Of a stretch of 64,000 nucleotides of DNA, positions 1 to 64,000 are shown in pieces. A model generated the notes under the pieces. That model did no database searches. It was not told the DNA's origin and was given only the letters and a program-made list of their open reading frames with translations. The stretch covers positions 62,001 through 126,000 of the forward strand of contig VFGV01000022.1 in NCBI GenBank assembly GCA_009392275.1, given 5' to 3'. Origin of the DNA: SAR202 cluster bacterium (GTDB taxonomy: Bacteria > Chloroflexota > Dehalococcoidia > Lucifugimonadales > UBA2962). A program made the translations under genes and the position numbers. How positions within the stretch are numbered: the stretch's first letter is position 1; each line of letters opens with the position of its first letter.

Positions 1-226
1 CAGCGCAACTAGCAATATATATACTAATCCAAAGTATACTTGGAACGATTCTTTTTTGTTTGGACCTGAGGATAAAGGTCTACCAGATAAGGTGTTAAAT
101 ATTTTTCCGGAAGAGCAACATATCGGAATACCTATGTTTCCAAACAACAGAAGTCTTAATCTTTCTAACGCTGTAGCTATAACAAGTTATGAAGCTTGGA
201 GGCAACTAGGCTTTAGTAAAAAATAA
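1..226 (+). CDS. trmL: tRNA (cytidine(34)-2'-O)-methyltransferase TrmL, C-terminal part
   Basis: Partial gene entering from the left edge; 74 codons in frame 2 ending at TAA 224-226. The translation contains [10 protein letters not shown], then [18 protein letters not shown] and YEAWRQLGF. These match the SAM-binding trefoil-knot motifs (motifs 2 and 3) of SPOUT methyltransferases of the TrmL/CspR group, which 2'-O-methylate the wobble base of some tRNA-Leu species in the cytoplasm. The asparagine-rich [10 protein letters not shown] stretch is the most diagnostic part. The N-terminal half lies outside the window. It converges on the SDR gene, with only 3 bases between the stops. Confidence 0.85.
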
Positions 227-229
227 TAC

Positions 230-1024
230 CTACTGTGCAGTAACGCCACCATCGATCACTAACTCACTGCCAGTAATATATGAGGACTCTTCAGATGCCA
301 AAAATAAAATCGCATTTGCGATTTCATCTGCTTGTGCTAATCGACCCATAGGTATCCTGGCTACTCTCGGATCTGGAGATCCATCAGCAGTAATTCGTTC
401 GATTGCAGCACGAGCTAATGGAGTGTCAGTATACCCAGGATGAACTGAATTGACTCTAATGTTATCTTTTGCAAGCTGGATTGCAGCTACTTTCGCAAAG
501 GTACGAGAGGAGCCTTTAGCAGCTGAATAAGCGGTACCGCCCGAAGCCCCTATCATTGCATCCATAGATGAAAGAATTACTATTGAACCACCTTGATTCT
601 TACGCATAATTGGAACAACATACTTTGTACCCAAAAATATTCCTTTACTATGCACATCGAATTGTCTGTCCCATTCATCTTCTGTGGTGTTTTCGACTGA
701 AGCTGTATGTGAATTGCCAGCAGAATGAACGAGTATATCGATTTTTCCGAATTTTGCATTCGTGGCTTTCACTAATTCAGCCCATTGGCTTTCCACAGAT
801 ACATCTAGTTCCATAAATATAGCTGCTTCAGCTTTTGTTGATAAAGATTGGAGTTGTTCAGTCGTTTGAATACCACGAGTTGTGTCTATGTCTGCTACTA
901 CGACTGATGCCCCTTCTTCTATAAACAACCTCGCAGATGCCCCACCAATGCCCATCACGTTGCTATCTATCCCATTAGCTGATCCGGTAATTATTGCTAC
1001 TTTATTTTTTAGTCTCTGACTCAT
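230..1024 (-). CDS. SDR-family oxidoreductase with an insertion in the glycine-rich loop
   Basis: A 264-aa classical short-chain dehydrogenase/reductase, presumably a soluble NAD-dependent alcohol/ketone oxidoreductase; an Asp-rich end of beta-2 (VVVADID, about residue 45) favours NAD over NADP. The active site shows Ser152/153, Tyr166 and Lys170 (YSAAK), and the C-terminus has the usual YITGSELVIDGG. Two oddities are visible. The Rossmann motif TGxxxGIG is interrupted by about seven residues (D20-I26, giving TGSANGI-DSNVMGI-GG), and the usual catalytic Asn of the VNxxG motif is His125 (DVHSKG). The gene overlaps the start of the upstream MFS gene product's partner by 4 bases (stop/start ATGA), so the two are probably one transcript. 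The substrate cannot be told from sequence. Confidence 0.85.
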   Translation of the reverse strand: MSQRLKNKVAIITGSANGIDSNVMGIGGASARLFIEEGASVVVADIDTTRGIQTTEQLQSLSTKAEAAIFMELDVSVESQWAELVKATNAKFGKIDILVHSAGNSHTASVENTTEDEWDRQFDVHSKGIFLGTKYVVPIMRKNQGGSIVILSSMDAMIGASGGTAYSAAKGSSRTFAKVAAIQLAKDNIRVNSVHPGYTDTPLARAAIERITADGSPDPRVARIPMGRLAQADEIANAILFLASEESSYITGSELVIDGGVTAQ

Positions 1025-2496
1025 GCTATTTGCCTGTTTTTAGGTTTGCTCCGTCTTGCTAGAAAATATGATACTACTGTAATTAAAACACCCAAAGCAA
1101 TTACGCAGAATCCTATCAAAAATGTTGTGGTCATTCCTTCCAGAAATGAATTATAGATTCCAGCAATTGTGCCTTCTCGAACCGCATCAAGGGAAGCTGG
1201 ATATCCTTGACTAGCCATAACGCTAGTTACGATTGCAGTACCCACTGCGATACTAGTTAACGTGGATGAATTTCTAACCATATTAATGAATCCCGTAACA
1301 ACCCCTTGATCTTTTTGATTGATGATTCCATAAATAGCATTCTGTGCTGGCATGAATATAAAACCAATACCAAAACCCATCATAAAACAATATATGAATG
1401 CAAGCCAAATCGAACTATCAGTCGATAATATTGATAAAAGTAGCATTGAAATTGCACTTATTGTTAATCCGAAAGGTAAAAATATTTTCCAGCCGTTAGG
1501 GTAACGATCTGATAGCACTCCGATAGTTGGACCTGTGACCAAAAATCCTAGCGGAAGTCCTGCAATTACTAAGCCTGAAATAAAGGCTTCATAACCTTTC
1601 AGATCTTGGATATAAAACGGCAGTAAGAAAAAAATACATGAGTTGCCAAGAACTACCAAGAACATCCCAATCTGTCCAGTTAAAAACGTTCCATTCAAAA
1701 ATAGATGGAGTGGCAGTAAAGGAAATTCAAATTTTGACTCCCAAATTATAAAAGATACTAATAATAAGCCTGTAATTATAAATCCACCAATGCTGAAATA
1801 TGAGCCCCACCCAAAATCGTTTGCCTTAGAAAGAGTCAAGAGGAGCAGTAATAGTGAACCGGTAGAAAGCATCACACCTACCCAATCAAATTTATCCTTT
1901 ATTTCACCAACAAATGTAGAATCCTGATCAAATATATTTAATAAAAACCAGGCCAAAACAATCGAAATGAAGGCCAAAGGCACAGATAAAAACATGAATG
2001 CTCTCCAGCTTAATAGCGTGACAATTCCGCCTCCAATTACTGGTCCAAAAATTGCCGATAATGCCATCAAAAAGCCAAATGCCCCTAACGCTTTACCTCT
2101 ATCATTTGTGAATTTACTGATAATTATTGGTATTGTTGTTGCCTGTATCATTGCTGCAGCAACCCCTTGAAGAACTTTAAAAATTATCAGAGACAACAAA
2201 GAAGGAGCAAATCCAGAGAGTAAAGCACCAGCCATAAAAATTAACAGTCCATAGAAATACAGTCTTTTGTAGCCAATTCTATCTGCAAGTCTACCTGCAG
2301 GCATCAATAGAGCCCCTGTACTGAGCAAATACCCTAAAGCAATCCACTGCGATTCTGGGATAGTGGCATTAAAATTTTCGGTAATTACAGGAATTGCCTG
2401 ATGGATACCAAACTCATCCATAAGCGTTAACAATATTCCGGGCATTGCCGCTGCAAAAAATATCCACCTATTATTAAAAATAGCTATTTTATGCAT
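1021..2496 (-). CDS. MFS transporter, DHA2 (EmrB/QacA) type, 14 membrane segments
   Basis: A 491-aa integral membrane protein with about 14 hydrophobic segments. The motif GRLADRIGYKRLY (about residue 83) is the loop 2-3 signature of the major facilitator superfamily, and FGPVIGGGIVTLLSWRAFMFLSVP is the motif C/antiporter region typical of drug/proton antiporters of the DHA2 family. The likely role is proton-driven export of a small organic compound across the cytoplasmic membrane. It is translated just before the SDR gene, overlapping it by 4 bases. An exporter coupled to a dehydrogenase suggests a shared substrate, but this is inference. Confidence 0.85.
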   Translation of the reverse strand: MHKIAIFNNRWIFFAAAMPGILLTLMDEFGIHQAIPVITENFNATIPESQWIALGYLLSTGALLMPAGRLADRIGYKRLYFYGLLIFMAGALLSGFAPSLLSLIIFKVLQGVAAAMIQATTIPIIISKFTNDRGKALGAFGFLMALSAIFGPVIGGGIVTLLSWRAFMFLSVPLAFISIVLAWFLLNIFDQDSTFVGEIKDKFDWVGVMLSTGSLLLLLLTLSKANDFGWGSYFSIGGFIITGLLLVSFIIWESKFEFPLLPLHLFLNGTFLTGQIGMFLVVLGNSCIFFLLPFYIQDLKGYEAFISGLVIAGLPLGFLVTGPTIGVLSDRYPNGWKIFLPFGLTISAISMLLLSILSTDSSIWLAFIYCFMMGFGIGFIFMPAQNAIYGIINQKDQGVVTGFINMVRNSSTLTSIAVGTAIVTSVMASQGYPASLDAVREGTIAGIYNSFLEGMTTTFLIGFCVIALGVLITVVSYFLARRSKPKNRQIA

Positions 2497-2573
2497 ATCA
2501 ATTCGTTTAATTTATTAATAAATATAACGACACCAGCTAAGAAACTTTTAAAATCTGTTCTATTTCACGATGC

Positions 2574-4364
2574 CTATCTATTAACTTTCGGTAAACTGAT
2601 AAACGAAGGGTAATTCGAATCATGAAATATCGTTTGTTCCGCAATAATTACCTCAGAATCATCAAATCCTTTGCCTGTATTTAGATTTCTGTCAAAAGCA
2701 GGAAAATTGCTCGATGATATCTGTACACGTATTCGATGTCCTGCAGAAAATGACATCGCAGTAAAACCAAGATCTATCTCAAAACATTCTACTTGATTGC
2801 GATTTACAAAACACTCTGTTTCCAACGACTTATTGAACCTGGCACGTAAAATACCATCACATACATTAGTTGATTTACCATTCTCATCAACATCAAGCAA
2901 TTTTGCGGTCCAATCGGTATCAGCCACAGAAGTTTTAGCCCAAAGTCTCATAGTGACTTTTCCTGCTATTTCAAAATCCTCATCTAAAACTTCGGAAGTA
3001 TAAACAAGTACATCTTGACGATTTTCAATCACACTTTGATCCTGGACGCCCACTTCAAAAACCCCTGGTATACCATATCCATATGCTCCCCCCAAAGACG
3101 GTACAGGATTCTGAGGGTCATACATAAATTGATCCGATGATTCTGTACTATTTGAAGGTATAGTAGTTAGCTTTCCATCCCCGTTTATGGAATTAGCGCC
3201 TTCCTCACTAGTTATAAAGTAACTAACGCTTATCACATCTTCAGGCGGCCATGTTTCTTCAGCTTGCCATTTATTTTTACCCATAACAAATACGTATGCC
3301 GTTGGCTGTTTATCTATACCGTTGTCCTCTCCTTTTAGCCATCTGTCAAACCAATCCAGCTGCATCCCATGCAAGTCAATATAAGCTCCACTTGCAGTTC
3401 TACCGTAAAACTGTTGACCCGCTTGAGGAGGAGGCAAAGGAGCATGTAACCAAGGACCTACTATTAGGTGCTGCTGTCTTCTAGCTAACTCTGATCCGCC
3501 TTTTTGTTGCATTCCTTGATAACAATTAATCGACCCTCTAATAAAAATGTCGTGCCACCCAGCGATATTTAAGACAGGAATATTTACATTATGAAATTTT
3601 TCTTTGGGAGCAAATGATTTCCAATAATCATCGTAAGTTGGATGGTCTAACCAGTCATAATAAAAACCGCATAAGTCATTTTCTGAATTGTTTGTGCTAA
3701 AAGCTGACATTTCTTTCAAAGGCAAGGATTCGGACATTTGCATAGGATCTAATAGCCAATTCTGCATCTCTTCAAGCTCTCTCGTTCTGTCAGGTCTTTT
3801 TGTATAACGTCTACCAATATCGTTTTCTGCAAACCCAACAAGCCATTGGGTTATCCACCACAACTGAAATGTACCTCCCAGATATGTCCATCCATCATAA
3901 TAATCGTCTGACGTAACGCCAGGAACTATAGCTTTTAAAGATGGGGGTCCCTCGCTTGCAGCCAGCCATTGGGTGGCTCCATGATATGAAATTCCAAACA
4001 TTCCGACATTTCCATCAGACCAGGACTGTGAACCACACCACTCAACAGTGTCATACCCATCCTGCGCCTCGTTTATGTAAGGATAAAACTCTCCTTCCGA
4101 CATATGTCTACCTCTAACATCTTGGACAACTACAGCATATCCTCTACCAACTGCTCGTATTGGATCCAAATACATGCTTCGGTAAGCAGGAGTATGCTTG
4201 CCGTAAGGCAAACGCATTAATAAAACTGGACTATTAGACCGACCTTCTGGTCGATAAATGTCTGCATATAATTTTGTCCCATCTCGCATCGGTATAGGCA
4301 CATTAATTTCAACTTTACATTTATCCATATTTCGAAAATCTTTATGATTGGAAGTTGGTATCAT
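2574..4364 (-). CDS. CocE/NonD family hydrolase (X-Pro dipeptidyl-peptidase S15-like)
   Basis: A 596-aa alpha/beta hydrolase. Visible: VPIPMRDGTKLYADIYRP at the start of the core domain, the nucleophile elbow GISYHG (Ser126), a GWHDIF segment that normally carries the catalytic Asp, and GPWLHAP carrying the His. The C-terminal third (from about residue 440) is the jelly-roll domain of CocE (cocaine esterase) and PepX. Family members hydrolyse esters or amides such as acylated amino acids; the substrate here is unknown. No signal peptide is seen, so it is probably cytoplasmic. The start could also be Met13 (position 4328), which is closer to the family's usual start. A paralogue lies at 46601-48490. 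Confidence 0.88.
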   Translation of the reverse strand: MIPTSNHKDFRNMDKCKVEINVPIPMRDGTKLYADIYRPEGRSNSPVLLMRLPYGKHTPAYRSMYLDPIRAVGRGYAVVVQDVRGRHMSEGEFYPYINEAQDGYDTVEWCGSQSWSDGNVGMFGISYHGATQWLAASEGPPSLKAIVPGVTSDDYYDGWTYLGGTFQLWWITQWLVGFAENDIGRRYTKRPDRTRELEEMQNWLLDPMQMSESLPLKEMSAFSTNNSENDLCGFYYDWLDHPTYDDYWKSFAPKEKFHNVNIPVLNIAGWHDIFIRGSINCYQGMQQKGGSELARRQQHLIVGPWLHAPLPPPQAGQQFYGRTASGAYIDLHGMQLDWFDRWLKGEDNGIDKQPTAYVFVMGKNKWQAEETWPPEDVISVSYFITSEEGANSINGDGKLTTIPSNSTESSDQFMYDPQNPVPSLGGAYGYGIPGVFEVGVQDQSVIENRQDVLVYTSEVLDEDFEIAGKVTMRLWAKTSVADTDWTAKLLDVDENGKSTNVCDGILRARFNKSLETECFVNRNQVECFEIDLGFTAMSFSAGHRIRVQISSSNFPAFDRNLNTGKGFDDSEVIIAEQTIFHDSNYPSFISLPKVNR

Positions 4365-4513
4365 TGTAAGAACGTCCTTTTTTAATTATGCTGAAACAAT
4401 CTTGTGTTATATCTTGAGTCATTTTACAAACGAAAATAATTTAATTACAAAATTTATTAACTCCTGGCATATTACATCCAGGTTAGAAAATTTGTATTTA
4501 AAGCTCCGATAAC

Positions 4514-5770
4514 ATGTTAGCAGCATTAAAATTTCGAGAGTACAGAATCTTCTGGTTAGGTAATGCCACCTCAAATATAGGTATATACATGTTGTTTGCT
4601 GGCCGTCTTTGGTTAATGCATGAATTGACAGAGTCAAAAATAATGCTAGGAATCCTAACATTTGCAAGTGCTGTGCCCATATTAATGTTTTCTATGTGGG
4701 GAGGAGTAGTGGCAGATCGAGTAAATAGAGTGCGCTTAGTAACAATTACTCGTGCCTTATTTGCTTGTACCGCAATTTTAACAGGACTACTGATTGCATT
4801 CGACTTAATACTCCCATGGCACTTAATATTAATTTCACTTATAAATGGCATCTTGCTTTCATTTGACATACCTTCAAGGCAAGCAATGGTGCCAAATCTT
4901 CTTCCTAGAGAACATCTGGTTAATGCATATGCACTTCAGTCAATGCTAGGAACTGGATCAGCTATCATAGGACCAACATTTTTACCGCTTATTATTAAAA
5001 TATGGGGAATGTCTGGAGTTTTTATTTTTATTGGTGTTGCGTACGCTTTTACCACTTTAATGTTTAGTCAATTAAACAAGCAGAAAATATACCAAACAGT
5101 TAAGAATCAAAAACCATGGACAGATCTATTAGAAGGTTTAGCTTATATCCGCATTAATGGAGTGATGATCTCATTAATCTCTATCGGGATAATCACCGGA
5201 ATATTCGCTGCACCATATATGACTTTGCTGCCCGATTATGTTGCTAAGGTTCTATCGGGGAACGTAGAAAGTTACGGATATCTATTACTCAGCAGTGGTA
5301 TTGGAGGCATGTTTGGTGCAATAGCGATGGCACAATTCGGTAGATTACGTCAGTCTTCTTCTGTCCCTATGTTAACTGGTTTTGGGTTAAGAATTAGTCT
5401 AAATTATGTGCAAATTGTTACAGGTTTAGGCTTAGGTATAAGTTTAATATTTTTCTCAATAACAAACTCTTTCCATATCTCAATTATTATCATTGCTGTA
5501 GTCGGAGCATTTAGTGTCACGTTCCAAACCATAAACAATACTTTTCTACAAACTATAATTGAAGATAAGTATCGAGGTAGAGTGTCAAGTATCCATCAAT
5601 TAGGCTGGGGGGCATCAGCTTTTGGAGGACTTCTTCTAGGAATTCTAGCCCAAAGTTTTGGAACTCAGTTTGCATTAGCCTTGTGTGCTACCATTGCGAC
5701 AGTAAGTATTTTCGCTTTGTGCCTATATATAAAGCGTTTTCCTTATGCAAATACAGATACGAATAAATAG
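4514..5770 (+). CDS. MFS transporter, EntS/MFS_3-like
   Basis: A 418-aa protein with about 12 hydrophobic segments. It begins LAALKFREYRIFWLGNATSNIG, the typical opening of the MFS_3/EntS-like group (enterobactin exporter and related permeases), and has GGVVADRVNRVRL as loop 2-3 motif and FDIPSRQAMVPNLLPREHLVNAYAL, also characteristic of this group. Likely a proton-coupled exporter in the cytoplasmic membrane; the substrate is unknown. It is divergent from the CocE gene with about 150 bases between the starts, and is followed after 15 bases by the DUF998 gene, probably in one operon. Confidence 0.85.
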   Translation: MLAALKFREYRIFWLGNATSNIGIYMLFAGRLWLMHELTESKIMLGILTFASAVPILMFSMWGGVVADRVNRVRLVTITRALFACTAILTGLLIAFDLILPWHLILISLINGILLSFDIPSRQAMVPNLLPREHLVNAYALQSMLGTGSAIIGPTFLPLIIKIWGMSGVFIFIGVAYAFTTLMFSQLNKQKIYQTVKNQKPWTDLLEGLAYIRINGVMISLISIGIITGIFAAPYMTLLPDYVAKVLSGNVESYGYLLLSSGIGGMFGAIAMAQFGRLRQSSSVPMLTGFGLRISLNYVQIVTGLGLGISLIFFSITNSFHISIIIIAVVGAFSVTFQTINNTFLQTIIEDKYRGRVSSIHQLGWGASAFGGLLLGILAQSFGTQFALALCATIATVSIFALCLYIKRFPYANTDTNK

Positions 5771-5785
5771 TATGTAAGGCCGCGT

Positions 5786-6454
5786 ATGGGGAAAAATCCA
5801 AAATATCATACGTATCGCAATTGGATTTCATATGTAGCTGTGTTCAGTTTAATTGCACCAATTTATTTTATGGGTATCTCAACATACGCATCCATAATTA
5901 CTCCAGATTATAGTGTAATGTCACAAGCTTATAGCGTTTTAGCTAGACACCAAATGCCGAATGCAGTTTTAATGACATCTGGCTTCCTGGGATACGCCTT
6001 AATGATACAAACTTTAGGTCCTTTACTTTTCGTAAATACTTACAACAAAAGTTTTGGTGTGTTAATTTGGGTGCTGGTTTTTCTTTATGGGATTTCAGGA
6101 ATATTTGCATCGATCTATAAAGATGCAAGCACACAAGAAACTATCTGGAATTTGTCTGAAGGATCACTGCATGACCTCGCCTCTAGAATCGGTTTTTTTT
6201 CCATCTTGATCGCAATTATCATTTCAATTGCTAAATTAAATAAAACCATTAATAGTAGTACTTGGCGGGTTTTCTCAATCTTAATTGTGATATTAACAAT
6301 ATTTTTTGCAATATCATTTGGTATTGATGGTGCTCGATTGTTTCCAAATCATGTCGGATTAATGCAACGAGGGTTTTTCTTAACGATCATGCTATGGATA
6401 TTTGTTACGACTGCTATTTGTATTTTTATCAACTTTAAAGAAAATAAAAAGTGA
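5786..6454 (+). CDS. DUF998-like six-TM membrane protein
   Basis: A 222-aa very hydrophobic protein with about six membrane segments. An opening helix is followed by a polar loop (SVLARHQMPNAVLM), then a second helix pair, then GSLHDLASRIGFF, which resembles the G-x-x-H motif of DUF998 membrane proteins. Function is not known for the family. It starts 15 bases after the MFS gene, so both are probably cotranscribed. It runs convergently into the thioredoxin-like gene with only 2 bases between the two stop codons. Confidence 0.6.
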   Translation: MGKNPKYHTYRNWISYVAVFSLIAPIYFMGISTYASIITPDYSVMSQAYSVLARHQMPNAVLMTSGFLGYALMIQTLGPLLFVNTYNKSFGVLIWVLVFLYGISGIFASIYKDASTQETIWNLSEGSLHDLASRIGFFSILIAIIISIAKLNKTINSSTWRVFSILIVILTIFFAISFGIDGARLFPNHVGLMQRGFFLTIMLWIFVTTAICIFINFKENKK

Positions 6455-6456
6455 AT

Positions 6457-6945
6457 TTATTTAGAATCAACTAGCTCAATAATTTTTTCCAAGGAAGGAA
6501 CTTTTCCAGTTCTTTTCAATATCTCTTTACCTTCTGCGTTAACGAGCACGAACCCAGGAACTATTCCTACATTAAATCTGGATTTCAGCTGCTTTCCTAA
6601 TTCATTAGCAATATTTAGGCGAATAACTTGGACCTCATCCTTAAGTTTTTTTTCTAACCTGTCAACTTCAGGTTTAGCCGCTAGGCACCCAACTCAGTAA
6701 TCAGAGTAAAATTCTATGAATAAGGGTCGACGCGACTCCAGGACAACATTAAAATCTTCTATGGTTAAAACAGTGGCTTCGTCTCGCCGCACACTTATAA
6801 ACACAACTGACAAAATTAAAATACCAACTAACACTGCTGATATTGCTAATGCAGGATTGAATACGCGCCAAATAAAAATCCCAATAAGCGCTAAACCTGC
6901 GATACTGACAATAATAAAAGAATATTGATTAATTAAAATAGGCAT
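6457..6945 (-). CDS. Membrane-anchored thioredoxin-like selenoprotein (UxxC) with in-frame UGA
   Basis: Read through the TGA at 6694-6696, the frame gives a 162-aa protein; stopped there it would give 83 aa. Residues about 6-51 form two membrane segments. The rest is a thioredoxin fold: FIEFYSDY, then UGA84-V-G-C87, LAAKPEVDRLE, a beta strand VQVIRLNIA, and the cis-proline loop FNVGIVPGFVLVN (Pro130). UGA sits exactly where thioredoxins carry the first cysteine of CxxC, and protein similarity continues unbroken after it to TAA at 6457. A hairpin resembling a bacterial SECIS follows at 6654-6677. Family knowledge: UxxC thioredoxin-like selenoproteins occur in marine metagenomes. Inference: a periplasmic or outer-face disulfide/peroxide redox protein needing SelB and tRNA-Sec, which are not in this window. 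A nonsense mutation is the alternative. Confidence 0.8.
6654..6677 (-). promoter_or_regulatory. Candidate bacterial SECIS hairpin
   Basis: In mRNA sense, CUAAACCU (6677-6670) pairs with AGGUUAG (6660-6654): seven base pairs with one bulged A, closing a nine-base loop GAAGUUGAC. The loop starts with G, 25 bases after the UGA at 6694-6696. Known bSECIS elements have a short upper stem, a G in the first two loop positions, and a UGA-to-loop distance of about 16-37 bases; all three are met. It lies within the reading frame, as expected for bacteria. It was found by eye, not by a folding program. Confidence 0.65.
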
Positions 6946-7018
6946 TACACTAATTATCTAACAGATGAGATTTTGCAGAACAGTGCCTCCTGTTACTGAT
7001 ATTATTGCACTTTTATTC

Positions 7019-8017
7019 TTACTTTAGCTTTAATTTTTCATTTACCTTTAAGTTCACTAGGTTGATTGGCATTTGACCTAAAAAGACTCTAGCTATTTCT
7101 TCTCCAAATCTTCGAGGTCTCCTAGCCATAGAAGCATCTGAAAAGTGGCCTACATGCGCTGAGAGAACAACATTTTTCATTTTTAATAAAGGATTAGTTG
7201 GTTTTGGAGGTTCTATCTCCAAGGCGTCCAAGCCAGCGCCAGCAATCGCGCCTGACTTAAGTGCTTTAATTAATGCCCCTTCATCTACAATAGCTCCTCT
7301 AGCAGTATTAATTAAATAAGCTGTTGGTTTCATAAGCTTAAACATTGATTCGTCTATCATATGATGGGTTTCTTCATTAAGAGGACAATTAATAGAAACG
7401 TAATCGGATTCAGTAATTAGATCCACTAAAGAAACTTTTTTAATATTTAATTGTTTCCATACTTTTTCAGATAGATACGGGTCATATCCAATTATATTTA
7501 AATCAAGAGCAGCAGCCCTCTTTGCAAACGCTGAACCAATATTACCTAACCCAATAATTCCCATAGTCTCTCCATAAAGAGGACCAACATTACCGGGAAT
7601 TTTATCGTTCCATTCACCCGTACGTATAACTGAATCACCTATTATCAACTTGCGGTTACATGCTAAAAGCAAAGTTAAGGCCTGATTCGCAACTTCTTGA
7701 GTCCACATATCTGGAACATTAATCACAGCAACACCAAATTCAGTGGCTGCTTCAATGTCTACCACATCGAAGCCCACACCGGTTCTTAATACGGCCTTAC
7801 AATTTTTCAAATTTGAAAAAATATTTCGAGTAATGGGAGTGTAAACAGAGATTAATGCATCTGCATCTTTAATCTTTGATATTAACTCGGTTTCGTCGTC
7901 CAGATGATCAAGTAAGAACAATTCGGCTGAAGCTTTATTCAATGCCGACTCCGTCTTAGACATATCTAAACCTTCATATTGTCCTATGTAATATACTTTT
8001 AGCCTTTTATTTTCCAT
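7019..8017 (-). CDS. D-isomer-specific 2-hydroxyacid dehydrogenase
   Basis: A 332-aa NAD-dependent dehydrogenase of the SerA/CtBP group. Visible: the nucleotide-binding motif GIIGLGNIGSAFAKRA (about residue 150) with Asp in GYDPYL, the catalytic Arg in NTARGAIVDE, Glu in LDALEIEPP, and His in SAHVGHFSD. The substrate-binding N-terminal lobe includes VLRTGVGFDVVDIEAA. It reversibly reduces a 2-oxoacid to the D-2-hydroxyacid; the specific acid is unknown. It is divergent from the DUF454 gene. A second member of this family lies at 32825-33880. Confidence 0.88.
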   Translation of the reverse strand: MENKRLKVYYIGQYEGLDMSKTESALNKASAELFLLDHLDDETELISKIKDADALISVYTPITRNIFSNLKNCKAVLRTGVGFDVVDIEAATEFGVAVINVPDMWTQEVANQALTLLLACNRKLIIGDSVIRTGEWNDKIPGNVGPLYGETMGIIGLGNIGSAFAKRAAALDLNIIGYDPYLSEKVWKQLNIKKVSLVDLITESDYVSINCPLNEETHHMIDESMFKLMKPTAYLINTARGAIVDEGALIKALKSGAIAGAGLDALEIEPPKPTNPLLKMKNVVLSAHVGHFSDASMARRPRRFGEEIARVFLGQMPINLVNLKVNEKLKLK

Positions 8018-8113
8018 TTAAGATCCTTAATTACATCTTATTTAATAATTTTGTATAGAATTGTGAAATGCATAACGATTTTTGCAAATATTGTACATCT
8101 TCAATTTTTTAAA

Positions 8114-8548
8114 ATGTTAAGAACCATAAAAAAATATTCTTTATATGTTTTAGGATTTGTGTTTCTAGCATTAGGCATCGCCGGATACATTTTACCTGGC
8201 TTGCCAGGAACCATATTTCTAATCCTTGCAGCAACTTGTTTCGTTAGATCAAATAAAAAAATGTACAACTGGATTACAAGCCATAAAATATTTGGCAAAG
8301 TGGTCAAAGACTATTTAGATACAGGAGAAATGCCTTTGAAGGCAAAGATCTTCTCTATCGCATCGATTTGGATATTCACAACAATCTCACTGGTGTGGTC
8401 TCCTTATGGCATGATCTTCATAATTGCAGTGATCGCAATAGCAACTTCCGGAACCCTATTTATTCTTACTAGACCAACGAAACAAATAAAACCTCAAATA
8501 ACTACCCCTGAGGCAGCTGTTGAAGAGGAAGAGGGGCATACTAATTAG
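8114..8548 (+). CDS. DUF454 (YbaN-like) membrane protein
   Basis: A 144-aa inner-membrane protein of unknown function. The opening hydrophobic segment YVLGFVFLALGIAGYILPGLPGT and the following AATCFVRSNKKMYNWITSHKIFGKVVKDY are the hallmark of DUF454. Two further hydrophobic segments follow (about residues 80-120) and the tail is acidic (EEEEG). An upstream TTG at 8051 would add 21 residues, but the family starts near MLRTIKKY, so 8114 was chosen; no clear ribosome binding site supports either. Confidence 0.75.
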   Translation: MLRTIKKYSLYVLGFVFLALGIAGYILPGLPGTIFLILAATCFVRSNKKMYNWITSHKIFGKVVKDYLDTGEMPLKAKIFSIASIWIFTTISLVWSPYGMIFIIAVIAIATSGTLFILTRPTKQIKPQITTPEAAVEEEEGHTN

Positions 8549-8600
8549 GCTTAAATTTCGCGAACAGTTTTCCGTTTTTCATAGTTAAAACCGTGAAAAT

Positions 8601-8675
8601 TGGAGCGGGAGACGGGATTCGAACCCGCGACAACTTGCTTGGGAAGCAAGTACTCTACCACTGAGCTACTCCCGC
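8601..8675 (-). tRNA. tRNA-Gly(CCC)
   Basis: Full cloverleaf on the minus strand: acceptor GCGGGAG/CTCCCGC, D arm TAGCTCAGTGGTAGAG, anticodon stem CTTGC/GCAAG around loop TTCCCAA (anticodon CCC), and T arm CGCGGGTTCGAATCCCGT. The discriminator is U and the 3' CCA is encoded (8601-8603). Confidence 0.97.
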
Positions 8676-8707
8676 TTTTAATTATCATAGCTTTAACGTC
8701 TTTTTAA

Positions 8708-8766
8708 ATTTGTGACATTTTTACATGCTTTAAACTTTGTTTAAACCCTACGCCGTACTTTATACT
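8708..8766 (+). promoter_or_regulatory. Promoter region with a tandem TTAAAC repeat (Pho-box-like)
   Basis: TTAAAC occurs at 8730-8735 and again at 8741-8746, exactly 11 bp apart, with weaker T-rich matches further upstream. TTGTTT (8737-8742), 18 bp, then TATACT (8761-8766) gives a plausible sigma-70-type promoter. It is followed by the SelA-like gene, whose start at 8872 has GAGAGG upstream. The repeat spacing equals that of the array before pstC, so shared control is possible, but only two units are good in an AT-rich context. Confidence 0.35.
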
Positions 8767-8871
8767 TATGAAACACCTAGATTAGTCTTGGACCGTTATA
8801 GGCTTCTATTTAGATGCAGTTATTAACTTTTCTAGGTGTATTTAATTAGTTCAAATGAGAGGTTTTTATTC

Positions 8872-10017
8872 ATGAGCGACTGGGGAGAAATATATAGATC
8901 AATCGGAGCGCAACCTGTAATTAATGCTATTGGGAGCGTAACTATGTTAGGAGGATCGACTTCTGTGCCAGAAGTAAAGGACGCAATGGATAAAGCTGAC
9001 TCCAGCTATGTTCCGATGATGGAATTAGAGGAAAAAGCTGGAGAACAAATTGCAAGATTAACTAATGTACCAGCAGCATATGTAACTTCCGGAGCAGGTT
9101 CAGCTCTCACATTGGCTACTGCAGCGTTTATGGCCGGAGATAATGATGACTTCATAGAGCAACTCCCTAATACTGACGGCATGAAAAACGAAATACTTAT
9201 TCAAAGGAAACAACATTATTGGTATGACAGGTGTTTAGAGTTAGCAGGTGCAACACTTGTTACATTTGGTTCTGAAAGTGAAACTACAAAACAAGATTTT
9301 GAAAACGCGATAACTGATAAAACCTGCGCAGTTCATTACTATGCTGATGAACAACGAATAGATCCAATGGCTCTTTCTTTAGAAGATACGATTGATGTAG
9401 CAAAAAAACACAACTTATATGTATTAGTAGATGCTGCAGGACAAATATACCCAACGGAAAATATTGGTAAGTACGTTAGGATGGGGGCTGACATTCAATG
9501 CGTGGCAGCTAAATATCTTGGTGCACCACATTCTGTAGGTTTTGCCCTGGGAACTCAAGAAGCCATTGATAAATTAGCCTTACAATCATTTGTCGGGTAT
9601 GAAGGTAGAAGAATTAGAGGACTTGGCAGGCCACAAAAGGTAGACAGAAGTGAAATAGTCGGGTGTGTTGTCGCTTTAGAAAGATGGATGGGATTAAATC
9701 ACGAAGAACGTCTCACACAAGCAGAAACAATGACACAAACTATCATCAATAAAATTAAACATATATCTACAATAGATGTAGCAATGATAGATAACATCCT
9801 TGGAGTGCAGCCATTCGGGTTAACGATTACGCCTAACTCCACAGCAGATTTTACAGTCGATGACATAATCGAAAGGTTAAAAGCAGGTGATCCTCCTATT
9901 TGGACACGAAAAGCATTCTTCGCGAAAGAAGGTGAGGATTATATGGAAATACATATGTTTGGCTTAAAGCCAGGCGAGGAAAAAATTGTCGGTGATCGAA
10001 TCGTTGAAGTACTGTAG
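8872..10017 (+). CDS. SelA-like PLP-dependent enzyme (aminotransferase class V fold)
   Basis: A 381-aa fold-type I PLP enzyme of the L-seryl-tRNA selenium transferase-like group. Visible: AAYVTSGAGSALTLATAAFMAG (phosphate-binding loop, about residue 70), VLVDAAGQIYP (Asp187, cofactor pyridine nitrogen), and ADIQCVAAKYLGAPHSVGF with Lys214 as the likely Schiff-base lysine. It lacks the N-terminal domain of true SelA (about 460 aa), so it is more likely a lyase or ammonia-lyase type enzyme like DgaE than the selenium transferase. Start 8872 is preferred because GAGAGG lies about 12 bases upstream; 8836 is possible but lacks a binding site. It stands alone between two tRNA genes. Confidence 0.8.
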   Translation: MSDWGEIYRSIGAQPVINAIGSVTMLGGSTSVPEVKDAMDKADSSYVPMMELEEKAGEQIARLTNVPAAYVTSGAGSALTLATAAFMAGDNDDFIEQLPNTDGMKNEILIQRKQHYWYDRCLELAGATLVTFGSESETTKQDFENAITDKTCAVHYYADEQRIDPMALSLEDTIDVAKKHNLYVLVDAAGQIYPTENIGKYVRMGADIQCVAAKYLGAPHSVGFALGTQEAIDKLALQSFVGYEGRRIRGLGRPQKVDRSEIVGCVVALERWMGLNHEERLTQAETMTQTIINKIKHISTIDVAMIDNILGVQPFGLTITPNSTADFTVDDIIERLKAGDPPIWTRKAFFAKEGEDYMEIHMFGLKPGEEKIVGDRIVEVL

Positions 10018-10095
10018 AACTACGGTACTAAGTTAATTTTCGTTTTATAATATTAACTCACTATTTTTTGATATAAATGTCAAGTAATAAATTTT

Positions 10096-10172
10096 GGGCC
10101 AGTAGCTCAGTCGGTTAGAGCGCAGTCCTGATAAGACTGAGGTCCGTGGTTCGAGTCCACGCTGGCCCACCA
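10096..10172 (+). tRNA. tRNA-Ile(GAT)
   Basis: Cloverleaf with acceptor GGGCCAG/CTGGCCC, D arm TAGCTCAGTCGGTTAGAG, anticodon loop CTGATAA (anticodon GAT) and T arm CGTGGTTCGAGTCCACG. CCA is encoded at 10170-10172. It stands outside any rRNA operon, unlike many bacterial tRNA-Ile(GAT) genes. Confidence 0.97.
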
Positions 10173-10200
10173 ACCATTTTGAACTCAGATTCAACTTTGA

Positions 10201-12129
10201 TCAGCGATTTGTTTCAACGTCACTAGATAATTGTTCCCATTCTCTCTCTAACTCTTCAGATTGCTTTTTAAGAGCTTCATGCTTAAGGCCTAATTTAGCT
10301 AATTGCTCCGGATTTTCTATTTCTTTGGGATCAGTAAAAAATCTCTCTAGATTATTCATCTCAGAATTGATATTTTCCAGCTCTAATTCAATCGTTCTTA
10401 TTCTTTGATTTAATTTACGTATTTTATTCACAGAATAACCCCGAGTACTTCTTTCCCGGATATGTTTACCCTTAGTCAGTTGACTTGGATTAGATGCTTT
10501 ATGTTGAATTGAATCATGCTCGGAAAACATTTTGCTGATATTGGATAAGTAACTTGAGTAATCACCTGGATACATAACAAGTCGTCCGTCTTCTACCCTT
10601 ACGATTTTGTTTGCGACTTGATGCATAAAAGTTCGATCATGAGTAATAAAACATAAAGTGCCTTGGTAGTCATTCAATGCATCAATTAAGATTTCTCGTG
10701 ATTCAATATCAAGGTGGTTTGTGGGTTCATCCATAAAAAGTAAATTGCTAGATTGAAGCAATAACTTAGCTAAAGCTACTCGAGCTTTTTCTCCTCCGGA
10801 TAAAACTGATATCGTTTTATTTATATCATCACCTGAGAACAGAAATCCTCCTAGGATATTTCTTACGACCGCTCGTGAACCCCCTCCAGCAACTTCTTCT
10901 AATTCTTGTATTATCGTTTTTCTAGGATTTAAAAGCTCAAGCAAATGTTGAGAGTAATAACCGGTTGTTACATTATGTCCTAATTTCCTTACCCCACTGT
11001 CGAAATCTAAAACCCCTGCTAGTATTTTCAAAATAGTCGATTTACCAGCCCCATTAACTCCTAATAACGCGACTTTATCTCCCCTTTCTAAAGACAAATC
11101 TACTCCTTTATAAACAACGTTCTTGCCGTATGATTTATTTAAATTTTCCAACTGTATTACTTCGGTTCCACTTCTCAACGGTTCAGGGAAAGAGTATCTC
11201 ACTCGCTTGGTGGCTCTCGGTATATCTATCTTTTCAATTTTATCTATGGACTTTAACCTGCTTTGAACTTGCCTCGCCTTTGTCGCTTTTGACCTAAAAC
11301 GCTCTACAAACTTCATCTGTTTCTTTATTTGTTTTTCAGTTCTAGCGGCGGTCGCTTGTTTGGTTTTGAAAACCTGCTCTCTTGATATTAGGTATTCATC
11401 ATAATTGCCCTTTTGTATGACTATCTCCTCCTCTTCGATAGCTAATATTGATGTGGCTACAGAATTCAAAAATGCCCTGTCATGAGAAGTTACAAGAACA
11501 GCACCTTTAAAATTCATTAAGTATTCTTCAAACCATAAATTTGCTTCTAAATCCAAATGATTTGTCGGCTCGTCCAGAAGCAATAAATCAGGTTGATGAA
11601 AAAGCATCTTGCCCAAATAAGCTCTCATAATCCAGCCACCACTGAATTCTCCCATGAGTTTGCCAAAATCAACTTGATTAAAACCTAACCCAGATAAAAT
11701 TGTCTTTGCTTTATGCTCAGAGTTGTCATGAGAATAAATTTCTAAATGATCATTAATTTTTGCCATACGAGTTAACATAGTTGACTGTGTCTGTTTATTG
11801 ATTCGATTAGATAATAAGTCATGAATATCTCTTAGCTCTTTCCGAAGTGTTAAGACTTCCTCCGGTTCTTCGCATACCTCCCGTAATAAAGGCCTGTTAT
11901 CAAGCTTGTATTGTTCCTGTTTTAAATACGCGACCTTGCAATTTCTTTTTAATACTACTTTTCCACGATCGGCATTAGTCTCCCCAGCTAATATATCCAT
12001 TAGCGTTGATTTACCAGAACCATTAGCTCCTACCAGGGCGATACGATCACCAGCAGACACATTTAATGAAAGGTCTGAAAATAAAATTTCATTCCCATAT
12101 GCTTTCGTAAGGTTATTTGCATATAACAT
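10201..12129 (-). CDS. ABC-F family ATPase (translation factor type)
   Basis: A 642-aa soluble protein with two ABC ATPase domains and no membrane segments. Domain 1 has Walker A GANGSGKST (about residue 35), signature FSGGW and Walker B LLLLDEPTNHLDL. Domain 2 has GVNGAGKST, LSGGEKARVALAK and LLFMDEPTNHLDIES. The linker between them is the charged interdomain (P-site tRNA interaction) motif, with KKQMKFVERFRSKATKARQ. A C-terminal coiled coil rich in Lys/Glu (about residues 575-640) resembles Uup/YdiF-like members. ABC-F proteins act on the ribosome, relieving stalls or conferring ribosome protection; the precise role here is not determinable. It is transcribed toward tRNA-Ile and divergent from the IMPase gene. 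Confidence 0.9.
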   Translation of the reverse strand: MLYANNLTKAYGNEILFSDLSLNVSAGDRIALVGANGSGKSTLMDILAGETNADRGKVVLKRNCKVAYLKQEQYKLDNRPLLREVCEEPEEVLTLRKELRDIHDLLSNRINKQTQSTMLTRMAKINDHLEIYSHDNSEHKAKTILSGLGFNQVDFGKLMGEFSGGWIMRAYLGKMLFHQPDLLLLDEPTNHLDLEANLWFEEYLMNFKGAVLVTSHDRAFLNSVATSILAIEEEEIVIQKGNYDEYLISREQVFKTKQATAARTEKQIKKQMKFVERFRSKATKARQVQSRLKSIDKIEKIDIPRATKRVRYSFPEPLRSGTEVIQLENLNKSYGKNVVYKGVDLSLERGDKVALLGVNGAGKSTILKILAGVLDFDSGVRKLGHNVTTGYYSQHLLELLNPRKTIIQELEEVAGGGSRAVVRNILGGFLFSGDDINKTISVLSGGEKARVALAKLLLQSSNLLFMDEPTNHLDIESREILIDALNDYQGTLCFITHDRTFMHQVANKIVRVEDGRLVMYPGDYSSYLSNISKMFSEHDSIQHKASNPSQLTKGKHIRERSTRGYSVNKIRKLNQRIRTIELELENINSEMNNLERFFTDPKEIENPEQLAKLGLKHEALKKQSEELEREWEQLSSDVETNR

Positions 12130-12233
12130 AACTACACTTTATTTAATCATGTATCGTTTTCTTAACCTAGATATGCTAGTTGTATAATTCATATCATGAA
12201 ATCTATTTCAGGATGGTTAGTTACTTACTTGTC

Positions 12234-13037
12234 ATGAATCCATTGGAATCCAATTTACCTGAATTATTGGAATTTGCTGAAAGTCTTGCGGACGCAGCGG
12301 AAGTTCCGATTCTTTCCTATTTCCGTTCCCAGTTGAACATCGAATATAAATCCGATTTGAGTCCGGTAACGGTCGCGGATCAGGATGCAGAATATGCCAT
12401 GCGTGAAATAATTCAGACTCGGTTCCCGAATCATGGCATCATTGGTGAAGAGTACGGAAATCTTAACTCAAGCAGTCCATGGAACTGGGTTCTGGATCCG
12501 ATTGATGGAACTGGAGCATTTATCACAGGTAACCCTCTGTTTGGAACTTTAATCGGGCTGATGCACCAAGAAGAACCGATAATAGGAGTTATAAACGCTC
12601 CCTTAACCGGTGAACGCTGGTCAGCAGCCAAAGGTTTTGAGTGCAGATATCAATACAGGAAGAACCCAAAAACTGTCTGTAAAACTTCCAAGAAAACGGA
12701 TCTTTCAAAAACATTTTTATACAGTACCCATCCCTCGATGTTCGATGAATCACAAACTTCACGCTTGTGTCAGATCCAAACCAAGGTTAAAAATCACAGG
12801 TTTGGAGGAGACTGCTATCTTTATGGCATGCTCGCATCAGGCTGGATCGATTTGGTCATCGAAGCTAACATGAAGCTTTTTGATGTAATGGCCTTGATTC
12901 CAGTTATTCAATGTTCTGGTGGTGAGATCTCTGACTGGGATGGTAATCAAATAAGATCTGGATGGGATGGAACAGTTTTGGCGTCCTCTTCTCAAAAGCT
13001 TCATCAAGAGGCGCTGAAAATGCTACAGGCAAAATAA
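12234..13037 (+). CDS. Inositol monophosphatase-family phosphatase (HisN-like)
   Basis: A 267-aa Mg-dependent phosphatase. The metal-binding residues are in GIIGEEYG (Glu), WVLDPIDGTGAFITG (the DPIDGT motif) and, near the C-terminus, IEANMKLFDVMALIP, where the usual WDxxA is LFDVMA. The tight match to the histidinol-phosphatase/IMPase set suggests it cleaves histidinol phosphate or a sugar/inositol phosphate. Start 12234 is nearest the family start; 12213, with GG just upstream, is possible. Four lines of the gene counted by hand give about 45% G+C against about 33% in the next gene, suggesting a different history. Confidence 0.82.
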   Translation: MNPLESNLPELLEFAESLADAAEVPILSYFRSQLNIEYKSDLSPVTVADQDAEYAMREIIQTRFPNHGIIGEEYGNLNSSSPWNWVLDPIDGTGAFITGNPLFGTLIGLMHQEEPIIGVINAPLTGERWSAAKGFECRYQYRKNPKTVCKTSKKTDLSKTFLYSTHPSMFDESQTSRLCQIQTKVKNHRFGGDCYLYGMLASGWIDLVIEANMKLFDVMALIPVIQCSGGEISDWDGNQIRSGWDGTVLASSSQKLHQEALKMLQAK

Positions 13038-13042
13038 TAAAC

Positions 13043-13774
13043 ATGGAGAATACTGTTAGGTCGACATTTGTAATCAGCGGAATGACCTGCCAAGGATGTG
13101 CAAACACAATACAAGAAGGATTAAACTCTGATCCAGATATCAATTCGGCTCAAGTCATATTAGAAACTAATCAATTAACTATTACCTCAAATCAAAAAAT
13201 GAGCGTACAGCAGGTGGATTCTCTACTTTCAAACTTAGGCAACTATAGTGTTGAAAAAAATAAACCAAATCTATTATCTAAAATAATCAGCTATTTAGAC
13301 TCAAGAAAACCAATACTGCTGGCATTATTAGTGGTGACGGTTTCATCTTTGTCCCTGCAAACTGCATATGGCACATTTGATTGGAATAATTGGTTTACAA
13401 CTTATATGGGAATATTTTTTATAGTATTTTCTTTTTTAAAATTACTAAGCGTAAAAGGGTTTAGTGTAACTTTTTCAAAATATGATATTTTTGCAAAAAA
13501 AATACCCATGTTTGCAGTATCCTATCCATTTATAGAATTGTTATTGGGAGTAGCATTCTTAACTCAAACTCTATTAATTGCAGCAAATATACTTACTTTG
13601 ATCTTTATGGTTTCACAATCCATTGGAGTTGTAAAAGTTCTGCAAAGCAAACAAGAAATACAATGTGCATGTTTAGGGTCTTCAATTAATCTTCCAATTT
13701 CATATCTAACTCTTCTCGAAAATATAATTATGATTCTGATGGCTGGGTACATGAGTTACCAGCTGATAAACTGA
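13043..13774 (+). CDS. HMA-domain / MauE-like membrane fusion protein
   Basis: A 243-aa protein in two parts. Residues 7-70 are a heavy-metal-associated domain with the metal site GMTCQGCA (Cys16, Cys19). Residues about 90-240 form four to five membrane segments resembling MauE/DoxX-like proteins, with a further CAC motif (QEIQCACLGSS) in a loop where MauE relatives have a redox cysteine pair. Inference: a membrane metal or thiol redox handling protein, for example moving copper or mercury or reducing a partner. It begins 5 bases after the IMPase stop codon, so they may be cotranscribed although base composition differs. Confidence 0.72.
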   Translation: MENTVRSTFVISGMTCQGCANTIQEGLNSDPDINSAQVILETNQLTITSNQKMSVQQVDSLLSNLGNYSVEKNKPNLLSKIISYLDSRKPILLALLVVTVSSLSLQTAYGTFDWNNWFTTYMGIFFIVFSFLKLLSVKGFSVTFSKYDIFAKKIPMFAVSYPFIELLLGVAFLTQTLLIAANILTLIFMVSQSIGVVKVLQSKQEIQCACLGSSINLPISYLTLLENIIMILMAGYMSYQLIN

Positions 13775-13850
13775 TTAACTGTCATTCCAACTTTTTTTCA
13801 ATATTTGTTCTTGAGATATTATTGAAAACACAAAACTTTCTGGGCGAATC

Positions 13851-14258
13851 ATGACTAAAACAATTGATTGGATTTTCAACTCTACAAAAACTATAGCGAT
13901 TGTTGGCCTATCTGACAATCCGAACCGACCAAGCAATCAAATAGGATCATACTTGCTAAATTATGGTTATGAAATAATACCGGTCAACCCAAATATAGAT
14001 TCTGTTTTTGGAATCAAAAGCTATGCCGATTTACTTCACATTCCTGTACAAATTGACCTCGTCAATATATTTCGCAGATCCAAATTCATTCAACCTATAG
14101 TTGAAGCTGCGATAAAAATTGGTGTTAAGAGTATATGGATGCAAGATGGTGTTGAAGATGTATATGCATCAAAACTGGCAATCAATGCTGGTATCATGGT
14201 GGTCATGGATGACTGTGTATATAGGCAACATAAAGTTTGGCTCAGGCAAAACAACTAA
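13851..14258 (+). CDS. CoA-binding domain protein (YccU-like)
   Basis: A 135-aa single-domain Rossmann-like protein of the CoA_binding_2 family. It shows KTIAIVGLSDNPNRPSNQIGSYLL (nucleotide-binding start), VNPN, and near the end GVKSIWMQDGVEDVYAS, GIMVVMDDC and a final RQHKVW; the WMQxG and DxC motifs are family signatures. The function is not established; it is presumed to bind CoA or a related ligand in the cytoplasm. The next start (thiL) is 1 base after its stop, indicating a translationally coupled pair. Confidence 0.85.
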   Translation: MTKTIDWIFNSTKTIAIVGLSDNPNRPSNQIGSYLLNYGYEIIPVNPNIDSVFGIKSYADLLHIPVQIDLVNIFRRSKFIQPIVEAAIKIGVKSIWMQDGVEDVYASKLAINAGIMVVMDDCVYRQHKVWLRQNN

Positions 14259-14259
14259 C

Positions 14260-15291
14260 ATGAAAGTTAATCAAATAGGTGAATTTAAGTTAATTGAAAT
14301 TTTAGCTAAAACACTATCCGATAACTACAAACATACAAACCCAGAGACAGTCGTTAATGAGGTTGTTAGTTTAGGTGATGATGCAGCAGCCTGGAATATT
14401 ACTGCGGGTCCGCAAGTATTAACTACAGATACATTGGTAGACAATGTGCACTTTGATTTAAACCTTATTAGTGCGGTGAATATCGGATGGAAATCTATTG
14501 TTGCTTCACAAAGCGATATAGCCGCTATGGGATTAAAGCCTTTATTCGCCACAGTATCTTTGGGATTAACCGGAAATGAAGACGTCAATTTGCTAAAAGA
14601 TATTTATATTGGCATGGCTGATGCTACTTCGCGGTTTGGAGGTAAGGTTGTAGGTGGAGATACAGTAAGATCTAACACGTTTTTCATCTCTATATCCATG
14701 ATAGGCCATGATGTATTTAGTGAATCTCATACCGCTCCTCTTCAAAGATCTATGGCAAAAGATGGAGATTTGATAGCTGTCACCGGATATCTAGGATCAT
14801 CTTCCGGAGGATTGCAAATTTTACAAAATAAAACTATCGACCAATCTAAATATCGAAACATAATTGAATCTCATACTAGACCGCAACCGCAAGTCGATGT
14901 CGGCTCTTGGATCGCCCGGAATGGCATAAAGTGCGCTACAGATATAAGTGATGGGCTGATAGCAGATTTGGAACATATATGTAAGGCTAGTAACGTAGGC
15001 ATGAAAATAATAATTGATTCAATCCCAGTAAGTTCAGAATTAAAAAACATTTTCCCTAATGATTGGCGATTGCTTTCAATGACAGGCGGAGAGGATTATC
15101 AACTTGTTTTTACCGGAGATAAAGAATTGATATATAAAGCCATTAAAACGTTAACAACTCCCATTACTGTAATTGGCGAAGTTAATAATGATTATCCTAA
15201 AATAAGCGTTTTCAACAAAAATGGTGGGGAAATAAATTATACATACTCTGGTTTTGATCATTTCGAAAACAAAAAAATGGAGATTAGCTAA
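14260..15291 (+). CDS. thiL: Thiamine-monophosphate kinase ThiL
   Basis: A 343-aa ATP-dependent kinase that phosphorylates thiamine monophosphate to thiamine diphosphate, the last step of thiamine cofactor synthesis. Visible motifs of the PurM/ThiL fold: SLGDDAAAW (about residue 32), TTDTLVDNVHFD, SDIAAMG, KVVGGDTVRSN, ATDISDGLIADLEHI and MTGGEDYQLVF. The same fold includes SelD, but ThiL-specific GDDAA and the absence of the SelD N-terminal Cys/Sec loop settle it. The reading frame is open upstream to 14119, but Met at 14260 directly follows the CoA-binding gene's stop and matches the family start. No TPP riboswitch was seen upstream. Confidence 0.92.
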   Translation: MKVNQIGEFKLIEILAKTLSDNYKHTNPETVVNEVVSLGDDAAAWNITAGPQVLTTDTLVDNVHFDLNLISAVNIGWKSIVASQSDIAAMGLKPLFATVSLGLTGNEDVNLLKDIYIGMADATSRFGGKVVGGDTVRSNTFFISISMIGHDVFSESHTAPLQRSMAKDGDLIAVTGYLGSSSGGLQILQNKTIDQSKYRNIIESHTRPQPQVDVGSWIARNGIKCATDISDGLIADLEHICKASNVGMKIIIDSIPVSSELKNIFPNDWRLLSMTGGEDYQLVFTGDKELIYKAIKTLTTPITVIGEVNNDYPKISVFNKNGGEINYTYSGFDHFENKKMEIS

Positions 15292-15292
15292 A

Positions 15293-15589
15293 TTGGAAAA
15301 GATAGAAGTGCATATCACATCAGATGGAGATTCCAGGCCAAGCGAGATTATTTCTGACTTACGCACAGTAACTGAAGCGTTATTTCATCCAATGCAAATG
15401 TGTGGTTTTCTTGACGAATCAGATAGCATGCATTTGTGCCCTCAAATTGAACGAAGGCAAACTTGCCCTCACGTATCGGATGATAAAACTTTTAACCACG
15501 AATCATACCGGAAAACACTAGAACGCGAGAGGAAAGCATCGTTAAGGGTGTATTACTCTCACGCAAACCTCAGCTTATATTTGACTTAG
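15293..15589 (+). CDS. Small hypothetical protein with Cys/His pairs
   Basis: A TTG at 15293, 1 base after the thiL stop and with GGAG 10 bases upstream (inside thiL), would give a 98-aa protein. It contains HITSDGDSRPSE, then M-C-G, H-L-C-P and T-C-P-H motifs within about 35 residues, which could bind a metal, then a basic stretch (YRKTLERERKASLR). I do not recognise a family. The tight coupling to thiL and the open frame support a real gene, but coding quality is uncertain. Confidence 0.4.
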   Translation: MEKIEVHITSDGDSRPSEIISDLRTVTEALFHPMQMCGFLDESDSMHLCPQIERRQTCPHVSDDKTFNHESYRKTLERERKASLRVYYSHANLSLYLT

Positions 15590-15624
15590 GGTTCATATAA
15601 AATTTTTAAACGAAAGGATTAGTT

Positions 15625-16182
15625 ATGGCTAGAGTCCCATATGTAAAACGTGAAGATTTAGCAGATCATCATAAACCTATATTTGATCAGGTGGCTAAAA
15701 CGAGAGGTTCTGTCCAAAATGTATTTGGGGCATTAATGAATAGCCCTGAGGGTGCAGAGGTAGTTACTTCAGTCGGTGAGTATATAAGGTACAAATCTAA
15801 TCTTGACCCAGCAATAAGAGAAACAGCTATCTTAACAACTGCCAAAGAGTTAAATAACAGTTATGAATGGGCTCAACATGAACCAGTTGCTCGGGATGTG
15901 GGAGTAAGAGATGAAGTCATAGATGCAATACTATCGGGCAAGGGTCCAATGGGTCTGCCACCTAAGGAAGGTATTTTTATACAAGCTGCAAGGGAAATCG
16001 TACAAGATGCAACTTTAAATAAAAACACCTTTGATGCTCTCGAACATTTATTAGGTGCTGAAATGACAATTGATTTATTAATAACTGTCGGATACTACTC
16101 GATGGTAGCCCGACTTATTTCAGCACTCGATGTAGATTTCGATGACTGGCTAGATTTAAACAAGAATTTTAACGATAATTAG
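15625..16182 (+). CDS. Carboxymuconolactone decarboxylase/AhpD-like protein
   Basis: A 185-aa protein of the CMD/AhpD fold: LDPAIRETAILTTAKELNNSYEWAQHEPVARDVGV is the typical alpha-helical active-site region. The CxxC pair of AhpD alkylhydroperoxide reductases is absent; the position reads NNSYEWAQH, with Glu and His as in 4-carboxymuconolactone decarboxylases. The reaction is therefore unknown, but is not classical thiol peroxidase chemistry. It has a good ribosome binding site (AAAGGA, 15613-15618) and stands alone before a promoter region. Confidence 0.8.
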   Translation: MARVPYVKREDLADHHKPIFDQVAKTRGSVQNVFGALMNSPEGAEVVTSVGEYIRYKSNLDPAIRETAILTTAKELNNSYEWAQHEPVARDVGVRDEVIDAILSGKGPMGLPPKEGIFIQAAREIVQDATLNKNTFDALEHLLGAEMTIDLLITVGYYSMVARLISALDVDFDDWLDLNKNFNDN

Positions 16183-16216
16183 AGTCAAACGCACTAAATA
16201 TTTAAAAACAGGAATG

Positions 16217-16246
16217 TAGACTATATTATACTTGTACATGTATAAT
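16217..16246 (+). promoter_or_regulatory. Candidate sigma-70-type promoter for the ABC/two-component operon
   Basis: TAGACT (16217-16222), 18 bp, TATAAT (16241-16246). It leaves a 5' leader of about 160 bases before the TTG start at 16411. A weak 11-bp spaced pair, TTTAAT at 16327 and TTAAAC at 16338, lies in the leader and may be chance in AT-rich DNA. Confidence 0.4.
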
Positions 16247-16410
16247 GCGGTATATGGTTGACATGCCGGATATGCAGGTTTACCTTTGTGTTATAAAGCA
16301 AAAAACGAATAGGTAATTAATATCGTTTTAATGAAAATTAAACATTGAAATAGAAAATTCCAGTACTATTGCAGTAAGTGAATCACCAGACAGAGATAAG
16401 GAAATGAAAT

Positions 16411-17124
16411 TTGAATAACCAAGACCAAATAAATAATGCCTCAGATGCAGTTATAGTGGCGGAAAACGTAACTAAAACTTATGATACTGGTCGCATCAAA
16501 GTCACCGCACTAAACGATGTAACCCTCACCGTTGATCGCGGCGAAATGGTAGCAGTAATGGGGCCCAGTGGTTGTGGTAAAACAACACTTCTAAACTGCC
16601 TGTCAGGGTTAGATGAAATATCTAGCGGCACAGTCAAAATAAACAATACAGAACTCTCTACTATGTCAGATAAAGTCAAAACCAAGTATCGAGCCCAAAG
16701 AATGGGATACATTTTCCAGGCTTTCAATCTACTACCTGTTCTTACTGCACGTGAGAACGTTGAGATGCCTTTACTTGTTTCAGGCACGTCGGCTAAAGAT
16801 GCAAAGGAGTCAGCGGAAAATGCATTGGATTTAGTTGGCCTTACAGATTGGATGGAACACTATCCTGCTGAGCTGTCAGGAGGTCAGATTCAAAGGGTAA
16901 CTATAGCCAGGTCTTTAGTTAATACCCCTGAGATTGTCTGGGCAGATGAACCGACAGGAAACCTGGACAGTGAAAACGCAAAAGACGTAATGAAATTAAT
17001 GATAAAACTTAACTCCGAGAACAACCAGACATTTGTAATTGTCACCCACTCTGATGAAGTAGCAGCTTTAACGAACAGAACGATATTTATGAGAGATGGT
17101 GTAATCGAAAGTGATAGCAAGTAG
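16411..17124 (+). CDS. ABC transporter ATP-binding protein (MacB/LolD type)
   Basis: A 237-aa cytoplasmic ATPase. Visible: Walker A GPSGCGKTT (about residue 50), Q-loop FQAFNLLPVLTARENV, signature LSGGQIQRVTIARSL, Walker B IVWADEPTGNLDSE, and switch His in VTHSDEVA. GPSGCGKTT with FNLLP and GNLDS is typical of the LolD/MacB/FtsE subgroup that partners FtsX-like permeases. The start is TTG at 16411 with AAGGAA about 8 bases upstream; the nearby ATG at 16404 gives only a four-codon frame. The FtsX-like permease follows 25 bases later. Confidence 0.92.
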   Translation: MNNQDQINNASDAVIVAENVTKTYDTGRIKVTALNDVTLTVDRGEMVAVMGPSGCGKTTLLNCLSGLDEISSGTVKINNTELSTMSDKVKTKYRAQRMGYIFQAFNLLPVLTARENVEMPLLVSGTSAKDAKESAENALDLVGLTDWMEHYPAELSGGQIQRVTIARSLVNTPEIVWADEPTGNLDSENAKDVMKLMIKLNSENNQTFVIVTHSDEVAALTNRTIFMRDGVIESDSK

Positions 17125-17149
17125 GAAAAAGAAGAGTAAGAGGATTTAA

Positions 17150-20100
17150 TTGGATACTATATTTGGAGCACCAGTAACTAGCATCGCTCTGACATTATTT
17201 ATTATTTTTGCGATTATAGTTATTTTCCTTGCATACATCATAGCCAGAAATTCAATTCTGGTAAGGATGGCATTCAGAAACGTTATTCGAAGACCAGCAA
17301 GAGCAGGGTTAATAATCTCTGGTCTAATGCTAGCAACTGCGATAATTTCCATTGCTTTTACAACTGGTGATTCAGTTACTTACAGTATTAAAAATGAGGC
17401 CACTTCAGCTCTTCGAGAGCTCGACATGTTTATTACTATCGATGAGGAATCTGAACTGTGGGCAAATCAGCCTTTACCAGAATATTTTGATGAGAAACTA
17501 TATCAAGAGATTAAAGCTGAGTTTGAAGCAGACCCTGACGTCGAGTCAACATTAGCAGATCTATCTAAAACTGTAGCTGTTATCAACGCAACTCGCAGAC
17601 AATTCGAAATAAATGCAACAATGATAGGAGTAGATGAACAGAATTCCACTAAGTTTGAAGCATTATACGACGAGCTAAACCAACCGTTAGAGATTAGCGA
17701 TCTTGGGCCAAATGAAATTTTCATAGACATCGAAGGAGCTGAGGCTTTAGAGGCTGAAGTTGGAGATGAAATACAAATTGCTCTAGGCCCAAACCAGCTA
17801 ACACCTTTTATTTTAAAGGGTATTTCAGAAGGTTACTATTTCAAGGGCCGAGGTAGCTCTATAGCAATAATGATGCCGTTAAAACGAGCTCAAGACCTAT
17901 TAGGAGAAGAGGGCTTCCTGTCAGGAGTTCTTATAACGAACAACGGAGACCCATATGAGGGAGTCAAATACTCCGACGGTATTGAAGAAAGGCTAGGAGA
18001 TTCCGAAGTTCTGAAATCGAATGGTCTAAAGATCGTACCAATAAAAGCTGACTTAGTTGAGTTAGCAAATAGTATTGGCAGCCTATTTGTAACTTTCTTC
18101 ACTACATTCGGATTGTTTTCTATAGGTGTTGGTTTGTTACTTATATTTTTGATATTTTCCATGCTTGCTGCAGAGCGAAAAAGTGAGATGGGAATGGCTC
18201 GCGCAGTGGGAATGCAACGACAACAGCTCATTAGGCTCTTTATGTTAGAAGGCGCTATATACGGTCTTGGATCAGCAATAATTGGCGTTTTAGCCGGTAT
18301 TGGTATCGGCCTTCTATTAATAGTAGCTGCATCAAATATATTTTCGGGGAGTTCAGACGATTTTAACCTTAGCGGAAACGTCTCATCTATTAGCGTACTA
18401 ACCTCATTTCTTCTCGGCGCGGTAATAACTTTCGCAACCGTATTTTTCGCTTCCTGGAAAATTAGCAAACTTAATATAGTAAGAGCAATAAGAGATATCC
18501 CAGACCCACAAGGAACAGGGCGCACAAAAAGCAACCTCATCTGGTCTCTGATTTTAACCATTGGCGGAATTTTATTAGTTATTTCTAGTTTCAGCAGCAA
18601 CCAATTTCCTGCTTTCATTTTCGGCCTAGCTATAATTCCAATAGGCTTATCTTTGTTTTTCAGGTGGCTTGGATTGTCGCAAAATATTGTGCTTACAGGC
18701 GCTGGCGTAGTACTTGTAGTTATTTTCGTTCTTCCTGCATCGATATGGGATTCATTAAATGAAAATTGGACTGATAATTTTGCAAGCTTCTTTATTACGG
18801 GTACATTTTTGGTAACAGGTGCCGTATTAATATTTATGAACAATAACAAACCAGTATTGGCATTTTTCGTCAACACGCTTGGCAGAATTAAATCTATAGC
18901 ACCTATAGTCAAATCAGCTGTTTCATACCCTCTTCGTTATGGATTTAGAACCGGCCTATCGGTTGCGATGTTCTCTGTGGTTATATTTGCCGTACTTGTT
19001 AACTCAATGGTGGTTGAGGGTTTCAACAGCCTTCTAGATGATCGAGAAAGGTTTGCCGGTGGATATGACACTATTGGATACGTTTTAAGCGATTTAAACC
19101 CAATTAAAAATATCGAGGAGAAAATCGATAGCACCGAAGAACTTTCTTTTATTACAGATGTCAGTACTTTCAGAACCGTTAGTGACACAGAAGGTTTGGT
19201 AGTAGATTCGAACCAAACCGACTTTATAACTACAAACATCACTGGCGTAGATAATGGTTTCATGGAATCTAATAAATTTCGAATAAGTTTAGCAACGGAA
19301 AAATATATTACTGAAAATGGATTTGATTCAAAAGCTGTGTGGGAAGATTTGAAAAACAACCCTGGACTTGCAGTCGTAGATTCAGGAATGATACCAACAA
19401 AAAATAGTTTTGCTTTTGATTCTGAAAACGACAACCTAACTCTAGATGTCGAAGAATTATTTATTGAAAATGATTTTATGAACGAAGTCAAAGTGACTAT
19501 CAGGGATTTAGAAAGTGGCAGCGAATATGAAGTAACAGTTATAGGAGTACTCGATCAATTCACGGATAATGGCCCGATATTACCAAGCGGCATATTTACA
19601 AGCCAAAAATTTCTATTTGATAGAACTGGAATAAATTCAGATGCGACAAGATATTTGTTCAGAGTTGAAGAAAACTACCCCGATCCGTCTGTAGCAATAG
19701 AGTCAGGATTATTTGAACATGCCATTCAAACTCTTGATTTAGAAGAAACATTGATAGAACTACAAAGCCAGCAAAGATCTTTCTTTGATTTATTAACTGG
19801 CTTCATGCTGCTTGGTCTAGTTGTCGGAATAGTATCATTAGGCGTTATCAGTGCTAGAGCTGTAGTAGAAAGAAGGCATGCAATAGGTGTAATGCGCGCA
19901 ATCGGTTTTTCAAAACGCAATGTATTACTGACGTTTATTGGAGAATCTTCTTTTATAGGTATAATGGGCATATTGATCGGAATAATTTTGGGAATAGTTA
20001 CGGGAATCAATGTAATGGCTGACATAAGAGACTCGGCAGACCCAGACATAAAGACAATCATCCCTTGGGTAAAGTTTGCTTTGATTGGTATTGGAGCTTA

Positions 20101-20182
20101 CTTAATGTCATTAATAACAACGTTAATTCCAGCATTACAAGCTTCAGAAGTGGCTCCAGCTGAGGCATTAAGGTATGAATGA
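17150..20182 (+). CDS. FtsX-like ABC transporter permease, double module
   Basis: A 1010-aa permease with two MacB/FtsX units. A first membrane segment (about residues 10-30) is followed by RNVIRRPARAGLIISGLMLATAI and a large extracytoplasmic domain (about 70-290), then three FtsX helices ending near residue 440 and additional helices (about 455-570). A second RYGFRTGLSVAMFSVVIFA helix and extracytoplasmic domain (about 600-870) lead to the final FtsX helices (RRHAIGVMRAIGFSKRNV). Such proteins move lipids, lipoproteins or peptides by mechanotransmission rather than conventional import. TTG start with AAGAGG upstream. The last 8 bases overlap the response-regulator gene, so the transporter and two-component system are coupled. 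Confidence 0.88.
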   Translation: MDTIFGAPVTSIALTLFIIFAIIVIFLAYIIARNSILVRMAFRNVIRRPARAGLIISGLMLATAIISIAFTTGDSVTYSIKNEATSALRELDMFITIDEESELWANQPLPEYFDEKLYQEIKAEFEADPDVESTLADLSKTVAVINATRRQFEINATMIGVDEQNSTKFEALYDELNQPLEISDLGPNEIFIDIEGAEALEAEVGDEIQIALGPNQLTPFILKGISEGYYFKGRGSSIAIMMPLKRAQDLLGEEGFLSGVLITNNGDPYEGVKYSDGIEERLGDSEVLKSNGLKIVPIKADLVELANSIGSLFVTFFTTFGLFSIGVGLLLIFLIFSMLAAERKSEMGMARAVGMQRQQLIRLFMLEGAIYGLGSAIIGVLAGIGIGLLLIVAASNIFSGSSDDFNLSGNVSSISVLTSFLLGAVITFATVFFASWKISKLNIVRAIRDIPDPQGTGRTKSNLIWSLILTIGGILLVISSFSSNQFPAFIFGLAIIPIGLSLFFRWLGLSQNIVLTGAGVVLVVIFVLPASIWDSLNENWTDNFASFFITGTFLVTGAVLIFMNNNKPVLAFFVNTLGRIKSIAPIVKSAVSYPLRYGFRTGLSVAMFSVVIFAVLVNSMVVEGFNSLLDDRERFAGGYDTIGYVLSDLNPIKNIEEKIDSTEELSFITDVSTFRTVSDTEGLVVDSNQTDFITTNITGVDNGFMESNKFRISLATEKYITENGFDSKAVWEDLKNNPGLAVVDSGMIPTKNSFAFDSENDNLTLDVEELFIENDFMNEVKVTIRDLESGSEYEVTVIGVLDQFTDNGPILPSGIFTSQKFLFDRTGINSDATRYLFRVEENYPDPSVAIESGLFEHAIQTLDLEETLIELQSQQRSFFDLLTGFMLLGLVVGIVSLGVISARAVVERRHAIGVMRAIGFSKRNVLLTFIGESSFIGIMGILIGIILGIVTGINVMADIRDSADPDIKTIIPWVKFALIGIGAYLMSLITTLIPALQASEVAPAEALRYE

Positions 20183-20888
20183 TTTCGAAAGAGATTCAAA
20201 AACTATCCTGGTAGTTGAAGACGATCCAAATATACAAGAGGCTCTTAGGTATAGTCTAGAAAAAGAGGGTTATCGACTTGTACTAGCAAAGGATGGAGAT
20301 ATAGCTTTAACATTAGCCCAAGAACAAGATCCTGATCTGGTTTTGCTCGATATAATGCTTCCAGGAATAGATGGACTCTCAGTATGCAAAAGTTTAAGGG
20401 TAGACAATAATGTTCCAATAATAATGCTAACAGCCAAAACGGAAGAAATAGACAAGGTGTTAGGTCTTGAGCTTGGAGCAGATGATTACATTACTAAACC
20501 GTTTAGCATGCGTGAATTAATAGCAAGAATAAAAGTTCAGTTACGTCATTCGAATTCGAAAAACGGTAATTTAAAATTGAACAAAACGAAGTTTTTAAAT
20601 TCAGGAAACTTGACGGTAGACACTTATAGCCACACAGCTAAATTAAACGGATCTGAAATTAATTTACGCCCTCGAGAATTCAATTTACTTTCCTTTTTTA
20701 TGCATAACAAAGGAAAGGCTTTAACTAGACTCCAAATCCTTGAGGCTTTATGGGGGCATGATTATATTGGAGATACTCGTACAGTAGATGTACATATCCG
20801 TTGGCTTAGACAAAAACTCGAGTCCAATCCAGAAAAACCTATTAGGATAGTGACTGTTAGAGGAATAGGATATCGGTTTGACGGGTGA
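20175..20888 (+). CDS. OmpR/PhoB-family response regulator
   Basis: A 237-aa DNA-binding regulator. The receiver domain has the acidic pair VVEDDPN (about residues 14-18), phospho-acceptor Asp59 in VLLDIMLPG, Thr/Lys in MLTAKTEE and DDYITKPF. The C-terminal winged helix (about residues 140-235) ends with TVDVHIRWLRQKLE and RIVTVRGIGYRFDG, typical of PhoB/PhoP. It starts inside the permease gene and its end overlaps the kinase start (GTG, 20885) by 4 bases. With pstCAB-phoU downstream, control of phosphate uptake is the natural hypothesis. Confidence 0.92.
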   Translation: MNDFERDSKTILVVEDDPNIQEALRYSLEKEGYRLVLAKDGDIALTLAQEQDPDLVLLDIMLPGIDGLSVCKSLRVDNNVPIIMLTAKTEEIDKVLGLELGADDYITKPFSMRELIARIKVQLRHSNSKNGNLKLNKTKFLNSGNLTVDTYSHTAKLNGSEINLRPREFNLLSFFMHNKGKALTRLQILEALWGHDYIGDTRTVDVHIRWLRQKLESNPEKPIRIVTVRGIGYRFDG

Positions 20889-22270
20889 AAATACCTAAAT
20901 CTATAAAATTACAGTGGATGGTGTCATATGCCATTTTGATCACAATCATTTTGGTTGGCCTTTCTGCATACATAATAAACGCTAAAGATGCACATATAAT
21001 TTTAGCCACAATTATTTCCGGGATCATAATCATTGTTTCATCATTAATAATTGGTGTAATGATTCGAAACAAAACCACAGCAATTATTAACGATTTTTCT
21101 AATAGTGCACGCTCGATAGCTAGCGGAAATTTTGACTATCAGTTTCCAAACCAAGGAGATGAAGATAGAAAAAGTTTTGCGAGTTCATTTAACGTAATGA
21201 CTAAAACTATGAGAGATAATCTAAGAGAATTAGAAAGTGAGCGATCCACTCTGTCTGCGGTGCTAGAAACAATGAATGATGGAGTTATAGTCGCAGACTC
21301 TGAGGCAAAAATAACATTAATAAATCCAGCCGCAAGAGAATTACTTGGAATTGGGCCAGGTGAACACAGTAAATTAGCCAAAACGACTACCCATGAATCA
21401 CTAGGGCATATTTGGGATCATGAACTACGAACAATGATTATAAATGCCATTCATTATCCCAAAACTCTGACTCAAGACATCTTGCTGCAGCCTGACAGAA
21501 CCGTTGTAAATGCTATAGCCACACCTATAAATCATCTAGGAACCGAGGGCGTTTTAGTAACTTTAAGAAATATTACTGAATATCGAAATATTGAAAATAC
21601 TCGCCGTGAATTTGTGAGCAATGTTAGCCACGAACTCCGTAGCCCCCTGGCATCAGTAAAAGCTTTAGTCGAAACTCTGGTTGGTGGCGCAATCGATGAC
21701 TCATCAGTAGCTGAAGATTATCTATCAAGAATAAATACAGATATAGACCATATGAATCAACTCGTAAGTGAACTCTTGGAATTATCTACGTTGGAGAGTG
21801 GTCGAGCTCACTTGGATATTAAAACGATAAATATAAACGACTCTATTTTTAATGTAGTAAGAAGTCTAGAGCATAAAGCCAAAGAAAAAAATATAACTGT
21901 GTCTTACCCAAATCCTTCTGTAAATTTACAAGTTTTGGCAGATAAAAGGAAAATGATTCAGGTAATTATAAACCTATTAGATAACGCCATTAGGTTCACC
22001 TCGCAGAACGGTTCAATATTTATTTCAACGTCTCAAGTTGCAGATTTGGTTGAGATTACGGTTGAAGATAATGGACCAGGAATACCGTTAGAAGATCAAA
22101 AACATGTTTTTGAAAGGTTTTATAAAGTAGATCCTTCGAGAACAGGCACAGGTACAGGTCTAGGACTAGCAATAGCTAAGCACATTGTGATGGCGCACGA
22201 CGGATCTTTATCGCTGCAAAGCGAGCCGGGTCTGGGGTCTAAATTCTCTTTCAAACTACGCAAAAATTGA
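20885..22270 (+). CDS. PhoR-like sensor histidine kinase
   Basis: A 461-aa membrane kinase. Two N-terminal membrane segments (about residues 10-32 and 37-60) have almost no extracytoplasmic loop between them, as in PhoR types that sense through PstB/PhoU rather than a ligand. Then a HAMP-like linker (RSIASGNFDYQFPNQGDEDR), a PAS domain (about 120-230), the H-box FVSNVSHELRSPLASVK with His249, N-box LLDNAIRFTSQ, G1 VEDNGPGIP, F-box FERFYKVD and G2 GTGLGLAIAKH. GTG start. The short sensor loop and the downstream pst-phoU genes support a phosphate-starvation role. Confidence 0.9.
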   Translation: MKIPKSIKLQWMVSYAILITIILVGLSAYIINAKDAHIILATIISGIIIIVSSLIIGVMIRNKTTAIINDFSNSARSIASGNFDYQFPNQGDEDRKSFASSFNVMTKTMRDNLRELESERSTLSAVLETMNDGVIVADSEAKITLINPAARELLGIGPGEHSKLAKTTTHESLGHIWDHELRTMIINAIHYPKTLTQDILLQPDRTVVNAIATPINHLGTEGVLVTLRNITEYRNIENTRREFVSNVSHELRSPLASVKALVETLVGGAIDDSSVAEDYLSRINTDIDHMNQLVSELLELSTLESGRAHLDIKTININDSIFNVVRSLEHKAKEKNITVSYPNPSVNLQVLADKRKMIQVIINLLDNAIRFTSQNGSIFISTSQVADLVEITVEDNGPGIPLEDQKHVFERFYKVDPSRTGTGTGLGLAIAKHIVMAHDGSLSLQSEPGLGSKFSFKLRKN

Positions 22271-22278
22271 ATAAGAAT

Positions 22279-22341
22279 TTAACACTTTGTTAACAAAAAT
22301 TTAATTCACTATTAAACGACTACATAGAAAGTACATATAGT
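22279..22341 (+). promoter_or_regulatory. Pho-box-like array of four 11-bp repeats with promoter before pstC
   Basis: TTAACA (22279), TTAACA (22290), TTAATT (22301) and TTAAAC (22312) follow each other at exactly 11 bp, the helical phase of PhoB/PhoP sites; TTAACA direct repeats with about 5-bp spacers are the known PhoP box of Bacillus. The last unit sits in a -35 position, 18 bp before TATAGT (22336-22341). The leader to the TTG start of pstC is about 110 bases. Regulation by the adjacent response regulator is inferred. Confidence 0.6.
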
Positions 22342-22451
22342 CTCTAGCCATAGTCAGATGAAACAAATCATTGTCAATTAATTTTTACGAATTTAAAACA
22401 TACAAGTGGATGTCTTAACAAAACTTCGTTCATCTGAACTAGTTAAATTAG

Positions 22452-23384
22452 TTGAATAAAAATAAAAACATCGGCCTTAGACCAGAACTTTATAAACGCA
22501 GCTCTAGATCCTATATTGAAGGAAGGGCTATCAAATGGATCTTGCTGGCATGCGCTCTAGTTTCTATTGCTACAACTATTGGTATAGTTGTTAGCTTGAT
22601 CATTCAAGGATGGAACTTCTTTATGGAAGTTTCAATTTGGGAATTCCTTACAGGTACCCGATGGTCTCCAATATTAAAACCAAGAGCTCACGGAGTTTTA
22701 CCACTTGTCGGTGGAACGATGTTAGTTTCAGTTATCGCTATACTTTTTGCTGCTCCAGTCGGACTTGGAGCCGCGATTTATCTGTCTGAATATGCAGCCG
22801 ATCGTGTGCGACGCATAGTTAAGCCAATTTTAGAAGTACTAGCAGGAGTACCTACAATCGTATATGGGTACTTCGCGCTAACATTTGTCACTCCATATCT
22901 TCAAAAGATCATTCCTAATATGATTGTTTTTAATGCTCTTAGCGCAGGTTTAGTCATGGGAATCATGATCATACCCATGGTCTCTTCTTTGAGCGAAGAT
23001 GCGATGATGTCTGTTCCCAGATCTCTACGTAACGGAGCGTATGCACTTGGAGCAACAAAATTCGAAGTTGCACTCCGTGTAGTAGTTCCCGCAGCCTTAT
23101 CAGGAATAATCGCTTCTTTCATCTTAGCTATCTCAAGAGCAATCGGTGAAACTATGTTAGTAACAATCGCGGCTGGAGCAACTCCTAGATTAACAGCAAA
23201 TCCTATAGAGAGCATCCAAACCATGACCGCATATATCGTGCAACTTAGCCTCGGAGAGGCGCCATTTGGATCTTTAGAATACAACACAATATTTGCAGTT
23301 GGACTTTTACTATTTTGTATTACTTTGATAATGAATTTAATTGGCAGTTTGGTAGTGAAGAAATGGCGACAAAAATATGAATAA
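22452..23384 (+). CDS. pstC: Phosphate ABC transporter permease PstC
   Basis: A 310-aa membrane permease with about six helices. Features typical of PstC: VSIWEFLTGTRWSP near the first loop, LPLVGGTMLVSVIAILFAAPVGLGAAIYLSEYA, EVLAGVPTIVYGYFAL, and the EAA loop region (GAYALGATKFEVALRVVVPAALSGIIASFILAISRAIGETM). It forms the channel for phosphate with PstA, powered by PstB. TTG start. It overlaps pstA by 8 bases. No pstS gene for the binding protein lies upstream, where it is usually found. Confidence 0.93.
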   Translation: MNKNKNIGLRPELYKRSSRSYIEGRAIKWILLACALVSIATTIGIVVSLIIQGWNFFMEVSIWEFLTGTRWSPILKPRAHGVLPLVGGTMLVSVIAILFAAPVGLGAAIYLSEYAADRVRRIVKPILEVLAGVPTIVYGYFALTFVTPYLQKIIPNMIVFNALSAGLVMGIMIIPMVSSLSEDAMMSVPRSLRNGAYALGATKFEVALRVVVPAALSGIIASFILAISRAIGETMLVTIAAGATPRLTANPIESIQTMTAYIVQLSLGEAPFGSLEYNTIFAVGLLLFCITLIMNLIGSLVVKKWRQKYE

Positions 23385-24267
23385 GATAACAATTAAACAA
23401 TCCCAATTTAATTCAAACTTGGAAAGGCGGAAAAGATTTGGCCAAATCATATATTTCCTGTTGCTATCATGTGTTTTGATTGGAATTGCCGGCCTACTAG
23501 TCCTATTAATTAGAATCCTATTTGATGGTGTAGACTGGTTAAACTGGCACTTCATCACTAATTTCCCTTCCAGACATCCAGAATTAGCGGGAATGAAATC
23601 AGCGATTTTTGGAACAATTTGGACTATAGCATTAACAGGAGTGTTCACCGTGCCAATTGGAATAGGTGCAGCAGTATATTTAGAAGAATACTCTCCTAAA
23701 AATTGGTTCACTCAAATTATCGAAATAAATATATCTAATTTGGCTGGAGTTCCGTCTATTGTGTATGGTCTTCTTGGACTTGCGCTATTTGTACAATGGA
23801 TGTCAATCGGACGAGCAGTTTTAGCTGGCGCTTTAACTCTAACCCTATTAGTACTACCAATCGTTATACTAGCCTCTAGAGAAGCAATTAAAGCTGTGCC
23901 AGATTCCTATCGTCAAGCTTCATATGCTCTAGGGGCAACCAAATGGGAAACTCAAAAAAGCGTCGTACTACCATCAGCGATGCCAAGCATTTTAACCGGA
24001 GTGATTTTAGCATTATCGAGAGCAATAGGTGAGGCAGCTCCTATTATTGCTATCAGCGCCTTAGTTTACCTAACATTCATTCCAACCAACCCATTATCTA
24101 GATTTACTGTAATGCCAATTCAAATTTTCAACTGGGTATCTCGACCTCAAGATGAATTTCGAGGTCTGGCAGCGGCAGGCATAATCATTTTATTACTTAT
24201 ACTGCTTGGAATGAACTCAATAGCAATATATTTAAGGAATCGATACCAAAAACAATCGGAAGAATAA
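23377..24267 (+). CDS. pstA: Phosphate ABC transporter permease PstA
   Basis: A 296-aa permease with six predicted helices: [30 protein letters not shown] is typical of PstA, followed by [30 protein letters not shown] and the EAA loop [40 protein letters not shown]. Partners PstC in the inner membrane. It starts within the end of pstC (8-base overlap) and ends 2 bases before pstB, so all are one operon. Confidence 0.93.
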
Positions 24268-24269
24268 AA

Positions 24270-25076
24270 ATGAAAAATGAAATAACAAATAAGGATCTGA
24301 ATGAATCTAAAGACGACACCATTATAAGTGCTCGAGATTTAAACGTGTATTATGGTAATTTTAGAGCAGTAAAAGACGTTAACTTGAGCGTTAAAAAAAA
24401 CAAGGTGTTATCTTTGATAGGTCCATCAGGATGTGGTAAAAGCACTTTATTAAGATGCTTCAACCGAATGAACGATCTTGTATTATCCGCCTCAGTAAAA
24501 GGATCAATTCTTTATAACGGAATTGACCTATATTCTTCAGAAGTTGACGCCACGGAAATACGCTCATCAATTGGCATGGTGTTCCAGAAACCAAATCCTT
24601 TTCCGAAATCAATATATGATAACGTCGCTTTTGGACTTAAAATAAATGGATATCAAGGAGACATAGACGATGCTGTAGAAAAATCACTAAGACAAGCTGC
24701 GCTATGGGACGAGGTTAAAGACAGATTAAAAGATAGTGGCCTAACTTTATCTGGTGGTCAACAGCAACGATTATGTATAGCTCGAGCTCTTGCAATTGAA
24801 CCTGACATTGTCCTTATGGATGAACCATGTTCTGCACTAGATCCAATTGCCACCTTAGCCATAGAAGAGCTAATTAGCGAATTGATTTCAAAATATACAA
24901 TAATTATCGTCACTCATAACATGCAGCAAGCAGCAAGAGTATCTGATGAAACAGCTTTCCTTATGGTCGGAGATGATCGTGCTGGATACCTAGTAGAAAC
25001 CGGAGATACACAACAAATTTTTACTAACCCAACTGAAGAGCGAACAGAAGCTTACATAACAGGTCGATTTAGTTAA
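24270..25076 (+). CDS. pstB: Phosphate ABC transporter ATPase PstB
   Basis: A 268-aa ATPase: Walker [11 protein letters not shown], then [11 protein letters not shown], which is highly diagnostic of PstB; Q-loop [20 protein letters not shown], signature [16 protein letters not shown], Walker [15 protein letters not shown], and His in [13 protein letters not shown]. It drives phosphate import and, with PhoU and PhoR, takes part in phosphate signalling in well-studied bacteria. It is 25 bases upstream of phoU. Confidence 0.95.
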
Positions 25077-25101
25077 TTCACCTTATCCAAAGGACAATAT
25101 A

Positions 25102-25764
25102 ATGGCTAGGACAGATTTTGATAGAGAACTTAACAGTTTGATGGAAGAGCTTTTATCTTTAGGTAGTATGGTTCAAAAATCAGTACTTTTATCTCTAGAT
25201 GCATTGAAAACCCGTGACCTTAAACTCTCAAAACAAGTGATTGCAGATGATGACACAATTGACTCTAAAGCTGTTGAAATAGAAGAGACTTGTATTGATC
25301 TAATGGCAACTCAACAACCCCTCGCAGGAGATCTTCGAACAATAGTGACTCTTTTACTAGTTTCTAGTGAGTTAGAAAGAATGGGAGATTATGCAGAAGG
25401 TATAGCTAAGATCAGTTCAAGAATTGGAGAAGAGGCGCTACTCAAACCATTAATCGATATACCAAGAATTGGTGACTTAGCTAGCAATATGCTCAGATTA
25501 AGCCTAGAAACTCTTGTCGCAAGGGATATTGAAGGCGCAAAGCAAGTTATATTGATGGATGACGATGTAGATGCTTTATATAATCAAATATATCGCGAAT
25601 TAATACTTATGATGATAGAAAATCCTAAAAATATTCAGCGAGCAACCTATCTTCTTTGGGTGGCGCATGATCTTGAGAGAATAGCAGACCGAGCCACAAA
25701 TATATCTGAAAGAACAATATTTATGGTAACGGGAGAAAAATGGGATATTTCTGACCGCTATTGA
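25102..25764 (+). CDS. phoU: Phosphate signalling protein PhoU
   Basis: A 220-aa all-helical protein with two PhoU three-helix repeats (residues about 10-110 and 115-210). Each has the metal-binding ExxxD-like motif: LERMGDYAEGIAKI in the first and DLERIADRATNISERTIFM in the second. PhoU is a negative modulator of PhoR/Pst signalling. AAAGGA precedes the ATG at a good distance. It ends the phosphate operon; no obvious terminator hairpin was found directly after it. Confidence 0.93.
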   Translation: MARTDFDRELNSLMEELLSLGSMVQKSVLLSLDALKTRDLKLSKQVIADDDTIDSKAVEIEETCIDLMATQQPLAGDLRTIVTLLLVSSELERMGDYAEGIAKISSRIGEEALLKPLIDIPRIGDLASNMLRLSLETLVARDIEGAKQVILMDDDVDALYNQIYRELILMMIENPKNIQRATYLLWVAHDLERIADRATNISERTIFMVTGEKWDISDRY

Positions 25765-26075
25765 GCCCCGCATATTCTCTGAAAAATATAACTGTAATAA
25801 TATCTAAAACTGCCAATGGAAGTTTATGTCTTCAGAATTCTCCATAGAAATCTAACATATCGAACCGGCACTATAATCAGTTTGTCAAACAAAAATCGAA
25901 TTACCAGATCTTTCAATGAATATTTCGATCTTTTTGAACTACATTTGACACAAGTGCAAGTCGGAGGATGTCCCTCATAATACCAATTTCCGCGCCCCAT
26001 AAATGCATATCCTTATTAAGATTAAGCCATTGCATCGATTTTAATAAAAACAACGAAACATGTTAAGAATAAACG
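25765..26075 (+). other. Intergenic stretch with no recognised feature
   Basis: About 310 bases between phoU and tRNA-Arg. There is one short frame preceded by GGAGG (ATG at 25972, 32 codons), but the spacing is zero and the peptide has no recognisable character. No strong hairpin, promoter or RNA gene was seen by eye. Confidence 0.5.
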
Positions 26076-26148
26076 CGCCCCCGGTGCGATTCGAACGCAC
26101 GACACCAGGTTTAGGAAACCTGTGCTCTATCCTCTGAGCTACGGGGGC
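26076..26148 (-). tRNA. tRNA-Arg(CCT)
   Basis: Cloverleaf on the minus strand: acceptor GCCCCCG/CGGGGGC, D arm TAGCTCAGAGGATAGAG, anticodon stem CAGGT/ACCTG around TTCCTAA (anticodon CCT), T arm CGTGCGTTCGAATCGCACC, discriminator G. CCA is not encoded, unlike the tRNA-Gly, -Ile and -Pro genes here. Confidence 0.96.
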
Positions 26149-26163
26149 TATGAACGATTTCTT

Positions 26164-26550
26164 TTATTTGATTATGTTAATAGTTTGTTCAAAGGAGTCG
26201 CGAAGCTGGGATATAAGATTCCTTAATTTTGATCCTGCAAAATCCACGTCTAAATTGTCATAAAACGGTTCGAGAAAATCAGCAACACCTTCAGTGAGTG
26301 CATCTAGAACAAGTGGTTGAACAGAAATATTGGTTGAGTGCACTGTTAACTTAAAATGGCTTTGATCTACATTGGTTATGTCTAGACTCACTATTCCAGA
26401 TTCGGATGTAAAATCATATGAAGTCAAACCTCCAAGACGACCACCGATACTCATATGAGCAAAACCCAGTAATGACATGTAATTATAGAAAGCCTCTTGA
26501 AACATAGTTTTGCCCGCTTGAGTGACAATAACTTCATATGTATCTTGCAT
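26164..26550 (-). CDS. Hypothetical protein, 128 aa
   Basis: I do not recognise a family. The protein is mildly acidic and mixed alpha/beta, with no signal peptide or membrane segment: YEVIVTQAGKTMFQEAFYNYMSLLG, then a strand-rich middle (SGIVSLDITNVDQSHFKLTVHST) and a helical tail (LRNLISQLRDSFEQTINI). The ATG at 26550 is preceded by AAAGGAGATATAG, a strong ribosome binding site. It lies just upstream of tRNA-Arg on the same strand, and downstream of the antiporter, perhaps in the same transcript. Confidence 0.7.
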   Translation of the reverse strand: MQDTYEVIVTQAGKTMFQEAFYNYMSLLGFAHMSIGGRLGGLTSYDFTSESGIVSLDITNVDQSHFKLTVHSTNISVQPLVLDALTEGVADFLEPFYDNLDVDFAGSKLRNLISQLRDSFEQTINIIK

Positions 26551-26607
26551 CTATATCTCCTTTACTAAAACTTAGGTGTCTTTAGTCATATCATTTTAAT
26601 TCGGTGG

Positions 26608-27843
26608 CTATATGGTTTTATTCTTAAATGACCTAGCCAAAATTAATGGAGCAACTAATGTAGTAATTATTGTCATAATAATACATACACTGAACAAGTC
26701 TTGTCCTATCAATCCTTGGCCAAATGCTACTCCACCCATTATTAGTGCCACCTCTCCTCTTGGCATCATGCCAACCCCAATTCTCCAAGATTCCGCCCTG
26801 CTAAATTTAAACATTAAGGAAGGCAGTCCAGATCCAGCTATTTTGCCAACAGCGGCTAATGCGCTGACAACGAGGCCAAACACCCATACATCCCCAAGCT
26901 GTGTAACATCAACCATCATTCCCATCACTACAAAAAATACAGGCACTAAAGCATTGTAGACACCTCTTAACGGATCTTCTAGACGATGAGCAAGAGGGGT
27001 GCCAGACAAAGCTAAGCCTATTGAGAAGGCACCTATAATCATTGCCAACCCAAAACTTTCAGCTAATGCAGCAGCTAAGAAGGCTAACGCCAAAGACAAT
27101 GCCAATGCTGCACCTGAAACCTTAAACCGGTCAAGGAATTTAGAAATATATTTAGATAAAAACAATCCTAACCCTGTGAGAACCAACCAAAAGCCTATGG
27201 TTTTTGAAGCCACTATGGCGACTGATGATGCGGAAAAACCTCCGGTTAAGTGTATTCCTAAAACAACTGTCAAAACAAGGATGCCTAAAATATCATCGAC
27301 CACCGCAGCAGCCAGTGTCGTTATACCTTCTGGAGTATCTAAAACTCGCATATCACCAAGTACTCTCACAGATATGCCAATTGAAGTAGCAGTTAAAATT
27401 GTCCCTATAAACAACGCTCTTGGATCACTAATGCCATCAGCAAACCCAAATATAACTGTTATTGCTACACCTAATACAAACGGAATAATTACTCCACCAA
27501 TTGCTACGACTAATGCAGGTTTTGCATATTTGACAAACTGCCTCAGATCTGTCTCTAACCCAGCACCAAATAACAAAACGACTGAGCCAATCTGCGCAAC
27601 TGACCACATACTCTCAGACACAGGCACGCTGTGGGAACTCGAATGATGATCCAATGGAAACATTGGGCCGTAATTCCAAATATCTATTGCGCCCAGCGCA
27701 AAAGGGCCAATTAATATGCCTGCGGCAAGTTCACCCAAAACGGATGGGATTTTTAAGAAGCGTTCGCATATCTCACCTCCAATTTTGGCTGCTGCCAAAA
27801 TAATGGCAAGTTGGAACATTAACCTTATAATTTCATCATGCAA
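26608..27843 (-). CDS. Cation/proton antiporter, CPA2 (KefB/NapA-like)
   Basis: A 411-aa membrane protein with about 12 helices. It starts LAIILAAAKIGGEICERFLKIPSVLGELAAGILIGP, the standard opening of CPA2 Na+/H+ exchangers. AAAVVDDILGILVL contains the paired aspartates (VVDDI) of the ion-binding site of electrogenic CPA2 members, and GVGMMPRGEVALIM is the matching helix-10/11 motif. No RCK/TrkA domain is present, so it is of the shorter NapA-like type. It probably exchanges Na+ or K+ for protons. Sodium handling fits a marine cell. Confidence 0.9.
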   Translation of the reverse strand: MHDEIIRLMFQLAIILAAAKIGGEICERFLKIPSVLGELAAGILIGPFALGAIDIWNYGPMFPLDHHSSSHSVPVSESMWSVAQIGSVVLLFGAGLETDLRQFVKYAKPALVVAIGGVIIPFVLGVAITVIFGFADGISDPRALFIGTILTATSIGISVRVLGDMRVLDTPEGITTLAAAVVDDILGILVLTVVLGIHLTGGFSASSVAIVASKTIGFWLVLTGLGLFLSKYISKFLDRFKVSGAALALSLALAFLAAALAESFGLAMIIGAFSIGLALSGTPLAHRLEDPLRGVYNALVPVFFVVMGMMVDVTQLGDVWVFGLVVSALAAVGKIAGSGLPSLMFKFSRAESWRIGVGMMPRGEVALIMGGVAFGQGLIGQDLFSVCIIMTIITTLVAPLILARSFKNKTI

Positions 27844-28102
27844 TTTTTATATGAATTCCCCATTAATATGTGTCAAAAACGCAAAATAATTATACATGAG
27901 TAGGACTAAATCCATCGATAAAAAGTTCTCTATTTAATTTATATAAATAAGCGTTTATTATCGAATTTACCTTTATCAAACTCAACCATATACTTCATAT
28001 ACTTTAATGAAATAAACTTAAGAGACATTAAAAACTCGATTGTATCTGAATCAACAGACCCTAAAGGACTTGACATCCAGCGAGGCGGATTACTAAGATG
28101 GG

Positions 28103-28204
28103 GCTGCCAGTACTTAAAAAGTACTAATTTAAAGATAATGTTACGCCTTCAATGAAGGCGTAGTTAATTGGGATAAGGCTGCTGCATGTGATTTAATAGG
28201 CAGC
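28103..28204 (+). other. Possible structured RNA or leader element before the collagen-like genes
   Basis: Three perfect inverted repeats nest here. An outer stem GCTGCC (28103-28108)/GGCAGC (28199-28204) encloses hairpin AGTACTT-aaa-AAGTACT (28109-28125) and hairpin TACGCCTTC-aat-GAAGGCGTA (28142-28162). GCTGC at 28179-28183 could compete for GCAGC, which would give two exclusive folds. An upstream TTGACA (28070-28075) with 18 bp to TAAGAT (28094-28099) could start such a transcript. None of the hairpins has a T tract, so they do not look like ordinary terminators. The remaining part of the gap 27844-28102 shows nothing clear. Confidence 0.4.
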
Positions 28205-28210
28205 TTTATG

Positions 28211-28249
28211 TATAATAGTTAAATCAAATTTTTCGATCCGGGGGGTCAA
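28211..28249 (+). promoter_or_regulatory. -10 element and ribosome binding site of the first collagen-like gene
   Basis: TATAAT at 28211-28216 is a consensus -10; the -35 region is weak (TGTGAT around 28187). An unusual run of six G (28240-28245) lies 4 bases before the ATG at 28250 and probably serves as the ribosome binding site. Confidence 0.45.
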
Positions 28250-28810
28250 ATGAAAAAGCTCATTAGAGGTAAGGGCGCTACCCTAGCCCTGATAGTTTCC
28301 AGTCTAGCAATAATAGCCTTAGTGGCTTGTACCGGTCCTGCCGGACCTCAAGGTCCTGCCGGCGCACCTGGTCCACAGGGAACCGCAGGTATAGATGGTA
28401 GTGACGGCGCTACAGGTAGCCAAGGTATGCAAGGCGTACAAGGTAAACAAGGAGCCAGAGGTGCATCCGGACCTCCAGGATCTCCAGGATCAGATGGCCC
28501 AGCTGGCCCAGCTGGCCCGGCTGGAGAAGATGGACGAGATGGACGGGATGCTGTTAACGGTGTTGCCAGTGTAGTAGCTACACAAGCAACTAGCGGAACG
28601 GCTACTGTTTATGGTTCAGGATTTAAACTCGGTGAAGCAATAACACTAGAGGCGGATGGTGTTGTGCTTGGTAGTCAATTTGCTAACGTAGATGGATCAT
28701 TTCAAGCAGACATCGATGTAAGTGCATTGGCTGATGGCCTTTACACACTTTGGGCAAATGGTTCAAAGAAGACCACAGCAACTGCGCCATTGCTAGTAGG
28801 TAGTAAATAA
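28250..28810 (+). CDS. Collagen-like lipoprotein with one beta-sandwich-like domain
   Basis: A 186-aa exported protein. Lys/Arg-rich N-terminus, hydrophobic core and lipobox LVAC, then directly about 24 Gly-X-Y triplets (GPAGPQGPAG..., ending GEDGRDGRD), so the collagen-like stalk begins at the lipidated cysteine. The C-terminal part (about residues 105-185) contains VYGSGFKLGEAITLEADG, DGSFQADI and GLYTLWANG, a small repeat also found twice in the next gene. Likely a trimeric surface stalk anchored in the membrane. Bacterial collagen-like proteins mediate adhesion or form surface layers; the role here is not known. A perfect terminator follows. Confidence 0.85.
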   Translation: MKKLIRGKGATLALIVSSLAIIALVACTGPAGPQGPAGAPGPQGTAGIDGSDGATGSQGMQGVQGKQGARGASGPPGSPGSDGPAGPAGPAGEDGRDGRDAVNGVASVVATQATSGTATVYGSGFKLGEAITLEADGVVLGSQFANVDGSFQADIDVSALADGLYTLWANGSKKTTATAPLLVGSK

Positions 28811-28834
28811 CTAAACCTTAAAACTAGTTAAATT

Positions 28835-28880
28835 ATAAGAAAAGGCCTCTGAATCACAATATTCAGAGGCCTTTTCTTAT
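28835..28880 (+). terminator. Perfect 20-bp stem terminator between the collagen-like genes
   Basis: Arms 28835-28854 and 28861-28880 are exactly complementary with a six-base loop (CACAAT). The stem contains AGGCCTCTGAAT and its complement, with a run of A on the left flank and T on the right, so it can act as a rho-independent terminator on the plus strand, and the A/T flanks make it symmetrical. Confidence 0.9.
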
Positions 28881-28961
28881 TTATATTGAAAACTTAACCC
28901 AAACTCCCCTTCCAATAATATCCCTTAAAGCCACACAATTTATAAGGTGAGGTGAATTAAC

Positions 28962-29864
28962 ATGAAATTAAAGCTAAATTCTAAAATCAATAATTTGTGC
29001 AAGTTGGGTTTAGTTTTATTAACGTGCATTTCATTATTGACAATCATTTCATGCACTGGCCCTGCTGGTCCATCAGGAGTTGATGGGCCAATCGGACCTC
29101 AAGGGAAGCAAGGAGAACAAGGAGAGACAGGACCTACAGGACCTCCAGGCAGTAGAGGTTTACCTGGACTTCCTGGACCGCCTGGTGAACAGGGAGTTTC
29201 TGGCAGTGAGGAGTCGCAAGTAAGAGCCTCAATTTTAATCCAAACTGAAATAAGACCAAATTTAACAACTCTGAATGACAGTTTAGTGATTTTTGGCTCA
29301 GGGTTTAAACCTAATGAAAATGTAGTCATTTCTCTTCAAATCGATGATTCTCTGCAACTGGTGCTATCAGACACCGTAACCAGCTTAGCAGGGGCTTTTA
29401 AAGTTTTTATCGAAAACATCGACGCTGACCCGAGAGTGTTATCTAGAATTAAGCTTGATGAAGTCTACACTGTTAGTGCAAATGGATCTGGCGGCAGTAT
29501 CGCAAACGCACCTTTATCGATAGAGTCAAACATACAACCGATAATTGTTGTAACTGAGAAAGATGATAATAAAGACGAAATCTACAGCAACTTGAAAAAT
29601 GACCTAAAAGCTTCCTTAGTCGCAACAGTAGCAATCAATGGAACTAGAAATACATTTTGGGGTTCTGGATTTAAATCAGATGAACGAGTGACTCTCGGAA
29701 TAGTTGGCGGGCCGGAATTACTAGTGGCCCGTAATGCAGATGCTAATGGCTCAATATTATTAGAACCGATTATTGATTTGTCTGCTGGTGTGTACACGGC
29801 TATTGCCATTGGAGACCAGGGATCCGTTGCAACTTGGCCTTTAGTTGTCGTAGCAGAAAAATAG
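28962..29864 (+). CDS. Collagen-like lipoprotein with two beta-sandwich-like repeats
   Basis: A 300-aa paralogue of the preceding gene. Signal peptide and lipobox IISC, then about 17 Gly-X-Y triplets (GPAGPSGVD...GEQGVSGSE). Two copies of the domain seen in the neighbour follow: the first has [16 protein letters not shown] and [11 protein letters not shown], the second has [16 protein letters not shown] and [12 protein letters not shown]. The GSGFK...E motif is shared by all three copies. The gene has GGTGAGG upstream of its ATG. It probably arose by tandem duplication with domain gain. Convergent with the CBS/CorC gene, 5 bases between stops. Confidence 0.85.
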
Positions 29865-29869
29865 CTTTT

Positions 29870-31129
29870 TTAACTTGAGACTCGATTTACGCGCAGCCGT
29901 TTCAATCGACGTCCAGATGTTGATATAACGTGTATAGTGATACCATTATATTCGACAATATCTCCTTTATTTGGCATTCTGCCCAAGAGATCTAAAACTA
30001 AGCCACCCAATGTATCAAAACCTTCACCTTCGACAATTATTCCTGTTAATTCCTCCAACTGATCAATACTGACCCGAGCGTCGATTAATAGATCAAGATG
30101 ATCATCCTTATTGGTATAATCAGATAAATTAACTATCTCTGGCTCATCTATATCAAATTCATCTTCTATTTCCCCAACAATTTCTTCTAATAAATCTTCA
30201 ATTGTTACCACTCCTGACACCCCTCCATATTCATCTACCACAATTGCCAACTGAACTCTTTTATTTTGAAATTCTCTAAGCAACCCTTCCAATGTTTTAG
30301 ATTCAGGTATCAACAGAGGAGCCCTCAGCAAACTATCTAATTTGACAGACTCACTACCTTGAGCTTTTAAAGCACCAATTAGGTCCATTGAATATGCAAC
30401 TCCCGATATTTGGTCCAACTCATCTGTAAAAACTGGAATCTTACTATGACCTGATTCCAACATTATGTCAGCGAGTTCAACTATAGGAGTATTGATTTCC
30501 ACAGCAGTCACGTCGACTCTTGGAACCATTATCTCCCGAACAACAGTTTTATCTTGCCTAACTACCGCTTGAATCATTTTAACCTCTCTCTCATCTAAAG
30601 ATTCTCCTTCAAGTTCAAAAAATGAATCAATTTCGGAAGGCGATATGTTATCCAGATTTTGCGATTTAGAAAATACTTTCAACATACCAATTAAGCTATG
30701 AGAAATAACATCAATTGGAACAGACACAAAAGAAATTAAACTAACAAGCTTGATCAGAATAGAATTGAATTTACCAATTCTATTGAAAACCAACGGAGCA
30801 ATCCTTATAGATATAGACCTTAATATAAGTATCACAATGAAATTTAAGATCGATGCAATAAGCAACCAAACCCATACTTGATCAGTACTGTCAAAAACAA
30901 TCCATGATGCTGTAATGTAGGAACAAGCAATTGAACCAAAAGCTAGTATACGTAAACCTTCCAAAGCTAAATTAATTTTCTCATCAGAAGATTTCAAGGC
31001 TCCATCACCTGTATTAGATGAAGTTTTGTTACTGATTGCATTACTCTTTCGAACAGTTAGAAGCCCATATTGAACGTATGTAAAATATGAATATAGTAAA
31101 AGCGAAACTGCTAATAAAATACTAAACAC
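29870..31129 (-). CDS. CNNM/CorC-type protein with CBS pair (HlyC/TlyC family)
   Basis: A 419-aa protein: an N-terminal membrane domain of the DUF21/CNNM type (about residues 1-150, hydrophobic segments), the linker VREIMVPRVDVTAVEI, two CBS domains (about 200-320, including VDEYGGVSGVVTIEDLLEEIVGEIEDE), and a C-terminal CorC_HlyC domain (GEGFDTLGGLVLDLLGRMPNKGD). Members are implicated in Mg2+/Co2+ efflux or ion homeostasis, with the CBS pair sensing ATP or Mg2+. The older hemolysin name is misleading. The membrane part is shorter than in full CNNM proteins. Confidence 0.88.
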   Translation of the reverse strand: MFSILLAVSLLLYSYFTYVQYGLLTVRKSNAISNKTSSNTGDGALKSSDEKINLALEGLRILAFGSIACSYITASWIVFDSTDQVWVWLLIASILNFIVILILRSISIRIAPLVFNRIGKFNSILIKLVSLISFVSVPIDVISHSLIGMLKVFSKSQNLDNISPSEIDSFFELEGESLDEREVKMIQAVVRQDKTVVREIMVPRVDVTAVEINTPIVELADIMLESGHSKIPVFTDELDQISGVAYSMDLIGALKAQGSESVKLDSLLRAPLLIPESKTLEGLLREFQNKRVQLAIVVDEYGGVSGVVTIEDLLEEIVGEIEDEFDIDEPEIVNLSDYTNKDDHLDLLIDARVSIDQLEELTGIIVEGEGFDTLGGLVLDLLGRMPNKGDIVEYNGITIHVISTSGRRLKRLRVNRVSS

Positions 31130-31214
31130 AGTATTGACCGCTATAATTTAAGTTTCTCAACCTTCCTACATCAAAACCAGTGGAAGGCGTATTAATATAT
31201 GACACTTTTGTGCC

Positions 31215-32561
31215 TTATTCCTCCTTAATTCTCTTTGTTATACGAGCCGGTACACCCATGACGCTAACACCATCTGGCACATCAGTGGTAATTACGCTTC
31301 CTGCCCCAGTTTTTGCTGCAATTCCAATTTTTACTGGGGCAATCATCATAGTACTCGAGCCAATAAATGCTGAATCTCCGATTTCAGTATGATTCTTTCT
31401 AGAACCATCGAAATTACAAGTGATACTGCCTGCACCTATATTCACATTTTTCCCGATCGCTGCGTCTCCAATATAACTATGGTGCAATATGCGAGTATTT
31501 TCAGAAACTCGACTATTTTTGATTTCAACAAAGTTTCCGACTCTTACATTGCTGGCTAGCAATGTATTCGCCCTAATATTACTAAATGGCCCGACTGATA
31601 CCCCGTTGTCAACATTTGAATCAGATAAATATGATGATTCAATTTTACATTCATTTCCTATAACAACGTTTTTAATCACCGTATTTGGGCCAATTTCAGA
31701 TCTGGCAGCAATCTTACTTTTACCCAATATATGTGTGTTTGGATTTATAATAGTACCCGATCCTATAACGACATCTGAGTCGATATAGACCGATTTAGGA
31801 TCAGATATTGTAACTCCATTCAACATAAAGGTTCGATTGATTTCCTCTCGCATACAGCCTTCTGCAACTGACAACTGAACTTGATTATTAATGCCTAACA
31901 CTTCATACTCATTATCAGCTTTAACTGCTGCTATAGGCTTATTATCAACTGAGCCATATTCTACTAAAGATGTTAAGTAAACCTCTCCAGATTTTGATTT
32001 AGGGACTTTAGGCAATACATCCCACAACCAACTTGTATCAAATATATATATACCTGCATTAATTTCACTTATAGCCAACTCTTCAACTGATGCATCATCG
32101 TGTTCAACAACTTTTGATATTGAACGATCACTTTTACGAATGATTCTTCCTAATCCATTTGGATCTTCAACATCTGCGGTTATTAATGTTAAACAAGCAT
32201 CCGTTTCTTTATGTGTAGAAATAAGTAAACTTATTAGTTCAGCCGACACTAAAGGCACGTCAGCAGACATTACAACCACATTTTTATGACCTGTTAATAA
32301 TTGTCGAGCACTCAATAGAGCATCGGCGGTACCAACTGGCTCATCTTGCACGGCATATGCCACTGAATTTCCAACAATATCCTTTATTTGGTCATTTTCT
32401 TTTGGCACTACAACTATTATGTCATTGCCCGAAACAGTTTCAGCCACATCCAAAACATATGAAATCATAGGCTTTCCACAGACAGGATGTAAAACTTTTG
32501 GCAAACTTGACTGCATGCGAGTGCCTTTACCTGCAGCTAAGACCACAACAGGCTCATTCAT
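31215..32561 (-). CDS. glmU: Bifunctional N-acetylglucosamine-1-phosphate uridyltransferase / glucosamine-1-phosphate acetyltransferase GlmU
   Basis: A 448-aa cytoplasmic enzyme making UDP-GlcNAc. The uridyltransferase domain starts VVLAAGKGTRMQSSLPKVLHPVCGKPM, with VVMSADVPLV and EINAGIYIFD. The acetyltransferase left-handed beta helix occupies about residues 255-440: SYIGDAAIGKNVNIGAGSITCNFDG is diagnostic of GlmU, followed by FIGSSTMMIAPVKIG. A peptidoglycan or cell-envelope precursor role implies amino-sugar polymers in this cell. The 5' end is divergent from the 2-hydroxyacid dehydrogenase gene across about 260 bases in which no site was clear. Confidence 0.95.
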   Translation of the reverse strand: MNEPVVVLAAGKGTRMQSSLPKVLHPVCGKPMISYVLDVAETVSGNDIIVVVPKENDQIKDIVGNSVAYAVQDEPVGTADALLSARQLLTGHKNVVVMSADVPLVSAELISLLISTHKETDACLTLITADVEDPNGLGRIIRKSDRSISKVVEHDDASVEELAISEINAGIYIFDTSWLWDVLPKVPKSKSGEVYLTSLVEYGSVDNKPIAAVKADNEYEVLGINNQVQLSVAEGCMREEINRTFMLNGVTISDPKSVYIDSDVVIGSGTIINPNTHILGKSKIAARSEIGPNTVIKNVVIGNECKIESSYLSDSNVDNGVSVGPFSNIRANTLLASNVRVGNFVEIKNSRVSENTRILHHSYIGDAAIGKNVNIGAGSITCNFDGSRKNHTEIGDSAFIGSSTMMIAPVKIGIAAKTGAGSVITTDVPDGVSVMGVPARITKRIKEE

Positions 32562-32824
32562 GACTCGTATACCTTATTTTTTGAATTACATAGATACAAA
32601 GTAAAATATCTTCAGCGCGTAATCCGCTTAAGTTTACTTTTAAAGAGAAATTAATGTGATTAGACACATTCATCGGTAGAATGCTAGCAACGGGTTTGCC
32701 GGCATGTCAAGATCACCTCGTATAAAAAGCTGGACAACATACTTTAATCACCATTATTCTGTAAGATAGTTTACTTACAAATTACAGTAATTAAAACATA
32801 CTTAAAACCAGTGATATGAGGAAA

Positions 32825-33880
32825 ATGTCTAAATATAAAATATACACCCAAAAACCTAATAAAGTTACTTTCGATATGGCTGACGGAAAATTCGATCTTG
32901 AGATGGAATCACTGAGTGCACTTGACGCCGAAATAATAGAGGTTGACGCTGAGTCAGAAGATGAATTTATAGATGCCGTGCGTGACGCAGATGCCATAAT
33001 AGCTAGAGGCAGAAAAATCACAAGGACAATAATTGAAAACCTAAAATCATGTAAAGTCATTTCAATGGGAGGTGTAGGTACAGACACCATTGACGTTCAT
33101 GCCGCTACTGAGCACAACATACCTGTTACAAACGTACCTGATACATTCATCGAAGAAGTTGCTGATCATGCAATGATGTTGATACTTGCTACATTTCGTA
33201 GACTTTTGGTACAAGACAGAATGTCAAGGGATGGAAGATGGGAGGAAGGCCGTCCTGCCCTATCTACATTGCCTAGACTGTACGGCCTAACTCTAGGCTT
33301 TATTTCATTCGGTCATGTTGCACGCTTAACGTCTCAAAGAGCTGCCCCGTTTGGTGTGCGAATGTTGGCTTATGATCCTTATATTGAAGAGCTTAAAATG
33401 TCAGAATATGGAGTTGAGCCTGTCAGCTTAAATGATTTATTAAAACGGTCGGATATAGTATCTATGCATGCACCGTCGACGACAGAAGCGCGACATATGA
33501 TGTCTACAGAACAATTCAAGCTAATGAAAAATGATGCTTTGTTTATTAATACAGGTCGCGGCACAACTGTAGATGAACAAGCCTTGATAAAAGCCCTGCA
33601 AAACAACTGGATAGCTGGCGCAGGATTAGATGTTTTAGAAACAGAACCTCCGAGCCCTGACAACCCTTTACTAAAAATGGATAATGTGATCATTACTCCT
33701 CATGTTGCTTCAGCTTCTCTTAGGATGGGTCCTGAAACCCGTCGAAGAGTCGGGCAAGAGTTGACCTTAGTTTTGTCTGGTAAATGGCCAAGAACTTGTG
33801 TAAATCCCCATGTCCTTCCTAATACCAAGCTAATCAGATGGCAGCCATTCTCAATGGAGCGTGGACCAGGAGCCGGTTAA
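32825..33880 (+). CDS. D-isomer-specific 2-hydroxyacid dehydrogenase (C-terminal binding protein-like)
   Basis: A 351-aa NAD-dependent dehydrogenase: GVGTDTIDVHAATEHNIPVTNVPDTFIEEVADHAMMLIL in the substrate lobe, GFISFGHVARLTSQRA where GxGxxG is expected (the second and third glycines are altered: G-F-I-S-F-G-H-V), catalytic Arg in INTGRGTTVDE, Glu in LDVLETEPP and His in ITPHVASAS. The altered fingerprint may reflect cofactor shift. Start 32825 uses GAGG immediately upstream; 32816 is possible. Its end overlaps the reading frame open into the CoA transferase, which starts 26 bases later, suggesting a dehydrogenase-CoA transferase pair acting on a hydroxyacid. Confidence 0.85.
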   Translation: MSKYKIYTQKPNKVTFDMADGKFDLEMESLSALDAEIIEVDAESEDEFIDAVRDADAIIARGRKITRTIIENLKSCKVISMGGVGTDTIDVHAATEHNIPVTNVPDTFIEEVADHAMMLILATFRRLLVQDRMSRDGRWEEGRPALSTLPRLYGLTLGFISFGHVARLTSQRAAPFGVRMLAYDPYIEELKMSEYGVEPVSLNDLLKRSDIVSMHAPSTTEARHMMSTEQFKLMKNDALFINTGRGTTVDEQALIKALQNNWIAGAGLDVLETEPPSPDNPLLKMDNVIITPHVASASLRMGPETRRRVGQELTLVLSGKWPRTCVNPHVLPNTKLIRWQPFSMERGPGAG

Positions 33881-33906
33881 AACAAATTAGATTAGGAGCT
33901 CACAAT

Positions 33907-35097
33907 ATGTTGCCATTAAACGGTATCAGAATCCTTGATTTAACTCAGGTGCAAGCTGGCCCATCATGCACTCAGTTATTAGCCTGGCTAGGAGCAGATG
34001 TCATCAAAATTGAAGAGCCAGGAAAAGGAGATAGGACTCGTTGGGAAATGGCTGAAAACGAGAATGTTGATAGCTTTTACTTCCTCGTTTTTAATGCCAA
34101 CAAAAAAAGCTTGACCCTAAACTTAAAAAGCGGAGAAGGAATCTCTATATTTAAAAACTTACTCGAAATATCAGATGTAGTTATCGAAAATTACGCACCA
34201 GGTCGCATGGAAGAATTTGGACTCAGCAAAAACTATATCAATAAAAAATTCCCTCATGTTGTTTATGCTTCGATAAAGGGATTTGGGAATAGTGGATCAA
34301 ATTCAAATTTAAAGAGCTATGAACATGTCGCTCAAGCTGCTGGCGGAGCTATGAGTACTAACGGTTTCGATGAAGGTCCGCCATTATTTACATCAACGGG
34401 GATTGGTGATTCCGGATCAGGTTTGCATTGTGCTATAGGCATCCTTGCAGCATTAAGGCAAAGAGATCTTTCTGGTGAAGCTCCATCCGTTGATATATCT
34501 ATGCAAGATGCAGTGCTAAACCTATTAAGGGTACGCTTTGTAGAGACTTTTAATAATGGACAGGCAGTTAAAAGAACCGGAAATAGTGTTTGGAATAGTC
34601 CAAAATGTGTTTTTCCATGTAAACCCAATGGCCCTAATGACTACATAACTATGGTAATTACTGGTGATGCATGGGAAAGCCTCCTAGCACTTTCAGGCAA
34701 TTCTCATTTAATTGGTGATAAAAATTATGAATCTGAGGATATTCGCAAAAATCATGCTGATGAAATATATGAAATTATTGCTGCCTGGACAAACACACTA
34801 TCAAAAGACGAAATCATGAATATACTAGGCGATTTAGGAATCCCCTGTAGCCCTGTAAAAGACACATTGGAGCTGTTAAATGATGAACACCTAGCAGAAC
34901 GTCAAATGATTGTTGAAATGAATGATGCTGAACGCGGACAATATAAGGCTATCGGTTGCCCGATTAAAGTTGGCGACTCTCATATAGATATCACTCCTCC
35001 ACCTATATTAGGTCAAAATACTGAAGAGATTCTAAAAGAATTACTGGGCTTAGAACACAACCAAGTAAAGTCTCTAAAAGAGAATGGAGTTGTATAG
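33907..35097 (+). CDS. CaiB/BaiF (class III) CoA transferase
   Basis: A 396-aa enzyme that transfers CoA between carboxylic acids. Family features: LNGIRILDLTQVQAGPSCTQLLAWLGADVIKIEEPGKGDRTR at the N-terminus, LNLKSGEGISIFKNLLEISDVVIENYAPGRMEEFGL, with the conserved catalytic Asp expected in the region that here reads DISMQDAVL (about residue 200). Start 33907 is chosen because TTAGGAG lies 10 bases upstream and the next family-like Met begins LPLNG. Formyl- or oxalyl-CoA type substrates are possible but not assigned. It follows the 2-hydroxyacid dehydrogenase closely. Confidence 0.9.
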   Translation: MLPLNGIRILDLTQVQAGPSCTQLLAWLGADVIKIEEPGKGDRTRWEMAENENVDSFYFLVFNANKKSLTLNLKSGEGISIFKNLLEISDVVIENYAPGRMEEFGLSKNYINKKFPHVVYASIKGFGNSGSNSNLKSYEHVAQAAGGAMSTNGFDEGPPLFTSTGIGDSGSGLHCAIGILAALRQRDLSGEAPSVDISMQDAVLNLLRVRFVETFNNGQAVKRTGNSVWNSPKCVFPCKPNGPNDYITMVITGDAWESLLALSGNSHLIGDKNYESEDIRKNHADEIYEIIAAWTNTLSKDEIMNILGDLGIPCSPVKDTLELLNDEHLAERQMIVEMNDAERGQYKAIGCPIKVGDSHIDITPPPILGQNTEEILKELLGLEHNQVKSLKENGVV

Positions 35098-35344
35098 AAA
35101 TATAAAATAATAGCGTACCTATAATATAGATGATTTAAACTTGTTTGTGACTTAAAAATGATAGTAAGATGCTATATGGTTTGTTACTGTAGATTTATTG
35201 AAATAGATCAGCTAGTGCATGTAAGTAATTCTACGTATACAATTAACAGTAAATTTGTATTAAAAATAAACATCACTTATTGCAGCCATCCAAGGATATC
35301 AAATTAAATTGAATACTTAGAGGCTGTGCGTTATTGGGAGAAAT

Positions 35345-36424
35345 ATGGGAAACATTAATGTTGCAATAATAGGAGTCGGTAACTGCGCATCATCCCTGGT
35401 ACAAGGGATTAGTAAATATGCAGAGTCCGATTCCAAATCAGAGGTACCCGGGCTTATGCATCCTGTTCTAGGAGAATATGGTATAGGGGATATAAAAATC
35501 GTAGCTGCTTTCGACGTGGACAAAAACAAAGTAGGGTTAGACGTATCAGAAGCCATATTTGCAGAACCAAACAACACAATCAAATTTGCCGACGTGCCAA
35601 ACTTAGGAGTAAAAGTTCAGCGTGGAATGACACACGATGGAATTGGTAAATATTTATCTGAGGTTGTAGAAAAATCTGATGGACAAACAGATGATGTGGC
35701 AAACATATTACGAGAGAAAGAAGTAGATGTTGTAATAAATTATCTCCCGGTAGGATCTGAAGAAGCTACCAAGTGGTATGTAGAACAAGTGCTTCAAGCA
35801 AAATGTGCATTTATAAATTGTGTGCCAGTTTTTATAGCAAGTGGCGCAGGCGATTATTGGCAAGAAAGGTTCAGAGAAGCAGGCGTACCCATAATTGGTG
35901 ATGACATAAAATCTCAAGTCGGCGCAACAATAGTACATCGAGTGTTAACCAGACTTATGATGGATCGTGGGGTTAAATTAAATGATTCATATCAGCTTAA
36001 TTTTGGTGGAAACACAGACTTCTTAAATATGCTTGAAAGAGACCGATTAGTAACGAAAAAAATATCCAAAACACAATCAGTGACTTCTCAGCTTGATTAT
36101 GAAATGAAAAAAGAAGACATCCATATCGGCCCTAGTGATCATGTGCCATGGTTAAAGGATCGTAAATGGTGTTACATAAGAATGGAAGGTACTGGATTCG
36201 GTGACGCGCCACTCAATATGGAATTAAAGCTAGAGGTGTGGGATAGTCCAAATTCGGCCGGGGTAGTTATTGATGCAATACGATGTGCCAAAATCGGATT
36301 AGATAGAGGTGAATCGGGGCCAATCCCTGGACCGTCAGCATATTTTATGAAATCCCCCCCAGATCAATATACAGATTCAGAAGCCAGAACAATGGTGGAG
36401 AATTTTATATCTGGAACTGAATAA
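35345..36424 (+). CDS. ino1: Inositol-3-phosphate synthase
   Basis: A 359-aa enzyme of the short, actinobacterial/archaeal type that cyclises glucose-6-phosphate to 1D-myo-inositol 3-phosphate with NAD. Visible: [17 protein letters not shown] (NAD-binding), [53 protein letters not shown], and [14 protein letters not shown], all hallmarks. It heads a cluster with a PimA-like glycosyltransferase and a CDP-alcohol phosphatidyltransferase, which indicates that the inositol phosphate is built into membrane lipid. A 247-base AT-rich upstream region probably holds the promoter; no clear motif was picked out. Confidence 0.95.
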
Positions 36425-36464
36425 CTCGCGTTCTAAGCCAATAGAATAAACGAAAGAAGTCGAA

Positions 36465-37667
36465 TTGAATCGGCATATATTGTCAACTACAACAAAAAGT
36501 CCGATAAAAATCGGATTAGTTTCAGCATATGATCATTCAGCTCATGGTGGGGTAAAAGACCACGTTCAGAATCTAGCATCTGAACTTCGTTCCCGTGACT
36601 ACCCTGTGAAAATAATCGCTCCATGTTCTAAAACTGATTTAATAGATGACTCAGATTTCATCCCCTTTGACAGACCTATCATTATTCCCAGCGGTGGTAA
36701 TTGGGCAAGAGTATCGGTATCACTTTGGAATAGACGGCGAATTCAAGCAATGCTGAACAATGAAAATTTTGATGTCTTGCATTTTCATGAACCCTTCGCC
36801 GGCTCACTTACGGTCAATACCCTAGCCCTTTCAAATTCAGTTAATGTAGGTACATTTCATACATTTGGCGGGCACAAAGTGTATAGTATGGGGCTTAGCT
36901 GGATAGGTAACCCTTACTTTAAAAGGCTACATGGAAAAATTGCTGTATCTAAACCCGCCAAGGATTTCATATCTCAACACTACCCCGGCAAATATGACAT
37001 AATTCCAAACGGAGTCAACGTCGAATTTTATTCAAATGCCGTACCATTGGATCAATTTAATGATGGATACATAAATCTATTGTGGGTGGGAGCTCTGGCT
37101 AAGCGAAAGGGGCTAAAATATTTATTAGAAGCATATGGAACTTTAAAATGGGATTATCCAAAATTAAGGTTAATAGTTGTGGGTCCAGGCGAACCTGATG
37201 GTGATTGTTACAGGATAATGAGCGAAAGGAACCTGCAGGACATCATTTTTGTTGGTAGTGTGTTGGATGAAACTAAAGCGTCATTTTATAAAACTGCAGA
37301 TATTTATTGTAGTCCAGCTACAGGAAATGAAAGTTTCGGTATCGTACTAATTGAAGCCATGGCTGCAGGCACGCCATTAGTAGCAACAAATATAGAAGGG
37401 TATTCTAGCGTAATAACCAATGAGAAAAATGGATTGTTAGTCCCGCCCAAAAACCCTGAAGCTATAGCAAAAGCAATAGCTAGAATCATCGAAGATAAAA
37501 AACTAACAAAAAAGTTGATAGCTACTGGCAAAAATGATGTTAAGCAATATAAATGGACGACTGTTGCTGACCAGGTACTTAAAGTTTATGAAAATCAATT
37601 AAAATTAAATGTGACCAAAACTGGTAAAGTTAAAACTACTTCTCAGCCAATGATATGGTCAATATAA
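36465..37667 (+). CDS. Glycosyltransferase family 4, PimA-like
   Basis: A 400-aa GT-B glycosyltransferase. N-terminal acceptor domain with GLVSAYDHSAHGGVKDHVQNLA and VLHFHEPFAGS; donor domain with IIPNGVNVEFY, LLWVGALAKRKGLKYLLEA, and ESFGIVLIEAMAAGTPLVATNIEGY, the E-x7-E motif. The HEP motif and the GIVLIEAMAAGTP run resemble phosphatidylinositol mannosyltransferase PimA, which mannosylates PI with GDP-mannose. TTG start at 36465, 40 bases after ino1. The acceptor is inferred from gene neighbours. Confidence 0.85.
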   Translation: MNRHILSTTTKSPIKIGLVSAYDHSAHGGVKDHVQNLASELRSRDYPVKIIAPCSKTDLIDDSDFIPFDRPIIIPSGGNWARVSVSLWNRRRIQAMLNNENFDVLHFHEPFAGSLTVNTLALSNSVNVGTFHTFGGHKVYSMGLSWIGNPYFKRLHGKIAVSKPAKDFISQHYPGKYDIIPNGVNVEFYSNAVPLDQFNDGYINLLWVGALAKRKGLKYLLEAYGTLKWDYPKLRLIVVGPGEPDGDCYRIMSERNLQDIIFVGSVLDETKASFYKTADIYCSPATGNESFGIVLIEAMAAGTPLVATNIEGYSSVITNEKNGLLVPPKNPEAIAKAIARIIEDKKLTKKLIATGKNDVKQYKWTTVADQVLKVYENQLKLNVTKTGKVKTTSQPMIWSI

Positions 37668-37682
37668 CGCCTTTATATTTTA

Positions 37683-38294
37683 ATGCTTTATAAAATAAGA
37701 AACACTACTGCAAAATATTTTGAGATCCCAATAGCAAAATTCCTAATTAAATTAGGAATTACGCCAAATCTGGTGACAATCATAGGACTAGCCTTGGCAA
37801 TTGTAACAGCTTACCTGATTGCCGATCAGTCAATAACAAACCATTTTTTGCTTGCATCGATTGTTATGATTTTATCTGGAGTAATGGATTTATTTGACGG
37901 GTCGATTGCGAGATTAACTAATAATGTAACCAAATTTGGGGCTTTTATAGATTCATTATCTGACCGAATTGCTGAGATAGCTATATTTTTAGGTATTTCT
38001 ATATATTTCGCAAGCAACGGAAACACCCTTGGATCATCATTAACATTATTAGCATTAGGTGGATCTTTAAGCGTTAGCTATATAAGAGCAAGGGCTGAAG
38101 CTTTAAGTATAGAATGCAAAGCAGGACTAATGGCTAGGCCAGAGAGAATTATATGCCTTTTTATAGGATTGTTTGTAACAAACTGGTGGGTACATATGCT
38201 AGAAATAGTCATCTGGATATTGGCAATCGCAAGCATTATTACGACCGGACAAAGATTTCTAATAGTCGTCAAGAATTTTAACAATAATAATTAA
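37683..38294 (+). CDS. CDP-alcohol phosphatidyltransferase (probable phosphatidylinositol-phosphate synthase)
   Basis: A 203-aa membrane enzyme with about six helices. The full CDP-alcohol signature is present at about residues 62-88: D-L-F-D-G-x-x-A-R, eight residues, G, three, D, three, D (MDLFDGSIARL...GAFIDSLSDR). TPNLVTIIGL is the usual first helix. Enzymes of this family join CDP-diacylglycerol (or CDP-archaeol) to glycerol phosphate, inositol or inositol phosphate. Being 15 bases after the PimA-like gene and one gene from ino1, use of inositol phosphate (as in PIP synthase of mycobacteria) is the best guess. Confidence 0.85.
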   Translation: MLYKIRNTTAKYFEIPIAKFLIKLGITPNLVTIIGLALAIVTAYLIADQSITNHFLLASIVMILSGVMDLFDGSIARLTNNVTKFGAFIDSLSDRIAEIAIFLGISIYFASNGNTLGSSLTLLALGGSLSVSYIRARAEALSIECKAGLMARPERIICLFIGLFVTNWWVHMLEIVIWILAIASIITTGQRFLIVVKNFNNNN

Positions 38295-38314
38295 ATCGAT
38301 TACTATAGATAAAC

Positions 38315-39685
38315 ATGATCTTCTCTTACATTAAACACATTTCATCGGTATTTATTTTAATGGTGTTTTCCACAATCATGTTCGTATTGCCAACCGCTAC
38401 CATCAATGCGTCTAGCCCACCTATTGAGGTGATAGAATTTTCAGCTACTAGTGAGTTCCCTAATGGAATCCGATTCAAAGTTAAAGCAACGTCAACAAGC
38501 AACATTGAATCTATCGCTGTTAGATTCAAGATCGGGTTAATATCTACCGGAGTTTATGAATACCTTTCTTATGAACCTGCTGACACGGTTGAAGCTGAAC
38601 TATTTTATAGTACCAATACTCTAGCTGGATATATACCTCCAGAAACAATCATCAGATATACGTTTGAAATCCAAGATTCTAATCAAAATGTATACAGCAC
38701 AGAACCTCAAGATCTCATTTATGAAGATGCTCGCTTTAACTGGGATCGTGTATCACAAGATGAAGTCACTGTAGCATTCCATGGCCCAATTCAATCAAGA
38801 GCAGAAACTATATTACAAGTAATTATTGACACATTAAAAAATATGGGGCCTGTTCTTGGTGCTGAGACTGACGAACCTATTAGAGTCACTTTATATAACA
38901 ATCAAAAAGAAATGCTCGATGCACTACCGATTGGTAGCGCAGCAGTTGGGAGAGAATTAATAACAGAAGGAATGGCATTTAATGAAGAGGGGAGTTTAGT
39001 TGTTCTAGTTGGAGGATCTATGGCTAATGGAACAGCTTCCCATGAAGTAACTCACATTTTGAATCATCGTGCAGGACATAGCATATTCCGTAGAATTCCG
39101 TCATGGCTACATGAAGGATTAGCAGAGTATGGAAACATTGAACCAGGATACTCATATAGTTACGCTTTAGAGTTTGCAATAGCCTCAGACAGGTTGCTAC
39201 CTCATCTTTTCATGCAAACCCTTCCAGGTGATCCTGAAGACATCATAATTTTCTACGGACAATCGAGAAGCATCGTAGAATACATGATTTTCCTTGAGGG
39301 AAATGAAGGTATGCGCCAACTATTGAAACTACACCAGAATGGTACAAATATGGACGAAGCATTAACGTTTGTATATGGAATGGACCGGCTTGAACTAACT
39401 AACGCATGGAGAAAAGAATTAGGAGCGAATCCATACGTTCCACCAAATATAGCCGAATCTAAACCTACAGCAGTTAGCTACCCAACAGTTGAAGCATTCA
39501 CATTAACTCCAAAAGCCGGTGGAATGACTGTATCAGACTCAATTGACAGCAACAATGCAAACGATATACATTCCACTTCCGGATCATGCAACTCTAAATC
39601 TAATACTGGGGCTGACCTTGGAGTAGTTTCAATGTTCATATTTATTGGTGTACTAGGATCACGCAGTTTCAAACGAAGACCCTGA
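38315..39685 (+). CDS. Secreted peptidase-MA-like zinc metallohydrolase with TSGSC C-terminal tail
   Basis: A 456-aa protein with an N-terminal signal segment (residues about 5-30), an immunoglobulin-like region (about 35-140), and a gluzincin-type site: H243-E-V-T-H247, with the third ligand probably Glu267 in WLHEGLAEY. This is the architecture of the peptidase MA family. The end (residues 421-456) carries TSGSC, ten polar residues, a hydrophobic segment (GVVSMFIFIGVL) and RSFKRRP, the same tail as the protein at 54761-55516. Inference: processed and anchored at the cell surface. It follows the phosphatidyltransferase by 20 bases and may be the last gene of that operon. Confidence 0.8.
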   Translation: MIFSYIKHISSVFILMVFSTIMFVLPTATINASSPPIEVIEFSATSEFPNGIRFKVKATSTSNIESIAVRFKIGLISTGVYEYLSYEPADTVEAELFYSTNTLAGYIPPETIIRYTFEIQDSNQNVYSTEPQDLIYEDARFNWDRVSQDEVTVAFHGPIQSRAETILQVIIDTLKNMGPVLGAETDEPIRVTLYNNQKEMLDALPIGSAAVGRELITEGMAFNEEGSLVVLVGGSMANGTASHEVTHILNHRAGHSIFRRIPSWLHEGLAEYGNIEPGYSYSYALEFAIASDRLLPHLFMQTLPGDPEDIIIFYGQSRSIVEYMIFLEGNEGMRQLLKLHQNGTNMDEALTFVYGMDRLELTNAWRKELGANPYVPPNIAESKPTAVSYPTVEAFTLTPKAGGMTVSDSIDSNNANDIHSTSGSCNSKSNTGADLGVVSMFIFIGVLGSRSFKRRP

Positions 39686-39687
39686 AT

Positions 39688-40644
39688 TTAACGAGTTTTT
39701 GGATTTAGTGCATCACTTAATGCATCACCTAATAGGTTCCATGCGACCACCATTATAAAAGCCGCTATTCCGGGAACCAGTAATTCCCAAGGTGTATCGC
39801 GCAGAGTACCAATATTCCCTGCACCCAAAAGCATCGTTCCAAGGCTTGGTCTTGGAGGTTGTATGCCTAAACCAAGCCAGCTAAGCACAATTTCTGTTCC
39901 CGTTAATGCCCCCATTCCCATACTGACTGTTACTACAATCACACTAATACAATTAGGTAGCAAATGAAAAAACAAAATACGCTTTGTAGATGCGCCAATG
40001 GCTCTAGCGGCCTGTATATAATCGGCCTCCCTAAGGGCTAATATTTGCCCCCTTACTAATCGGGCCATACCAACCCAACCGAAGGCGACAAGAGCAAAAG
40101 ATACTACGAAGTAGTCCACGATACCGGTCCTTACTAAACCATCTATGGCAGTACTATCTTCTACCCATCGTGCTAATTCTAAAATTCTAGGCCTCAAAGT
40201 GGCCGCTAGGATTATCACTAATAAAATATCTGGAAATGACGCAAAAATCTCACCTATACGCATTATCACACCATCTGTTTTACCACCCATATAGCCTGCT
40301 AATAGACCTAAGGTTACTCCTATTACTAACCCTCCAGTTAACATCGCTACAACAGTGAGTATCAAAGTGTTCTGAACTCCCCATAATGTTCTAGTTAACA
40401 CATCTCTTCCAGTCCTGTCTGTACCTGCCCAGTGATCAGAATTTGGCGATTGTAATATAGATGAATAATCTTGGTCCGTATAGCCATATGGGCTTACACA
40501 TTCAGCAAATATGCCACATGTGTACAAAACTAGAAGAGCTAATATACACACTATAGCGAGTTTTTTACGGACTAAACGTTGTATGAACCTTGGCAACTGC
40601 CGATCATTAATTTTTAAATTACCCAATAGGAATTCAAACTTCAA
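39688..40644 (-). CDS. Peptide/nickel-type ABC transporter permease (DppC-like)
   Basis: A 318-aa inner-membrane permease with about six helices. It begins with a cytoplasmic helix (FIQRLVRKKLAIVCILALLVLYTCGIFAE), then HWAGTDRTGRDVLTRTLWG, the diagnostic DppC/OppC segment, and the EAA loop YIQAARAIGASTKRILFFHLLPN. It pairs with the DppB-like permease 1 base upstream. The EAA motif couples to an ATPase, but none is encoded nearby. Confidence 0.92.
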   Translation of the reverse strand: MKFEFLLGNLKINDRQLPRFIQRLVRKKLAIVCILALLVLYTCGIFAECVSPYGYTDQDYSSILQSPNSDHWAGTDRTGRDVLTRTLWGVQNTLILTVVAMLTGGLVIGVTLGLLAGYMGGKTDGVIMRIGEIFASFPDILLVIILAATLRPRILELARWVEDSTAIDGLVRTGIVDYFVVSFALVAFGWVGMARLVRGQILALREADYIQAARAIGASTKRILFFHLLPNCISVIVVTVSMGMGALTGTEIVLSWLGLGIQPPRPSLGTMLLGAGNIGTLRDTPWELLVPGIAAFIMVVAWNLLGDALSDALNPKTR

Positions 40645-40645
40645 T

Positions 40646-41575
40646 CTAATTCAACCTTATTCTAGGATCTATAAATGCATAAGATATGTCAGCAATCAAA
40701 TTTGCAATTACAAATGCTATTGAACCGATTAAAGTAATAGCCATAATTACGGGATAATCACGATCAAAAATTGCGTCAACCGCAAACCTTCCTATTCCGG
40801 GAATTCCAAGAATAGTTTCAGTAATAAATGCACCTCCTATTAGGCCTGCGCAAGAAAAAGCCAAAATAGTAACTATTGGTATCATCGCATTCTGAAAAAC
40901 GTGAACGGAATTGACTTTCCATTCAGAAAGACCCTTAGCTCGTGCGGTACGAATAAAATCCTGACCCAGCACATCGAGCGTGCTAGCACGCATAATCCTT
41001 GTCATACCTGCTATCCCGGGCACTCCCATTACAATTGCTGGAATCACTAATCGTGAATCGAAGAATCCACCCCACCCAGAACAAGGAAACCAACTTAATT
41101 TGAGGCATCCCACCCATAACAAAGCCGGTGCAATTACCATTACAGGAATAGACATAATAAAAAGGCTCAAAGCTACAGACGTCGGATCAATCCAACTACC
41201 TTGACGGGTAGCTATAAAAAATCCAAGTGGCAAACCAATTCCAACACTAATTATCAAAGCTGCAAAGCCAAGCTGAGCAGACACCCACATCTTTGGGAGT
41301 ATTAAATCTCTTACTGGCCTGCCCCTGAACCTCAGGCTCTCGCCGAAATCTCCTTTAAAAAACCCCCACATGTAGTCACCGTATTGGACCACGAACGACC
41401 TATTTAACCCCAGTTCATCCCTTAACCGTTCAGCAGTACTCTCGTCATAACGGTTCCCTAACATCACAACAACTGGATCGCCTGGCCCAAACCTACCTAA
41501 CGCAAAAGTGACTAAAGACACGAATAGCAAAAGTATTGGGATCCAAACTAATCTCCGAACGATATAGATCCACAT
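40646..41575 (-). CDS. Peptide/nickel-type ABC transporter permease (DppB-like)
   Basis: A 309-aa permease: YIVRRLVWIPILLLFVSLVTFALGRFGPGDPVVVMLG and LRDELGLNRSFVVQYGDYMWGFFKGDFGESLRF are the classical DppB/OppB opening, and DFIRTARAKGLSEWKVNSVHVFQNAMIPIVT is the EAA loop. It lies 58 bases downstream of the solute-binding protein gene and 1 base from the DppC-like gene. Substrate is an oligopeptide or another compound bound by the partner lipoprotein. Confidence 0.93.
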   Translation of the reverse strand: MWIYIVRRLVWIPILLLFVSLVTFALGRFGPGDPVVVMLGNRYDESTAERLRDELGLNRSFVVQYGDYMWGFFKGDFGESLRFRGRPVRDLILPKMWVSAQLGFAALIISVGIGLPLGFFIATRQGSWIDPTSVALSLFIMSIPVMVIAPALLWVGCLKLSWFPCSGWGGFFDSRLVIPAIVMGVPGIAGMTRIMRASTLDVLGQDFIRTARAKGLSEWKVNSVHVFQNAMIPIVTILAFSCAGLIGGAFITETILGIPGIGRFAVDAIFDRDYPVIMAITLIGSIAFVIANLIADISYAFIDPRIRLN

Positions 41576-41633
41576 TTCAAGTACCCGCTAGATAATTAGT
41601 TTTATTAATAATTGTCTTCCAGTTGCAATATGA

Positions 41634-43289
41634 TTACTTTTCTATTTTAACCTGACTTAGTTTAGGTACAGTCATAGGAGTTAATCTGTAACCTTTTACA
41701 TAAGGTTTAATTAAAACATGTCGTTCCCCTTCAAACCATAAAGGAACCCACGCAGCATCAGTAACAATTAATTGCTCAGCATTTTGATAAAGCTTAATCC
41801 TGTCAATTGGATCTGGATTAATCCGGGCATTTTCTAAGATCAAGTCAACCTGTCCGTTGGAATACTGACCGTGGTTAAGCTTGCTATCAGAATGGAACAA
41901 TATGTCCAGAAAATCCTGTGGGTCTGGATAATCTGCTTCCCATCCAAGACCCGCAAATGCTTGGAATTTATTTTTGTTCAAGTCCTCTAGATATGTAGCC
42001 CATTCTACCTGCTGTATTTCAACTTCCACACCGAGAACCTGTCGCCACATTTCTAAAATTACTTCCATATCAAGCCCAACGCTCCCGCCTCTTCCTGGAA
42101 CTGTAACAACAATTCTAGGGCGAGTATCTCCATCTGAATACTTTGATTCTGATAACAGCTGTTTAGCTAATTCTGAATCGTACCTAAGGCCCTCTAATTG
42201 CTCATTATATCCAGGAAATCCTGGTGGCAAGATCCCATAAGCAGGTGTTACAAGATTAGACAAAACTTCTTCAGCAATTAACTTTTTATCAATTGCATGA
42301 TTTAATGCCTGCCTGAATTTTAAATCATCAAAAGGCGCCATCTGAGTATTAAAACCAATATATGAAATAGAAAAATCTGGTGGCGCTATGACTAATTCAC
42401 GGTTCAATGGCTCATTCGGGTCAAGAACTCTTTCTAAATCAAAGAGTCCTACTCCAGTTATATCTATTTCGTTATTCTCATACATTGCCATGGACTGGCC
42501 TCCGGCAAGATTCATAACGATTAAACTTACCCCACCATCGTTTTCATTGGAGTTATCAAACCTCTCTAAAACTATACGTTCACCAATTTTATATTCTTTG
42601 AGTTTAAACGGTCCCGTACCGTTAATTTCATCCGTCCAAGTCTGACCACCAGATTCCACATTTTCTCTATCAACAACAAATGCGGTAGGGTAGGTCAATT
42701 TAGCCAGAAAATATGCCTTTGGAGCATCAATAGTGATCTGTAAAGTTAGATCATCGATTACTTTAATTCCTGATATCTCTGAAGTTCTGCCTTCAATCAC
42801 ATCCATTACCCCAACTATATCGTTAAGATAGGTTTCTGCTACAGGAGATACTGTTTGTGGGTTAGCAGCTCTCTCTAAAGACCACTTAAAATCAGTCGCC
42901 GTAACTTGCTTACCATTGTGAAAAGTGGCATTCTCTCTGATTTTAAATGTATAAGTTGTGCCATCACTACTAATCTCCCAACTTTCTGCCAAATCTGGTT
43001 CGAGTCTAAGATCAGTGTTCAAGGTTACTAAACCACTAAAAACTTCAGCCACAATGCCCATAGATGTTGTATCGGATACTAGAGCCGGATCAAGAGTAGG
43101 TGGATCAGACCATATACGCCTAAACACACCTTCCGCGGCTGGTTCTACAACAGGGTTTTCTGGTATCGCATCAGTGAGCCTTATCTCTTGGTCACCGACA
43201 TCTGAAATTTCTTCAGTTGCCGAACCACCTCCACAACCGATTATTAATGCGATAGATAAAAATATTATAGATACACCAAACTTCTTCAT
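41634..43289 (-). CDS. Extracellular solute-binding lipoprotein, family 5 (DppA/OppA-like)
   Basis: A 551-aa lipoprotein: signal ending in IIGC (lipobox), then a short acidic linker and the SBP_bac_5 fold: RIWSDPPTLDPALVSDTTSMGIVAEVFSGLVTL, LAESWEISSDGTTYTFKIRENATFHNGKQVTATDFKWSLER are diagnostic. It captures peptides or similar ligands outside the membrane and hands them to the DppB/DppC-like permeases. The gene is the first of the three-gene unit transcribed leftward. The missing ATPases must come from elsewhere. Confidence 0.93.
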   Translation of the reverse strand: MKKFGVSIIFLSIALIIGCGGGSATEEISDVGDQEIRLTDAIPENPVVEPAAEGVFRRIWSDPPTLDPALVSDTTSMGIVAEVFSGLVTLNTDLRLEPDLAESWEISSDGTTYTFKIRENATFHNGKQVTATDFKWSLERAANPQTVSPVAETYLNDIVGVMDVIEGRTSEISGIKVIDDLTLQITIDAPKAYFLAKLTYPTAFVVDRENVESGGQTWTDEINGTGPFKLKEYKIGERIVLERFDNSNENDGGVSLIVMNLAGGQSMAMYENNEIDITGVGLFDLERVLDPNEPLNRELVIAPPDFSISYIGFNTQMAPFDDLKFRQALNHAIDKKLIAEEVLSNLVTPAYGILPPGFPGYNEQLEGLRYDSELAKQLLSESKYSDGDTRPRIVVTVPGRGGSVGLDMEVILEMWRQVLGVEVEIQQVEWATYLEDLNKNKFQAFAGLGWEADYPDPQDFLDILFHSDSKLNHGQYSNGQVDLILENARINPDPIDRIKLYQNAEQLIVTDAAWVPLWFEGERHVLIKPYVKGYRLTPMTVPKLSQVKIEK

Positions 43290-43373
43290 GTTAGCTCCAA
43301 TGTTTTATGTTTATTTTTCCCTTCAATGATTACAACGCATGAACTGTCAATAAAGTTACGCATATTAAATCAA

Positions 43374-44469
43374 TTATCTAACGGTTGACGTGAGGTAAGC
43401 TCTAATAAATTGATCTATATCCCCGTCTAACACACCGTCAGCATTTGCAGTTTCTTCTCCTGTTCTATGGTCTTTTACTAATTTGTAGGGATGCAATACA
43501 TAGCTTCTAATCTGATTACCCCATTCGGCAGAAACATGCTTGCCTTTAATTGCAGAAATGTGTTTTTCACGCTCTATTCGTTGTAAGTCTGCTAAGCGTG
43601 ACGCCAATATACGCATGGCAATTACTTTATTTTGGTGTTGGGATCGTTCATTTTGACATGAAACTTTTATACCAGTAGGAATATGAGTTATACGAACAGC
43701 AGTAGAATTCTTTTGTACACTCTGACCACCTGCTCCTCCTGCCTTAAAAACTTCGATTTGCAAATCATCTGTTTCCACTTCAATATCAACTCCCTCTTCA
43801 ACCTCTGGAACTACCTCAACCAAAGCGAAAGAGGTATGCCTGGCATGATCGGAATCATAAGGAGAAAGGCGGACTAGCCTATGAACACCCTTTTCAGCTT
43901 TCAAATATCCGTATGCATTGTCTCCATTTATTTGTAATGTGGCACTTTTTATGCCAGCTTCATCTCCTGGAGATGATTCGAGTATCTCAATCGTGTTTCC
44001 GACAGAATTAGACCATCTCGAATACATTCGCATAAGCATTTCAGCCCAATCTTGTGAATCAACACCACCTGCGCCTGCATGTAATGTCAATATTGCATTT
44101 CGATTATCGTATTCACCTGATAGAAATAGACCCAACTCAAGTCGCGCTAATTTTGTTCGTACTTGTTGTAAATCTTCTCTAATTGAATCTGACATTGAAG
44201 GATCTTCTTCAACTATACAGAGTTGAGTCAATTCAGCCAAATCATTTACATCACAAAATAAAGTATTCCAATCGTCAACCTGTTTTTTCAATTGCGACAA
44301 ATTTCTCATACTATTTTGTGCAATTTTTGAATCAGTCCAAAATTCTGATGACGCCGCTTCTATTTCTAGCTCTTTTATCGTTATTTGTTTCGACTCGACG
44401 TCAAAGACGCACCATTAGATCAGATACTCGTTGTCGAATGAGTTTAATTTCATGGTATGTATCTTGCAT
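43374..44469 (-). CDS. prfB: Peptide chain release factor 2 (programmed +1 frameshift)
   Basis: The gene is in two frames. ATG 44469 opens MQDTYHEIKLIRQ... and stops after 22 codons at TGA 44401-44403 in the context CTT-TGA-C. A +1 shift at this site (reading GAC 44402-44400) continues through DVESKQITIKE to the stop at 43374, giving 364 aa, the usual RF2 length. The release motif AGGAGGQSVQKNSTAV carries GGQ; the stop-codon recognition tripeptide normally SPF reads SPY (RLSPYDSDHARHTSF). RF2 terminates at UGA/UAA, so the in-frame UGA gives autoregulation. A strong ribosome binding site GTGAGG lies before the ATG. In a cell that also decodes UGA as Sec, RF2 and SelB compete at such codons. 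Confidence 0.97.
44400..44406 (-). other. prfB programmed frameshift site CTTTGAC
   Basis: In mRNA sense the heptamer CUU-UGA-C is the standard RF2 shift site: tRNA-Leu slips from CUU to UUU while UGA waits in the A site. A short G-rich run (TGGTG) lies about 3-7 bases upstream where the stimulatory Shine-Dalgarno-like element sits in other bacteria; here it is weak. Confidence 0.93.
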
Positions 44470-44655
44470 ATTGTTACGCCTCACATTTCAAAAATAATGA
44501 GTTAGTTTAAGCTGCTACTCCTTCATAATTATACCAACAACAAAAATGTTATCAGTGTTGTTTTAGCCTGTGTCACAATAGGTTGATGTCAGTACAACAT
44601 ATAGCTAAACTTCGATAAATGAATTTTTAAAAGCATTTTTAGGAGAAACAATATC

Positions 44656-44991
44656 ATGTACTTATTTCTAGAGTTATGGAGTGCGAAAGAATCTTGGATA
44701 TCTTTATCTGAAACAGAAAAATCAGAATTCTTTCAAAAAATAAGTGATGGAGTTAAAGATATTCTAGAGCCAGATTGCAAGGCTATAGGCTGGGCAATTA
44801 ATGATCCGGAGACTGCAGAGAGACTTGATTATGAATATCTTGCTTTATGGCAAATGCCAGATAAAGAAACAGTAGAAATTTTTGAAAAAAGAATACAAGA
44901 ATTAGGTTGGTTCGAACACTTTGAGCAACAGCACATGAGAGGTAAAGAGATAACACTAGATGACTGTTTCGCACATATGATGGCCCGCTAA
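44656..44991 (+). CDS. Small conserved protein (DUF6616-like)
   Basis: A 111-aa soluble protein: MYLFLELWSAKESWISLSETEKSEFFQKI at the start, GWAINDPETAERLDYEYLALWQMPDKETVEIFEKRI, and ending in GWFEHFEQQHMRG. It looks like an antibiotic-monooxygenase-like (ferredoxin-fold) alpha/beta protein with strand LFLELW and YLALWQM pairs. The family name is my recollection and needs a profile search. AGGAGAAAC precedes its ATG. Function unknown. Confidence 0.65.
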   Translation: MYLFLELWSAKESWISLSETEKSEFFQKISDGVKDILEPDCKAIGWAINDPETAERLDYEYLALWQMPDKETVEIFEKRIQELGWFEHFEQQHMRGKEITLDDCFAHMMAR

Positions 44992-45033
44992 TTTTTTGTG
45001 AATCTTTTTTAATAAGATCAAAGGTTAATCATT

Positions 45034-46587
45034 ATGAGAAATCAATGTGAACGCTTAATTAAATACTCATCATTGTATGTATTAATGGCTTTAACATTAA
45101 TATTAATATTTTTGGGTTGTTCCAATAATAGTGACATCAAACTAGACGAAGAGATTGGCTCTATTGAAAAAGTTAGTATTGTTGATGAATTGGTTCATGA
45201 TGAAATTAACGATAAAGGGCAAAGTTTTGACCTTGATGACTTGCCAGATACGGATATTAGTGATGACTTGCCGCGTACAGATATTAGTGAAACAGGTGAG
45301 GAAAAACAGACGGTAGACATTGTCGAAGTAGAAAATGAAGCCTCACCAACTCCAGAAATGGAAAAGGAAATTATCCGCGATATAGATCCCGAAATCGACC
45401 AAGAACTGCATGAAATGGATAAGATTCTTTTAAAGGCATTAAGTAGGTCAAGAGATATTTGTGATGACATTATAGATTTAGAACAAAGAGATATGTGCCG
45501 AATTGCTGCAGATAAAGGCATGGATATCGAAGATATCATAGATTTAATGGAGTCAATGGGTAGCATCAACTGTGAAATCTTAGAAGACGAACAGTTAAGA
45601 ATAGCTTGCGAAGCAGCTGTGGAAATGAAATTAATAGATGCCAGCGATGATGGACCTGAAAATGAAATTGTCGAAGAACAACTTGGCAGCCTTACTACAT
45701 CTACTGAAATCAAAATCATTAACTATACTGATTACTCTATTAATGATTTAGAAAACTGGATTTATCTAGCGGAATCAAAAATGAAAAGCAGGAGGGCAAG
45801 AATTCTCTTCTTTATCTATCCCGTAGGAGAAATGAAAAGACCAGAGAAACCTGTCAGATCGGATTATGCTGATCAAGTATTCATGGAACATGAAGTACTG
45901 TTAACTCAAAATGATATCGAGATTATTCTAGACCAAGTGGAAGATTGGTTCGCAGGTGATCCTTGCCTTGATAGTAGAGACATTAGACGCAATCTTAGTG
46001 ATTACAGAAGTTGGCTTGAAAATGGAGCAGATGCCTCCACAATGCATGGCGTATGTGAGAAAACCCGGATTGTTGCAATGGGGGTAACTGAAAATATGCG
46101 ACTTTATGAGCCGCTAGAAAATTTTCAAAACTTTTTAATTCACGAGTTATATCATGCATTCCAGCAAGACTTAGAAATGGAAGGTAAATGTCGAGATATG
46201 AGAGAGAGGGATCGGAGGCACTCGAATACCAGATGGCTTATGGAAGGCGCGGCCCATTACTTTGCCACATGGTTGGTCGCTGAAATTCATGACAAAACAA
46301 ATTATCTTAGTCAAATTCTAGATATCGCTTATCATTCTTTTGAACGCAATGGAGAACAGATTTATGATGCAGAACCAGACAAATGGGGAGCTGCTGCTTT
46401 AAGTCTAATGGTAAAGCAAAATCTAATAACAGAGGATTCAATACTAGACGGAAGCCTGTTCCACAATTGTGATCGCGAATTAGTTTTTAATAAAAATCAC
46501 CCAGAAATCCAAAAGATTAAAGATTCATGGAATCTTATAGAAAAAGTTGGCGACGCTTATGTATTTAAAGCTGAAGCGCTGGACTAA
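45034..46587 (+). CDS. Lipoprotein with gluzincin-like metallopeptidase domain
   Basis: A 517-aa exported protein: signal and lipobox LIFLGC (Cys about residue 28), then a long acidic, low-complexity region (about 35-130, rich in Asp/Glu/Ile repeats such as DLPDTDISDDLPRTDIS). A small cysteine-containing helical segment follows (about 140-200; CDDIIDLEQRDMCRIA). The C-terminal part has H370-E-L-Y-H374 and WLMEGAAHYFATWL with Glu404, the HExxH...E arrangement of gluzincins. Anchored outside the membrane, probably cleaving peptides or proteins. It is unrelated in sequence to the other HExxH proteins here. Confidence 0.72.
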   Translation: MRNQCERLIKYSSLYVLMALTLILIFLGCSNNSDIKLDEEIGSIEKVSIVDELVHDEINDKGQSFDLDDLPDTDISDDLPRTDISETGEEKQTVDIVEVENEASPTPEMEKEIIRDIDPEIDQELHEMDKILLKALSRSRDICDDIIDLEQRDMCRIAADKGMDIEDIIDLMESMGSINCEILEDEQLRIACEAAVEMKLIDASDDGPENEIVEEQLGSLTTSTEIKIINYTDYSINDLENWIYLAESKMKSRRARILFFIYPVGEMKRPEKPVRSDYADQVFMEHEVLLTQNDIEIILDQVEDWFAGDPCLDSRDIRRNLSDYRSWLENGADASTMHGVCEKTRIVAMGVTENMRLYEPLENFQNFLIHELYHAFQQDLEMEGKCRDMRERDRRHSNTRWLMEGAAHYFATWLVAEIHDKTNYLSQILDIAYHSFERNGEQIYDAEPDKWGAAALSLMVKQNLITEDSILDGSLFHNCDRELVFNKNHPEIQKIKDSWNLIEKVGDAYVFKAEALD

Positions 46588-46600
46588 TCTTTGTAATCAA

Positions 46601-48490
46601 TTATATTCCGGTGGGCGAGCCAATATGACCCATTGATGGATCTGGAAGAATTAGATGTCTATGGGGCTGTATTGGGAGAATTATAGATGAAGGCATGATT
46701 TGGTTATGGTAAATAGTCTGTTCCGCACATATGTATGATTTATCTATACCTATCTTACCCCCAGTATTGTTATTAACATCAAATCGAGGCCAATTACTAG
46801 AAGAAATATCAATTCGTATCCTGTGACCGGTTTTAAATATATTCGATGTCGGAAAAAGATCAAATTCAATAAGGTATGGTGTTCCCGGCTCCATCAACTC
46901 TTCCTTTTCCCATCCATTTCTGAATCTCATCCTCATAATGGAATCAGTAATATTGATCGCCAAACCTTCAACATATTCATCTGTGGAAGGAAATAAATCT
47001 ATCAGCTTTACCGTGAAATCAGTATCTTTAGCTGAAGATGCTATCCACAACTTAACATTAATAGGTCCAGTTACCTCTGTGTCTATTTCTAATTCTTCTG
47101 TCTGAAAAGTCAAAACGTCGTCCCTAGAATTTAACGGTAATTTATTACTGCTACCAATAAACCGATCAGGGTCACCCCTTTGGTCAAATGCGCCTGGACA
47201 TAGCCATGGAGCAGCAGCTGATAGTGAACCCCCTATGGTAGGAACTGGATTTTTAGGATCGAAAGTGTAAGTGCTGTAACTCTCGTTATCTAAATCAAGT
47301 ATTTCAGAAGTGAGTCTGCCGTTTCGATCTAAATAAAACTCTTTGTATTCTGTAGACTTTAAAGGCCACTCTGAGGAAGTTCTCCAATAACCCCCTCTTC
47401 TCAGTCGACCTTCGTAATCAATATTTCCATCTCCAGTACCCATAGTAAAAAATTTAACTTCAGACCATGAAGACGCCTCAGTATCCATATCCTTTAAATA
47501 ATGATCAAACCAACTAAGTTTCAAGTCGTTGTAATTTATATGTGATTCCATACCGAAATCAGAATCTCCAGCATATGTAACCTCATATTCTCCATGTGTC
47601 CATGGACCCATTAAAAGTCTTTGATCAGAAACCTTAGTGGCAGAGAAATCTAGGAAGTTTTGTATCGTGTTCCTCGGATAAGTATCGTACCAACCACCCA
47701 AATATAAAGATGGTACGTCCGCATGCTCTTCGATATATTCGTTTATTGCATATCCTCGTTGTTTCCAATAATCGTCGTACTTTACGTTGGTTAATATATC
47801 CACTGCCCACTGTTCATAATTCGGCAACTCTCTCAAAATCGTTGAGCCTTTGCGAACAGGAAAAGTATTAATTATTTCCCTGAGTCCATGAGGCCAAATT
47901 TTCTGAAGATGTTTTTTTATAGCTGGGTTAGATTCAGCTTCTTTACTATTTGCAGCCATCCGAAAAGCGTATATGTGAAAACGTTGCTCAAGAGCTCCGT
48001 TTTGCCTCATAGATGAGTGAAAGTAATTGGAAGCACCTACAGCTACTATCATCGTTGACAGATGAGGCGGATTTAAGGTTGCAAGAGCAGACTGATCACT
48101 ACCTGCATATGAATCACCCATAGTTCCGACTTTGCCATCAGACCAGCTCTGCGTTCCCAACCACTCAACTGTATCGAATCCATCATTTGCCTCTTTAGCA
48201 AATGGATACCATATGCCTCCAGATTGGAATCTACCTCTGACGTCCTGTATAGCGCATATATAACCGCGTCGAGCAAAAAATTTAGCCTTGTACACGTTAG
48301 CTGGAGAAGATTTATCATAGGGAGTACGTTCGAGAATCACCGGAAACTTACCGATTACCTTAGTTTCATTTGAAGCTGGAAAATATATGTCTGTAGCCAA
48401 CTTAATTCCATCACGGGCAGTAACCATAACATTTTGGTCACAGATTGAGTCATACGATTGTAATGATCCCTGATATTGATTCTTACTCAT
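46601..48490 (-). CDS. CocE/NonD family hydrolase
   Basis: A 629-aa alpha/beta hydrolase with CocE-type C-terminal domain. Visible: VMVTARDGIKLATDIYFPA, RTPYDKSSP, nucleophile elbow GDSYAG (Ser127), GGWYDTYPRN (Asp region) and MGPWTHGEYE (His region). It is the same family as 2574-4364 but clearly diverged. Its start overlaps the end of the penicillin-acylase gene by 4 bases, and the phosphotriesterase-like gene precedes that, so three hydrolases are co-expressed. No signal peptide. The likely role is turnover of an amide/ester-bearing compound. Confidence 0.88.
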   Translation of the reverse strand: MSKNQYQGSLQSYDSICDQNVMVTARDGIKLATDIYFPASNETKVIGKFPVILERTPYDKSSPANVYKAKFFARRGYICAIQDVRGRFQSGGIWYPFAKEANDGFDTVEWLGTQSWSDGKVGTMGDSYAGSDQSALATLNPPHLSTMIVAVGASNYFHSSMRQNGALEQRFHIYAFRMAANSKEAESNPAIKKHLQKIWPHGLREIINTFPVRKGSTILRELPNYEQWAVDILTNVKYDDYWKQRGYAINEYIEEHADVPSLYLGGWYDTYPRNTIQNFLDFSATKVSDQRLLMGPWTHGEYEVTYAGDSDFGMESHINYNDLKLSWFDHYLKDMDTEASSWSEVKFFTMGTGDGNIDYEGRLRRGGYWRTSSEWPLKSTEYKEFYLDRNGRLTSEILDLDNESYSTYTFDPKNPVPTIGGSLSAAAPWLCPGAFDQRGDPDRFIGSSNKLPLNSRDDVLTFQTEELEIDTEVTGPINVKLWIASSAKDTDFTVKLIDLFPSTDEYVEGLAINITDSIMRMRFRNGWEKEELMEPGTPYLIEFDLFPTSNIFKTGHRIRIDISSSNWPRFDVNNNTGGKIGIDKSYICAEQTIYHNQIMPSSIILPIQPHRHLILPDPSMGHIGSPTGI

Positions 48491-50832
48491 TTGTCTCCCT
48501 TATTTAAAGGCTTTAAAACCTGAAACGATATTGAATTGTCTCTAATAACCTGCCAGTCGTAAAACATCGGTATCAGTTTGCTCTGACTCCACATCTCCAT
48601 CTGATCATAATAATGCTTGCTGCCTGGGTGACCAGAGGCACCAAACGGAACAATCCAATGACACTTCTCCCAGTTAGACAAGTCAAAAACATATCGTGCT
48701 ACTGAAGTAGACATTATATTAAATGGTGTGGCTGGTCCAAAAAATCCAGCGTGCGGTGTGTCGCCATCTCCACTTAAACCTATAGAAGGAGGATTAAATA
48801 AATCAGATATATCAGGAAAAGTATCTGATAATGTGTGAGTCGGATCAGTTTTGTGAACATTTCCCCATTTCCAACACTGCATATCTTCCCCAATCCACTC
48901 AGTTAACCATTGAATCCCATCGACAAGAGATTCTTTAATTAATGAGCTCCACTCTAAACCATCAGGTAACAACTCGATGTTATTGTCCTTAGCGTGAGCT
49001 ACAAACAAAGCCTCTAGCTGCCTCATCAAACCAGGTATGCCAGTGCCAGTGCCTGCGGCATTCACAGCACTTTCTGCGATATCACCCAAATTATGTTCTA
49101 CAAGTTTTTTGTTTAATTTGATCCTCATAGCTGAATATATCGTAGGTTCAATGTACTCCTTATCCATAGATCCATCCCAATCAATCAACAAATTTTTAAC
49201 TTCTTCGAATTTTTTACTTGGAGAGTCTATGTTTTTAAGCAAACTGCAGTAAACTTCAGCAGGAATCGATCGACATGCTGCATGTATATCAGTCATATCC
49301 TGTAGTTCAGCATTCTTTAGATCTTTAACTAAATCATGAATTACCTGAGCCCTGTATCCAGGCGCATAGTCCAAAGAAAGTAGATGAGGATAGTTCTCAT
49401 CTACAATCTTTTGATTAGCTGTAACAATAAAGCCTTCTTTAGGGTTAACAATTCTAGGAAGATCTTCGTGTTTTAAATAACCATCCCACTCCCCTTCACT
49501 CCTCCAGCCAGGCACAGGTAACCAAACATTTTGCTCAGGCCTAATCGGTATTTTGCCCCGATTTAAGTAACGAATTGATCCTTGGACATCCGCAAAAACA
49601 AAGTTATTACAAGGATCCACCCAATCCTTCATACAAGCATCCATCTGATCTACATTTTCTACTGATAACATAGACCTAATTGACTCTGCATTTTTATTGT
49701 CAGGTTCAAGAGCGGTATATTTAATTGCTATTGCTTTGCCGTCAGCTGGTTTACCTGAAATAATTGGTCCATGTATTGTAGATACTAGTTCAATCGATCG
49801 ATCATGCGACTCACGAACTTTTATCGTGTCAGGAATGATTTGAGCAGTGAGCCATTTACCTTCGTATTCATATTGGCTCGTATCATTTAGATTGAATTTC
49901 TCAATATAGAGGTCTTGATAGTCTGACATAGCATGAGTTACACACCAAGCCACATTGCGATTATGCCCAAAATGTGGAAATCCAGGACTTCCTGGAAAAG
50001 ACATCCCTATAACGTCAAATTCATCACATGCAAGATGATTCTGATAATACACATTTGGCACATCAAGGCCTCTATGAGGATCCCCACCAATCAAAGGTAA
50101 TCCACTTTTCGTTCTAGTACCGTCTAAAGCCCAACTATTTGATCCTGAATCCGGTTCTGTTAAACCTGAAATATGTTCACTCATTTGTTTAAATATACTT
50201 TTCCCTTTTGCATATGGTCCTGAATATATTTGCCCCGGTGGAACAACCAACAAATGGCTTGGTTGATAACCTTTGTACAATTGAGAGGTTTTTTCTGAGC
50301 CAATTTCGTTAACTAAACGCGCCCTAGTTAACTTTGGTTCAAAGCCGCCCATCATGACATGTCTTATTTTGTAAACAGCCAGGCAGTCCCATGGGGCCCA
50401 TTCTTGAGGCTCAGAATCAATTAATTCATATTCGATAGGTAAGTTTCTTGCAGATTGAATAAATGCATTAACACCTGATGCATAGGCATCAAGCATCTCA
50501 ACTGTCATTTGATCTAGTTCTGAGTAATCACGAATAACAGATGAATATATCTGCAATGGTCTCACAAACAAATCATTGGCCAACCCAGGCTCACCAGCAT
50601 ATTCTGACCATCTACCATATGCACGCATACGGTCATAATCCATATGCCATAGACGGTCTTGAGCTGTCACGAATCCTTGGCCAAAAAAAACATCTTTAAC
50701 ATCCCTGGCACTTACATGAGGGATGCCATATTTATCTCTGGCAATTTCAACATTTGATGTCAAACCCTCCAAATTGAAATCGGAATCTGTTTCAGGTAAT
50801 CCTATTTGCAATCTATGTTTTGAGAATTTCAT
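48487..50832 (-). CDS. Penicillin acylase family (Ntn) amidase
   Basis: A 781-aa Ntn-hydrolase precursor. N-terminal alpha domain: EIARDKYGIPHVSARDVKDVFFGQGFVTAQDRLWHMDYDR, typical of this family. The autoproteolytic cut would be before Ser231 in PDSG-SNSWALDGTRTKSG, followed by GGDPH; this Ser becomes the N-terminal nucleophile of the beta chain. Members cleave amides such as penicillins, acyl-homoserine lactones or acylated amino acids. Unlike the periplasmic enzymes, no signal peptide is visible, so it may act in the cytoplasm. Middle gene of the hydrolase operon. Confidence 0.88.
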   Translation of the reverse strand: MKFSKHRLQIGLPETDSDFNLEGLTSNVEIARDKYGIPHVSARDVKDVFFGQGFVTAQDRLWHMDYDRMRAYGRWSEYAGEPGLANDLFVRPLQIYSSVIRDYSELDQMTVEMLDAYASGVNAFIQSARNLPIEYELIDSEPQEWAPWDCLAVYKIRHVMMGGFEPKLTRARLVNEIGSEKTSQLYKGYQPSHLLVVPPGQIYSGPYAKGKSIFKQMSEHISGLTEPDSGSNSWALDGTRTKSGLPLIGGDPHRGLDVPNVYYQNHLACDEFDVIGMSFPGSPGFPHFGHNRNVAWCVTHAMSDYQDLYIEKFNLNDTSQYEYEGKWLTAQIIPDTIKVRESHDRSIELVSTIHGPIISGKPADGKAIAIKYTALEPDNKNAESIRSMLSVENVDQMDACMKDWVDPCNNFVFADVQGSIRYLNRGKIPIRPEQNVWLPVPGWRSEGEWDGYLKHEDLPRIVNPKEGFIVTANQKIVDENYPHLLSLDYAPGYRAQVIHDLVKDLKNAELQDMTDIHAACRSIPAEVYCSLLKNIDSPSKKFEEVKNLLIDWDGSMDKEYIEPTIYSAMRIKLNKKLVEHNLGDIAESAVNAAGTGTGIPGLMRQLEALFVAHAKDNNIELLPDGLEWSSLIKESLVDGIQWLTEWIGEDMQCWKWGNVHKTDPTHTLSDTFPDISDLFNPPSIGLSGDGDTPHAGFFGPATPFNIMSTSVARYVFDLSNWEKCHWIVPFGASGHPGSKHYYDQMEMWSQSKLIPMFYDWQVIRDNSISFQVLKPLNKGDK

Positions 50833-50842
50833 TTTAAATCCG

Positions 50843-51901
50843 TTATTTAAAGGTTAATGAATGAGCTGGGTTATCATATATTATTTTCTTCACTTGTTGC
50901 ATTGATATTCCATGAAGCCTCATCCTTGGAACAATAGAATTTAAGATGTGGCCATAATTTTTGCCACCAAAACGTTTATATCTCCACTGGTCACACACAT
51001 CGTGTGCTATTAAAATTTGGTCTTCATAACCGTTATCAATTAGAAACTGAACCATCTCAATACGTTGGTAATCACTAGGTATATCGCTCGCCATATGACT
51101 GCCGCCAAACTCAGTGTCTTCAATGCCAAAAGTATCTAATTCCAAAAACACGCCAGTATTACCTAACTCCGGCAAAATTGAATAATCGACAATTCTTGCA
51201 TCTAGATGACCAATTATTATGTTGTTACTGTAAGCACCATTTGTAAGTAAAAATTCAACTATCTCAATCGGAGCATGAGGACTATGACCAGGATGAATCA
51301 AAATAGGAGCACCTGTAGATTTTTGTGCTTCAACAGCAGCATATAAAACCTTTTTGATGTTTTTAGTTAAAGGGTATTCACACCCAATTTCTCCTATTAT
51401 TCCACTCTTTACTCCAGTACCATCTACTCCAGCAATCAAGTCATTTACAATCTCATTCTTAATATCTTCTTGTGTTACACAATCCATGTTTACAGCATAG
51501 CTTGAAGGTAGATAATAACCCGACCCCATGATTATATTAAGACCAGTAGCTCTTGCAATTTTAGCCAGGCCAATTGGGTCTCTTCCTATGCCAATCGATG
51601 TTGCATCTACAACTGCACCACCGCCCTCTAGTTTCCAATCCATAACCTCTTCAATCGCATTTGATATATCTGACAAGTTCATAGATTCAGAATGATGAAG
51701 CCATTTACCAGGCATTTTGCCAATATTGTTAAAAGAAAGCTTTTCACTAGCTAATAGACGCTGTGACGCTTCATCTGGAGTTTGAAAGTAGCAATCCAAG
51801 CTAGTTAACAGGTGTTCATGAGTTAATGTTGCACCCAAATTCTTGGGCAGTATCGGGCCTAATACAGTGTTAATCTTTCCTTTAAATTCTTTTTTGTTCA
51901 T
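50843..51901 (-). CDS. Phosphotriesterase-family metallohydrolase
   Basis: A 352-aa amidohydrolase-fold protein: LTHEHLL (HxH metal pair), GIIGEIGCEYPLT (Glu in the position of the bridging carboxylated Lys of PTE, as in the E. coli Php-like group), LIHPGHSP and IIGHLD (two His), and IAHDVCDQWRYKRFGG (Asp and the Arg/Trp). The family hydrolyses lactones or phosphotriesters; the Glu variant is common in enzymes of unknown substrate. It starts the three-gene hydrolase unit, 10 bases upstream of the acylase gene. Confidence 0.88.
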   Translation of the reverse strand: MNKKEFKGKINTVLGPILPKNLGATLTHEHLLTSLDCYFQTPDEASQRLLASEKLSFNNIGKMPGKWLHHSESMNLSDISNAIEEVMDWKLEGGGAVVDATSIGIGRDPIGLAKIARATGLNIIMGSGYYLPSSYAVNMDCVTQEDIKNEIVNDLIAGVDGTGVKSGIIGEIGCEYPLTKNIKKVLYAAVEAQKSTGAPILIHPGHSPHAPIEIVEFLLTNGAYSNNIIIGHLDARIVDYSILPELGNTGVFLELDTFGIEDTEFGGSHMASDIPSDYQRIEMVQFLIDNGYEDQILIAHDVCDQWRYKRFGGKNYGHILNSIVPRMRLHGISMQQVKKIIYDNPAHSLTFK

Positions 51902-52042
51902 TTAATAATTTCAATTCTTCCAAGAATAAATCATGAGTTTATTTTGGTTAATAAAAAGCGTCAATTAACGACAACTACAGTTCTGACTTTACACCAATAC
52001 TTGGTTAAAACGCAGTATTATGGAAAAATATGTGGACTTGTT

Positions 52043-52561
52043 ATGAAAATCAATTTACTCACGGTAGCTAAAAACTCTATAAAACTATTTGATTCCTTTG
52101 TTTTTATTTTCGGATTGGTTTCAACTGGATTCGCAGCTACGTCTATATTCTTTTGGTTTTCATCATTTGCAAACAATCAAGAGTCATCAACTGGTTCAGC
52201 ATTTCCTTACGTTTTACCAATTATTACTCTTTTGGTAACCGGATTTGCAATAAAACTTTCAAGAAATAATAAGTCAAATGATCATACATATAATTTGGCT
52301 GCTATACTTGCACTCATTTCCACATCAGGATTTTTGGTCATATCAGGGCTCGTACCGGAATTCCAACACAATAAAACAGGCACAGATTGGGATATTTTTA
52401 AATGGGTGATTCTCGTCGGGCTTTATGCAGGTCTAATAACTTTTTGGTTATCGATATCATTAATCATGTTCAAACTATCATATATAAATAAAATGATTAC
52501 CAATAGAAAGTCGAATAAATCTATGATTGGTAATATTGATCCTGAAAATGAATCGAGGTAA
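52043..52561 (+). CDS. Hypothetical four-TM membrane protein
   Basis: A 172-aa protein with four hydrophobic segments (about residues 14-40, 55-75, 90-110 and 125-150) and a basic/polar tail. No family recognised. A start at 51944 is possible but adds a non-conserved hydrophilic stretch; the Met at 52043 directly begins the first charged end. It precedes the kelch lipoprotein by 11 bases and is likely cotranscribed. Confidence 0.55.
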   Translation: MKINLLTVAKNSIKLFDSFVFIFGLVSTGFAATSIFFWFSSFANNQESSTGSAFPYVLPIITLLVTGFAIKLSRNNKSNDHTYNLAAILALISTSGFLVISGLVPEFQHNKTGTDWDIFKWVILVGLYAGLITFWLSISLIMFKLSYINKMITNRKSNKSMIGNIDPENESR

Positions 52562-52572
52562 GGTCCTAACAC

Positions 52573-53772
52573 ATGACACTAATTGATCACTTTAAAATTG
52601 ACTTTAGACCACTGCTTTTAGCTACATCCGTCATTATGACTTTAACGATAATATCCTGCGGGTCTGAAGATACATCAGAATCACAGAAAATTTCAAATGA
52701 ATCAGATGCTATCGTAAAAACAGGAACTGACACAAAGTCTGTATCTTTTGAAATAGGGCAAGAATTGGAATCTAAGCGTGATCGTTTTGCACTATTAGTT
52801 TTAAGCAATGGGAAGTTAATTGCCGCAGGCGGAAAAGAAGTAGGTATGCAAGCACAAAGCGGTAATTTCAATCGTACTGTTGAGATGTTTGATCCAATTA
52901 AAAATCAGTGGACATTCACCGGCGAAATGAAAGAGGAGCGCATGTCACCCGTTCTCTTTGAGCTACCAGATGGTAACGTTATGGTTATAGGCGGATTAAG
53001 TGGAGCCAGAGATCCATTAATCTCAACTGAAATATTGGATTCAAATACTGGAACTTTTAGCATGGGTCCAGAAATGATCAGATCTCATAATGAAATGGGT
53101 GCCGTTGCTTTAAATGACGGTCGATTCATGGTTATCGGTGGTTCATCTTATGACGAGACTATTGGATTCCAAGTTGCATTGAGCAAAGAAACTGAAATAT
53201 TTGACCCTGAGTCTGGAACATGGACAGAAGCTGCTCCAATGTCAGAAAAGAGAGCTAATCACTCTGCGTTGGTTCTTAAAGACGGGAAAGTTCTAGTAAT
53301 TGGTGGTGGGAAAACGGACGGTCCATATTTAAAGTCTATCGAGATATATGATCCAAGCACTGATACATGGAAATTTGGTGCAGAAATGACGAAGGGTCGC
53401 GTGGCTCATACAGCGACCATGTTATTGGATGGTCGGGTATTAGTAGTTGGTGGGAAAGGCAAGCTAACGTTAGCTGAGATATACGACCCAGAGACAGACA
53501 CATGGACGCTTGCCGGAGAAACAAACAAGTCTAGAGGAGACCATGCTGCGTTACTTTTAGCAGATGGTTCCGTATTAGTTACCGGTGGGATTGGATATCT
53601 GGCAGAGGCAGAGATATTTGATATCAATACATTGACATGGAGAGTTGCAGGGTCTTTAAATACCGGTCGTATCCGACCAGCCATGACTCGACTTACCGAC
53701 GGCAGGGTCCTTATAATGGCTGGAGTAGGCAAAGATGGAATGCTAGCCTCAGTGGAAATGTATCAGGACTAA
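52573..53772 (+). CDS. Kelch-repeat lipoprotein
   Basis: A 399-aa exported protein: signal and lipobox TIISC (Cys about residue 32), a short Ser/Asp linker, then about seven kelch motifs. Each shows a pattern such as LxDGxVLVIGG followed by ExYDPxTxTW (for example LKDGKVLVIGGG, LLDGRVLVVGG, LTDGRVLIMAG). It should form a beta-propeller on the outer face of the membrane, likely for binding a ligand or partner protein. The blade count suits a six- or seven-bladed propeller. Confidence 0.85.
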   Translation: MTLIDHFKIDFRPLLLATSVIMTLTIISCGSEDTSESQKISNESDAIVKTGTDTKSVSFEIGQELESKRDRFALLVLSNGKLIAAGGKEVGMQAQSGNFNRTVEMFDPIKNQWTFTGEMKEERMSPVLFELPDGNVMVIGGLSGARDPLISTEILDSNTGTFSMGPEMIRSHNEMGAVALNDGRFMVIGGSSYDETIGFQVALSKETEIFDPESGTWTEAAPMSEKRANHSALVLKDGKVLVIGGGKTDGPYLKSIEIYDPSTDTWKFGAEMTKGRVAHTATMLLDGRVLVVGGKGKLTLAEIYDPETDTWTLAGETNKSRGDHAALLLADGSVLVTGGIGYLAEAEIFDINTLTWRVAGSLNTGRIRPAMTRLTDGRVLIMAGVGKDGMLASVEMYQD

Positions 53773-53814
53773 TTTGAACCTATTTTTGATTAAACTTAAT
53801 TCACTACCCTAAGC

Positions 53815-54081
53815 CTAGGAATATCGAAGCAACCCGATAATCATTAATACAAGAGCTATAGCAGTTATCAAATACTGAGACCTTTTTGTCGTAGTCTTAT
53901 TAAACTTTGGACGGTCCATCAATTCTATTGCTCTCACTATAAAAACGCCTGATAGAACGACCCAAAAAATTCCAAAAATCAACTTATCCATCCAATTGGT
54001 ATATATAAAACCAACAAATATCAATAAGGCAATTAAAACAACGTTAAATAATTGATCGCGTTTCAATAGTTCCACTTTCAA
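53815..54081 (-). CDS. Small membrane protein, 88 aa
   Basis: Three hydrophobic segments (LFNVVLIALLIFVGFIYT, LIFGIFWVVLSGVFIVRAI and LITAIALVLMIIGLL) with a basic linker KFNKTTTKRS. No family known to me. It is a separate minus-strand gene between two plus-strand genes. Its start at 54081 has AGTAGTCTTGAAAG upstream, a weak ribosome binding site. Confidence 0.5.
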   Translation of the reverse strand: MKVELLKRDQLFNVVLIALLIFVGFIYTNWMDKLIFGIFWVVLSGVFIVRAIELMDRPKFNKTTTKRSQYLITAIALVLMIIGLLRYS

Positions 54082-54273
54082 GACTACTAAAATTACTCAT
54101 ACATAAAATATCAGCTAAAGCAATTATAACTCTGATTTAAAAACGTTTTAGTCAAACAGGATCCGATAGCTCTAAGCATTTTACAAAAACAGTGAACTTT
54201 TTTTTATAATGCATAGTATGATTATCTCGTACATATTGCTGCTCAATTTATGCACCATTTATGCAGGATAAAC

Positions 54274-54747
54274 ATGTTATTTATAAAACAAGTTCAAGAT
54301 TTATTTTCACAAAACTATTCTTTAATACGACTCTTTAATTCAATTCATATAATATTATTTCGCGTAACAAATGGCATGCTACTAGGTTCACTTGCTGGAC
54401 TGCCCAGTTTACTTCTAACGACAAAAGGAAGACGTACCGGAAAACTCAGAACGTCCGCCTTAATATATCTCGAATGGGAAAAAAAATATTTAATCGTTGC
54501 TTCATTTGGGGGCAATCCGAAGCCTCCTGCCTGGTTACTCAACATAAAAGAAGATGAAAAAGTAACAGTTCATATACCAGGAATGATATTAAATGCAACG
54601 GCTACAGTTGCAGATCGTAAAATACGTGATGAAGTTTGGCCAAAACTTTTAAATTTTTACCCTAGCTTTGGCAAATATGAAGAACTCTCAGGCAGAACGA
54701 TACCAGTTGTAATTCTCGAACCCTTAAATCAAAAACCCAGAATATGA
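54274..54747 (+). CDS. Deazaflavin (F420)-dependent nitroreductase-like protein
   Basis: A 157-aa protein of the split beta-barrel FMN/F420-binding fold. LLLTTKGRRTGKLRTSALIYLEWEKKYLIVASFGGNPKPPAWLLNIKEDEKVTVHI is the signature of the Ddn/DUF385 group, with GRRTG and PxWxxN motifs. Members use coenzyme F420 to reduce quinones or other substrates. The start Met at 54274 is chosen because the family begins close to a short hydrophobic helix; a frame from 54250 is also open. A -10-like TATAAT is seen around 54207. Confidence 0.82.
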   Translation: MLFIKQVQDLFSQNYSLIRLFNSIHIILFRVTNGMLLGSLAGLPSLLLTTKGRRTGKLRTSALIYLEWEKKYLIVASFGGNPKPPAWLLNIKEDEKVTVHIPGMILNATATVADRKIRDEVWPKLLNFYPSFGKYEELSGRTIPVVILEPLNQKPRI

Positions 54748-54760
54748 TCCCAGCTATTAT

Positions 54761-55516
54761 TTAACGTTGCAATCGCCTAAAGAAAATAGGAACCAATATC
54801 ATACTCATTACAATTATCGAGGCATCAACGCTCTGATTACCGGTTGAGGAACACGACCCACTAGTAACTTGATTAACTTCCGAATCAGATACTACTGTTG
54901 AGCTCGCTTCATGATCTTCAGTTTGAGAATTTGTATTAGCATCAATAGTATATTCCTGTCCTATTTCAAGAGTATCCACATCTAATAGTTCCTCGGATTC
55001 AATATTTTGATTTATCCCTTTTTCAACACCAGTATCAGTATCCATAGAAACTGATTTTTCGCCTGAGTCTGTGTTGGCGCCAGATGAAACTTTTATTTTG
55101 CGACCGGAATCCTTAATTGTTTCTTCAGTAGAATCTGGTTCTGTTTTAGATGATTCAACTTCATTTTTTTCAGCATCCTGTAATCCAGTGGAATCTGTTG
55201 AATTAAGACTACCGTTTTCCAGGAGTTTATCCTCAAATTTAACTGGAGTCTCAACTTTAACAGGCTCACCTGAAACCTCAACATATACTTCTTCAACCAA
55301 TTCAATAATCTCTGTCTCTACATCACTGTCTGTAATTAAACTATCAATAACTTGAATTTCTTCTTTGAAGGAGTCAGTTTCATCAGTTTTATTATCGCCC
55401 ACAGAAATAGTCTCATCGATATTAATCTCTATGTCTGGCTCCTGTGCAAAAGCAACACCAGCGGAAAAAAGCGTCACAAAGCCGAACATAACAAATGAAA
55501 CTAAAAATCTAATCAT
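54761..55516 (-). CDS. Secreted acidic protein with TSGSC C-terminal tail
   Basis: A 251-aa protein: signal peptide (IRFLVSFVMFGFVTLFSAGVAFAQ; cleavage near Ala24), then a very acidic Ser/Thr/Glu/Asp-rich region without obvious fold (residues 25-215). It ends TSGSC (residues 218-222), ten residues, a membrane segment (SIIVMSMILVPIFF) and RRLQR. This end resembles the zinc hydrolase at 38315-39685. Probably a surface-anchored, non-globular stalk. It lies 3 bases after the gene for the 231-aa protein. Confidence 0.75.
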   Translation of the reverse strand: MIRFLVSFVMFGFVTLFSAGVAFAQEPDIEINIDETISVGDNKTDETDSFKEEIQVIDSLITDSDVETEIIELVEEVYVEVSGEPVKVETPVKFEDKLLENGSLNSTDSTGLQDAEKNEVESSKTEPDSTEETIKDSGRKIKVSSGANTDSGEKSVSMDTDTGVEKGINQNIESEELLDVDTLEIGQEYTIDANTNSQTEDHEASSTVVSDSEVNQVTSGSCSSTGNQSVDASIIVMSMILVPIFFRRLQR

Positions 55517-55519
55517 TAC

Positions 55520-56215
55520 TTAATCGAAAGAAATGTTCATATTGACCGAAACCTTTTGGCCAGCCAAAACAGTTATGGGATCTAATCGCTTATATGTGAG
55601 GTACTTTTTATATTTGAAATCCTCAATTGGACTTGAGACATAATATTCAAAATATGTTGAAAAATATCCTATATTTGCATCTTGATTAAAGCTGCATGAG
55701 ACTGAAAGCATAATTGTAGTTGATCCAGCAGGTGCAGTGGAAGTGGTATCATCACAATCGGCACCAGTATCCTCATTAGAGGTAAAAACGGTTTCAATAC
55801 CAGATGCTGCAAGCTCGTTAACAGAATAAACAAGTAGCTCATCTAGATTTTCTGTGCTCCATGGTTGGTGTGGAACTCCATCTTTCTCAAATCCATATCC
55901 ATGCAATTCCCATTTCGTGACTCCATGAGTTTCAGGCCATGATGCCCGTAAAAAATCTATTAAAATAGGCTTTGCTTCTGTCGTCAATTGATTCTGAAAG
56001 ACATGAGTTTCTGCCAAAACGCCATTTACGTCATATATTTCCACTTGCCAGTTACCATGAACCTGTATTCCTTCCGAAGGACTCTGTCGAGCCAAAGATA
56101 TTTGCCGTTCAACATCATTTTCCGGCTCGTTTACCGATAAAACTACCATGATTACGGAGAGTCCTACAAAACCAGCCATAATAACTGAAAGCAAGACTAG
56201 CATTGATCGCCGCAT
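55520..56215 (-). CDS. Exported hypothetical protein, 231 aa
   Basis: N-terminal membrane anchor or signal (LVLLSVIMAGFVGLSVIMVVLSV) followed by a beta-rich extracytoplasmic domain with two cysteines (GADCDDT and SVSCSF, about residues 152-171). No family recognised. A strong AAGGAGGTA lies 5 bases before the ATG (56221-56229). It is immediately upstream of the TSGSC protein, so the pair may form a surface structure, but that is only a guess. Confidence 0.65.
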   Translation of the reverse strand: MRRSMLVLLSVIMAGFVGLSVIMVVLSVNEPENDVERQISLARQSPSEGIQVHGNWQVEIYDVNGVLAETHVFQNQLTTEAKPILIDFLRASWPETHGVTKWELHGYGFEKDGVPHQPWSTENLDELLVYSVNELAASGIETVFTSNEDTGADCDDTTSTAPAGSTTIMLSVSCSFNQDANIGYFSTYFEYYVSSPIEDFKYKKYLTYKRLDPITVLAGQKVSVNMNISFD

Positions 56216-56343
56216 TACATTACCTCCTTAGCAGGTAAACCTATAGCTATGATCGAATTATCCAACTATTTGTTAATTTATAATCGGTCTTTTTGTACTA
56301 TTTAAAGTGATTTTTTATCGACAGCGTTAATGTTGATTTTATT

Positions 56344-57453
56344 TCAGAATCTTGTGGGTCTATATTTTGCCAAGCATTCCACCTCTATATTTCCAGTAAT
56401 CTCCATTGATGCCAGCTCACCTACTAGTGGGGCTAGTGTGACTCCACTATGCATTAACAAAACATAGATATTTGGTGTTTTAGGAGTGAATCCTATGATA
56501 GGAAGTTCATCGATTGGCATTGGACGAAAGCCTACCGGCACTATAACGGGGGCTACATTTTTTAACCCTTTTATATATCTAGCTGCTTCTTCAATTAAGC
56601 TGTTTGCATGTTCCGGAGAGTCATCTGTCGTTTCATGTTCTTGACTACCTGTCCCAATCATGACTACGCCTTCTGCATCCTGCCTGACATGTATTTGTTC
56701 GATTTGACCTGCTCCATTGAGAACCTGCAGCACTGATAATGACCGTAATATTGGAGGGATTGAATTGGTCTTAACAACTACTCCTGGGCTAACGCGTTGA
56801 GGCAATCTTACACCGTAGGATTCACACAATTCACTTGAATTTATGCCTGCTGCAACTACAGCTACATCAAATTTGTGCTCATGCCCACCACTTAGAACTG
56901 AAACCCCAGAGCCATCTTCGCTAATTGCATCTACTGGACTATGCAACATTACATCTCCACCATTTTCGACAATTCTGTTCAAGCAAGCTTGAATAACTTT
57001 GTCAGGCATTACATGCCCCTCTGACCAAGTGTACACAGCAGAGTGAAACCCGGGTATTTCTAGTGATGGCTCCAGCTCAAGCAATTCTTGTTGTGTTATA
57101 AGCCTAGAGGGATATCCCCATTTTTGTAATCGATTAACATCTTGGCAAAGCTTGTCTCCGCTTTTTGAGTCTATAGCAAAAGTAACATTACCTCCCCATT
57201 TCAACCCAATATCTTGATTTAACGACCTTTCAAAACGACCCCACCTCTCCATGGAATCATGATTAAGGTCATGGTACGATCGAGGAAATTTATTGAAAGC
57301 ATTAATCCATGCAAATGAATGTCCACTTGCTCCAGATGCCGGCTCGTCTTTTTCAAAAACCGTCACTCTCGATCCCAACTGAGAAAGGTAAAATGCTGTG
57401 GAAGCTCCAATTATACCCCCACCAATTACTGCTACATTCACAGACGACTTCAA
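56344..57453 (-). CDS. FAD-dependent oxidoreductase, DAO (glycine/D-amino acid oxidase) family
   Basis: A 369-aa flavoprotein: N-terminal VAVIGGGIIGASTAFYLSQLGSRVTVFEKDEPASGASGHSFAWIN (FAD dinucleotide-binding motif and the ASGASG motif), later FDVAVVAAGINSSEL, and GFRPMPIDELPIIGFTPKTPNIYVLLMHSGVTLAP near the C-terminus. This is the family of sarcosine/glycine and other amine oxidases or dehydrogenases. It has no signal peptide. The gene is divergent from the GMC oxidoreductase, with 145 bases between. Confidence 0.88.
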   Translation of the reverse strand: MKSSVNVAVIGGGIIGASTAFYLSQLGSRVTVFEKDEPASGASGHSFAWINAFNKFPRSYHDLNHDSMERWGRFERSLNQDIGLKWGGNVTFAIDSKSGDKLCQDVNRLQKWGYPSRLITQQELLELEPSLEIPGFHSAVYTWSEGHVMPDKVIQACLNRIVENGGDVMLHSPVDAISEDGSGVSVLSGGHEHKFDVAVVAAGINSSELCESYGVRLPQRVSPGVVVKTNSIPPILRSLSVLQVLNGAGQIEQIHVRQDAEGVVMIGTGSQEHETTDDSPEHANSLIEEAARYIKGLKNVAPVIVPVGFRPMPIDELPIIGFTPKTPNIYVLLMHSGVTLAPLVGELASMEITGNIEVECLAKYRPTRF

Positions 57454-57598
57454 CTATTTTTTCTCCTAATTAGAAACGATCCACCATATTTAACATAGAA
57501 ATATTTTCCGACTCACTATCAATATGCTAAATTTAACATAACCTGCTAAATCATAGCTTTAGAATCAATTCTTAATTAGTAAACAAAAAGGGCAAATT

Positions 57599-59110
57599 AT
57601 GGAATTGTCAAATATGCCAAAAAATGTGGACACTTTAGTAATTGGTGGTGGAACTGCTGGTTCAATAATTGCCGGTCGTCTTGCTAGTAAAGAAAATCAA
57701 CATGTTGTTCTATTAGAGGCTGGACCTGATTTCGGTCCATCAAATAATAAGACTTGGCCAGCTGATCTGCTTAATGGAACGGTCATTGGAGAAACACATG
57801 ACTGGGGATACAAAAGTTCAAGCAAGAATGGTGAACCTAATCATAACCTTGAACGGGCTAAAGTGATCGGAGGATGTTCTTCGCATAATGGCTGTATTGC
57901 CATATGGGGAAGTTATGTTGATTATGACACGTGGGAATCTTATGGAAACCAAGGTTGGTCCGCTAAGGAAGTACTACCATATTTCAATAAAGCAAATAAA
58001 ACTCTAGGTGTTAGAGATTTTAAAAAGTCGGAAGTTACACCTTTTCACAGCGCGTGTGTAACCTCGATAGAAAAAATCGGCATACCCAGCGCTAATAATT
58101 TAAATGACTTGTACGAAGACTATGGAGTGGGTATATCTCCAGTCAATAATTTGCATGGGCAAAGGTTTAACGCAGCATTCGGTTACCTGGATCCGGTAAG
58201 AGGAAATGGTTATTTATCAATTGTTGGAGATGCCTTAGTCGATAAAATAAATTTACGTGGAAATAGAGCATGCTCAGTAGACGCAATTATTAATAAAAAG
58301 CGCATCAATATTACTGCTGACCGAATAATTATTTCTGGGGGTGCTTATGAGTCTCCATGTATTCTCATGCGTTCTGGAATTGGAAGCTCATCGAATTTGT
58401 CTCACTTAGGAATTAAACCTCAAATCAACCTGAATGGTGTGGGCGAAAACCTACATGACCACCCATCTATAAATATAAAATTTCAGGGAACTGATCTATT
58501 ATCAAGTTTGATGAGAGAGTTTAGACAAAATGGAAATGTCGTTTATAGCGAGCAGACCATAGCTAAAACCCAAAGTAAGAATTGCAAAGAGGGCTTTGAT
58601 TTACACTTATACCCAGTCACTGGGATTACGGAGAACAGTAACGGCAAATGGGATTGTGCAATTTATGCTGCCAATATGGCGCCTATATCACGCGGCCATT
58701 TAGCTCTTAACAGTGCTGATCCAATTGAACGTCCAATAATCGATCAAGGATATTTAAACGACTCCGAAGATAAGGATATTGGAATTTTAATGGAAGGGTT
58801 AGAACTTATCAGAGAAATATCACATCAAAAGGTTATTTCCGAATTAATAGGTGACGAACTATTTGAAACAAGCAAGATAGTCTCCCGTGACGATATCCGT
58901 AAATCGGCATTGCATTATTATCACCCTGTAGGAACATGCAAGATGGGTCCTGAATCCGATTCAAATGCAGTAGTAGACAACATGGGTAAAATTCACGGAG
59001 TGGATAATCTATATGTGATTGATGCATCTATAATGCCTAACGTGCCAAGAGGGAACACAAATATGCCGGTGGCCATGGTAGCGGAGCGACTAGTGAGCAA
59101 GCTAACTTAA
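57599..59110 (+). CDS. GMC-family FAD oxidoreductase
   Basis: A 503-aa flavoenzyme of the glucose-methanol-choline family. Visible: TLVIGGGTAGSIIAGRLASKENQHVVLLEAG, RAKVIGGCSSHNGCIAIWG, SGGAYESPCILMRSGIG, GVGENLHDHPSI, and near the end HYYHPVGTCKMGPESDSNAVVDNMGKIHGVDNLYVIDASIMPNVPRGNTNMPVAMVAER with the catalytic His (HPVGTC). It oxidises alcohols or related compounds. Substrate not determinable. Divergent from a DAO-type enzyme, so the two may act on related substrates. Confidence 0.92.
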   Translation: MELSNMPKNVDTLVIGGGTAGSIIAGRLASKENQHVVLLEAGPDFGPSNNKTWPADLLNGTVIGETHDWGYKSSSKNGEPNHNLERAKVIGGCSSHNGCIAIWGSYVDYDTWESYGNQGWSAKEVLPYFNKANKTLGVRDFKKSEVTPFHSACVTSIEKIGIPSANNLNDLYEDYGVGISPVNNLHGQRFNAAFGYLDPVRGNGYLSIVGDALVDKINLRGNRACSVDAIINKKRINITADRIIISGGAYESPCILMRSGIGSSSNLSHLGIKPQINLNGVGENLHDHPSINIKFQGTDLLSSLMREFRQNGNVVYSEQTIAKTQSKNCKEGFDLHLYPVTGITENSNGKWDCAIYAANMAPISRGHLALNSADPIERPIIDQGYLNDSEDKDIGILMEGLELIREISHQKVISELIGDELFETSKIVSRDDIRKSALHYYHPVGTCKMGPESDSNAVVDNMGKIHGVDNLYVIDASIMPNVPRGNTNMPVAMVAERLVSKLT

Positions 59111-59176
59111 CAGCTAATATAACCAATAATATAAGTTCAGTAATAATACGGGATTTTGATTAACATAGATTATTTA

Positions 59177-59253
59177 TGGTCGGGGTGGCCGGACTTGAAC
59201 CGGCGACCCCCTGCACCCCATGCAGGTGCGCTACCAAGCTGCGCCACACCCCG
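59177..59253 (-). tRNA. tRNA-Pro(GGG)
   Basis: Cloverleaf on the minus strand: acceptor CGGGGTG/CACCCCG, D arm TGGCGCAGCTTGGTAGCGCA, anticodon stem CCTGC/GCAGG around loop ATGGGGT (anticodon GGG), T arm CGCCGGTTCAAGTCCGGCC. CCA is encoded at 59177-59179. Confidence 0.97.
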
Positions 59254-59304
59254 AGTTATATGAACTTAAATTAATATCATTTAAAAGTTTAATATTCAAA
59301 TACA

Positions 59305-59598
59305 TCAGAAACCAGTGATCGTTTCAATTTGTGTATCGATTACCATAAACCCATCAGATAAAAAATCAATGAAATCCAATACGTCATTAGTTAATTTAAT
59401 ATTATTGGATGCACTATTAGACACATAACTTATACCTAAAACACTAGTTTTAAAATCGTCGTTAAATCCGACTTCTGAAATACTTACATTATGCTTCGAT
59501 TTGACTTTTCTTATCAAAGAACGAATTATATTTCTTTTAGCTTTGAGACTATGTGTATCTTCCAGAGACAAACTTAATTTGGCAACGGTTACCTGCAT
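59305..59598 (-). CDS. DUF503 family protein
   Basis: A 97-aa protein with the compact alpha/beta DUF503 fold: VTVAKLSLSLEDTHSLKAKRNIIRSLIRKVKSKHNVSISEVG and VLGISYVSNSA are the family's conserved stretches. It is often found near rbfA/infB but here stands after tRNA-Pro. Function is not clear. The ATG at 59598 has GGGAG 7 bases upstream; an alternative at 59616 adds six residues. Confidence 0.85.
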   Translation of the reverse strand: MQVTVAKLSLSLEDTHSLKAKRNIIRSLIRKVKSKHNVSISEVGFNDDFKTSVLGISYVSNSASNNIKLTNDVLDFIDFLSDGFMVIDTQIETITGF

Positions 59599-59664
59599 GT
59601 TTAACTCCCTTTTCAAGCCATATTATTAGAGTAAATGTGGCCAGTTAGATATATAATTTTATAC

Positions 59665-60366
59665 ATGGAAGACCTACAAGATTGGATACGCGCCATTGAA
59701 CAAACTTGGATCGTGCGTTATCCAAAACAAAATTTAGCTACATTTGGCATAACTAATATCGCTTATTATGTAGTCACTGAACCTATTTACAGAGAAATTG
59801 ATCAAGGTGGTAAAGAAGGAGTTGTACGCAAAGGGCGAGTATTAGCAGAAAAGCCAACTATCATAACTCCTACCTATGCTTTAAATTTAGAAGGTTTTAG
59901 ACCAGAGGCTTACGAATATCTCAGGCAGATTTCCTTGAATTTAGGACCACAACATCCAGGTATTCTATATAAATACAAAAATGAACCTGAGAATTTTGAG
60001 ATAGTACAAGGAGAGCCATCTGAAATCGCTCACAATATCGCCAATGATCTAGAAAAAAAAGAACAGGATTTATCAGTAGTGATGGTTGGAGTAGATGAAT
60101 GGTGGGATGTAGCTTTACTCAAATTTATATATGAGTTTACGTCGAATTCTGCTGCAACGAATTTCCAAGAGTTTTCTTCAAGGGGTTTGTTAAAACCTCA
60201 AAACAGTTTCGATGGAGCCCCAAAAGTGGTTATAGATCGAATTGAAAAACTATTTAATACAGCATCGTCAATGGAAGATAGAGACAATCTAAAATCAGAG
60301 TTAGATAGATGGGGTCTTTTCAAACACTATGAATCCAGGTTCCTTTCATTATACCGTCAAAGTTAA
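59665..60366 (+). CDS. Hypothetical protein, 233 aa
   Basis: No recognised family. A soluble alpha/beta protein starting EDLQDWIRAIEQTWIVRYPKQNLATFGITNIAYYVVTEPIYRE, then a segment GVVRKGRVLAEKPTIITPTYAL, ending in a helical, charged region (LKSELDRWGLFKHYESRFLSLYRQ). The start Met at 59665 follows an in-frame upstream Met at 59635 that would add a hydrophobic ten residues. It lies alone, divergent from DUF503. Confidence 0.65.
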   Translation: MEDLQDWIRAIEQTWIVRYPKQNLATFGITNIAYYVVTEPIYREIDQGGKEGVVRKGRVLAEKPTIITPTYALNLEGFRPEAYEYLRQISLNLGPQHPGILYKYKNEPENFEIVQGEPSEIAHNIANDLEKKEQDLSVVMVGVDEWWDVALLKFIYEFTSNSAATNFQEFSSRGLLKPQNSFDGAPKVVIDRIEKLFNTASSMEDRDNLKSELDRWGLFKHYESRFLSLYRQS

Positions 60367-60550
60367 AGAAAAAAGAGCCGTTATAAACCTTGGAACCGAA
60401 CAAGCAAACTGCCAACAAAAAAGTTTGTTTTCCTAATTACTGATTTTTGTCTTTTTGATTATTCTAGTTGGCCAGTACGCTTAATAGTAAAGTGTTAGCT
60501 GAATACAAAGCATACTGAATCTAAAGTATGCTGAGATAGGTCAATTATAA

Positions 60551-61756
60551 ATGAGGCTTTCCTACAAATTATTCAAATTGATTTTCATGATGGCTATTTT
60601 GGCAGGAATATTGCTAATCACTGATGTCAACAGACTTAATACCCCAGAAGAAATCAGCAAACAATACCTTTTCAGCATATTAGATTGGGAATTAAGGAGA
60701 TTGCCGGCTAAGTGGTCTTACAAAATCAAATCAATAATCGCAAAAGATCATCAAACTAAATCTACTCAATTAGAAAATATATATTCATATTTTGACCCTA
60801 AAAGAGATGATCTGAATAAATCATCTCTTTTAGATGTAGAGGCTAGCTTCGAAAGAGTGATTAGTGATGCTATCAAACTAGAAGGAATTACATATTTTAA
60901 TAAAATAATTTTTCCTCCTGTGTCAATTAGCCTTGACTCCGCTCCTTATGTATTGATTACGTCACCGAGAAATAAAATCGTACGGGGAGACGAAGCTTTA
61001 TTAAAATCTAACCTATCTGTGCAACAAGCAATTGATATTGAAAATCGACTTTTGAAACAAGAAAACTTATCAGCGCTAGTAATTCCTATAGGAGGTATAG
61101 CTACTTATCCAGTTATCGTCGCAAACTCAAATGATCTGCTTTGGAGTCTGGAAACCTCAGCTCACGAGTGGCTGCATACTTTTCTATTTTTCAGGCCTTT
61201 AGGATTCAATATGTTTAAAAGTACAGAAATGCATATTTTAAACGAAACCGTGGCAAGTTTAGCAGGTAAAGAAATAGGGCTGACTGCATTTAATTTGCTG
61301 TCTTCAAATAATGATAAACAAATAGATTTATGCAAAGTTATAAACCTACAAAAACACGAACCCAGCAGTTTATTTAATTTCCGAAATGAAATGAAGGAAA
61401 CTCGTATTAATACTGAACAATTGCTTTCAGAGGGCAAAATAGATGAAGCTGAAACTTATATGAAACATCGAACGTTAGAATTTAATGCCAATGGGTATCA
61501 AATCCGAAAATTGAATCAAGCATATTTTGCTTTTTATGGAACTTATGCAGACAGCCCGGGATCAATAAGCATAATAGGGCCAGAGGTTGAAGAGTATCGT
61601 AGTTACTTCAATAGTCTAAAAGATTTTATAATCGATATATCTAAAATCAGCAGCTACCAAGGTTTCAAAGACTCTCTAGAAAAAATCAAATTACAACATT
61701 TGCCGCCAAAAGGAACAAATAAGAATTCAACTGTGATACCATTTATTTGTCAGTAA
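60551..61756 (+). CDS. Membrane-anchored protein with HExxH site
   Basis: A 401-aa protein with an N-terminal membrane segment (about residues 7-25), then a long helical extracytoplasmic region. The site is H205-E-W-L-H209 in SAHEWLHTFLFF and a further acidic residue in LNETVASLAG (Glu232), consistent with an HExxH...E zinc peptidase. Typical family not identified. A perfect 14-bp inverted repeat (60798-60833) lies within its coding region. AT-rich codons as in its surroundings. Confidence 0.65.
   Translation: MRLSYKLFKLIFMMAILAGILLITDVNRLNTPEEISKQYLFSILDWELRRLPAKWSYKIKSIIAKDHQTKSTQLENIYSYFDPKRDDLNKSSLLDVEASFERVISDAIKLEGITYFNKIIFPPVSISLDSAPYVLITSPRNKIVRGDEALLKSNLSVQQAIDIENRLLKQENLSALVIPIGGIATYPVIVANSNDLLWSLETSAHEWLHTFLFFRPLGFNMFKSTEMHILNETVASLAGKEIGLTAFNLLSSNNDKQIDLCKVINLQKHEPSSLFNFRNEMKETRINTEQLLSEGKIDEAETYMKHRTLEFNANGYQIRKLNQAYFAFYGTYADSPGSISIIGPEVEEYRSYFNSLKDFIIDISKISSYQGFKDSLEKIKLQHLPPKGTNKNSTVIPFICQ
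60798..60833. repeat. Perfect 14-bp inverted repeat inside a coding region
   Basis: CTAAAAGAGATGAT (60798-60811), an 8-base loop CTGAATAA, and ATCATCTCTTTTAG (60820-60833) are exactly complementary. It lies in frame within the HExxH gene (encoding PKRDDLNKSSLLD). There is no T tract after it, so it is not a normal terminator. Confidence 0.85.
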
Positions 61757-61826
61757 ATTTTACTAATATCACCTTATTAAATAAATTCTATAATACGAAC
61801 TTAATTGATATCGATTGTTTTAAAAA

Positions 61827-62891
61827 ATGAACCCTAATAGCCAACGCGAACCAGAAATTAACTTAGACGATATCGCAAAACGATTGCGATCTATTTTTGG
61901 TAGTTCTGGCGGGCCTTCAAAAAATAGCCTGCCTGGAATTATAATTTTTGTAATATTCGGCATATCTGCTCTGATTTGGCTAGGAACTGGATTCTACACT
62001 GTGCAGCCAGGAGAGCAAGCAGCTATAAGAACCTTTGGCACTTATAGAACGGCAACTGATAGTGGTGGTTTTGTTGGGGGTATCGATCCTGGACTTCATT
62101 GGTACTACCCTGCCCCTATTGGAACTTTAAATGTAGTTGCTGTAGATGAAATTAGAAGATTAGAGCTTGGTTTTAGGGGAGAGACTCCAATTCCAGTCGA
62201 ATCTTTAATGATAAGTGGTGACACAAATATCGTAGACGTTCAGTTATTAATTCAATACAACATTAAAGACGTAGAAGCATTTCTATTCAAATCTGTAAAC
62301 CCTGACACCGTAATTCTAAAGGGTGCTGTTGAAACGGCAGTAAGACAGGTGGTTGGACAACGTAACATAGATGATGTCTTGACCACTGAAAAAGAATCAG
62401 TTCAGGCAGAAACAAAATTGCTGCTTCAAGATTTGCTTGACCTTTACGATACAGGCATAAATATAACTGAAGTAAAACTCCAGAATGTACGACCTCCCTC
62501 ACAGGTTCAAGACGCATTTGATGACGTAGTCAGAGCAAGAGAGGATAAAGAAAGAACCATTAACTTAGCACAGGCATATGAGGCTGACATTATACCTAGA
62601 GCTTTGGGAGAGGCCCAGCGCGTGCTACAGCTTGCAGAGGCTTATAAACAGGAGAAAATTGCTAGCGCAACAGGTCAATCCGATAGGTTTCTGTCAGTTC
62701 TGGCTGAATACAATAAAGCAAAAGATGTAACCAGACAAAGATTGTATCTCGAGACAATGGAAGCCATTTTACCTGGTGTTACAAAGTACATTATCGACGG
62801 AGAAGTGGGAGGGAATTTACTACAATTCCTCCCTCTAACGAACAATAATGAAAATGCAACACTTGATTCGTTGGAGCAATTGACGGAATAA
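61827..62891 (+). CDS. hflK: FtsH protease modulator HflK
   Basis: A 354-aa membrane protein of the SPFH/prohibitin group. An N-terminal cytoplasmic segment is followed by one transmembrane helix (about residues 34-56: SLPGIIIFVIFGISALIWLGTGFYTV), then the SPFH domain: QPGEQAAIRTFGTYRTATDSGGFVGGIDPGLHWYYPAPIG, VQLLIQYNIKDVEAFLF, and a long coiled-coil helix (VVRAREDKERTINLAQAYEADIIPRALGEAQRVLQLAEAYKQEKIASATG). HflK and HflC form a large complex that restrains the FtsH protease. hflC begins 2 bases after its stop. A TATAAT is seen at 61789-61794. Confidence 0.93.
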   Translation: MNPNSQREPEINLDDIAKRLRSIFGSSGGPSKNSLPGIIIFVIFGISALIWLGTGFYTVQPGEQAAIRTFGTYRTATDSGGFVGGIDPGLHWYYPAPIGTLNVVAVDEIRRLELGFRGETPIPVESLMISGDTNIVDVQLLIQYNIKDVEAFLFKSVNPDTVILKGAVETAVRQVVGQRNIDDVLTTEKESVQAETKLLLQDLLDLYDTGINITEVKLQNVRPPSQVQDAFDDVVRAREDKERTINLAQAYEADIIPRALGEAQRVLQLAEAYKQEKIASATGQSDRFLSVLAEYNKAKDVTRQRLYLETMEAILPGVTKYIIDGEVGGNLLQFLPLTNNNENATLDSLEQLTE

Positions 62892-62893
62892 TC

Positions 62894-63772
62894 ATGAGTA
62901 TTAATAGAGCATCAATTATATTTGTAATCCTAGTTATTTTAGTAGGCATATTAGGCCCACAAAGTTTCTTTGTCGTCGATGAAACACAACTAGCAATTGT
63001 CACTAGATTTGGAAGTGTAAAACAAACGATCGTTAGCCCTGGAATTAGAGCTAAAACTCCATTTGTTGACTCGGTTACATATTTTGAAAAGCGTAATGTG
63101 CTTTTCGATGCTAACCCGGATGCCTTATTAACTGCTGACAAAAAGCGATTAGTGATTGATGCATACGCAATAGCAAAGATTTCTAACCCTTTGCTTTTCA
63201 GAGAAACCCTTCAAAATTCTCAAAGATCTCTTTCAAGAGTAAATGACCTTGTGGCTTCTGAATTACGTAAAAAAATCGCTGATGATGACCAGGTGGATAT
63301 TATTCGAGATAAACGAGAAGGAATAATGGCAGAAGTTAAATATGATGTTTTACCTAAATTAAATGAATTCGGTATGAAAACTGTTGATATACGTATAAAA
63401 AGAGCTGACTTTCCTAACGAAATAGCAACCGCAGTATATGCAAGAATGCAAGCTGAACGTAAACGTATAGCTGATGCGGAAAGAGCAGCCGGAGCGCAAA
63501 GAGATCTTGAAATAAGATCCAATGTCGATAAACAGGCTCAAATAATAACTGCGGAGGCTGAACGAGACGCTAATGTTCTGAGAGGTGAAGGTGAGGCTGA
63601 AGCAATACGAATCTTCGCTGAAGCTTTAGAACAGGATCCTGAATTTTATAGATTCCAAAGAAGCTTAGAAACATACCAACAAGTATTTAACGAAAATACG
63701 ACAGTTATTTTACCGTCAGACTCTGAATTATTCTCCTTTTTAGAATCCCCAAAACCTACCGCTAACGAATAG
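62894..63772 (+). CDS. hflC: FtsH protease modulator HflC
   Basis: A 292-aa SPFH protein: N-terminal membrane helix (SIIFVILVILVGILGPQSFFVVDETQLAIVTRFG), then the HflC-type domain VSPGIRAKTPFVDSVTYFEKRNVLFDA, SLSRVNDLVASELRKKIADDD, and ARMQAERKRIADAERAAGAQRDLEIRSNVDKQAQIITAEAERDANVLRGEGEAEAIRIFAEAL, the most conserved HflC segment. It pairs with HflK around FtsH. Overlaps no other gene; the region to 63917 holds no clear gene. Confidence 0.94.
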   Translation: MSINRASIIFVILVILVGILGPQSFFVVDETQLAIVTRFGSVKQTIVSPGIRAKTPFVDSVTYFEKRNVLFDANPDALLTADKKRLVIDAYAIAKISNPLLFRETLQNSQRSLSRVNDLVASELRKKIADDDQVDIIRDKREGIMAEVKYDVLPKLNEFGMKTVDIRIKRADFPNEIATAVYARMQAERKRIADAERAAGAQRDLEIRSNVDKQAQIITAEAERDANVLRGEGEAEAIRIFAEALEQDPEFYRFQRSLETYQQVFNENTTVILPSDSELFSFLESPKPTANE

Positions 63773-63917
63773 GGTTAAACAAAAGTCGCCCATACAAAAA
63801 TTTTTATATTAACCTGACCATTAATATCTTTTAGTTATTCCTGAAGAATTTTGAACGATTATTAGAATAAAATGATAACCTTCGCGTTAACACGAGTTAT
63901 TATGGTGAAAATTTCAA

Positions 63918-64000
63918 TTGGAAAAACGAATCACTGCAGTTTTTATAGACCCAGACTTAGTTATTCTTGATAATCTCATCGAGGAAAATTGGTTATGTGA
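63918..64000 (+). CDS. Possible gene start running off the window
   Basis: A TTG at 63918 opens a frame with no stop to the window end (EKRITAVFIDPDLVILDNL...), about 27 codons. TTG starts are used elsewhere here, and the upstream reading frames close soon. There is no clear ribosome binding site. Low certainty; the next window would decide. Confidence 0.3.
   Translation, partial: MEKRITAVFIDPDLVILDNLIEENWLC

Follow-up and report, generated by a model that had tools for sequence, protein, structure and literature searches.

On the minus strand of the 64,000-nucleotide stretch analysed here (the window), positions 6945 to 6457 very probably encode a selenoprotein, a membrane-anchored thioredoxin in which selenocysteine (Sec) serves as the first active-site cysteine. 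A first-pass annotation had read the gene as a probable selenoprotein from its letters, and this reading is now supported by the Sec machinery of the genome, by Sec/Cys exchange among homologues, by covariation in a downstream hairpin and by the recurrence of the TGA codon.

The thioredoxin frame and its homologues

The frame reads MPILINQYSF...IEFYSDY-TGA-VGCLAAKPEVDRLE...VDSK-TAA, that is, 83 codons, the TGA as codon 84 and 78 residues (V-G-C and then 75 more) up to the TAA, for a product of 162 residues counting the TGA position (Table 1). The first-pass annotation had placed the TGA at the first thioredoxin cysteine of this frame, with exact coordinates, and had foreseen that a gene caller would return 83 amino acids. 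This is indeed the product of a standard ORF caller, which stops at the TGA; ordinary gene finders halve the Sec-thioredoxin because the predicted selenocysteine codon resembles a stop. The frame stands out from chance ones: among the TGA read-throughs of at least 40 codons in the window, it is the only one in which, by eye, the TGA falls within a CxxC-like motif belonging to a recognisable domain. The remaining ones did not look like selenoproteins on the same inspection, the majority appearing antisense or non-coding, and two, with TGA at 10203 and 48489, prolong long genes at their ends. The window has one match to a 41-base Sec signature pattern, built from the family with the window included, and 100 shuffles have none.

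Table 1. Features of the predicted Sec-thioredoxin gene, in window positions
Feature	Position	Strand	Basis
Predicted Sec-thioredoxin gene with TGA read-through, 162 residues including Sec84, TAA end	6457..6945	-	Frame, Pfam, homologues, dN/dS
TGA codon 84, predicted selenocysteine, first position of UxxC (U-V-G-C)	6694..6696	-	Aligned homologues: TGA or Cys only
Cys87, second residue of the UxxC redox pair	6685..6687	-	Invariant in alignments
bSECIS-like hairpin within the coding region, stem AACCUG/CAGGUU, loop AAGUUGA, GU at 6666-6665	6656..6674	-	Covariation, synonymous-codon control
Transmembrane helix 1, residues 7-28	6862..6927	-	AlphaFold2 helix; hydropathy
Transmembrane helix 2, residues 31-56	6778..6855	-	AlphaFold2 helix; hydropathy
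Thioredoxin domain, residues 59-156	6478..6771	-	PF00085; predicted fold, Foldseek match to thioredoxins
Pro130, cis-proline loop of the thioredoxin fold	6556..6558	-	Invariant in alignments

The read-through protein matches the Pfam Thioredoxin family PF00085 (E=3.6e-11, 43.4 bits, cut-off 23.5), as do all 19 members of homologue set A1, and both Cys87 and P130 are invariant in the alignments; the earlier claim that V-G-C and a thioredoxin fold with its cis-Pro follow the TGA is thus borne out. In an AlphaFold2 model built from 20 sequences, residues 7-28 and 31-56 form two helices that precede a thioredoxin fold with a domain pLDDT of about 90. In a Foldseek search this model reached a TMt of up to 0.79 against thioredoxins; the closest solved structures were classical thioredoxins, and DsbD C-terminal domains were also among the matches. 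We regard the thioredoxin fold as a confident prediction.

At residue 84, the homologues have either TGA or a cysteine. A search of 60 relatives returned 21 full-length homologues (E<1e-10), the aligned site being TGA in 17 and Cys (TGT or TGC) in 4; among 67 distinct aligned sequences from a wider set, whose extraction pattern permitted only TGA, TAA, TAG or Cys at the site, it is TGA in 52 and Cys in 15. Unbiased profile searches gave full-length matches with a single TGA or with no stop, the one exception being a homologue in G149 (G149:C5:75534-75965) that is listed with an internal TAG in place of the TGA. Across 250 genomes of the order, the full-length homologues fall into two classes, with TGA or with Cys, and the Cys class comes mostly from family f28. 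In a phylum-wide sample of 400 genomes, matches at E<=1e-20 occur in 47, the majority with one TGA, and a signature scan of about 85,000 prokaryotic species genomes returned 23 loci, all of them from SAR202, Dehalococcoidia, Anaerolineae or Chloroflexi.

In a tree of 84 rows with the site masked, parsimony counts at least 11 Sec/Cys changes, 4 of which are forced by well-supported branches. As judged from these alignments, a predicted Sec-thioredoxin family is widespread in Chloroflexota, with repeated switching between Sec and Cys. In one f28 genus (g66) neighbouring genes place the exchange at one and the same gene position, the Sec form being present in G136 and G146 and the Cys form in G133, G138, G139 and G145; with such exchanges in one clean family, the cost and benefit of Sec become testable by a single-residue swap. 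Two of these genomes, G133 (L124/L142) and G145 (L125/L143), hold Sec and Cys copies at different loci. Separately, G035 (L129), G231 (L130), G282, G326 and G553 each have two TGA-containing copies no more than about 1 kb apart, and L129 and L130 are located just after the main copy.

The TGA is one base away from TGT and TGC and the source record is a metagenome draft, as would suit a nonsense mutation of a former Cys codon in a pseudogene, or a sequencing or assembly error. We consider such an origin extremely improbable. The TGA is common to four species of the genus and to many families, across independent assemblies, and it is found in a TGA-form locus (L104) of AC-647-P02, whose record is not labelled as a MAG and whose name has the form used for single-cell genomes. 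Moreover, over the 74 codons after the TGA, dN/dS between the window gene and its congeners L027 and L028 is about 0.15 (0.055/0.364 and 0.207/1.269; the pre-TGA value for L027 was excluded because of a one-residue gap), which points to purifying selection at the protein level on the C-terminal half. The hairpin covariation described below also speaks against a decayed gene.

One could also suppose that the UGA is a regulated stop, with the 83-residue anchor as the predominant product and read-through strictly dependent on available selenium, in keeping with the competition between termination and SelB that takes place at Sec UGA codons. We find this improbable, since the sequence is most strongly conserved from the UGA onward, the N-terminal half being kept mainly in its hydropathy, and since the Cys forms yield the full protein.

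The downstream hairpin and the selenocysteine machinery

The first-pass annotation had described a hairpin with a G-starting loop 25 bases after the UGA. The hairpin is present, with a stem that begins 19 nt downstream of the UGA and an apical loop of 7 nt (AAGUUGA) that begins at 25 nt, inside the 16-37 nt range of the bSECIS criterion, but in the window the loop does not start with G, which is its third base; in many relatives a pair forms between positions 29 and 33, so that GU opens the loop. The window hairpin has 6 bp and -5.2 kcal/mol alone (-10.6 kcal/mol for the 47-nt segment), and when relatives' hairpins were folded 2 of 4 reached -7.6 kcal/mol. With G at loop position 3 and the energy that it has alone, the window hairpin does not strictly conform to the bSECIS model of PMC13188914, in which a G is among the first two bases of the loop and the MFE is <= -7.5 kcal/mol.

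Because single-sequence folding of the hairpin was not unusual (z between -0.9 and 0), comparative tests were used. An ungapped alignment of 42 TGA homologues has a seven-pair stem with 89% of cells paired, and pairing falls to 39-44% when the partner is slid by one base. Six of the seven pairs have changed on both sides, none of 500 shuffles reached any of the covariation measures, the loop GU is invariant and RNAalifold found the same stem unprompted. These 42 sequences were selected from the 52, ten divergent ones being omitted (mostly from f28, three from f19), and the synonymous-codon test on all 52 carries more weight for that reason. With the amino acids fixed, the core stem is intact in 73% of the observed sequences against 7% expected, the maximum in 300 draws being 17%, and the mean number of paired positions is 5.83 against 4.20 +/- 0.11 in the redrawn sequences; the control gives z=14. 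Some of the 23 signature-scan loci were retrieved by a pattern covering one half of the stem, so that pairing is favoured in those, while most rows came from protein searches. In the 15 Cys homologues no core stem is intact (0%) and most measures carry no covariation signal. With a stem that is present in TGA forms beyond the codon control and lacking in Cys forms, the RNA structure is under selection, and only where the codon is UGA. Thus the bSECIS check that had been proposed was made by comparison, and it gives the hairpin evolutionary support.

About ten TGA homologues (mostly f28, three f19) lack this hairpin register, and among the f28 TGA forms L123-L125, L127 and L128 are mostly without it; the Sec insertion element of these f28 forms, if any, would have a different shape. 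The Rfam family RF00031, presumably the eukaryotic SECIS, had no match in the genome nor in its controls, and at E<=10 Rfam gave chance matches only in the region; neither search is a test of bacterial SECIS elements.

The source genome, a SAR202 group II draft of 1.53 Mb in 23 contigs (89% complete) in which the window occupies C22:62001-126000, has the means to decode such a codon. A tRNA-Sec with anticodon TCA (59.7 bits), SelA (536 bits), SelB (333 bits) and SelD (357 bits) were all detected above curated cut-offs, and the four genes that had been named for checking, selA, selB, selC (tRNA-Sec UCA) and selD, are all present. On a wider scale, SelA was detected in 201 of the 250 genomes of the order, so that many genomes with the Cys form probably still make selenoproteins. 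It was not found in two TGA-form drafts, G003 (79% complete) and G069 (90%), and is present in congeners of G003 and in G070 and G071.

This machinery also bears on the idea that UGA is reassigned genome-wide, or suppressed as Trp, Gly or Cys instead of Sec. Such reassignment occurs in some bacteria, but we regard it here as having next to no likelihood: of the 50 long frames in the window, 13 still terminate at TGA, a further in-frame stop usually following shortly, the homologous residue is always Cys and never Trp or Gly, and a dedicated tRNA-Sec, SelA, SelB and SelD are present.

Three other genes of this genome may be mentioned. In the selD gene itself (L021, G000:C10:111511-112434) the active-site position is occupied by an in-frame TGA (SSAG-U-AAKF), so that this is probably also a selenoprotein gene, in agreement with the UxxK position of known SelD selenoproteins (PMC13188914). 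The tRNA-Sec gene (G000:C10:87933-88026) adjoins a stop-free thioredoxin-like gene (G000:C10:88151-88405), which is probably the canonical thioredoxin of the genome. Within the window, a plus-strand gene at 14119-15291 has a weak match to the selD profile; it was rejected as selD, its product having the AIR-synthase fold and being probably ThiL.

Membrane orientation and redox role

The first-pass annotation considered a membrane-anchored form with two helices unusual; this stands as a description of the protein, but the form is common to the family across Chloroflexota. Over 20 homologues, the N-terminus has a single K/R, the loop between the helices has 27 K/R against 7 D/E, and the segment after helix 2 has 25 K/R against 55 D/E. 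By the positive-inside rule, the positive loop and the net negative segment after helix 2 favour an N-out/C-out topology, and on this charge bias the thioredoxin domain is probably extracytoplasmic. We think it fairly unlikely that the thioredoxin domain instead lies on the cytoplasmic side (N-in/C-in), where cytosolic thioredoxin reductase would reduce it. Such an arrangement would agree with the RR at 53-54 directly after helix 2 in the window protein, and it would spare an outward domain from being without a known electron source in a genome where DsbD/CcdA and VKOR went undetected, but the near-uncharged N-terminus, positive loop and negative post-helix-2 segment of the 20 homologues favour N-out/C-out.

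Based on our results, we infer how an outward-facing Sec-thioredoxin could be made and could work, from Sec insertion to orientation, reductase direction and substrates. SelA and SelD would make Sec-tRNA(UCA), which SelB would deliver to UGA 84 with the aid of the hairpin, and ribosomes would then continue to the TAA at 6457-6459. The two N-terminal helices would tether the domain, probably N-out/C-out, on the extracytoplasmic side, where the Sec84 selenolate might attack disulfides or other oxidised sulfur species of envelope proteins, with Cys87 resolving the selenenylsulfide. We are less sure of the orientation and of the reductase role than of the selenoprotein itself.

The search for redox partners covered the source genome, its relatives and the gene neighbourhoods. 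Neither VKOR nor DsbD/CcdA was detected in the source genome, the latter by a profile search that can miss divergent CcdA, in a draft that is incomplete. In 26 homologue-bearing genomes DsbD_TM was found in 6 and VKOR in 1, with the same reservations about incomplete drafts and divergent CcdA, and in about 60 loci no conserved operon partner emerged, shared neighbours being confined to local synteny inside a genus or a close group. Should the domain indeed face outward, the lack of any recognised electron partner would point to a gap in the envelope redox chemistry of Chloroflexota. As a tentative and rather unlikely extension, the family could be a Chloroflexota-wide set of two-helix, outward-facing Sec-thioredoxins working without DsbD/CcdA or VKOR partners; if true, this would amount to an undescribed electron route between the membrane and envelope thiols in these bacteria.

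It is also conceivable, if doubtful in our judgement, that the Sec/Cys pair acts as an oxidase or isomerase, a peroxidase or a metal- or oxyanion-handling thiol, and not as a general disulfide reductase. No conserved gene neighbour points to a partner, and 6 kb from the gene the window encodes (12962-13774, plus strand) a membrane protein with HMA and MauE domains and a C-x-C motif (CACLG). In the maturation of methylamine dehydrogenase, MauE proteins act together with MauD, which is thioredoxin-like, and this MauE-family protein is a possible redox partner of thioredoxin-like proteins, offered as a lead only. Against such roles, the reductase arrangement known from characterised Sec-thioredoxins combines UxxC, a classical thioredoxin fold and cis-Pro, and this combination is predicted here.

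Comparison with known thioredoxins and selenoproteins

The predicted Sec-thioredoxin resembles classical thioredoxin (PF00085/TrxA) in its fold, in the C/UxxC at the start of the active-site helix and in the cis-Pro. It differs by its two N-terminal transmembrane helices and by the family motif YSxYUxxCLxxKPxVDRLE, where TrxA has WCGPCK; it scores 38.4 bits against the TrxA equivalog TIGR01068 (cut-off 96.8), and the genome has a separate stop-free thioredoxin-like gene, described above. With ResA, TlpA and the C-terminal domain of DsbD it shares a membrane-tethered thioredoxin domain, here probably outward-facing. Membrane-anchored thioredoxins of the ResA/TlpA type have one helix and DsbD has eight, unlike the two found here, and the DsbD/CcdA electron donor went undetected, with weak profile matches only.

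Among selenoproteins, GOS_C (NF045500) is alike in its UxxC and thioredoxin-like fold, and it was absent from the families listed for the window protein (19) and for all members (25). TsoB (NF045694) matches the thioredoxin part locally and weakly, with 19.9 bits where the cut-off is 805, and the window protein matches no NCBIfam model at cut-off. A further comparison involves cd02950, which we take to be the TxlA family of membrane-linked thioredoxin-like proteins. The 'Trx-like 3' group of the Global Ocean Sampling survey (2008), cd02950-like at E>0.001, likewise consists of marine-enriched UxxC proteins and counts numerous Cys homologues (183, against 212 Sec members; PMC2398784). That paper mentions neither Chloroflexi nor a membrane anchor, and the comparison is by description only; the two-helix Chloroflexota family may overlap with 'Trx-like 3' and perhaps already be present, unlabelled, in that survey.

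A literature search on SAR202 thioredoxin-like selenoproteins found no paper, those found on selenocysteine in SAR202 and on selenoproteins in Chloroflexota seem unrelated by their titles, and the two-helix Chloroflexota thioredoxin is not named in the accessible portion of a 2026 inventory of 119 selenoprotein families, whose Table 1 includes an experimentally verified Sec-thioredoxin (UxxC) (PMC13188914). In line with the first-pass annotation, descriptions of UxxC thioredoxin-like selenoproteins from marine bacteria go back to the metagenome surveys (PMC2398784, PMC9402790). In conclusion, the kind is already known, and the two-helix Chloroflexota family within it reaches no NCBIfam cut-off; in SAR202 and other Chloroflexota, a widespread membrane-anchored redox protein, cut short by standard annotation, very probably contains selenocysteine.
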